NCBI GenBank assembly: GCA_030538705.1
Contig: JAUNTL010000006.1
Span: 1 to 32,296, forward strand
Direction: 5' to 3'
Source of the DNA: Paracoccus sp. (in: a-proteobacteria)
Lineage (GTDB): Bacteria > Pseudomonadota > Alphaproteobacteria > Rhodobacterales > Rhodobacteraceae
Length of the DNA stretch: 32,296 bases
The position numbers and the translations under genes are program-made. Positions 1 to 32,296 of this stretch are shown piece after piece (the stretch's first letter is position 1; each line of letters opens with the position of its first letter). The notes beneath the pieces were generated by a model, which was given only the letters and a program-made list of their open reading frames with translations, was not told where the DNA came from and made no database searches.

Positions 1-1
1 A

Positions 2-139
2 GGCACATCCGTATCCGGTGGCACTTCGCTCTTCGCGGAATTGATCGACGATCAACTGCTCAAGCGCCTTTTCCTTACTATTTCGAGCAAATTCATCCAA
101 TTCGCGCGAAACTTCGGTTGGATTCCCTCATCCATGTAA
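2..139 (+). CDS. 3' end of an unidentified gene (truncated by window edge)
   Basis: An open frame enters from the left edge and runs 45 codons to a TAA, 16 bases before the next gene's start. The visible C-terminus ends in FGWIPSSM and contains an acidic-then-basic stretch (ELIDDQLLKRLF). One other frame is also open here, so the reading is not secure. It is preferred because its stop sits immediately before the Shine-Dalgarno-like GAGGGAGG of the next gene, as in an operon. No family is recognised and no function is proposed. Confidence 0.35.
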   Translation, partial: GTSVSGGTSLFAELIDDQLLKRLFLTISSKFIQFARNFGWIPSSM

Positions 140-155
140 CGCGAGGGAGGTCGGA

Positions 156-581
156 ATGTCGTTTCCGAAAAAGGGCAAGTCCTTTCCAAACGAAAACGGG
201 TACGCTGAGGACGGCCAGGATTTGGCCGACAACTGGTTCACAGATGGAATCGCATCAGCCTTGAAGCGATCTCTCGGAAACAGTCGGGCGGGGGCAAAAG
301 TCGTCGCCTCTTGGACCGGTGCAAATGAAAAGACGGTGAAAAACTTGTTCGCCGGCAGATATGGTCCCAGCGGAGAGCATCTGGTCGCCTTGGCACGGCA
401 TTCAGATGAGGTGCTGGGAATGTTCCTCGCGATGGCCGGACGGCAGGGATTAATGGTGAGTTTGAAGCTCGCTGCCGCGGAACAGGCAATCGAGGAACTC
501 CTCACGGCAGTCCGCCGGCTGCCGACCGGAGATCATATCAATCCATCGCATGACGAGACGGACTTTACGGCCCGCAAGTAA
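156..581 (+). CDS. Small HTH-like hypothetical protein
   Basis: A 141-residue protein with a good ribosome site (GAGGGAGG about 8 bases upstream). The central part (residues 30-75) reads like a helix-turn-helix core: ALKRSLGNSRAGAKVVASWT followed by GANEKTVKNLFAGRYGPSG and a hydrophobic helix. This suggests DNA binding of the sort seen in small regulators carried by phages and integrative elements. A second helical segment (residues 95-122) may mediate dimerisation, and the C-terminus is polar. It lies next to a decayed transposition gene, which fits an accessory origin. GC content looks lower than in the genes downstream. No exact family name is assigned; the regulatory role is inference. 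Confidence 0.7.
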   Translation: MSFPKKGKSFPNENGYAEDGQDLADNWFTDGIASALKRSLGNSRAGAKVVASWTGANEKTVKNLFAGRYGPSGEHLVALARHSDEVLGMFLAMAGRQGLMVSLKLAAAEQAIEELLTAVRRLPTGDHINPSHDETDFTARK

Positions 582-800
582 TGTTGAGAACCTCGGCGCC
601 CGAGTGAGATAAACATGAAGCGATCCCACGCGGATGACAACGCCGGGAGCTTGCAACTTTAAGGCGGCCTGAAAGATGGGCCAGCCAGACGCGTGCGGTG
701 CGCTTCAAATGAAACAAAAGGCAGCCGGTAAAAAACATACTGGCCAAAGACGCTGGATTCGTTCAGGATTCTTAGGAGAACAGAGCAAGACTTGGCGAAA
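582..800. other. Intergenic sequence before the transposon relic
   Basis: No supportable gene. The stretch is lower in GC than the core genes and short frames on both strands have no recognisable product. It continues into a repeat copy and the tniB relic, so the 707 bases between 581 and ubiV look like decayed mobile DNA. Confidence 0.5.
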
Positions 801-880
801 TTCCATACCGATTGTTGATTCCAGTGATATTTGACCTTTTGGGTCGATATTTGTCCGTTGCGGCAGGCTGGCTGACCTTC
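801..880 (+). repeat. Repeat copy A with hairpin (pairs with 6165-6245)
   Basis: About 80 bases that align in the same orientation with 6165-6245. Shared blocks are CCATRCCGATTGT, CCTTTTGGG, CGATAT and CTGACC. A hairpin at 831-846 has arms TTGACC and GGTCGA around TTTTG. In the other copy the inner arm bases change to GGCC/GGCC, so pairing is kept. It lies just upstream of the tniB relic and could be part of a transposon end or its regulatory region. The repeat is seen in the sequence; its nature is inference. Confidence 0.6.
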
Positions 881-887
881 ACGCCGT

Positions 888-1151
888 TGCTATGGCGGAG
901 ATCGCGCACCGTTGCTTTCGGCCCTGACCGTGCCGTCACCAGCAACCCTCAAATCCGTCGGCCGAGCCATTTTGGAAGCGATCAGATACCCGCTCAAACG
1001 CGAGCGCAGGGCCGATGCGATCTGAGAATTGGTTCGCGGCTTCCTGAAAGAACGGCAGGTGCTTTTTCTGCATCTGGAAGAAGCTCAGGACATCGCGCGC
1101 CACCAGACCCCGAAAGAAATGCAGGCGGTCATCAACACCCTGAAAACCATG
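888..1151 (+). pseudogene. tniB: tniB-like transposition ATPase relic
   Basis: Translating in the frame of base 888 gives a TniB/AAA-ATPase fragment: LTVPSPATLKSVGRAILEAI, then YPLKRERRADAI, an in-frame TGA at 1023-1025, ELVRGFLKERQVLFLHLEEA, QDIARHQTPKEMQ and AVINTLKTMM. LFLH(L/I)(D/E)EAQD is the Walker B region of TniB-family NTP-binding proteins of Tn5053/Tn402/Tn7-like transposons. The internal stop sits where a Trp codon is expected (AIWE). The N-terminal Walker A part and everything after the LKTMM segment are missing. At about 1152 the sequence switches abruptly to a dnaE2-like tail. No intact TniA or TniQ is in the window. It is a dead fragment of a cut-and-paste or replicative transposon. 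Confidence 0.75.
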
Positions 1152-1226
1152 ATGCACCCCCGCTGATCAAGCCGAGCGCCTGTTCCCCGGCCGGCATTTT
1201 TATTGATGGACGGGGCCGCGTCAGCG
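1152..1226 (+). pseudogene. dnaE2 3'-end relic fused to tniB relic
   Basis: Reading from 1152 gives M-H-P-R, then one extra T at 1164, then DQAERLFPGRHFY and a TGA at 1204-1206. The intact dnaE2 in this window ends MHPREQAKRLFPSRDFH. The base-level match includes the shared run AGCGCCTGTTCCCC. Weaker similarity continues about 20 bases past the stop, matching the sequence after the intact dnaE2 stop. This is a diverged second copy of the dnaE2 terminus carrying a frameshift. It starts exactly where tniB homology ends, so a deletion or insertion junction lies near 1152. Confidence 0.7.
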
Positions 1227-1288
1227 GTCGGTCTGCGGACCTTGTTTGCCGCGGCGATCAGGTTGAAATCAACGCATAGCCCCCGGCG

Positions 1289-2179
1289 TTAGCCCGAATA
1301 CGCGGACCCACTTGGCCCCCTCAGGAACCCGTCCGACAACCGTCCAAGCGGTGCAGCGGCGCGCAGGCGGTCGGCCAGCAGGGCCACATCCGTGTGCCCG
1401 GCCAGCAGCGCGTCATACCCCGCGACGATGGCCGCAAAGTCACGGCTTTGCGGCGACAGACGCAGGGCACTGACGCCGGCATCGCGCAGCGCGGCGATAT
1501 GGTGCATCGCGGTGGCGGTGGATTGGCTCAGCGTCTGGATGCCGTTCACGGTCAGGAACGGCTCACCGTCCAGCGTTTCCACGTCGCGCCCGTCCGGGTC
1601 ATCGCCACAGACGAACTGGCAGCTGTCCTTGGCACGGTCGTGCAGGCGCGCATGATAGCAGCGCCCCGACAACGCCAGTGGCAGGCGGCCGTGGCCCCAT
1701 ACCTCGACCGCGACGCCCAGATCGCGGGCAGCCGCGGCCAGAACCGCGACCGATGCCAGCGGCAGCTCCGGCGGCAGACAGACCCGCGTCGCCCCCCGGC
1801 GCGCCAGAAAACGTAGCGTGCCTTCGTTATAGACGTTGACCAGCGGACCGACCCAGAACGCGCGCCCCGCGGGACACAGGTTCAGGGCAGACAGGTCGTT
1901 GATCTCGACCGGCAGGCCCATATCCATCAGATCGGCAGTCAGCTTGCGTTCGCGTTTCAGCGTGATCAGCGCCAGCGTGGTCAGCGCGACCTGTTTGCCT
2001 GCGTCCAGCAGGGTTTCGACCGCGACGGGGATTTCCTGTTCCCAGAATGGCAGGCGTTTGGAACAGACCAATTCACCCAGCACGACCCGAGCCGCAGGGC
2101 CGGCGGCGATGTCGGCGTAAAAGCTGCGGACGGTTTCGGCGGCCCAGAAGAACTGGTTGGGGCCTATGGTCAGGTCCAT
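1289..2179 (-). CDS. ubiV: UbiV, O2-independent ubiquinone hydroxylation (U32 family)
   Basis: UbiV works with UbiU as a heterodimeric [4Fe-4S] protein of the U32 peptidase-like family. The pair hydroxylates the quinone ring without oxygen, using prephenate as donor in studied species. The 296-residue protein starts MDLTIGPNQFFW, chosen over an upstream GTG/ATG because this is the family start. It has the U32 TIM-barrel pattern (GPLVNVYNEGTLRFL) and the expected cluster-ligand cysteines: one near residue 38 (ELVCSKR) and three clustered later (GRCYHARLHDRAKDSCQFVC). It follows ubiU with a 4-base gap, third in the ubiTUV operon, and stops with TAA. Expression is probably anaerobic, from the FNR-type site ahead of ubiT. 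Confidence 0.93.
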   Translation of the reverse strand: MDLTIGPNQFFWAAETVRSFYADIAAGPAARVVLGELVCSKRLPFWEQEIPVAVETLLDAGKQVALTTLALITLKRERKLTADLMDMGLPVEINDLSALNLCPAGRAFWVGPLVNVYNEGTLRFLARRGATRVCLPPELPLASVAVLAAAARDLGVAVEVWGHGRLPLALSGRCYHARLHDRAKDSCQFVCGDDPDGRDVETLDGEPFLTVNGIQTLSQSTATAMHHIAALRDAGVSALRLSPQSRDFAAIVAGYDALLAGHTDVALLADRLRAAAPLGRLSDGFLRGPSGSAYSG

Positions 2180-2183
2180 GTCG

Positions 2184-3164
2184 TCACCTCCAGGTCTTGG
2201 CATAGGCGCCGGTGGTCGCGGCTTGTCCCTCGGTCAGCCGGGCAAGTGCGCTGGCGGGCAGGGGTTGGCCCGCGGCCTGCGCCTCGACCGCCGCGCGGAA
2301 ACTGCGCACAACCTCGGCCACGTAGGCGCGGGACCGCTGGCGGCCCTCGATCTTCAGCGCAGTGACACCGGCCTTGGCCAGCGCCGGGATCAGATGCGTG
2401 GCGTCCAGACTGACCGGATCCTCGAACACATGGCCGGTCTGCGGGCCAGAGGTAAAGCAGCCCTTGCACAGCGTCGGATAGGGCGCGGGGTGGCCCGGCG
2501 GGGTCTTGTGGATGGTAAAATTCCCCAGCCGCGCCCGCAGCCCGTCGCGTTCCTCGCTGTAGACAACATGGCTCGCAGGCGAACATACGCCGTTCATGTT
2601 GGGCGATTTGCCGGTGGCATAGGAGGACAGCGAACAGCGCCCCTCGGCCATCACGCACAACCCGCCAAAGACGAATACCTCGGTTTCCACGTCGATTTCG
2701 GCGTTGATGGCGCGGATCTCATCAACCGTCAGCACCCGCGGCAGAACAACCCGGCGCACGCCGAATGTGCGGGCGTAAAAATTGATCGCGTCGGGATTGG
2801 CGGCGGCGGCCTGCACGGACAGATGCCGGCGCAGGTTCGGGTGGCGGTCGGCGGCGTGATCCAGCAGACCCGGATCGGCCAGAATGACCGCATCTGCCCC
2901 CGCGGCTTCGGCATTGGCGACGGCGCGGTGCCAGATCGGCTCGGCCCCTGCACGGGGAAATGTGTTGATTGCGACCAGCACCCTGGCGCCGCGCGCATGG
3001 GCATAGGCCACGCCTTCGGCCATTTCGTCGGGCGAGAAGTTCAGCCCCGGAAAGTTGCGCGCATTGGTTTCATCGGCAAAGCCACAATAGACCGCGTGCG
3101 CCCCCGCATCGACGGCGGCGCGCAGCGCGGCAGGGGTGCCGGCAGGGCAGACCAGTTCCATCAT
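2184..3164 (-). CDS. ubiU: UbiU, O2-independent ubiquinone hydroxylation (U32 family)
   Basis: The partner of UbiV in anaerobic ring hydroxylation of ubiquinone precursors, probably cytoplasmic in a complex with UbiT. The 326-residue protein begins MMELVCPAGTPAALRAAVDA, the typical U32 opening, with YCGFADETNARN near residue 26. Cluster ligands are visible as CVMAEGRC, NMNGVC and PTLCKGC, so four or five cysteines lie in the expected spacing for one [4Fe-4S]. IEGRQRS near residue 275 is the conserved U32 signature region. The start overlaps the ubiT stop by 4 bases (ATGA), which means translational coupling. Nothing appears truncated. The family also contains RlhA, YegQ and others, but the neighbours make UbiU by far the best call. 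Confidence 0.94.
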   Translation of the reverse strand: MMELVCPAGTPAALRAAVDAGAHAVYCGFADETNARNFPGLNFSPDEMAEGVAYAHARGARVLVAINTFPRAGAEPIWHRAVANAEAAGADAVILADPGLLDHAADRHPNLRRHLSVQAAAANPDAINFYARTFGVRRVVLPRVLTVDEIRAINAEIDVETEVFVFGGLCVMAEGRCSLSSYATGKSPNMNGVCSPASHVVYSEERDGLRARLGNFTIHKTPPGHPAPYPTLCKGCFTSGPQTGHVFEDPVSLDATHLIPALAKAGVTALKIEGRQRSRAYVAEVVRSFRAAVEAQAAGQPLPASALARLTEGQAATTGAYAKTWR

Positions 3165-3709
3165 GGTGCCACCCCTTCGGTGCGATGCAACGACAACCCG
3201 CTGAGCCGTTCAATCACAGCCACCAGCCGCCGCAGCGGCGCGGCCAGCGGGCCGGATATCTGCGCCAGTTCTTCGGACAGGTCCAGTTCGGCGTCATCCA
3301 GTGCGTTGCGCAGGGCCAGGACGACTTCGGTATCGCCCTCGATCATCAGGTCGCGCGAAAAGAACAGCGCGTCGCCATCATACCGGCCGTGCAGCATTCC
3401 GATCATGGCGGCGACCGGCCCGGCGATGCGGGCATCCGCCGCAGGGGCACGTCCGCGCCGGTGCGCGGTGATGCGCGGGCCGCCGGCAGGTTCCAGACGC
3501 AGCGTGAACGGCAGGTCGGTCGGGTCGATCAGCACGCTGCGGCGGGCATAATCCCCCAGACGGCGCAGTATCCCAGGATGGGCAGCCGACATCTTGCGGC
3601 TGAAATGGCTCAGCGCAAGGCCAAGCGGTCGCAGCGGCAGCGGCCGCAGCACAAGCGCAACCGGGCGGGGGCAGCGCGGCAGCGCGGCGGGACTGGATGT
3701 GACGGTCAT
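3161..3709 (-). CDS. ubiT: UbiT, SCP2-domain lipid-binding accessory factor
   Basis: UbiT is an SCP2-fold protein that binds hydrophobic ubiquinone intermediates during O2-independent synthesis and is the anaerobic counterpart of UbiJ. The 182-residue protein has a Pro/Leu-rich N-terminal region (residues 1-45) and an SCP2 domain (about 50-165). The latter includes GRYDGDALFFSRDLMIEGDT, the segment typical of UbiT/YhbT. It is first in the minus-strand operon ubiT-ubiU-ubiV, with GGAGATACC just upstream of its ATG. It is transcribed divergently from ubiD-ubiX, with an FNR-type dyad between them. Length matches the family (about 170-190). Confidence 0.9.
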   Translation of the reverse strand: MTVTSSPAALPRCPRPVALVLRPLPLRPLGLALSHFSRKMSAAHPGILRRLGDYARRSVLIDPTDLPFTLRLEPAGGPRITAHRRGRAPAADARIAGPVAAMIGMLHGRYDGDALFFSRDLMIEGDTEVVLALRNALDDAELDLSEELAQISGPLAAPLRRLVAVIERLSGLSLHRTEGVAP

Positions 3710-3758
3710 CGGTATCTCCTGACCAGTGGCAGGCTAGGAGTGCGGCGCTGCGGGCGAC

Positions 3759-3772
3759 TTGACCTAAGCCAA
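3759..3772. promoter_or_regulatory. FNR/Dnr-type operator between ubiT and ubiD
   Basis: TTGACCTAAGCCAA is an imperfect dyad close to the FNR-family consensus TTGAT-N4-ATCAA. With flanks, the half-sites are CTTGACC and CTTGGCT on opposite strands. Its centre (3765.5) lies about 57 bases from the ubiT start and 62 from the ubiD-family start, so activator placement at -41.5 is possible for both divergent units with short leaders. One arm deviates (GCCAA rather than GTCAA or ATCAA). Whether FnrP, Nnr or another family member binds cannot be told. Confidence 0.55.
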
Positions 3773-3827
3773 GAATGGCCGCGCCGTCTGGTGTTAGCGC
3801 GGTGAGGTCCGAACCCCGAGGGTCACT

Positions 3828-5321
3828 GTGCGAAACCTCCCCGCTTTCCCTGATCTGCGTGCGTTTCTTGACTGGAATCGCGGGCGCGGGGCGCTTTTGA
3901 CACTGCCCGACGCGGTGTCCGTCCGGCACGAGATGACGGCGATCCAGCTTGCCGCGTTGCGGCGCGGGGGGCCGGTGCTGCGATTTGACGCAGCCCGGCT
4001 GGGCGACGGGCGACCGGCGGGAATGCCGGTCGTGACGAACTTGTTTGCCACCCGCGACCGGGTGGCGGCGGGGATGGGACTGGAGTTGGAACAGGTGCCG
4101 GACTTCGGCGCCTTTCTGGCCGCGTTGCGCAGCCCGCCCCCGCTGGAGGGCTGGCGCGACGGGCTGTCGCGCTGGCCGATGCTGCGGGCGGCGCTGTCCA
4201 CCCGGCCCCGGCTGCTGCGGCGCGGGCCGGTGCAGGAACATGTGCTGGAAACACCCGATCTGACCGCGCTGCCGGTGCAGACGCCCTGGCCGGGCGATGG
4301 CGGCCCGCTGATCACCTGGCCCGTTGTCGTGACGCGGCCCGCAGGCAGCCGCGCCGATGATGTGGCACGCTATAATCTGGGGGTTTACCGGGCGCAGGTG
4401 CTGGGGCCGGACCGGCTGATCCTGCGCTGGCTGGCGCATCGTGGCGGCGCGGCGCATGCAAGGGGATGGGCGCAGTCAGGCGAACCGATGCCGGTCGCCG
4501 TGGTGCTGGGGGCCGATCCCGCCACGCTGCTGGCCGCCGCGCTGCCGCTGCCCGAAACGCTGTCCGAGATGACCTTTTCCGGCGTGCTGCGCGGTGCCCG
4601 CGCCGATCTGGTGCCCGCCCGCACCGTTCCGCTGATGGTGCCCGCGCGCGCGGAAATGGTGATCGAAGGCTGGGTCCACCCCGGCGAGGTCGCGCCCGAA
4701 GGCCCGTTTGGCGATCACACCGGCTATTATAACGCGGTCGAACCCTTTCCGGTGATGCGCGTCAGCGCCATGACCCACCGCGACCAGCCGATCTATCTGA
4801 CGACCGTGACCGGACGCCCGCCGGATGAGCCGTCGGTGATCGGCGAAGTGTTCAACGATCTGGCTCTGCCGGTGATCCGCGCGCAAATGCCGGAAATCCG
4901 CGATCTGTGGTTGCCGCCTGCGGGCTGTTCCTACCGCATCGCGGTCATTTCCATCGACAAGCGTTATCCCGGTCAGGCGCGCCGGGTGATGGCCGGGGTC
5001 TGGGGGATGCTGCCGCAGTTCAGCTATACCAAACTGCTGATCGTGGTTGATGACGACATCAACCCGCGCGACTGGGACGACATCGCATGGGCGCTGGCGA
5101 CCCGGATGGACCCGTCGCGCGATCTGATGGTGCTGGACCGCACGCCGATGGATTACCTCGACTTTGCCTCGCCGGCCGAGGGGTTGGCGGGTAAGCTGGG
5201 CATCGACGCGACGACCAAGATCGGGTCCGAAACCACCCGCGAATGGGGCAGCGTGATGACGCTGGACCCCCGGCACGAGGCCACGGCCGAGGCCATCCTG
5301 TCCCGTGCGGGCCTGTCATGA
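3828..5321 (+). CDS. ubiD: UbiD-family prenylated-FMN decarboxylase
   Basis: Predicted 3-polyprenyl-4-hydroxybenzoate decarboxylase of ubiquinone synthesis, using prenylated FMN and a divalent metal. The 497-residue protein starts with GTG at 3828, preceded by CGAGGG. The N-terminal PDLRAFLDWNRGRGALLTLP is the UbiD opening. YNLGVYR (R188) carries the conserved active-site Arg. The Glu cluster IEGWV, GEVAPEGPFGDHTGYY (E287 and E291) supplies the catalytic acids. FNDLALPVIRAQMPEI and GCSYRIAVISIDKRYPGQA are family core motifs. The gene overlaps ubiX by 4 bases. Its setting beside ubiTUV argues for the quinone substrate, but UbiD paralogues also act on other aromatic acids, so substrate is inference. 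Confidence 0.88.
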   Translation: MRNLPAFPDLRAFLDWNRGRGALLTLPDAVSVRHEMTAIQLAALRRGGPVLRFDAARLGDGRPAGMPVVTNLFATRDRVAAGMGLELEQVPDFGAFLAALRSPPPLEGWRDGLSRWPMLRAALSTRPRLLRRGPVQEHVLETPDLTALPVQTPWPGDGGPLITWPVVVTRPAGSRADDVARYNLGVYRAQVLGPDRLILRWLAHRGGAAHARGWAQSGEPMPVAVVLGADPATLLAAALPLPETLSEMTFSGVLRGARADLVPARTVPLMVPARAEMVIEGWVHPGEVAPEGPFGDHTGYYNAVEPFPVMRVSAMTHRDQPIYLTTVTGRPPDEPSVIGEVFNDLALPVIRAQMPEIRDLWLPPAGCSYRIAVISIDKRYPGQARRVMAGVWGMLPQFSYTKLLIVVDDDINPRDWDDIAWALATRMDPSRDLMVLDRTPMDYLDFASPAEGLAGKLGIDATTKIGSETTREWGSVMTLDPRHEATAEAILSRAGLS

Positions 5322-5881
5322 TCAGGGTGGTGCTGGGCCTGTCGGGCGCATCGGGCGCGGCGCTGGGGCTGGCCTGCGCGCAGCATCTGCGCGATGCCGG
5401 CGCGGCGGTCGATCTGGTCATGTCCCCCGCCGCCCACCGCACCCTGGCCGAAGAAATCGGCCCGGACGGCCTGCCCCGGATCCATGCGCTGGCCGACCGG
5501 CTGCATGACATCGGCGATGTCGGGGCGACCATCGCCTCGGGGTCGTATCCTGTGCATGGCATGATCGTCGCGCCCTGTTCGATGCGCAGCCTTGCGGCAA
5601 TCGCGCATGGGCTGGACGACAATCTGCTGACCCGCGCCGCCGGCGTGCAGCTGAAGGAACGCCGCCCGCTGGTCCTGCTGACGCGCGAGGCGCCGCTGAC
5701 GCTGGCCCATCTGCGCAACATGACGGCTGCGACGGAAATGGGCGCGATCATCATGCCGCCGGTGCCGGCCTTTTACCTGCGCCCCGACAGTGTCGATGCC
5801 ATCGTCCATCAGATCGCCGCCCGCGCCGTCGACCTGCTGCGCCTGGGTCCGCAGCGTGCCGATGCGTGGCATCGGCCATAG
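5318..5881 (+). CDS. ubiX: UbiX-type flavin prenyltransferase
   Basis: Makes prenylated FMN from FMN and dimethylallyl phosphate, the cofactor that UbiD needs. The 187-residue protein starts at an ATG overlapping the ubiD stop (ATGA), chosen because MIRVVLGLSGASGAALG is the family's N-terminal FMN-binding motif. Further core motifs are APCSMRSLAAIAHG (FMN site), DNLLTRAAGVQLKERRPLVL and TREAPLTLAHLRNM, with MPPVPAFY near residue 148. Length fits the family (about 190-200). It is the second gene of a two-gene unit divergent from ubiTUV, so cofactor maker and user are coupled. A hairpin follows the stop. Confidence 0.93.
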   Translation: MIRVVLGLSGASGAALGLACAQHLRDAGAAVDLVMSPAAHRTLAEEIGPDGLPRIHALADRLHDIGDVGATIASGSYPVHGMIVAPCSMRSLAAIAHGLDDNLLTRAAGVQLKERRPLVLLTREAPLTLAHLRNMTAATEMGAIIMPPVPAFYLRPDSVDAIVHQIAARAVDLLRLGPQRADAWHRP

Positions 5882-5893
5882 TCGTTTCGGCAG

Positions 5894-5914
5894 AGGCTCC
5901 CTTGGGGCGAGCCT
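5894..5914 (+). terminator. Hairpin after ubiX
   Basis: Arms AGGCTC (5894-5899) and GAGCCT (5909-5914) enclose a 9-base loop, 13 bases after the ubiX stop. The following bases are TTCGCTC, with no strong T-run, so it is only a candidate intrinsic terminator. Confidence 0.4.
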
Positions 5915-6349
5915 TCGCTCATTGTCCCCTGAATTTGGCGCGTATCGGGGTAAAGTAGCTTTGGCGGCACGAACGCCCGCGCGTGACCTTACACACCAAC
6001 CATTGGGGCACGGCCCCATTGATACAACCCGCGCTTGGGTTGGCAGGCGCCACATATTTTCGAACAAACAACGGACATTTTTCCTCGCAAAAAAGGACAA
6101 GTTTCGTGGGAGGCCGTCGGGTAAGTTCTTGATTTCTCGTCGTGCCGAGGGACAAGTACCTCTGCAATCCATGCCGATTGTGATTTTCCGTGTAACTTGG
6201 CCTTTTGGGCCGATATGTCTTTTTAGGGGCAGAGGGCCTGACCTGCTGCACGAAGCGGGTCTTGTGACCCTCTCACCCGCGCCCGGCGCTTGCATACTGC
6301 CATCTGGCGTGATGGTGTCGTGGTGATGGCAAACGATTCAGGTTAGATA
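5915..6349. other. Non-coding, lower-GC stretch with mobile-element character
   Basis: No supportable gene in 435 bases. Three short related words occur in the middle: CGGACATTTTTC (about 6080), AGGACAAGTTTC (about 6097) and GGGACAAGTACC (about 6150). Spaced GGACA/TGTCC words are what ends of TniA-type transposons can show, but no complete end was delimited. The right part holds repeat copy B. AT-rich bases before 6350 may include the promoter of the lipoprotein gene. Confidence 0.4.
6165..6245 (+). repeat. Repeat copy B with hairpin (pairs with 801-880)
   Basis: Aligns in the same orientation with 801-880 at roughly two-thirds to 70 percent identity by eye. The hairpin at 6197-6213 has arms TTGGCC and GGCCGA around TTTTG. 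Both sides of the stem differ from copy A in a compensating way (A: GACC/GGTC; B: GGCC/GGCC). The two copies flank the ubi gene cluster. Confidence 0.6.
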
Positions 6350-6628
6350 ATGCACACTCACTTTGCTGCTCTTCTCGCTCTCACACTAGCCACGGGCTGC
6401 GCGGTCGGTTCCGGGGCCGTCGTCAAGGGCGCCGGGCCGAATGATCTCCTGAAGCTTCGCGAAGGGCCTGGCCTCGAGCATAACATCATTATCGGCCTGC
6501 CCGACGGAACGCGCCTCACCCGCCAGAACTGTGTCACGAATAACGGCAAGGTCTGGTGCAGGGTCTTTCTCACCGACCGGCCCGCTGTCTCGGGCTATGT
6601 TTCAGCGGACTATCTGGCGCATCGCTGA
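6350..6628 (+). CDS. Small SH3-domain lipoprotein
   Basis: A 92-residue protein with a short lipoprotein signal peptide: FAALLALTLATGC, with lipobox Leu-Ala-Thr-Gly-Cys and lipidated Cys at about residue 17. The mature part is a bacterial SH3-like domain: LLKLREGPGLEHNIIIGLPD is the typical LNVRSGPS-type opening, followed by GTRL, VWCRV and SGYVSADYL. Two further cysteines (NCVTNNGKVWC) may form a disulfide. It likely sits in the periplasm on a membrane and binds peptidoglycan or a protein partner; the partner is unknown. It is monocistronic, with a strong hairpin right after it. Confidence 0.82.
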   Translation: MHTHFAALLALTLATGCAVGSGAVVKGAGPNDLLKLREGPGLEHNIIIGLPDGTRLTRQNCVTNNGKVWCRVFLTDRPAVSGYVSADYLAHR

Positions 6629-6638
6629 CGGCAGCGCC

Positions 6639-6666
6639 GGCCCTTGCGCCCACACCGGCAAGGGCC
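6639..6666 (+). terminator. Hairpin after the SH3 lipoprotein gene
   Basis: A perfect 9-bp stem (GGCCCTTGC / GCAAGGGCC) with a 10-base loop, 10 bases after the stop. It lacks a long T-run, but its strength and position fit a terminator. Confidence 0.6.
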
Positions 6667-6821
6667 TTGCGGTAACAGATGTCTTGCATCGCGGCAGGGA
6701 TATGGCGCCTCCGGGACCGGTCCCGGCGCGCACCCCGCCACACCGGCGGATAACCTTCTGATGCCGGGAGGCTGACCGGAAACCGTCCGGGGACAGTGGA
6801 TTTGCGCATATGGAACGGCAT

Positions 6822-7094
6822 GCCCTCCCCATGAATGTCGGGATGAACCGAAAACGGCGCGGCAAGATCATGCGCATCATGGTTGTCTCCCGCGCATGCG
6901 GGGATGAACCAAGTCCATACGTCACTCCTGAGTTGATTATCACCTGTCCCCCGCACATGCAGGGATGAACCGACTAGCGTGATGATGATCCTCGGCCCCT
7001 ACCCCTGTTCCCCGCACCCGCAGGGATGAACCGCCGCGCCGGATGCGCCTGCGGTCCGGCGCGATCTGTTCCCCGCACGTGAACGCAATTGCGG
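6822..7094 (+). CRISPR. Orphan, decayed type I-E-like CRISPR array
   Basis: Five 29-bp repeat units start at 6822, 6883, 6944, 7005 and 7066, an exact 61-bp period (29-bp repeat plus 32-bp spacer). The best units read CTGTTCCCCGCAC, then CATGC or CCCGC, then AGGGATGAACCG, matching the I-E repeat form (palindrome CCCCGC..GCGGGG, end GATGAACCG). Unit 1 is degenerate in its 5' half, unit 2 has scattered changes, and unit 5 keeps only CTGTTCCCCGCAC before diverging. Spacers are 6851-6882, 6912-6943, 6973-7004 and 7034-7065. Repeats differ from each other by point changes without indels, as in slow decay. No cas gene is in the window, so activity would need Cas proteins from elsewhere. Confidence 0.88.
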
Positions 7095-7147
7095 GTCGCA
7101 CAGCTGTGATCCGTTGCAGCGGACCTGACCAGCCAGGGCCTGCATAA

Positions 7148-7176
7148 CCGTAAACCCGCATTATAGGGATGCGCCG
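7148..7176 (+). repeat. Possible sixth, highly degenerate CRISPR repeat
   Basis: These 29 bases keep CCCGCA and AGGGATG at the right relative positions and end in CCG, like the array repeats. They are 82 rather than 61 bases after unit 5, so about 21 extra bases would have to lie between. Suggestive only. Confidence 0.35.
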
Positions 7177-7319
7177 GGCCGCCCGTGATCACATCGCGAC
7201 ACGATCGCGGGCGCGGTTCCCGGCATCCGCAGCCTGCACCGCGCGGAACCTCGGCCATTCCTCCACCGTTTCTCCAGAATACGGGTGCAGGAAAGCAGCT
7301 GAAGAAACGGAGCAGCATC

Positions 7320-7685
7320 ATGACCCTACCCTTTCCAAGACAGCCGGATGGCAAGCCCCATGCCTGGGGTCTGACAGGCGACGCACCCAGCGAAATCTGG
7401 GAACGCTTCTCGCCCGCCTATGAGGCGCAGGCCGAAGCATTGTGGAACGAATTCAGCCGTATGGGCCTGATCCCGGCGCTGGAATGGGCCGGCTCGCAGG
7501 ATGGCGAGGCCGTGATCGGCCGCGATGATGCGGGCGAAATCGTCATGCTGTTCCATCTGGAAATGCCCGGCGAGGCACAGGCGCTGCATCAGGCGATCAC
7601 CGAGAACCGGCTTGCGGCGTTCATCCGCTCGGCCATCGCGCAGGCAGAACACGAGGCCGCCGCATATCGTGATCCGGCAGACTGA
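7320..7685 (+). CDS. Hypothetical protein, 121 aa
   Basis: Not recognised. The start at 7320 is chosen because MTLPFPRQPDGKPHAWGLTG gives a protein-like N-terminus and GAAGAAACGGAG precedes it; in-frame upstream codons read like non-coding DNA. The protein is acidic and probably soluble, with no signal peptide or membrane segment. Aromatic and acidic blocks occur (EIWERFSPAYEAQAEALW; GEIVMLFHLEMPGEAQALHQ) and the C-terminus is helical and Ala/Glu-rich. It stands alone between the CRISPR relic and the mutasome operon. A hairpin follows it. Third-position GC bias supports coding. Confidence 0.7.
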   Translation: MTLPFPRQPDGKPHAWGLTGDAPSEIWERFSPAYEAQAEALWNEFSRMGLIPALEWAGSQDGEAVIGRDDAGEIVMLFHLEMPGEAQALHQAITENRLAAFIRSAIAQAEHEAAAYRDPAD

Positions 7686-7899
7686 CCGCCCCGGCACGAT
7701 CACGTGACCCGCACGAGGTCTGGCACTGCCAGACCCCGCACCACCACATCACCAGCTTACGCTTGACCGCAGGATGCGGGAACGCGCGGCACATCCGCGT
7801 GGGCCGTTCCCGATGATGATGGCAGCGGGATGTGCCGGGCAGGCCCGCTGTGCCCGTCAATATGAAAAGGCCAAACCGGGCGCGGACCGCCCGACACTG
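7686..7899. other. Non-coding gap downstream of the 121-aa gene
   Basis: Contains the hairpin at 7717-7735 and otherwise nothing I can support. It joins the inverted dnaE2-tail repeat (7900-7997), making 592 bases without a gene before imuA. Confidence 0.5.
7717..7735. terminator. Perfect inverted repeat after the 121-aa gene
   Basis: GGTCTGG and CCAGACC with CACTG between, 32 bases past the stop at 7685. It lacks a T-run. It could be a terminator or a protein-binding palindrome (GGTCTGGCA-C-TGCCAGACC). Confidence 0.4.
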
Positions 7900-7997
7900 T
7901 CCGGCTGGCCCGTGGGATCTGCCCGATGTGACCGCATGACGGCCTGTCGCTTAGTGAAAGCCTGTCGTTCCGTGAAAATCGCGGCCGGGGAACAGCT
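7900..7997 (-). repeat. Inverted copy of the dnaE2 3' end and its downstream bases
   Basis: On the minus strand this region reads CTGTTCCCCGGCCGCGATTT, TCAC, an 18-base tandem duplication, then a match to the bases after the intact dnaE2 stop (CCGTCATGC, CACATC, GGCA). With the duplication removed I count 49 of 58 identical bases against 13569-13634. Weaker similarity continues to about 7900. It lies inverted relative to the copy at the operon's far end, so imuA-imuB-dnaE2 sits between inverted repeats. Confidence 0.7.
7942..7977. repeat. Tandem 18-bp duplication within the inverted repeat
   Basis: Units 7942-7959 and 7960-7977 share GCCTGTCG and GTGAAA and differ at three central positions. 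Comparison with the dnaE2 terminus shows that only one unit is ancestral; the other is a later duplication. Confidence 0.7.
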
Positions 7998-8242
7998 GCC
8001 CCGTCGCGGATCACCGGGCCGGTCCGCAAATCTTGCCTGCCTGCCGCCGCCGGCATCCGGTGACGGCAGGGCCGGCCCGGACCCTGCCTGCGGCCAGAGG
8101 AACGACCGGGATCGGGGCGGCCGGTGGCACCGCACGACCGGCCGGCCGGCGGTTGTGCCTGCTCATGCATCACAATCCCGACCGGCGCATCAACGCCCGG
8201 CCCACCGTCCATTGCGATTCTCCACAGGCCGGGGCGGTGTGA

Positions 8243-8271
8243 TTGGCACTTTGCGTCCGGGCCTCTATCTT
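8243..8271 (+). promoter_or_regulatory. Putative sigma-70 promoter of the imuA operon
   Basis: TTGGCA (8243-8248) and TATCTT (8266-8271) are separated by 17 bases. A start 7 bases beyond the -10 falls on base 8278, the A of the imuA ATG, so the transcript would be leaderless. I see no clear alphaproteobacterial SOS box (GTTC-N7-GTTC) in the 200 bases upstream. Confidence 0.5.
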
Positions 8272-8277
8272 CGGGGC

Positions 8278-8856
8278 ATGCATGCGCCAGACATCACCGC
8301 CTATCCCCTTATGCCGGCCCGCGTCCACGAGGCTTGTGGCCCGGCCGCATTCAGCTTTGCGACGATCGCCGCCGCGCAGATGGGGACCGGGGTGCTGTGG
8401 GTGCGCGGGCGGTGGTTGAACGGGCAGATCAATCCGCGCGGGTTTGACGGCCTCGATCCGGGGCAGTTGATTCTCGCCCAGACCAGCAGCCAGACCGACA
8501 CTCTGGCCGTGGCCGAGGAGGCGCTGCGCGACGGCGCCCTGCCATTGGTGGTGGCAGAGATCAGCGCGCCGCTGTCACTGACTGCGGGCCGGCGGCTGCA
8601 ACTGGCGGCGGCGGCCGGCGGCACGACCGGGTTGTGCCTGATCCCCGAAGGCATGGGCAGCAATGCCGCCGAAACACGCTGGCACTGCGCCCCGGTGTTC
8701 GATCTGCGGGACTCGACTCTGCAATGCTGGACGCTTATCAAGAACAAATCAGGAACAATTGGGCGCTGGTATGTTCGATGGGACGCAAAGGCGCGTCATG
8801 TGCATGTGGTTTCCCAGACTGGCCAGCGACCGGGCGATGAGGGTGCGGCCGGTTGA
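8278..8856 (+). CDS. imuA: ImuA, RecA-like mutasome accessory protein
   Basis: ImuA is a RecA/SulA-like component of the damage-inducible ImuA-ImuB-DnaE2 translesion mutasome. The 192-residue protein starts MHAPDITAYP at the first in-frame ATG after a good promoter; the frame is open further up, but that sequence includes a repeat relic and no ribosome site. Family features include HEACGPAAFSFATIAAAQ, VLWVRGRWLNGQINPRGFDG, LILAQTSSQTDTLAVAEEAL (the RecA-like core) and LSLTAGRRLQLAAAAGGTTG. It ends in VVSQTGQRPGDEGAAG. It overlaps imuB by 86 bases, so the two are tightly coupled. It is at the short end of the family (about 190-260). Confidence 0.85.
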   Translation: MHAPDITAYPLMPARVHEACGPAAFSFATIAAAQMGTGVLWVRGRWLNGQINPRGFDGLDPGQLILAQTSSQTDTLAVAEEALRDGALPLVVAEISAPLSLTAGRRLQLAAAAGGTTGLCLIPEGMGSNAAETRWHCAPVFDLRDSTLQCWTLIKNKSGTIGRWYVRWDAKARHVHVVSQTGQRPGDEGAAG

Positions 8857-10225
8857 GGGGCCATTCGCGCTGACGCTGACACAGGCAAATGCCAACCGCA
8901 TCCACGACCTGAATGCGGCGGCCGAGGATACGGGTCTTTATCGCGGCATGTCACTTTCGGATGCGCGGGCCTTTTGCCCCGATCTGATCAGCCGCCCGGC
9001 CGATCCGCGCGGTGATGCGCGGTTTCTGGACGGGTTGCGCCGCTGGGCCGTGCGCTGGTGCCCGTGGGTCGGCCGCGAGGGTGATGACGGGCTGGTGCTG
9101 GACATAACCGGCTCGGCCCATCTGTTCGGCGGCGAATCGGCGATGGCCGCGACGATCCGCGACCGGCTGACACGGGCCGGACTGTCGGTCAGGCTGGGGT
9201 TAGGGGATACGCGCGGCGCGGCCTGGGCACGGGCCCATTACGGCGAGACCGCCGCGCTGGACGAGCTGCCTGTGGCGGCACTGCGGCTGGACGGGCAACA
9301 GGTGACCTCTCTGCAACGGTTGGGCCTGCGGACGGTCGGGCAGCTTGCGCAGACAGCGCGCGCGCCGCTGGCCCGGCGTTTCGGGCCGGGGCTGCTGATG
9401 CGGCTGGATCAGGCATTCGGCCACCAGCCCGAACAGATCAGCCCCGCGCCCGAGCCGCCCCATTACGGGGTCCGGCTGACCCTGCCCGAGCCTGTCGGGC
9501 TGCTGGCCGACGTCATGGCCGCGACCGCGCGGCTGCTGGAACGGCTGTGCGGCAAGCTGGCTGCGCAGGAAACGGGGGCGCGGGTGCTGTGCCTGACGCT
9601 GCACCGCGTGGACAGTCAGGCGCAGCATGTCGAGCTGCGTCTTGCCCGGCCCATGCGCGACCCGGCCCGCATCCTGCCGCTGTTTCAGCGCGGTGTGGCA
9701 CAGGTCGATGCGGGGTTCGGGATCGACCAGATCCGGCTTGAGGCGGTGCAGGCCGAGCCTCTGCCGGCCGAACAGATCACCCCTGCCGGCCGCCGTGATC
9801 CGGGGCGTCTGGACGATCTTGTCACGCGGATCGGGACACGGATCGGGCTGGATCACGTGCAGCGCTTTCTGCCCACCGAAAGCCATATCCCGGAGCGCAG
9901 CTTTCTCATCGCGCCCGCCGCCGGCGCGCGCCCGAAAGGCAACTGGTCCGACCCGCGCCCGCGCCCGCTGCTGCTGTTTGCACCCGAACCGGTCGCCGCC
10001 ACCGGTTCCCGCCCGCCCGCAAGGTTTCGCTGGCGCCGCATGGCTCTGACCACCGGCCGCGCCACCGGTCCCGAGCGGATTTCCCCCGAATGGTGGCTGG
10101 AGGATGAAAGCTGGCGGCACGGCATGCGCGATTACTGGCGCGTCGAGACGCGGCAGGGCCGGCGCCTGTGGATGTTTCACACACCACAGAACCCCGGCTG
10201 GTTCGTGCAGGGGGAATTTGCATGA
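8771..10225 (+). CDS. imuB: ImuB, Y-family polymerase-like mutasome hub
   Basis: ImuB resembles Y-family polymerases but acts as a scaffold linking DnaE2, ImuA and the beta clamp. The 484-residue protein starts MFDGTQRRVMCMWFPRLASD; the MWFPRLASD motif is the family N-terminus. An alternative ATG lies 9 codons further in. LVLDITGSAHLFGGE near residue 112, LSVRLGLGDTRGAAWARAHY and LPVAALRLDGQQVTSLQRLG (HhH region) follow the Y-family order. The palm sequence reads DITGSAHLFGGE rather than the DEAYLD-type motif of active Y polymerases, as expected for ImuB. It ends in WFVQGEFA and overlaps dnaE2 by 4 bases (ATGA). Confidence 0.92.
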   Translation: MFDGTQRRVMCMWFPRLASDRAMRVRPVEGPFALTLTQANANRIHDLNAAAEDTGLYRGMSLSDARAFCPDLISRPADPRGDARFLDGLRRWAVRWCPWVGREGDDGLVLDITGSAHLFGGESAMAATIRDRLTRAGLSVRLGLGDTRGAAWARAHYGETAALDELPVAALRLDGQQVTSLQRLGLRTVGQLAQTARAPLARRFGPGLLMRLDQAFGHQPEQISPAPEPPHYGVRLTLPEPVGLLADVMAATARLLERLCGKLAAQETGARVLCLTLHRVDSQAQHVELRLARPMRDPARILPLFQRGVAQVDAGFGIDQIRLEAVQAEPLPAEQITPAGRRDPGRLDDLVTRIGTRIGLDHVQRFLPTESHIPERSFLIAPAAGARPKGNWSDPRPRPLLLFAPEPVAATGSRPPARFRWRRMALTTGRATGPERISPEWWLEDESWRHGMRDYWRVETRQGRRLWMFHTPQNPGWFVQGEFA

Positions 10226-13200
10226 CCCCGCAGGGGGGCGCTGCCCCCGCCGCGCAAGGCGCGGCCCCCCCGGGATATTTGGGGACAGAAGACGCCGCGG
10301 GCGCGGCTTATGCCGAGCTTTGCGTGACCTCGAATTTCACCTTTCTGACCGGGGCCTCGCATCCCGAAGAGCTGGTCACACGGGCCGCCGAGCTGGGTCT
10401 GGACGCCATCGCCATCACCGACCGCAATTCCCTGGCCGGGGTGGTGCGGGCCTGGTCGGCGCTGAATATCATCAGAGATCAAACAGATGAATCCCCCGGC
10501 ATCCGTTCGCAGCAGCTCAAGGATCCATCTTCGCGGCAGGGCGGCGGCGGGGCTGCCCTGACCCGCCCGAAAGGGGGACGCCTGCCGCGGCTGATTACCG
10601 GCGCGCGGCTGGTGTTGCGTGACAGCCCCGTGGAATGGGTCGCGCTGCCCACCGATCTGGCCGCCTATCAGCGGCTGACCCGGCTGTTGACGCGGGGCAA
10701 GCGGCGGGCGGAGAAGGGCGGCTGTCATCTGGATATGGCGGATCTGCTGGCAGGCTGCGCGGGCATGATCCTGATCGCGCTGCCCGCTGATCTGCAAGAT
10801 GCGGCCCCGAGCATCACGCAGATGCGGCAACGCTGGCCGGGCCATGTTTTTGTGGGTGCGGCGCCGCGCTATGACGGCTCGGATCAGGCATATCTGGCTG
10901 GCTGCGCCCGGCTGGCGCAGCAGACCGCCGCGCCGATGGTCGCGGTGGGTAATGTGCTGATGCACCGCGCAAGCCGCCGACAACTGGCCGATGTGCTGAC
11001 CTGTCTGCGGACCGGCTGCACCATTGACCGGATCGGCACAGGCGCGCTGCCCAATGCCGAAAGGCGGCTGAAAGGTGCCGGGGACATGGCGCGGCTGTTT
11101 CAAGATCACCCCGCCGCGCTGAGGCGCAGCGTCGAGATCGCGGGGCGATGCGCCTTTGATCTGGGTGAGTTGCGATATCAGTATCCCGACGAGGTTGCCG
11201 ATGGCGAGCCGCCCATGGCGCGCCTGACCCGGCTGGCACATGAGGGGCTGGCGCGGCGCTATCCTTCGGGCGCGACCGACAAGGCCCGAACGCTGATGGT
11301 CAAGGAACTGGCCGTGGTCGGAGAGCTGGATTACGCGCCCTATTTCCTGACCGTGCATGACATTGTGGGCTTTGCCCGCAGTCAGGGGATCCTGTGTCAG
11401 GGGCGCGGCTCGGCGGCCAATTCGATCCTGTGCTATCTGCTGGGCATCACCGATGTCGCCCCCGAGATGATCGGCATGGTGTTCGAGCGGTTCATCTCGC
11501 GCCACCGGGGCGAGCCGCCCGATATCGACGTCGATTTCGAGCATGAGCGCCGCGAAGAGGTGATCCAGTGGATCTATGCCCGCTATGGCCGCGACCGCGC
11601 CGGGCTATGCGCGACCGTGATCCATTTCCGCGCCCGCGCCGCCATCCGCGAGGTCGGCAAGGCCATGGGCCTGTCGCAGGATGTCACCGCCGCGCTGTCG
11701 GGGCAGATCTGGGGCTATAGCGGCGATGGCCCGGACCCTGAGCGCATCCGCGAGCTGGGTCTGGACCCGCGTGACCGGCGGCTGTCCCAGACCCTGCGGC
11801 TGATCGGCGAGATCATCGGCTTTCCGCGCCATCTGTCGCAGCATGTCGGCGGGTTCGTCATCACCAAGGGCCGTCTGGACGAGCTGGCACCGATCGAGAA
11901 TGCCGCGATGGAGGATCGCACCATCATCGAATGGGACAAGGACGATATCGACGCGCTTGGCATTCTCAAGGTCGATGTGCTGGGGCTGGGGATGCTGACC
12001 TGCATCCGCAAGGCCTTTGATCTGCTGCATCATCACGAGGGGCAGGCGCTGAGCCTTGCCACCCTGCCGCCCGAGGACGGCGCGACCTATGCCATGTTGC
12101 AAAAGGCCGATGCGGTGGGGGTGTTTCAGGTCGAAAGCCGGGCGCAGATGAACTTTTTGCCGCGGATGAAGCCGCACGAATTCTATGATCTGGTGATCGA
12201 GGTCGCCATCGTCCGCCCCGGCCCGATTCAGGGCGGCATGGTCCAGCCCTATCTGCGCCGCCGTCAGGGGCTGGAAACGGCCCAGCCCTTTGGCCCTGCG
12301 CTGGAACAGGTGACGCGCCGCACATTGGGCGTGCCGCTGTTTCAGGAGCAGGCGTTGCAAATTGCCGAGGTCGGCGCGGGCTATACCGCGGAAGAGGCCG
12401 ACAAGCTGCGCCGATCCCTCGCCAGCTTTCGCCGCATGGGCACGATTGGCGAGCATCGCGACAAGTTCATCGCCGGCATGATGGCCAATGGCTACAGCGC
12501 CGACGTCTCGGCCCGCTGCTTTTCCCAGATCGAGGGCTTTGCCGATTACGGCTTTCCCGAAAGCCATGCGGCGGCATTCGCGCTGCTGGTCTATGCCTCG
12601 GCCTGGGTGAAGTGCCATCATCCGGCGATCTTTGCCTGCGCGCTGCTTAACAGCCAGCCGATGGGGTTTTACGCACCTGCGCAGATCGTGCGCGACGCCC
12701 GTGAACATGGCGTCGAGATCCGCCCGGTCTGTGTCAACGCCAGCGCATGGGACAATACGCTGGAGCGTCGCGGTGACGGCGCTCTGGCCCTGCGGCTGGG
12801 ATTGCGGCAGATCCGGGGCTTTCGGCAGGATGATGCCGGATGGATCGGCGCCGCGCGCGGCAACGGCTACCCGGACCCCCAGTCGGTCTGGCTGCGTGCG
12901 GGCGTGGCCCCGGCCGTGCTGGAACAGCTGGCCGAGGCCGACGGCTTTACCTCTATGGGGCTGTCGCGGCGCGATGCGCTGTGGCAGGTCCGCGCGATTC
13001 GCGCCCCGGCCACCCTGCCCCTGTTCAGCGACCCCATCGACGGCGAGGCCATTCATGAACCGGCGGTCTCATTGCCCGCCATGCATATGGGCGAAGAGGT
13101 CGTCGAGGATTATGTCGCCACCCGTCTGACCCTGCGCGCCCATCCGATGGAGCTGCTGCGCCCGTCAATACCCGGCCTGACCCGTCATGACACCCTGATC

Positions 13201-13602
13201 ACCGCGCCCTTGCGGGTGATGACCGTCTGCGGCCTCGTCATCACCCGCCAGCGTCCCGGCACGGCCTCGGGTGTGGTTTTCCTGACGCTTGAGGATGAAA
13301 CCGGGGTCGCGAATGTGGTGATCTGGCGCAAGGTCTTTGACCGATATCGCCGCGAGGTCATGGGCGGGCGGCTGCTGCGCGTCACGGGCATGCTGCAACG
13401 CGAAGGGATCGTCACCCATCTGATCGCCCGGACGATCGAAGATGTTTCACACCAGCTGTCCGGCCTTGGCCACCCGATGCAGGACGCCATCGGTCAGACG
13501 ACACCGCAAACCGACAGCGCCCCGCGCCAGCGCGCGCTGCCCCGCGGCATGCATCCGCGCGAACAGGCAAAGCGCCTGTTCCCCAGCCGCGACTTTCACT
13601 GA
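10222..13602 (+). CDS. dnaE2: DnaE2, error-prone DNA polymerase III alpha (ImuC)
   Basis: Error-prone C-family polymerase that performs mutagenic bypass with ImuA and ImuB. It has 1126 residues and starts at an ATG overlapping the imuB stop, with GGGGGA six bases upstream. Order: PHP domain (AELCVTSNFTFLTGASHPEE from about residue 30), polymerase core with PDIDVDFEHERREE (catalytic D436 and D438) and ILKVDVLGLGML (D585), fingers (FGYPESH-like YGFPESHAAAFALLVYASAW), then an OB domain (MTVCGLVITRQRPG; FLTLEDETGVANVVIW). It ends RLFPSRDFH, the DnaE2 signature end. Two oddities: the first 28 residues are encoded by a REP-like double hairpin, and about 36 extra residues (nt 10471-10578) interrupt the PHP region. 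Confidence 0.95.
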   Translation: MTPQGGAAPAAQGAAPPGYLGTEDAAGAAYAELCVTSNFTFLTGASHPEELVTRAAELGLDAIAITDRNSLAGVVRAWSALNIIRDQTDESPGIRSQQLKDPSSRQGGGGAALTRPKGGRLPRLITGARLVLRDSPVEWVALPTDLAAYQRLTRLLTRGKRRAEKGGCHLDMADLLAGCAGMILIALPADLQDAAPSITQMRQRWPGHVFVGAAPRYDGSDQAYLAGCARLAQQTAAPMVAVGNVLMHRASRRQLADVLTCLRTGCTIDRIGTGALPNAERRLKGAGDMARLFQDHPAALRRSVEIAGRCAFDLGELRYQYPDEVADGEPPMARLTRLAHEGLARRYPSGATDKARTLMVKELAVVGELDYAPYFLTVHDIVGFARSQGILCQGRGSAANSILCYLLGITDVAPEMIGMVFERFISRHRGEPPDIDVDFEHERREEVIQWIYARYGRDRAGLCATVIHFRARAAIREVGKAMGLSQDVTAALSGQIWGYSGDGPDPERIRELGLDPRDRRLSQTLRLIGEIIGFPRHLSQHVGGFVITKGRLDELAPIENAAMEDRTIIEWDKDDIDALGILKVDVLGLGMLTCIRKAFDLLHHHEGQALSLATLPPEDGATYAMLQKADAVGVFQVESRAQMNFLPRMKPHEFYDLVIEVAIVRPGPIQGGMVQPYLRRRQGLETAQPFGPALEQVTRRTLGVPLFQEQALQIAEVGAGYTAEEADKLRRSLASFRRMGTIGEHRDKFIAGMMANGYSADVSARCFSQIEGFADYGFPESHAAAFALLVYASAWVKCHHPAIFACALLNSQPMGFYAPAQIVRDAREHGVEIRPVCVNASAWDNTLERRGDGALALRLGLRQIRGFRQDDAGWIGAARGNGYPDPQSVWLRAGVAPAVLEQLAEADGFTSMGLSRRDALWQVRAIRAPATLPLFSDPIDGEAIHEPAVSLPAMHMGEEVVEDYVATRLTLRAHPMELLRPSIPGLTRHDTLITAPLRVMTVCGLVITRQRPGTASGVVFLTLEDETGVANVVIWRKVFDRYRREVMGGRLLRVTGMLQREGIVTHLIARTIEDVSHQLSGLGHPMQDAIGQTTPQTDSAPRQRALPRGMHPREQAKRLFPSRDFH
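10234..10280 (+). repeat. REP-like double hairpin inside the dnaE2 5' coding region
   Basis: Two adjacent perfect hairpins: GGGGGC-GCT-GCCCCC (10234-10248) and GCCGCGC-AAG-GCGCGGC (10249-10265). A C-run and CGGGATATTTGGGGACAGAA follow. This pattern (GGGGGC.CTGCCCCC, a second stem, CCGGGATATTT) resembles common intergenic repeats of Rhodobacteraceae. Here it lies within the first 20 codons of dnaE2 and is translated as QGGAAPAAQGAAPPGYLG. Confidence 0.65.
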
Positions 13603-13635
13603 GGGTCAGACCGTCATGCCGCCACATCCGGCATG
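13553..13635 (+). repeat. dnaE2-terminus repeat, reference copy
   Basis: The last 50 bases of dnaE2 and 33 bases after its stop. This segment has diverged copies at 1152-1226 (same orientation) and 7900-7997 (inverted). Confidence 0.65.
13615..13635 (+). terminator. Hairpin after dnaE2
   Basis: CATGCCG and CGGCATG enclose CCACATC, 13 bases after the stop. There is no T-run. The structure lies in the part of the repeat that is shared with 7900-7997, where the stem is partly lost. Confidence 0.5.
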
Positions 13636-13687
13636 TCCCGCAGACCGGCCGCGTCCTGCTGGCGTGACCCGCAGCCGATCCGGCTTC

Positions 13688-13723
13688 CATGCAGCAGCGT
13701 TTTCCATGCGGCAGCGCTGCATG
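13688..13723. repeat. Long-loop inverted repeat downstream of dnaE2
   Basis: CATGCAGC (13688-13695) and GCTGCATG (13716-13723) form an 8-bp stem with a 20-base loop. It could act as a second-stage terminator. The rest of the gap before kbl holds no gene. Confidence 0.35.
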
Positions 13724-13810
13724 ACCGGCCTGCCCTGATACGGCCTGCAACGGCGCCACCCATCCAGCGGACGACATCACCGCCCCTGTCTGGCGGGCGG
13801 GTATCGGCCT

Positions 13811-13860
13811 TTATATTCCATAATAACGGATTTTAATCCTCTATCTTGACATCTCTCCAT
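13811..13860 (+). promoter_or_regulatory. AT-rich kbl-tdh control region with palindrome
   Basis: A sharply AT-rich block in an otherwise GC-rich region, just ahead of kbl. It contains the palindrome GGATTTTAATCC (13828-13839) and a TTGACA (13846-13851), though no convincing -10 lies at the right spacing. The palindrome is a plausible operator for the Lrp/AsnC-type regulator encoded downstream; this is inference. Confidence 0.4.
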
Positions 13861-13896
13861 AACCGCGCGACCTTTTGTCCAACGCAGGAGGACACC

Positions 13897-15087
13897 ATGT
13901 CGCAGACCGGATTTCTCAGCCACATCACTTCGACCCTGCAAGAGATCGAGGCGGCCGGGCTTTTCAAGCGCGAGCGGCTGATTACGTCACCACAGGGGGC
14001 GCATATCACGGTCGGGGGGCGCGGGTTGATTAACCTGTGCGCGAACAACTATCTCGGGCTGGCGGATGATCCGCGCCTGATTGCGGCCGCGCAGCGGGCG
14101 CTGGACGGGCATGGTTTCGGCATGGCCTCGGTGCGCTTTATCTGCGGCACGCAGGATCTGCACCGCGCGCTGGAAAGCCGGATCGCCGCGTTTCTGGGGA
14201 TGGATGATTCGATCCTCTTTGCCGCCTGTTTCGACGCCAATGGCGGGCTGTTCGAACCGCTTCTGGGGCCGCAGGATGCGGTGATTTCGGACGCGCTCAA
14301 TCATGCCTCGATCATCGACGGCATCCGGCTGTGCAAGGCGCGGCGCTATCGCTATGCCAATTCCGACATGAACGATCTTGAGACACAGCTCAGGGCCGCG
14401 CGGGCGGATGGGGCGCGCTTTGTCATGATCGCGACGGATGGCGTCTTTTCGATGGATGGCTATCTGGCCAGGCTGCCCGAAATCTGTGCGCTGGCGGAAA
14501 AATACGATGCGCTGACCATGGTGGATGACTGTCATGCGACCGGTTTCATGGGGCCGCAGGGGCGCGGGACGCCGGCCCATCACGGGGTTCGCGTCGATCT
14601 CGTCACTGGCACGCTGGGCAAGGCGCTTGGCGGCGCGCTTGGCGGGTTCATCGCCGGGCCGCAGCCGGTCATCGACCTGCTGCGTCAGCGCGCGCGGCCC
14701 TATCTCTTCTCCAACGCATTGCCGCCCGCCATCGTCGCGGCCGGGCTGGCCGCCATTGATATCATCGAGGGGGCGGATGACCTGCGCGCACAGCTTTTCG
14801 ACAATGCCGCCTATTGGCGCGCGGGGCTGAGGGATGCCGGATTTGAGCTGCTGCCGGGCGGGCATCCGATCATCCCCGTCATGACCGGCGAGGCACGGCT
14901 GGCGCAGGATATGGCGGCCGCGCTTTATGCGCGCGGGGTCCATGTGTCGGGCTTTTTCTTTCCGGTCGTGCCGCAGGGGCAGGCGCGCATCCGCACCCAG
15001 ATGAACGCCCGGCTCAGCCGCGATGATCTGGACACCGCACTGGATGCGTTCCGCGTGGCGGGCCGTGAAACGGGGGTGATCGGATGA
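13897..15087 (+). CDS. kbl: Glycine C-acetyltransferase (2-amino-3-ketobutyrate CoA ligase)
   Basis: PLP enzyme that splits 2-amino-3-ketobutyrate with CoA into glycine and acetyl-CoA, the second step of threonine breakdown. The 396-residue protein starts [10 protein letters not shown] after a perfect AGGAGG (13886-13891); 17 in-frame upstream codons are rejected on that basis. Features: [18 protein letters not shown] (substrate loop), [19 protein letters not shown], the cofactor region [29 protein letters not shown] and the Schiff-base lysine in [10 protein letters not shown] (K242). [20 protein letters not shown] near the C-terminus is typical of the alpha-oxoamine synthase family. Length equals the E. 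coli enzyme (398). The stop overlaps tdh by 4 bases. Confidence 0.95.
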
Positions 15088-16115
15088 TGAAGGCTCTGGT
15101 CAAGACGCGGCCCGAACCCGGCCTGTGGATGGAGACGCGGCCCATCCCCGAAATCGGGCCGGACGATGTGCTGATCCGCATCCGCAAGACCGGCATCTGC
15201 GGCACCGATATCCATATCTGGAACTGGGACGAATGGGCGGCGCGCACCGTGCCCGTCGGGCTGGTCACCGGGCATGAGTTCGCCGGCGAGATCGTCGAGA
15301 CGGGCGCCAATGTGCGCGGGCTTGCCATCGGTCAGCGCTGCTCGGGCGAGGGGCATCTGATCGGCAGGGATTCGCGGCAGAGCCGCGCCGGCAAGTTCCA
15401 CCTTGACCCGGAAACGCGCGGCATCGGCGTGAACGAACCGGGCGCATTCGCCCAATATCTCCGCCTGCCGGCATTCAACGTCGTGCCGCTTTCTGACGAG
15501 ATCGACGACGAGATCGGCGCGATCCTCGACCCGCTGGGCAATGCGGTTCATACTGCGCTGTCCTTTGATCTGATCGGCGAGGATGTGCTGATTACCGGCG
15601 CCGGCCCGATCGGCATCATGGCGGCCGCCGTCGCCCGCCATGTCGGCGCGCGCCATGTTGTCATCACGGATATCAATCAGGACCGTCTGGATCTGGCCGC
15701 CCGCGTGGCCGATGTCACGCCGGTCAATGTCGCCCGCCAGGATCTGCGCGAGGTCGAGGGCGCGCTGCGCATGAAACAGGGCTTTGATATCGGCATGGAG
15801 ATGTCGGGCAGTCAGGCCGCACTCGACCAGATGGTCGAAAATATGGTCATGGGCGGGCGTATCGCCATGCTGGGCATCCCGCCCGGAAAATCGCCCGTGG
15901 ACTGGAGCAGGATCGTATTCAAGGCGATCACCATCACCGGGGTCTATGGCCGCCAGATATTCGAGACATGGTACAAGATGATCGCCATGCTGGAAAACGG
16001 GCTGGATGTGCGCGGCGTTATCACCCACCGCTTTGACGTGGACCAGTTTGCCCAAGGCTTTGACGTCATGCGTGGCGGCGCCAGCGGCAAGGTCGTGCTG
16101 GACTGGACCGGCTGA
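15084..16115 (+). CDS. tdh: L-threonine 3-dehydrogenase lacking structural-zinc cysteines
   Basis: NAD-dependent oxidation of L-threonine to 2-amino-3-ketobutyrate, feeding Kbl. The 343-residue medium-chain dehydrogenase begins [16 protein letters not shown]. Catalytic zinc ligands are visible in [16 protein letters not shown] (Cys), GHEFAGE (His, Glu) and the [12 protein letters not shown] region. The Rossmann motif is [37 protein letters not shown] and [11 protein letters not shown] match the E. coli protein closely. However, the four structural-zinc cysteines of E. coli Tdh (93, 96, 99, 107) align with G94, S97, S100 and D108 here, with the loop length unchanged. The second metal site is therefore absent. 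It is translationally coupled to kbl. Confidence 0.93.
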
Positions 16116-16137
16116 GCGGGCTGTGGAACCCGCGAAA

Positions 16138-16149
16138 CCCCGCGCGGGG
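16138..16149. terminator. GC palindrome after tdh
   Basis: CCCCGCGCGGGG, 22 bases after the tdh stop. The loop would be GCGC and there is no T-run. It may terminate kbl-tdh and, from the other side, the convergent regulator gene. Weak evidence. Confidence 0.3.
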
Positions 16150-16304
16150 CGTTCAGGCCGCTGACGGGACCGGGGGCGGGATGCGCGCTGCGGTGACACC
16201 ACGCATGCGGCCCCTGCGGGATCGCCTGCCGGTCCGGGCGCGCCTCGGGGGCCGGACAATGCGGGCAAGTGACCCGCCCAGAGGTCATATTACCGGCCCG
16301 CGCC

Positions 16305-16775
16305 CTAGAGCAGCCGGTTCAGCTCGGCCGGGCGGTTTTCCAGGATGCGCTCCATCGAGAACAGGCCCGTCACCTTGTCGAACTGGAACCCGTCGATCAG
16401 CCGCTGGTAAAAGCGGTCATAGCCCGCCATGCCCTGCGTCACGACCTTCAGCAAATAGTCCCATTCCCCGCCGATCCGGTGAAAGTCGATGACCTCGGGC
16501 AGGCTCTGGACATGGCGGGAAAAGCGCTCCACCCAGTCGCGCGAGTGCTGCCGGGTGCGGATCATGACAAAGACCGTCAGATCCAGCCCCAGTGCCGCCA
16601 GATCGACACGTGCCTGCGATCCGTTCAGGATGCCCGCAGCCTGCAACGCCTGCAACCGCCGCCAGCAGGCGTTTTGCGACAGGCCGATCCGTTCGGCCAG
16701 TTCGCGCTGCGACAGGCCCGAGTCGCGCTGAAGCGCGGTCAGGATACGCAGATCAATGATATCGCATTTCCTCAT
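16305..16775 (-). CDS. Lrp/AsnC-family transcriptional regulator
   Basis: A 156-residue DNA-binding regulator that probably senses an amino acid. The start MRKCDIIDLRILTALQRDSG is chosen over ATGs 4 and 21 codons upstream because Lrp proteins open with this D-x-x-D-xx-IL pattern. The HTH spans residues 20-45 (LSQRELAERIGLSQNACWRR LQ), followed by the beta strand linker (ILNGSQARVDLAALGLD) and the RAM ligand-binding domain (VFVMIRTRQHSRDWVERFSR; VIDFHRIGGEWDYLLKVV; GLFSMERIL). The MERILEN end is typical of the family branch near Lrp/BkdR. It is convergent with kbl-tdh and divergent from the class V PLP enzyme. Likely targets are both neighbours, by position. Confidence 0.9.
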   Translation of the reverse strand: MRKCDIIDLRILTALQRDSGLSQRELAERIGLSQNACWRRLQALQAAGILNGSQARVDLAALGLDLTVFVMIRTRQHSRDWVERFSRHVQSLPEVIDFHRIGGEWDYLLKVVTQGMAGYDRFYQRLIDGFQFDKVTGLFSMERILENRPAELNRLL

Positions 16776-16882
16776 ATATCCGATCATATGACAACTGATC
16801 AACAATAAACAGATAAAATCTTTCACCCATGATCGCATGATTCCGCGATATCATCATGTGAATATCATGAAACGGCGATCAC
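16776..16882. promoter_or_regulatory. Divergent AT-rich control region with ATCAT/ATGAT repeats
   Basis: Between the Lrp-type gene and the PLP enzyme. It is strongly AT-rich and holds repeated ATCAT or ATGAT words: GATCATATG, CATGATCGCATGATTCC, GATATCATCATG and AATATCATG. Iterated short motifs over about 100 bases suit cooperative binding by Lrp octamers or dimers. Exact operators and promoter boxes were not resolved. Confidence 0.45.
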
Positions 16883-18343
16883 ATGACACCAGACGCGGAC
16901 CTGCTTGCCCCCTTCCTTGCGACCATCGACCCGGCCGATCCCTTGCCCGGCCTGCGCGCCGGGCTGATCGGGGAAGGGATCTCGATCCCCGGCCCGTTCG
17001 GGGCAAAGCCGCTGATCTATGCCGATTACACCGCCTCGGGCCGGGCCTTGTGTCAGGTCGAGGATTTCATCCAGACCCATGTCCTGCCGTTTTATGCCAA
17101 CAGCCATACCGAGGCGTCCTTTTGCGGCGAGCGGATGACCAGAATGCGCCGCGCGGCGCGTGCGGTGATCGCGGATGCCTGCAACGCCGGCGCGGAACAT
17201 GCGGTGGTGTTCTGCGGTGCGGGTGCCACGGCCGGGATCAACCGGCTGGTCGCGCTCCTGGGGGCGGGACCGGGCGCGCGGGTGATCCTCGGGCCGTATG
17301 AGCATCATTCCAACCTGCTGCCATGGCGCGAAAGCGGCGCCGAGGTGATCGAGCTGGACGAGGACGCCAACGGCGGGCCGGACCGCGCCGGGCTGGCCGC
17401 CGCGCTGGCGGGTGCCCCTGCCGGAATGCCGGTGATCTGCGCATTCTCGGCCGCCTCGAACATCACCGGAGAGATTGCGGATGTCACCGCGCTGACCCGG
17501 CAGGTCCGCGCCGGCGGGGGGCGCATCGTGTGGGATTACGCCGGCGGCGGCCCCTATCTGCCCATCGACATGACGCCCGCGCCGGATGCCGCCATCGACG
17601 CGGTGGTGATCTCGCCCCATAAATTCGCGGGCGGGCCGGGCGCCTCGGGCGTCATGATCCTGCGCCGCGATGCCGTGACGACAGAGCGGCCAAGCTGGCC
17701 CGGCGGCGGCACGGTGCGCTTTGTCTCGCCCGCTGGGCAGGATTACAGCCCCAGCATCGAGGCCCGCGAAGAGGCCGGCACCCCGAATGTCATCGGCGAT
17801 CTGCGCGCGGCACTGGCTTTTCTGGTCAAGCAGGCCATCGGCCCGGCGCGCATGGCGGCGGCCAATGCCGCGCTGATGCAGCGCGCGCTTGCGGCCTGGG
17901 GGGACCAGCCGCGGATCGAGCTTCTTGGCCCGGCAGATCGCCCGAGGCTGCCGATCCTTGCCTTTCGGCTGCGCGACGGGTGCGGCGGATATGTCCATCA
18001 TCAGATGGTGACGCGGATGCTGTCCGACCTTTACGGCATTCAGGCGCGGGGTGGCTGCGCCTGTGCGGGGCCCTATGTCCACCGCCTGCTGGGCATCGGG
18101 GCCGCCGATTCCGAACGCATGCGCGCCGCGATCATGGCCGGTGACGAAATCGAAAAGCCGGGCTTTATCCGCCTCAATCTGTCGGCACTGATGTCCGAGG
18201 GCAAGGTCGACACCATCCTGTCGGCGGTGATCGAGCTGTCGCAGACCGCGCCCGACCTTGCGCATCTGTATCGCTGTGATCCCGGCCGCGCGATCTTTTC
18301 GCCCGCCGGGGCGTCACCGGTGCCGGCAAGCCTCAGCGCCTGA
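16883..18343 (+). CDS. Class V aminotransferase / cysteine desulfurase-like PLP enzyme
   Basis: A 486-residue fold-type I PLP enzyme. IYADYTASGRAL and FYANSHTEASFCGERMTRMR match the N-terminal substrate-binding region of class V enzymes. The PLP lysine is in ISPHKFAGGPGASG (K247). RGGCACAGPYVHRLLG near residue 390 contains a Cys where cysteine desulfurases and selenocysteine lyases carry the persulfide Cys. It is longer than SufS or IscS (about 400) because of an extended C-terminal tail after residue 430. No suf or isc genes are nearby, and the divergent Lrp-type regulator argues for amino-acid catabolism. A desulfurase, a lyase or a transaminase are all possible; no gene symbol is given. 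Confidence 0.8.
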   Translation: MTPDADLLAPFLATIDPADPLPGLRAGLIGEGISIPGPFGAKPLIYADYTASGRALCQVEDFIQTHVLPFYANSHTEASFCGERMTRMRRAARAVIADACNAGAEHAVVFCGAGATAGINRLVALLGAGPGARVILGPYEHHSNLLPWRESGAEVIELDEDANGGPDRAGLAAALAGAPAGMPVICAFSAASNITGEIADVTALTRQVRAGGGRIVWDYAGGGPYLPIDMTPAPDAAIDAVVISPHKFAGGPGASGVMILRRDAVTTERPSWPGGGTVRFVSPAGQDYSPSIEAREEAGTPNVIGDLRAALAFLVKQAIGPARMAAANAALMQRALAAWGDQPRIELLGPADRPRLPILAFRLRDGCGGYVHHQMVTRMLSDLYGIQARGGCACAGPYVHRLLGIGAADSERMRAAIMAGDEIEKPGFIRLNLSALMSEGKVDTILSAVIELSQTAPDLAHLYRCDPGRAIFSPAGASPVPASLSA

Positions 18344-18344
18344 A

Positions 18345-18372
18345 CAAGGCACGCCGGTCTGACGCCGCCTTG
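18345..18372 (+). terminator. Possible hairpin after the PLP enzyme
   Basis: CAAGGC (18345-18350) and GCCTTG (18367-18372) form a 6-bp stem with a 16-base loop, two bases after the stop. It is weak and followed by CTTGACAG, with no T-run. Confidence 0.3.
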
Positions 18373-18446
18373 CTTGACAGCGCCCGGCCCGGCGGCCAGT
18401 TGACCGTTTATCGCCGGCCCCTCTGATCGCCGGCCCGGGACAGATC

Positions 18447-19775
18447 ATGCAGCGCCAAGACATCACCAACCGCCGGGTTCTGAACATCGCCCTGCCGATT
18501 CTTGTGTCGAATGCCACGATCCCGCTGCTGGGGCTGGTTGATACGGCGGTGATCGGACAGATGGGCATGGCCGCCCCGATCGGCGCGGTGGGCGTGGGGG
18601 GCGTGATCCTCAGCACCGTTTATATGCTGTTCACCTTTTTGCGGATGGGCACCTCGGGGCTGACGGCGCAGGCATATGGGCGCGGCGACCGGGCGGGGGC
18701 GGCGATGGTGCTGTATCGCGCGCTTCTGATCGCGGCGGTCTGCGGGGCGGCGATGATCGTGCTGCATGTGCCGGTTCTCGCGGGTGCCTTTGCGCTGTCG
18801 CCCGCCTCGGACGAGGTCGAGGGGCTTGCCCGGCAATATGTCGCGATCCGCATCTGGGGTGCGCCGGCGACAATCGCGCTTTATGCGCTGACCGGCTGGC
18901 TGATCGCGCTGGAACGGGCGCGCGCGGTTCTGATCCTGCAATTATGGATCAATCTGATCAACATCGCGCTGGATATCGTCTTTGTCATCGGGCTGGATCT
19001 GGGTGTGCCGGGCGTCGCGGCGGCGACGCTGATCGGGGAATGGGCGGGCCTTGCCCTGGGTCTGTGGCTGTGCCGCGATGCCTTTGCGCGCGGTCTGCGC
19101 GCGCCCCTGTCACAGATTGCCGAGCGCATGGCGCTGCGCGAGACCATGGTGATGAACACCGATCTGATGCTGCGCTCGGCGCTGTTGCAGTTCAGCTATC
19201 TGTCCTTTGTCTTTCTGTCGGCCGGGCGGGGCGATATCAGCCTTGCCGCCAATCAGGTGCTGCTGCAATTCCTGCACCTGTTTTCCTATATGCTGGACGC
19301 TTTCGCCTTTTCGGCCGAGGCGCTTGTCGGTCAGGCCATCGGCGCGCGCGCCCTTGCGGCCCTGCGCCGGGCCGCGATCCTGTCCGGGCTGTGGGGCTTT
19401 GGCGGCAGCCTGCTGCTGACGGCGGCGGCGGTGCTGGGCGGGCCAGAGCTGATCGCGCTGATGACCGCCTCGCCCGAGGTCCGGGCCGAGGCGATGCGCT
19501 ATCTTCCGTGGATCTGGCTGCTGCCGCTGGCAAGCTTTGGCAGCTATATCCTTGACGGTATCTTTATCGGCGCGACCCTGTCGCGGCAGATGCGCAACGT
19601 CATGGCGCTGTCGCTGTTGGCCTATCTCGTGACGGTCGGGATCGGGCTGCCGCTTATCGGCACTCATGCACTATGGCTGGGAATGATCGCGCTGAACCTT
19701 GCGCGCACGGTGCTGATGGCGCGCGCCTATCCACAGGTCGAGGCCCGCGCGGCATCCGGCGGGACGCGCTTTTGA
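18447..19775 (+). CDS. MATE-family multidrug/metabolite exporter
   Basis: A 442-residue inner-membrane cation antiporter of the MATE family, closest in feel to the DinF branch. It has about 12 hydrophobic segments in two six-helix halves. IALPILVSNATIPLLGLVDT near residue 14 is the MATE first-helix signature, with AVIGQMG following. GTSGLTAQAYGRGD near residue 70 and the corresponding second-half AFAFSAEALVGQAIGARAL near residue 285 are the repeated family motifs. The substrate is unknown. A promoter was not resolved in the 103 bases ahead. The XRE-cupin regulator gene follows 63 bases later on the same strand and could control it. Confidence 0.9.
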   Translation: MQRQDITNRRVLNIALPILVSNATIPLLGLVDTAVIGQMGMAAPIGAVGVGGVILSTVYMLFTFLRMGTSGLTAQAYGRGDRAGAAMVLYRALLIAAVCGAAMIVLHVPVLAGAFALSPASDEVEGLARQYVAIRIWGAPATIALYALTGWLIALERARAVLILQLWINLINIALDIVFVIGLDLGVPGVAAATLIGEWAGLALGLWLCRDAFARGLRAPLSQIAERMALRETMVMNTDLMLRSALLQFSYLSFVFLSAGRGDISLAANQVLLQFLHLFSYMLDAFAFSAEALVGQAIGARALAALRRAAILSGLWGFGGSLLLTAAAVLGGPELIALMTASPEVRAEAMRYLPWIWLLPLASFGSYILDGIFIGATLSRQMRNVMALSLLAYLVTVGIGLPLIGTHALWLGMIALNLARTVLMARAYPQVEARAASGGTRF

Positions 19776-19838
19776 CTTGCCTTGCGCGGGACGCGGCTGT
19801 CATGGAATAGGCGCAGGCCGGACCCAGCAAGGAACCGC

Positions 19839-20399
19839 ATGAGCAATCGCAGCGATATTCACGCCCGCCTCGCCACCGCGCTGAAAGAGGCGCGCAAGGC
19901 CCGCGGCCTCAGCCTTGAGGCAGTGTCACGGCTGTCCGGCGTCAGCCGCTCGATGGTCAGTCAGATCGAGCGGGGCGAATCCAGCCCCACGGTGGCCACG
20001 CTGTGGAACCTGACGCGCGCGCTTCAGGTCGATTTCGCCGGCCTGCTGGAACCGCGCGACAGCGCCCGGATCGACGTCACCCGCGCCGGGGCCGCCCCGG
20101 TCATCGGCGGGCATGTGCAGGGCGTGACCATCCGCATCCTGTCCCCCCCCGAGACCGCCGGCGAACACGAGGTCTATGACCTCAGCTTTCGGCAGGGCAC
20201 GCAGCTGCAAAGCGAGCCGCACAGCCCCGGCTGTCACGAACATTTGACCGTGCTGGAGGGGCTGCTGGACGTCACCTCGGGCAAAGAGGTCGAACGCCTT
20301 GGCCCCGGCGATACGGCACGCTATGCCGCCGACCGGCCCCATTCCATCGCCGCCCCTGATGGCCCCGCGCGGGCGATCCTGATCGTTCAGAACAGCTAG
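19839..20399 (+). CDS. XRE-cupin transcriptional regulator
   Basis: A 186-residue regulator with an N-terminal XRE helix-turn-helix (residues 8-65: LKEARKARGLSLEAVSRLSG, VSRSMVSQIERGESSPTVAT) and a C-terminal cupin (about 105-183: SEPHSPGCHEHLTVLEGLLD, LGPGDTARYAADRPHSI). The start at 19839 follows CAAGGAACC; earlier in-frame codons lack a ribosome site. Proteins of this architecture usually repress or activate neighbouring metabolic or transport genes in response to a small ligand in the cupin. Candidate targets are the MATE gene before it and the fabI-like operon after it. Confidence 0.9.
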   Translation: MSNRSDIHARLATALKEARKARGLSLEAVSRLSGVSRSMVSQIERGESSPTVATLWNLTRALQVDFAGLLEPRDSARIDVTRAGAAPVIGGHVQGVTIRILSPPETAGEHEVYDLSFRQGTQLQSEPHSPGCHEHLTVLEGLLDVTSGKEVERLGPGDTARYAADRPHSIAAPDGPARAILIVQNS

Positions 20400-20477
20400 G
20401 CTGTGACCCCGGGGCCTGATCGCATACAGCCGGGCCGCCCGCGCGGAATGGCAGATTTGCACTGCCCCCGGCCCTGT

Positions 20478-20507
20478 GTCACGGTTCTGCCGTGTTCCCG
20501 TCACGGG
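20478..20507 (+). promoter_or_regulatory. Candidate operator ahead of the fabI-like operon
   Basis: GTCACGG occurs twice (20478 and 20500), 22 bases or about two helical turns apart. The first copy is part of the inverted repeat CACGG-TTCTG-CCGTG (20480-20494), and the second is within CCCG-TCA-CGGG. This would suit a dimeric repressor such as the XRE-cupin protein encoded just upstream. Confidence 0.4.
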
Positions 20508-20557
20508 GATGATGCACGGCGCTGCGAAGGTCGCGCCGAACCAACCGGAGGGTGGCG

Positions 20558-21322
20558 ATGTTCTCGCTTGCCGGCAAGAAAGCCCTGATCGTCGGGGTTG
20601 CCAATGAAAGCTCAATCGCCTGGGGCTGCGCGCAGGCGATGCGCGCCCAGGGCGCCGATCTCGCCATCACATGGCTGAATGACAAGGCCGAGGCCCATGT
20701 CCGGCCGCTGGCCGAGCGTCTGGACGCGCGGATCAAGGCGCCGCTGGATGTGTCGCAGCCCGGCCAGCTTGAGGCCGTATTCGAGCAGATCACCCAAAGC
20801 TGGGGCCGGCTGGACATACTGCTCCATTCGATCGCCTTTGCCCCGCGCAAGGATCTGCACGGCCGCGTCATCGACTGCTCGGCCGAGGGGTTCGCGCAGG
20901 CCATGGATATCTCGGTCCATTCCTTTCTGCGCATGATCCGTCTGGCAGAACCGCTGATGTTGCAGGGCGGCACCTGCCTGTCGGTCTCGTTCATGGGGTC
21001 GTCCCGCGTGGTCGAGAATTACAACATGATGGGACCGGTCAAGGCAGCACTGGAAAGTGCCGTGCGCTATGCCGCCGCCGAACTCGGCCCTTCGGGGATC
21101 ACCGTCCATGCCCTGTCGCCCGGCCCGCTCGAGACGCGCGCGGCCTCGGGTCTGGATCATTTCGATGCCCTGATGCGCGACGCGACCGAACGCGCGCCGG
21201 CGCGCCGGCTGGCCACCATCGCCGAGGTCGGCGCAATGGCCGCATTCCTTGCCTCGGACGAGGCGCGCGGCCTGACCGGCGGCATTCATGCCATCGACGG
21301 CGGTTATTCCATCATCGCCTGA
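20558..21322 (+). CDS. FabI-like enoyl reductase of the SDR superfamily
   Basis: A 254-residue NAD(P)-dependent reductase close to enoyl-ACP reductase FabI. The ATG at 20558 is used because CGGAGGG sits 6-10 bases upstream; a GTG two codons earlier is possible. Features: [17 protein letters not shown] (FabI nucleotide motif), [12 protein letters not shown], and catalytic Y155 and K162 ([14 protein letters not shown]-x6-K). The Tyr that E. coli FabI has at 146 aligns with F145 (VSFMGSSR). [12 protein letters not shown] is the C-terminal motif. The gene leads a run with DUF3141 (14-base gap) and CoA-transferase genes, so it is more likely a pathway-specific enoyl reductase than the housekeeping FabI. 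Confidence 0.85.
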
Positions 21323-21336
21323 ACCGAGGAACCGAC

Positions 21337-23856
21337 ATGACCAATGTTTTTGATCTCATGGACCCGGCCAGCGGGCTGTGGAAAAAGCCGGCCGGCGATG
21401 CATCGGCCAAACTTGCCGAGATCTTCGGGGCGACGCGCGACGAATACGAGGCCGTGACCCGGACCGGCAGCATTCTGTCAACGGTGGCGCACCGCCATCT
21501 GCGCCGGATCGCGGACAGCCACAGCGCCCGCGCCAGCCAGACCGCGCATGAGGCCGCGGCACTGGCCACGACCCTGCGCAGCGGGGCGACCCCGGCCGGG
21601 CTGGCCGCGCAATGGTCGGCCTATCTGAGCGATGCGGCCGAGCGCGCGGTGCTGACGGCCGATGTGCTGCGCAGGCGCGGCGACATCTTTCTGGATCACG
21701 AGGCCGCCGGCTGCCCGCCCGTGCTGGCCTATGATTACGAGGTGGTCATGGACGGGGCCGAGCTGCCTCATCCGTCGAATTACTTTCTGCTGCGCATCCT
21801 GCCGCCTGCGGGCGTCACCATCGACGACACGCGCCGGCCCTATATCATCATCGACCCGCGCGCCGGCCACGGCCCCGGCATCGGCGGGTTCAAGACCGAC
21901 AGTCAGGTCGGGGTCGCCATGCGCGAAGGTCACCCGGTCTATTTCGTGGCCTTTCGGCGCGCGCCTGAACCGGGGCAGTATCTGTCCTATGTCACGCGGA
22001 CCGAAGCGGCCTTTGTGCGCGAGGTCATGCGCCGCCATCCCGATGCCTCGAACCCGGTCATCATCGGCAATTGTCAGGGCGGATGGGCGACGCTGGTGCT
22101 GGCGGCATCGAACCCCGATCTGACCGGACCCATCGTCATCAACGGCGCGCCCGTCGCGCCATGGGCGGGGCGCGTGGGCGAAAATCCGATGCGCTATAAC
22201 GCCGGCGTTCTGGGTGGGACATGGGTCGCGATGCTGCTGTCCGACCTTGGTGACGGCATCTTTGACGGCGCGCATCTGGTCCAGAACTTTGAACTGCTTA
22301 ACCCCGGCCGCACGATGCTGCGCAAATATACCGATCTTTTCCGCGACCCCGAAACCGCCGCCGCGCGGTTTTTGGAATTTGAAACCTGGTGGGGCGGCTT
22401 TTTCCTGCTGAACGAGCCGGAAATCCGCTGGATCGTCGAACAGCTGTTCGTCGGCAACCGGCTGGTCAAGAACGAGGCCCGGATCGAGCCGGGCCGGCCG
22501 CTGGACCTGAAATCCATCCGCGCGCCGATCATCGCCTTTGCCAGCTTTGGCGATAATATCACGCCCCCTCAGCAGGCGCTGAACTGGATCGCGGAAACCT
22601 ATGCCGATGTGAACGAGATCCGCATCCGCGGCCAGCGGATCATCTATATGGTCCACGAACAGGTCGGCCATCTGGGCATCTTTGTTTCCAGCCAGATCGC
22701 CAATCGCGAACATAGTGAAATGGCCTCGACGATGAAAACGATCGAGGCGCTGTCACCCGGTCTCTATGAGATGAAGATCGAGGATGTGACCGAAGAGGAC
22801 GGGCGCAAACGCTTTACCGTCGGCTTTGCCGAGCGCCGCCTTGACGATATCCGCGCATTGGATGACGGCGTGGCTGATGAACAGCCCTTTGCCGCCGTCG
22901 CCCGCGCATCCGAGATGCAGGCCCAGACCTATGAGGCAATGCTGCGCCCGCTGATCCGGGGCGCCGTCACGCCCTCGATGGCCGCCGCCGGCCGGGCGCT
23001 GCATCCGCTGCGGCTGTCGCGTGCGGCGATATCGTCGGGAAATCCGGCGATGGGCGTGATCGCCTCGGCCGCCGAACGCACCCGCGCGAACCGGCGCAAG
23101 GCACCGCCGGACAACCCCTTCCTTGCCGCCGAGGCATTATGCGTCGCGGCGATGGAACAGGGGCTGGATCTGTGGCGCGACTGGCGCGACATGTGCCATG
23201 AGATGACATTCTATGGCCTGTGGGCGAACCCCTGGGCGCGGCGCTTCGGGCGCGGCCACGAGCTGCGCCGCACCCTCAAAAGCGCGGACGAGCTGCGCGC
23301 CCTGCCCGAGGTGTCCGAGGCATTGATGCGCATTGCTCAGGGCGGATTCGCCGAGGCCGTGATCCGCATGCTGATCCTGATGGCCGACAGCCGGGGCAAT
23401 GTGCGCCGCGACCGGCTGGAGCGTTCGGGCCGGGTGCTGACGATGGATGAACCCTTTGCCGGGCTGGGCGCGGAAAAGCGCGCGATGATCATTCACGAAC
23501 AGACCCTGATCGCCACCTATGAGCCAGAGGCCGCGATCGAGACCCTGCCCAGGCTGCTGAAAACCACGGCCGAGCGCGAAAGGGCCATGTCGGTCGTGCA
23601 ATATATCCCCGGCCGTCTGGACGAGATGTCGCCCGATACGCTGGCCCTTCTGGGCCGCTTCCGCGGCGTGCTGGGGCTGGGTCCGCTTGCCGGTGACGTG
23701 CTGGATGATCCGCTGTCAGGCCCGGATGCGCCGGCACCGGATGACGGCGCGGCGGGCGGCGGGGCGGGTAATGCGCCCGATGCCACGACGCCGCCGGACG
23801 GGTCCACCACCACCGCCCGGCCCCGCAGGCCCGCCCGCCGCGCCAAGGCCCGCTGA
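21337..23856 (+). CDS. DUF3141 protein, PHA-synthase-like alpha/beta hydrolase fold
   Basis: An 839-residue cytoplasmic protein of the DUF3141 family, whose function is not established. The central part (about 125-460) is an alpha/beta hydrolase core. [19 protein letters not shown] puts a Cys (C246) in the G-x-C-x-G-G box of PHA synthases, instead of the usual Ser. [14 protein letters not shown] supplies D406 and [11 protein letters not shown] supplies H445, completing a Cys-Asp-His triad. Helical regions flank it (residues 1-120 and 480-770). The last 55 residues are low-complexity: acidic and Pro/Ala/Gly-rich, then basic ([11 protein letters not shown]). It directly follows the FabI-like gene. 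An acyltransferase or polymerase role on acyl-CoA is inference. Confidence 0.88.
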
Positions 23857-23929
23857 TGCGCGCACCGCTATTGCCAACCGCCCCGTTCCGGGTGACGCTG
23901 GAGCAGGTCATGATACAGGAGATGCAGGG

Positions 23930-24583
23930 ATGAAGGGTGCCCTGACCCCGCTGGATGCCGCAGCGATGATACCCGACGGTGCCAGCCTGATGATCGGCGG
24001 CTTCATGGCCGTCGGCACGCCTGAACGGATTATCGACGCGCTTGTCGCGCGCAAGGCGCGCGGACTGACCGTGATTGCCAATGATACCGCCAGCCCCGGC
24101 CGGGGCATCGGCAAGCTGGTCTCGGCCGGGGCGGTGGATCACGTCATCGCCTCGCATATCGGGCTGAACCCGGAAACGCAGGCCGCGATGATCGACGGCC
24201 GCATCACGGTCGAGCTGGTCCCACAGGGCACATTGGTCGAGCGCATCCGCGCCGGCGGCGTCGGGCTGGGCGGTGTGCTGACACCGACCGGGCTGGGCAC
24301 CGAGGTCGAAGAAGGCAAGCCGGTGATCGAGGTCAACGGGGCGCGCTTTTTGCTGGAAACGCCGCTGCGGGCCGATTTCGCGCTGCTGGCGGCGGCTCAG
24401 GCGGATTATGTCGGCAATCTGATCTATTCGCTGACCGCCAAGAACTTCAACCCGGTGATGGCTCTTGCGGCCGATACGGTGATCGCCCAGCCCGAACTGA
24501 TCGTGCCGGTCGGCGTGATTCCCCCCGATGCGGTCAAGACGCCGGGTGTTCTGGTCGATCACCTGATCCTGCGCGAACGTTAA
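23930..24583 (+). CDS. 3-oxoacid CoA-transferase subunit A
   Basis: The alpha subunit of a class I CoA-transferase (AtoD/ScoA/PcaI type). It moves CoA between an acyl-CoA and a 3-oxo acid such as acetoacetate. The 217-residue protein starts MKGALTPLDAAAMIPDGASL after ACAGGAG. IGGFMAVGTPERIIDAL near residue 22 is the CoA-transferase 1 signature region, with GLTVIANDTASPGRG and a conserved EELVPQGTL-like segment (VELVPQGTLVERIRAGG) further on. YVGNLIYSLTAKNFNPVMAL and LIVPVGVIPPDAVKTPGV close the domain. It lies 73 bases after the DUF3141 gene and 14 before subunit B. The exact acid cannot be told from sequence. Confidence 0.93.
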   Translation: MKGALTPLDAAAMIPDGASLMIGGFMAVGTPERIIDALVARKARGLTVIANDTASPGRGIGKLVSAGAVDHVIASHIGLNPETQAAMIDGRITVELVPQGTLVERIRAGGVGLGGVLTPTGLGTEVEEGKPVIEVNGARFLLETPLRADFALLAAAQADYVGNLIYSLTAKNFNPVMALAADTVIAQPELIVPVGVIPPDAVKTPGVLVDHLILRER

Positions 24584-24597
24584 GGAAAGGACCGGTT

Positions 24598-25251
24598 ATG
24601 GACGCCAAGGAACTGATCGCGCGGCGCGTGGCGCAGGAAATCCGCCCCGGAATGCTGGTCAATCTGGGCATCGGCCTGCCCAGTCTGGTCGCAACCTATG
24701 TCCCCGCTGACCGGGGTGTGTTCTTTCAGGCCGAGAATGGTGTCATCGGGCTGGGCGCCCGCCCGCCCGAAGGGATGGAGGATCCCCATCTGACCGATGC
24801 GGGCGGCGGGTTCGTCTCGGCCGTGCCGGGTGCGGCATCCATCGACAGCGCGATCAGTTTCGGCCTGATCCGCGGCGGACATCTGGACATGACCGTCCTC
24901 GGCGGGCTTCAGGTCGACGAGGCGGGCCATCTCGCCAACTGGAAGGTGCCGGGGCGGATGGTGCCGGGAATGGGCGGCGCGATGGATCTGGTGACCGGCG
25001 CGGCGCGCGTCATCGTCGCCATGCAGCACAGCGCCAAAGGCCAGCCCAAGATCGTGCGCAAATGCTCGTTGCCCTTGACGGCGCTGCGCCGCGTCGATCT
25101 GATCGTCACCGATCTGGCCGTAATCGCGCCATCGGACGAGGGGCTGATCCTGCGCGAGCGCGCGCCGGGCGTTACTCTGGATGACATCCGCGCGGCGACC
25201 GAGGCCGCGCTGATCATCCCCGACGAGGTGCCCGAGTTCAGGCTGGGCTGA
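24598..25251 (+). CDS. 3-oxoacid CoA-transferase subunit B
   Basis: The beta subunit of the same CoA-transferase (AtoA/ScoB/PcaJ type), carrying the catalytic Glu that forms the CoA thioester. The 217-residue protein begins MDAKELIARRVAQEIRPGML. VNLGIGLPSLVATYVP is the family opening, FQAENGVIGLG contains the catalytic Glu (E46, S/ENG motif), and GGHLDMTVLGGLQVDEAGHL and KVPGRMVPGMGGAMDLV are strongly conserved blocks. It follows subunit A by 14 bases with GGAAAGGA ahead of the ATG, so the two are co-translated. Both lengths (217 each) are typical of the two-subunit form. Confidence 0.95.
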   Translation: MDAKELIARRVAQEIRPGMLVNLGIGLPSLVATYVPADRGVFFQAENGVIGLGARPPEGMEDPHLTDAGGGFVSAVPGAASIDSAISFGLIRGGHLDMTVLGGLQVDEAGHLANWKVPGRMVPGMGGAMDLVTGAARVIVAMQHSAKGQPKIVRKCSLPLTALRRVDLIVTDLAVIAPSDEGLILRERAPGVTLDDIRAATEAALIIPDEVPEFRLG

Positions 25252-25304
25252 CGCGGACCGGCGCGCCGGACAAGGTGGAACCGGCTGGGAGGGGGGCCAG
25301 GCCG

Positions 25305-26201
25305 TTGACGCAAAACACATTCTGCGCCCCGGACGGCGCGCGGCTGGCCTATCAGGACGAGGGGAGCGGGCTGCCCCTTCTGGCGCTTGCCGGGCTGACG
25401 CGCGACGGGCGTGATTTCACCTATCTGGCGCGCCGCCTGCCCGGCGATGTGCGGCTGATCCGGCTGGACAGCCGCGGGCGCGGCGGCTCTGACTGGACCG
25501 GCCCTGACAGCTATACCGTCGGGCAAGAGGCCACGGATGCGCTGGCGCTGCTGGATCATCTGGAACTGCCGCGCGCGGCGATCATCGGCTCATCGCGCGG
25601 CGGGCTGCTGGCGATGGCAATGGCGGCCATGGCGCCGGGACGCGTGTCCGGGATCTGCTTTAACGACGTCGGCCCGGTGATCGAACGCGACGGGCTGATG
25701 CGGATCGGCCAGTTCATCGGCCTGCGGCCCAGTGTGCAGACCCTGGACGAGGTGGCCGACCGCCTGCCCGCCGCAATGCCGGGTTTTGCCAATGTCCCGC
25801 CCGAACGCTGGGCCGAGGAAACGATCCGCCATTATGTGCAGGAAAGCGACGGCGTCGGGCTGACCTATGATCCGGCGCTGCGCCAGTCCTTTGATGCGTC
25901 GATGCAGGCAGATCCCCTGCCGGACGCATGGCCGCTGTTCGATGCCTGTGCCGGGCTGCCACTGGCGCTGATCCGTGGCGCCGGGTCAGATGTGTTAAGC
26001 GCGCGTGTCGCGGCCGAGATGCGCGCGCGCCGGCCCGACATGCTGTTCGCCGAACTGGCTGATCGCGGCCATATCCCGTTTCTGGATGAACCCGAGGCAC
26101 TGGCAGTCATCCGAGACTGGCTTGGTCAGGTCCATGGATCCAAGGCCGGGACAGACACAGATGCACCCGCCCCGGCAGAGGACATGCCCGCGGCACCCTG
26201 A
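25305..26201 (+). CDS. Alpha/beta hydrolase
   Basis: A 298-residue soluble alpha/beta hydrolase. A TTG start at 25305 is preferred because GGGAGGGGGG lies 8-16 bases upstream; a GTG at 25275 would add 10 residues. FCAPDGARLAYQDEGSG is the typical first strand pair, LDSRGRGGSDW carries the oxyanion-side loop, IIGSSRGGLLAMAMAAMAPG has the nucleophile Ser (G-x-S-x-G), and DRGHIPFLDEPEALAVIRDW has the catalytic His. The 20-residue tail after the last helix is Asp/Pro/Ala-rich. It is 53 bases after the CoA-transferase genes on the same strand, so it may hydrolyse a product or an ester in the same route. The substrate is unknown. Confidence 0.87.
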   Translation: MTQNTFCAPDGARLAYQDEGSGLPLLALAGLTRDGRDFTYLARRLPGDVRLIRLDSRGRGGSDWTGPDSYTVGQEATDALALLDHLELPRAAIIGSSRGGLLAMAMAAMAPGRVSGICFNDVGPVIERDGLMRIGQFIGLRPSVQTLDEVADRLPAAMPGFANVPPERWAEETIRHYVQESDGVGLTYDPALRQSFDASMQADPLPDAWPLFDACAGLPLALIRGAGSDVLSARVAAEMRARRPDMLFAELADRGHIPFLDEPEALAVIRDWLGQVHGSKAGTDTDAPAPAEDMPAAP

Positions 26202-26399
26202 TCGCGCCCCGGCTGCGGCGGGCCGGGCCTTGTCCGCCGGGCAGGCAGAAAATCGCGGACGGGGCCATGCCTGATCGCGCGCGGGCGGCCCCATATATGC
26301 AACCGCCGCACCCCGCCTCTCACACGTCGGGCCGGGGGTATCACGCCACTGTCGCGCCGGTATCGCCCCGCCTTGTCATCGGCCGATAGGCGCGCGCCT

Positions 26400-27179
26400 T
26401 CAGCCCAGCCCGTTCGAGGTCGCCTGAATATGCGCCCGCATCCCGCCGTCGCAGGGGATATTGACCCCGCGCAGCCAGCCCGCGCCATCCGACAGCAAAA
26501 ACACCACCAGAGGCGCGATATCACCGGGCCGGCCGGGGCGGTCCATGATGCGCATGTCCTCTTCGGCGCGCTCGCCCAGGGTTTCAATAAAATCGGCGAG
26601 GATCGGCGTGTCGACCGGGCCGGGGCTGACCGCATTCATGCGGATCCCGCGCGCCCGCCATGTCCAGCGGTTCTGATGCGTCCATGCGATCAGGGCCTGC
26701 TTGGTAAAGAAATAGCTGTTCTCTGCCCCGATACCGTGATCTGCGCAAAAGGCCGCGACATCGCCATGGCGCAGCCCATCGGCGGCGCTGATCCTTGCGA
26801 CCTCGCCTTCCCATCCCAACCCGGCGAGCGAGGCAAGGTTCACGATTGACGCCCCGTCCGCAAGGCTGTCGACCAGACCCAGCGTCAGCCGCTTCAGCGC
26901 GACAAGATTGACCGTCACCACGATCTCGGCCGGGGCGGTCGGGGGCACGCCCGCGATATTGGCCAGCCCGTCGGCACGCAGCATCGCCAGATCCGCGATC
27001 AGCGCGTCAACCGCGGCCTCATCCGTCAGATCGACAAGGTGAAAGCCGTCCAGCCCTATCCCGGCGGGGTTGCGGTCGACACCGATCACGCGACCGCCTG
27101 CGGCCCTGATCCGGCTTGCCGTTTCCGCCCCGATCCCCGAGGACACACCCGTCACGATAATGGTCTTGCCCTCCAGCAC
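26400..27179 (-). CDS. SDR-family oxidoreductase, coniferyl-alcohol-dehydrogenase-like
   Basis: A 259-residue classical short-chain dehydrogenase. MLEGKTIIVTGVSSGIGAET gives the TGxxxGxG nucleotide motif, VIGVDRNP the NAD-preferring acidic end of strand 2, and NIAGVP the structural motif. SIVNLASLAG carries the catalytic Ser region and SYFFTKQAL the Y-x3-K pair. RMNAVSPGPVDTPIL follows. The opening and VDRNP motif recall coniferyl-alcohol dehydrogenase and 3-alpha-hydroxysteroid dehydrogenase relatives. No lignin or steroid genes are nearby, so the substrate is undetermined. It is divergent from the CHAT gene (137-base gap) and convergent with the hydrolase. Confidence 0.87.
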   Translation of the reverse strand: MLEGKTIIVTGVSSGIGAETASRIRAAGGRVIGVDRNPAGIGLDGFHLVDLTDEAAVDALIADLAMLRADGLANIAGVPPTAPAEIVVTVNLVALKRLTLGLVDSLADGASIVNLASLAGLGWEGEVARISAADGLRHGDVAAFCADHGIGAENSYFFTKQALIAWTHQNRWTWRARGIRMNAVSPGPVDTPILADFIETLGERAEEDMRIMDRPGRPGDIAPLVVFLLSDGAGWLRGVNIPCDGGMRAHIQATSNGLG

Positions 27180-27316
27180 AGCGCTTTCCCCACACAGCCC
27201 CGGATTTCAGATCATTGTCAGCCCGCCGGACGCCCCGCGTCAACACCCCCGACAGATGCCATTGCCACCCGGCCATTCGCGGTTAGCATGCCCGCAGCCA
27301 ACAAAGGGCCAAGCCG

Positions 27317-30244
27317 ATGCTGCGTGCTGCAAGCTGTGTAACCTGCCTGATGCTGTGGACTGGCGCCGCCCTTGCCGACGGCGCCCTTGCGGCCGCGTTT
27401 GACAGCTGGCGCCAAAGACCCGCGCCCGAAACCGCAATCGGGGTCACCGCCGAGGTCATGCGTCTGTCCGCACTGCCCGACTGGCCCGCGATTGCCGGGC
27501 TGGGCGCGAACGAGGTCGCGGCGATGCTGCCGCTTTTACCACAGGATCAGGCGGCCGAGCTGATCTTGCTGACGGCGATGGCGCAGGGCTATGGCGGCGA
27601 CCGCGTGGCGCAGGATGCGATTGCCGCCGCCGCCGACGAATTTGCCCGCGCCCTGCCCGGACCCGCCGCCCGATCCCTGTCGGTCAACCTTGGCTATGGC
27701 TATCTTCAGACCGGCGCGCCTGATCGCGCCTTTGAGCGGCTTGACCAAGCCCGCCAACAGATCGAGGCCGCCGGCGACGCCGCGGCGCTGATCAATATCT
27801 GCATAATGGCAAGCGATACCTTTGACCGTTACGGCCACACCGCCGAGGCCGGCAGCTTCTATGCCGGTTGCGATGCCAGCCCGCTTTTGCGCCGCGCGCG
27901 GGCGCCCGGCACCGGCATCTTTCATCACAATCAGGCACAGTTTCTGGCCGGACAGGGCGAGGTTGAGCCCGCCATCTCGCGTCACCGGCTGGCACTGGAA
28001 TATCTGGATCAGGAGTTCGGCGACCCTTCGGTCGAGCTGGCCAATGCCTATGACGCGCTGGCAATGACGCTGCTGCACGCGGGCGAACTGGGGGCGGCGG
28101 ATACCACGGCCGGTCTGGCACAGACGCAGGCCGTTCAGGCCGCCGGAACGGATCACGCCGATTACTGGCGCATCGCCAATAATGCCGCCTCGATCAAGCG
28201 CGCGCTGCGGCTGCCCGCACATGCCTATGACCTGGATGCGGCCGCACTGGAATGGCGCCGCGCCAATCTGGGCGAGGATGCGGCGCTCAGCTATGCGTCA
28301 TGGCTGAACCTGTCGCTCGATCTGGCCGGGATGGGCGAATGGCAGGCGGCGGGCGAGAATTTTCTGGCGCTTTATGCCCGCCTTGCCGGGGGCGAGCCGA
28401 TCCCCTACAGCCGCGAGGTGCTGGAGGCATATCTGCATTACATCAAGGCCCGGCAGGATGCCGAAAAGGGTCTGCCGGCACGTCTGCCGCCCTTTAACCC
28501 GCTGATCCGTCAGGGCGCCCCGGCCGAGCTGTTCACCGGGATGACCGATCTGGCCGTTGATCAGCTGCTTGCCAGAGGCGAGACCGACGAGGCGCTGCGT
28601 CTTGCCGACTGGCTGCACGGGTTTCTCGGGCGCGAGATCGGCCCGCACCATCCCTTTACCTTTGAGGCCGCGCTGCTGGCGGCGCGCGCACAGGCGCCGC
28701 GATCAGCCGAAGCAGCATCGGCCGCACTGGCGGGGCTGGATATCGACGCATTCAACTGGACCCGCAGGCAGGCGCTCAGCGGCAGCTATGATGCGGCGCT
28801 GGCGGCGCGGGTTCTGGGCGATGATCTGCTGACGGAAATGGCCCGGCATGCGATTGCGACCCCCGCGTTCTCGGCACAGTTCGGCGATGCCATCCACCGC
28901 TGGAAAACGCTTGAAGATCCCTCGGACCGCATTCTTGACCGGGTTGCGCGACAGGCCGATGACCCCGGCCTGCGGCAGGCGGCGCGCGATTACGCCCTGG
29001 CCGCTGCCCGCCTGCGCGAGACAGCCCGCGCCGAGCCGGTATCCGAGGGCCTCGCCCGTCAGGACGAGGCGCTGCGCCATCAGCGCGCCGCGCTTAACCT
29101 GCGTCTTGCCGGCGCGGGGCTGGCGCAGGTGATGCCGCCGCTGGCCGCGCTGGATCAGTCCGCCCCGGCAGGTTTCACGGTCGCCGCGGGCGATGTGGTG
29201 ATCGACCTGATCCTTTTGCGCGAATGGGCGGGACACGACCGGTCGGGCACAGCGGACACGCTGGCGCTTTATGCGGCGGTTTACCGTGCCGATACCGCGC
29301 CGGTCATTCATCTGGTCAGCCGCATGAAAGATGCCCCCCAAAGGATGGCCGCTTTCCACGCGCAGCTGCACCGCGATCTTGGCCCCTGGCTGGCAGCCGA
29401 GGCCGGGGCGGAAAAGCGGCTGTTCATCGCCCCCGACGCCATGTTGTTCCAGTTCGACCTGCCCGGCCTGCGCGATGCCACCGGCGCAAGGCTGGGTGAA
29501 AGCCATGATGTCTATCTGCTGACCGACCGCGGTGCCTATGCACGCCACGACACGGAACCGGGGCTTGATCGGGGGGACAGGATCCTGCTGGCCGGGGCCG
29601 TTCAGACCTCGCCCGACGCCCCCGGATATCTGCCCGGCGCATTGCACGAGATCGAGACCATCGCCGCCCTGACCGCCACCGCCGGCGCCGAGGTAACCCG
29701 CCTGACCGGCACCGAGGCGACCGCATCACATGTCGCAAGCGGCGCCGAGGGCGCGGCCATCCTTCATCTGGCGACGCATGGGTTCTTTCACGCCGTTTCG
29801 GATCATCCCGCCAGCCTGATGAATGCCGGCCTCGTGCTGGCCGCCCCGGCAGACGGATCCGGCGCGTCGGGCGCCACCGATGGAATGGGTGGGGCGGACG
29901 GGATCGTCCATGCGCTTGAGCTGATGGAATGGAACCTCGGCGCGGCGCGGCTGGTGGTGCTGTCGGCCTGCGATACGGGTGTCGGGGCAACCACCCCGAT
30001 TGATGCCGTGCGTGGCCTGCCGCTGGCCCTGTCACGCGCCGGCGCACGCCGCTCGCTGGTGACGCTGGGACCGGTGCCCGACCACCAGACCGCGCGCATC
30101 ATGGAGCGGTTCTATACCCACCTGACCACCGGCCGGCAGAGCTATGCCGACGCCTTCAACGCCACCAGACGCGACATCTGGGCCGGCCGGATCGAGGGCG
30201 TGAACCCCGAGACGGGGGCCTATTTCGTGCTTTACAGCCATTGA
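27317..30244 (+). CDS. Secreted CHAT-domain protein with TPR-like repeats
   Basis: A 975-residue protein with an N-terminal signal peptide (residues 1-21, ending AALADG). It has a long Ala/Leu-rich helical-repeat region (about 40-560) that looks like tetratricopeptide-type helices, and a C-terminal CHAT domain (about 650-975). CHAT is a caspase-like cysteine peptidase domain: the dyad is visible as HLATHGFF (H821) and [11 protein letters not shown] (C885), both in the expected motifs. [20 protein letters not shown] and [12 protein letters not shown] complete the fold. Export to the periplasm or outside sets it apart from cytoplasmic CHAT effectors such as Csx29 or TPR-CHAT. The target is unknown. 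It is single, in its own transcription unit. Confidence 0.9.
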
Positions 30245-30283
30245 GGTCACGGCACGAAAGCAGGGGACAGGACGGGTGGGATC

Positions 30284-30359
30284 TGGTGGAGCCGAGGGGA
30301 ATCGAACCCCTGGCCTCGTCATTGCGAACGACGCGCTCTACCAACTGAGCTACGGCCCC
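30284..30359 (-). tRNA. tRNA-Ala (anticodon CGC)
   Basis: Folds cleanly on the minus strand: 7-bp acceptor, GCTC/GAGC D-stem, anticodon stem CGTCG/TGACG with loop TTCGCAA (anticodon CGC, reads GCG), AGGGG/CCCCT T-stem with TTCGATT, and an encoded 3' CCA. The acceptor contains G3-U70, the alanine identity pair, which confirms Ala. Length is 76 with CCA. Confidence 0.97.
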
Positions 30360-30370
30360 ATAAGGCCGGC

Positions 30371-30399
30371 TATGTGGACCGGGCATGGTGAATTGTCAA
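30371..30399 (-). promoter_or_regulatory. Promoter of tRNA-Ala
   Basis: On the minus strand a perfect CTTGACA has its -35 hexamer at 30399-30394. The -10 is poor: CACATA after 17 bases or ACATAG after 18. The mature tRNA begins at 30359, which fits a start near 30364. Confidence 0.5.
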
Positions 30400-30466
30400 G
30401 CCGGCAAAAGGCGGGCTTGCGCCCGGCGATCACCCGCGCCATCTGTGGGGCCAAAAGGGGAATGTG

Positions 30467-31675
30467 ATGGATATCGTCATCATCGGCGCCGGTCAGGCGG
30501 CGGCATCTCTGGCGGCAAAGCTGCGCGTGCTTGATCACAAGGGCGCCATTACCCTGATCGGCGATGAACCCGTGCCGCCCTATCAGCGCCCGCCGCTTTC
30601 GAAATCCTATCTTCTGGGCGAGATGGGGCTGGACCGGCTGACCCTGCGGGCACCCGAATGGTGGGCGCAGCAGGACATCCGCCTGCTGACCGGCACAAGG
30701 GCGACCGGCATTGACCGCGCGGCGCGGCAGGTCGAAACCCCGGCTGGTCCGGTCCGCTATGACCAGCTTGTGCTGGCCACCGGGGCATCGGCGCGCAGGC
30801 TGCCGGCGGCGATGGGCGGCGGGCTTGGCGGGCTGCATACCATCCGCACTCTGGACGATATCGCCCGCCTGCGCCCGGAGATGGTGCCGGGCCGGCGGCT
30901 GGCGGTCATCGGTGGCGGCTATATCGGGCTGGAGGCGGCGGCGGTCGCGCACAAACTGGGGCTGGAGGTGACGCTGATCGAGGCCGCGCCGCGCATTCTG
31001 GGCCGGGTCGCGGCGCGCGAGACCGCCGACATGATCCGCGATCTGCACCGCGCCCATGGTGTCACCATCCTTGAGGGCACCGCCCTGACCGCGCTGACAG
31101 GCGATGACACGGGCCGGGTCCGCGCGCTGCATCTGGCCGATGGCAGCCGGATTACGGCGGATCTGGTCATCCTCGGGATCGGGGTCGCACCCGAGACCGC
31201 GCTGGCGGCCGCGGCCGGGCTGGAGATCGCGGATGGCATCGCCTGCGACATGCAGGGACGGACCTCTGATCCCGCGATCTGGGCCGCGGGGGATTGCGCC
31301 TCTTTTCCCCGGGGGGCCGGACGGTTGCGGCTGGAAAGCGTCGGCAATGCCATCGACATGGCCGAGCTGGTTGCGGCGAACATGCTGGGCGCGGGTCAGG
31401 CATATATCCCGCGCCCGTGGTTCTGGTCCGATCAATATGATGCAAAGTTGCAGATCGCCGGGCTGAACGCCGGCCATGACCATATCGTTACGCGGCCGGG
31501 CGCCGGGGCGCATTCCGGCTCGGTCTGGTATTTCGCCGGCGCCACCCTGATCGCGGTCGACGCGCTGAACGATCCGCGCGCCTATATGGTCGGCAAGCGC
31601 CTGATCGAGGCCGGGCGCAGCCCCGATCCGGCGGCCCTGTCCGATCCCGCGACCGAGCTGAAGGCGCTGCTGTGA
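30467..31675 (+). CDS. FAD/NAD(P)H ferredoxin reductase-like oxidoreductase
   Basis: A 402-residue pyridine-nucleotide-disulfide-family flavoprotein without the redox disulfide, like ferredoxin reductases of oxygenase systems. The ATG at 30467 follows AAAAGGGGAA; a GTG one codon earlier is possible. Features: IVIIGAGQAAASLAAKLR (FAD Rossmann), PYQRPPLSKSYLLGE, LVLATGASARRLP, AVIGGGYIGLEAAAVAHKLG (NAD Rossmann) and IWAAGDCASFP (FAD second motif). Its C-terminal domain has WFWSDQYDAKLQIAGLN, the usual reductase motif. It probably passes electrons from NAD(P)H to a [2Fe-2S] ferredoxin, but no ferredoxin or oxygenase gene is adjacent. Its stop overlaps the rsmD start by 4 bases (GTGA). Confidence 0.92.
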   Translation: MDIVIIGAGQAAASLAAKLRVLDHKGAITLIGDEPVPPYQRPPLSKSYLLGEMGLDRLTLRAPEWWAQQDIRLLTGTRATGIDRAARQVETPAGPVRYDQLVLATGASARRLPAAMGGGLGGLHTIRTLDDIARLRPEMVPGRRLAVIGGGYIGLEAAAVAHKLGLEVTLIEAAPRILGRVAARETADMIRDLHRAHGVTILEGTALTALTGDDTGRVRALHLADGSRITADLVILGIGVAPETALAAAAGLEIADGIACDMQGRTSDPAIWAAGDCASFPRGAGRLRLESVGNAIDMAELVAANMLGAGQAYIPRPWFWSDQYDAKLQIAGLNAGHDHIVTRPGAGAHSGSVWYFAGATLIAVDALNDPRAYMVGKRLIEAGRSPDPAALSDPATELKALL

Positions 31676-32262
31676 GGGTGATCGGGGGCCGGCTGCGCGG
31701 GCTGAAACTGGCCGAGGTCGGCGCCGGCGATACCGCCGCCCATCTGCGCCCGACCACCGACCGCACGCGCGAGACGATGTTCAACCTGCTCATCAACAGC
31801 CTTGGCATCCGGCTGGAGGGGATGCGCGTGCTGGACCTTTTCGCCGGCACCGGCGCCCTTGGGCTGGAGGCCCTGTCACGCGGCGCGGCGCGTGTCGCCT
31901 TTGTCGATGACGGCGCGGCGGCGCGCGCGCTGTTGCGGGCCAATATCGAAAAGGCGCGCGCCATGGGCGTGACGGATCTGTGGCGGCGCGATGCAACGCG
32001 TCTGGGGCAGAACCGTGGCGCGGGCTATGACCTGATCTTCATGGACCCGCCCTATGGCAAGGCCCTGGGCGAGGCCGCGCTGAGTTCCGCGATAGAAGGT
32101 GGCTGGCTGGCCCCCGACGCCCTGCTGGTCTGGGAAGAAAGCACCCCGCCCGCCCTGCCGGGGGGATTCGATCTGCGGGATCAGCGCCGCTATGGCGAGA
32201 CAATCGTGACCATCGCGCAACGCAAGCCGGATCAGGCCGCAGATAGCCAGACCCGGCAGTAA
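31672..32262 (+). CDS. rsmD: 16S rRNA (guanine-966-N2)-methyltransferase RsmD
   Basis: SAM-dependent methylation of 16S rRNA G966 in the 30S subunit. The 196-residue protein starts with GTG, overlapping the upstream stop; MRVIGGRLRGLKL is the family opening. LRPTTDRTRETMFNLL (RNA-binding entry), RVLDLFAGTGALGLEALSRG (SAM motif I), FVDDGAAA (acidic loop) and LIFMDPPYG (catalytic D/NPPY) follow in the usual order. Length matches the family (about 185-200). The C-terminal tail after YGETIVTI is polar. Coupling to a flavoprotein gene is probably a positional accident of a compact genome. Confidence 0.95.
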   Translation: MRVIGGRLRGLKLAEVGAGDTAAHLRPTTDRTRETMFNLLINSLGIRLEGMRVLDLFAGTGALGLEALSRGAARVAFVDDGAAARALLRANIEKARAMGVTDLWRRDATRLGQNRGAGYDLIFMDPPYGKALGEAALSSAIEGGWLAPDALLVWEESTPPALPGGFDLRDQRRYGETIVTIAQRKPDQAADSQTRQ

Positions 32263-32263
32263 A

Positions 32264-32295
32264 GCAGGGCGCGGCGGGCGCGCCGGCCGCCCTGC
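32264..32295 (+). terminator. Hairpin after rsmD
   Basis: GCAGGGCG (32264-32271) and CGCCCTGC (32288-32295) form an 8-bp stem two bases after the rsmD stop, with extra GC pairing inside. Bases beyond the window edge, where a T-run would be, are not visible. Confidence 0.5.
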
Positions 32296-32296
32296 C

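Follow-up and report, generated by a model that had tools for sequence, protein, structure and literature searches.

Duplication of DNA in association with inversion has been reported in bacteria (as described in the part of PMC8963470 considered here). The gene end that concerns us is also well described: about 77% of DnaE2 sequences have the motif SRDF[H/R] at the C-terminus (according to the part of PMC3919608 considered here). In the open-licence literature, we found no papers on inverted dnaE2 ends. Among mobile elements, the closest comparison is with the Tn7-like transposons of Rhodobacterales plasmids. Two of the plasmid regions that we fetched (L219 and L220) encode a protein with a Mu transposase C-terminal domain and an ATP-binding protein, and L219 also has an annotated TnsA N-terminal domain and TniQ.

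We analyzed a 32,296-nt stretch of DNA from Paracoccus sp., which we will call the window. It contains imuA, imuB, and an intact dnaE2 on the same strand (Table 1). The window's DnaE2 has the SRDF[H/R] motif at its very C-terminus. Because DnaE2 ends in this conserved motif, the coding part of any copy of the gene's end (a "tail") is easy to spot. No LexA-type box with up to one mismatch was found upstream of imuA in the window; such boxes are present in 9 of the 26 relatives with an imuA match, and three of these are exact.

The window has other features as well. Three degenerate repeats at 6882-7045, spaced by 61 nt, match repeats on two other contigs of the same genome (C43 and C79) and are a decayed CRISPR array; from the repeat sequence, we take it to be type I-E-like. 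A protein of 839 amino acids (21337-23856) contains a DUF3141 domain, and another of 975 amino acids (27317-30244) has a CHAT domain at its C-terminus.

Table 1. Coordinates of the features discussed in the text (positions in the window)
Feature	Position	Strand	Details
Small ORF	156..581	+	Distantly related (27% identity, E = 1.3e-8) to an ORF on the far side of the TniQ end of the Tn7-like element in G018
tnsC (TniB-like) fragment of a Tn7-like transposon	876..1165	+	Internal stop; runs into the third copy
Third copy: remnant of the 3' end of another dnaE2	1152..1209	+	MHPR followed, after a one-base frame shift, by DQAERLFPGRHFY*
Decayed copy, in inverted orientation, of the dnaE2 3' end plus downstream DNA	7902..7995	-	Matches the dnaE2-end segment at 62 of 76 positions, insert excluded
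18-nt insert within the inverted copy	7961..7978	-	Old near-tandem duplication; 14/18 identical to the adjacent 18 nt
imuA	8278..8856	+	Start inferred
imuB ORF	8663..10225	+	IMS and IMS_C domains
dnaE2 ORF	10168..13602	+	Intact; ends in RLFPSRDFH*
dnaE2-end segment (taken as the source)	13576..13651	+	The final 27 nt of dnaE2 (stop at 13600-13602), followed by 49 non-coding nt

An inverted copy of the dnaE2 end

Upstream of imuA, in the opposite orientation, lies a second and decayed copy of the end of dnaE2 together with the DNA that follows it. If the 18-nt insert is excluded, 13576-13651 on the plus strand and 7995-7902 on the minus strand are identical at 62 of 76 positions, so that the two copies have diverged by about 18%. 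BLASTN of 13201-13900 (plus strand) against the reverse complement of 7501-8280 (a comparison of 700 x 780 nt) gave two collinear segments: 13576-13592 matched 7995-7979 at 16 of 17 positions, and 13593-13651 matched 7960-7902 at 46 of 59 positions (E = 8e-11 for a comparison of this size). An earlier note on this DNA had counted the inverted match at 49 of 58 positions and described an 18-bp tandem duplication in the left copy. Our recount (50/59 over 13576-13634) agrees, and the extra nucleotides (7978-7961) do resemble their neighbor.

The similarity is well above that of shuffled sequence, which the earlier note had proposed as a check: local alignment of the pair scored 37.4, and the maximum from 2,000 dinucleotide shuffles was 19.8. 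Even on its own, the non-coding piece (13603-13650) scored 24, as compared to a maximum of 18 from 20,000 mononucleotide shuffles, and its second-best place in the window scored 16 (in steps of 400 nt, on both strands). Outside of the pair's core, the similarity is not significant (p = 0.16-0.24 upstream and 0.11-0.18 downstream). The limits given here are therefore those of the core, and the true ends of the duplicated piece may lie elsewhere.

Where dnaE2 encodes LFPSRDFH*, the inverted copy translates to LFPGRDFHG, and a second FH* ending follows. The SRDF[H/R] motif (in the part of PMC3919608 considered here) accounts for the conserved coding end in all of the copies, but it leaves unexplained the non-coding DNA that 7902-7995 has in common with the dnaE2 end. 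As the earlier note argued, the similarity passes from coding into non-coding DNA, and for this copy, a duplication is needed rather than protein constraint.

Distribution of the pair

To describe how widespread the pair is, we used the assembly of the window's own genome (G000; 205 contigs, 3.4 Mb, about 87% complete) and a sample of 125 genomes from the genus, which comprises this genome and 124 others. We searched with a degenerate 26-nt pattern taken from the pair's non-coding core, allowing up to three mismatches (more decayed copies are missed), and found it at exactly two places in the own genome, 7920-7945 and 13608-13633. Among the 124 other genomes, there was one place with three mismatches (in G114) and none in the other 123, and the reversed pattern, as a control, was found at 0 places. 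Without mismatches, the pattern was found nowhere in the contig collection, which may omit the own genome. Local alignment to about 72 kb of other stretches of the own genome gave scores of up to 18.5, as compared to 39.9 for the pair. Outside of the window's copies, BLAST-type searches of the own genome gave only matches of about 14-24 nt. Since not even the partner copy of the pair was listed by these searches, they offer little control for equally decayed copies.

Across the 125 genomes, the relatives' matches extend at most 13 nt past the dnaE2 stop. Short, isolated matches to the non-coding stretches occur in other genomes; they span 20-63 nt, with E-values of 4.7e-5 or weaker. In the plasmid collection, the left flank has no match, and the right flank matches 16 records, all of them within the dnaE2 part or up to 7 nt beyond it. 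Since the inverted copy includes non-coding DNA that is unique to the window's dnaE2 among the searched genomes, it probably came from the same locus or from a very near relative.

We also compared imu operons. We fetched 40 stretches around dnaE2 from relatives, dropped five that lack the imu side, and compared the remaining 35. For each relative, we took the end of its own dnaE2 (57 coding nt and the stop, with the following 63 nt) as the query and searched both strands of the flanking DNA, up to 1.5 kb before imuA and 1.5 kb downstream. In none of the 35 operons is imuA preceded by a comparable inverted copy. The window scores 42.4 for the upstream inverted copy (the maximum of 100 shuffles was 19.0). 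The best relative (L107, from G096) scores 22.7, with a shuffle maximum of 18.0, for an inverted match upstream of imuA; this match is gapped and involves the DNA just after the stop, not the dnaE2 end itself. L106 (from G120) has the same dnaE2 end as L107 and scores only 11.6. Three others exceed their own shuffle maxima by at most 1.6: L117 with an upstream direct match, and both L116 and L105 with downstream inverted ones. The earlier note had asked if imu operons elsewhere are flanked by the same pair, and in these relatives they are not. With two places in the own genome (at up to three mismatches) and none in the 35 relatives, we can take the pair neither for a dispersed repeat nor for a bracket that imu operons have in general. 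The inverted pair is specific to the window's lineage.

The surroundings of the operon are also unusual. None of nine neighboring genes of the window, from the ubiX side and the kbl side, was found in the 40 relative stretches. Counting the own genome, o7314 is present in 14 of the 125 genomes and kbl in 28. In nine o7314 loci and ten kbl loci of relatives, o7314 was never found with kbl, and neither was found with imu genes. An HTH-cupin gene is on the upstream side of kbl in all ten of these kbl loci (in the same orientation in nine of them); the window's homolog lies 4.7 kb downstream. This displacement implies that the window's neighborhood has been rearranged.

Other dnaE2 tails in the window and the genus

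The earlier note also placed a third copy at 1152-1226. Its similarity to the dnaE2 end is indeed above chance (24.0, with a shuffle maximum of 17.7), but it does not belong with the other two. Its match to dnaE2 gives out about 3 nt after the stop codon, and it is 76% identical to the window's dnaE2 over 58 nt, as compared to 84% over 55 nt for the dnaE2 of G071 and 82% over 57 nt for that of G029. (Its identity to the dnaE2 of other species ranges from 76% to 83%.) The copy at 1152 is a separate scar: it is the remnant of another dnaE2, of which only the last codons are left, beside a tnsC fragment.

The adjacent tnsC fragment is a single frame that is split by a stop. A Tn7-like element in G018 encodes a TniB/TnsC protein to which its two pieces are identical at 50% and 54%. 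It also resembles the ATP-binding proteins of Tn7-like elements in Phaeobacter plasmids. Its reading frame enters M-H-P codons that are also in the dnaE2 end, so the join may have used this short stretch. Overall, 156-1209, near the contig end, holds the remains of a Tn7-like transposon beside a dnaE2 tail.

Across the 125 genomes, a degenerate pattern of the tail has 68 sites in 59 genomes, including the window's two (counted by eye); the reversed pattern has 0 sites. For 10 sites where the body of dnaE2 was doubtful, we fetched the surrounding DNA. Three of these sites have a full dnaE2 (G007, G100, and G084), and six have no dnaE2 beyond its last 16-20 codons (G112, G024, G030, G127, G090, and G018). 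At the remaining site (G069, contig C6, inferred to be the Paracoccus aminophilus plasmid NC_022050.1), there is a 104-codon C-terminal fragment of dnaE2 that is annotated as an OB-fold protein. Most of the other tail sites coincide with dnaE2 matches (by eye, among the matches listed; some are partial). Two sites in G104 and one in G027 lie in short partial matches.

Thus, seven relatives have orphan dnaE2 tails. Five of them have one stretch in common (L207-L211, from G112, G030, G024, G127, and G090) that is about 97-99% identical, so these may represent a single event. In this stretch, the last 88 nt of dnaE2 and the following DNA are 99.5-99.9% identical to the corresponding DNA at the intact dnaE2 of G091, and a broken phage terminase gene precedes the tail (identified in L207 and L208; the other three have this DNA in common with them). 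A control motif from the body of dnaE2 was found in 107 of the 125 genomes, a count from which the tails cannot be called over-represented.

In G018, TniB, TniQ, and a Mu transposase C-terminal domain are encoded near the orphan tail, together with a TnsA-like match that falls short of the Pfam cut-off. The tail forms the end of a broken ORF, which lies some 1.5 kb away from the TnsA-like one and presumably resembles SRAP/YedK proteins; a 52-amino-acid piece of this broken ORF had no match in Pfam. A search for the ends of this transposon gave no convincing terminal repeats.

The dnaE2 remnants in several genomes of the genus fit with repeated gain and loss of mutasome operons. More generally, small scars of rearrangement are easy to see where the end of a gene is strongly conserved.

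Origin of the inverted copy

We think it likely that 7902-7995 is an old, partial, inverted duplication that arose by rearrangement or template switching and is decaying, and we detected no function for it from folding, LexA-type boxes, or target-site duplication. A lineage-specific rearrangement, long ago, would have placed another copy of some 75 nt (the dnaE2 end and downstream DNA), inverted, upstream of imuA and 5.6 kb away. We infer that copying ran from the dnaE2 end. The likeliest routes would be an inversion with staggered breaks that duplicated one breakpoint (DNA duplication associated with inversion) or template switching during replication. Later decay of the copy would account for the divergence, the loss of the first stop, and the internal 18-nt duplication. 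The pair fits with a local rearrangement or inversion: the unit has copies in inverted orientation at both ends. The 35 relatives show no comparable second copy, but none of these has the window's neighborhood, so the operon as a whole may, or may not, have been moved or inverted as the earlier note suggested. In the non-coding DNA after the stop, 37 of 49 positions match, which leaves room for constraint. The weak inverted match in L107 also counts against our reading, though L106 has none.

Alternatively, the inverted copy could be the last trace of an entire second dnaE2 or imu operon, in the opposite orientation and mostly deleted, which arose by a palindromic duplication or was acquired. 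Several relatives do have more than one dnaE2 or fragment, and the orphan tails show that such relics persist. But ahead of the last 27 coding nucleotides, the similarity is not significant. Also, one would not expect a dnaE2 that was acquired separately to come with the same non-coding DNA downstream, and the relatives that we found do not have it. We consider a second operon to be rather unlikely.

In the genus, the DNA next to orphan tails includes a phage terminase gene, a tnsC fragment, and another broken ORF, and one tail lies ahead of its own operon in inverted orientation. This raises the idea that the dnaE2 3' end is a recurrent point of breakage and joining, perhaps a target or hotspot for mobile elements as mutasome cassettes are gained, lost, and moved, but we view this as quite improbable. 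Another explanation is that the copies are scars of attachment sites, with an integrase or Tn7-like element that targets the dnaE2 3' end. The Tn7-like genes in G018, the tnsC fragment in the window, and the terminase stretch in five genomes would suit such an element. Against it, the genes beside the tails differ, and so do the tail lengths (88 nt mapped in the five-genome group, 57 recognizable in G018, and 55-58 in the window). The tail pattern is absent from three Tn7-like regions of plasmids, and no transposon end was located in G018. Also, the search for orphans used the tail pattern only. Attachment-site scars therefore seem very unlikely.

It is similarly hard to believe that the pair consists of functional ends, whether as terminal inverted repeats that bound a mobile unit or as a paired 5' and 3' element of the operon's mRNA. 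The copies do bracket the operon in inverted orientation, and a plus-strand leader would be complementary to the dnaE2 3' end. But no target-site duplication was found (the longest shared outer word is 7 nt, at unequal distances from the copies), and none of the 35 relative operons has the same ends. The predicted folding of both copies is no better than that of shuffled sequence (z = -0.1 to 0.7), and a hairpin predicted on the dnaE2 side (CATGCCG/CGGCATG) is absent from the predicted fold of the other copy. The divergence of the copies also argues against functional ends. A mobile mutasome cassette with its own ends is probably a false lead that can now be set aside. Finally, the earlier note suggested that the dnaE2 stop overlaps a dispersed repeat, and three places in the window do resemble each other, but the core pattern occurs only twice in the 3.4 Mb assembly, which refutes this for copies within three mismatches of the 26-nt core (in an assembly that is about 87% complete) and makes a dispersed repeat extremely improbable overall.

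How do these scars compare to known systems? The relic at 876-1165 resembles part of the ATP-binding, TnsC/TniB-like protein of the plasmid transposons (L219 and L220). Unlike those transposons, the window has fragments only, and the three plasmid regions that we fetched lack the dnaE2 tail pattern. For the inverted pair, partial duplication by rearrangement is our preferred reading, and the comparison is with DNA duplication associated with inversion (as far as the part of PMC8963470 considered here describes it). The pair differs from that system in that the ancestral arrangement was not found and the segment is far shorter than a gene. It is alike in that a short segment is present twice, in inverted orientation, and flanks a segment that may have been flipped.
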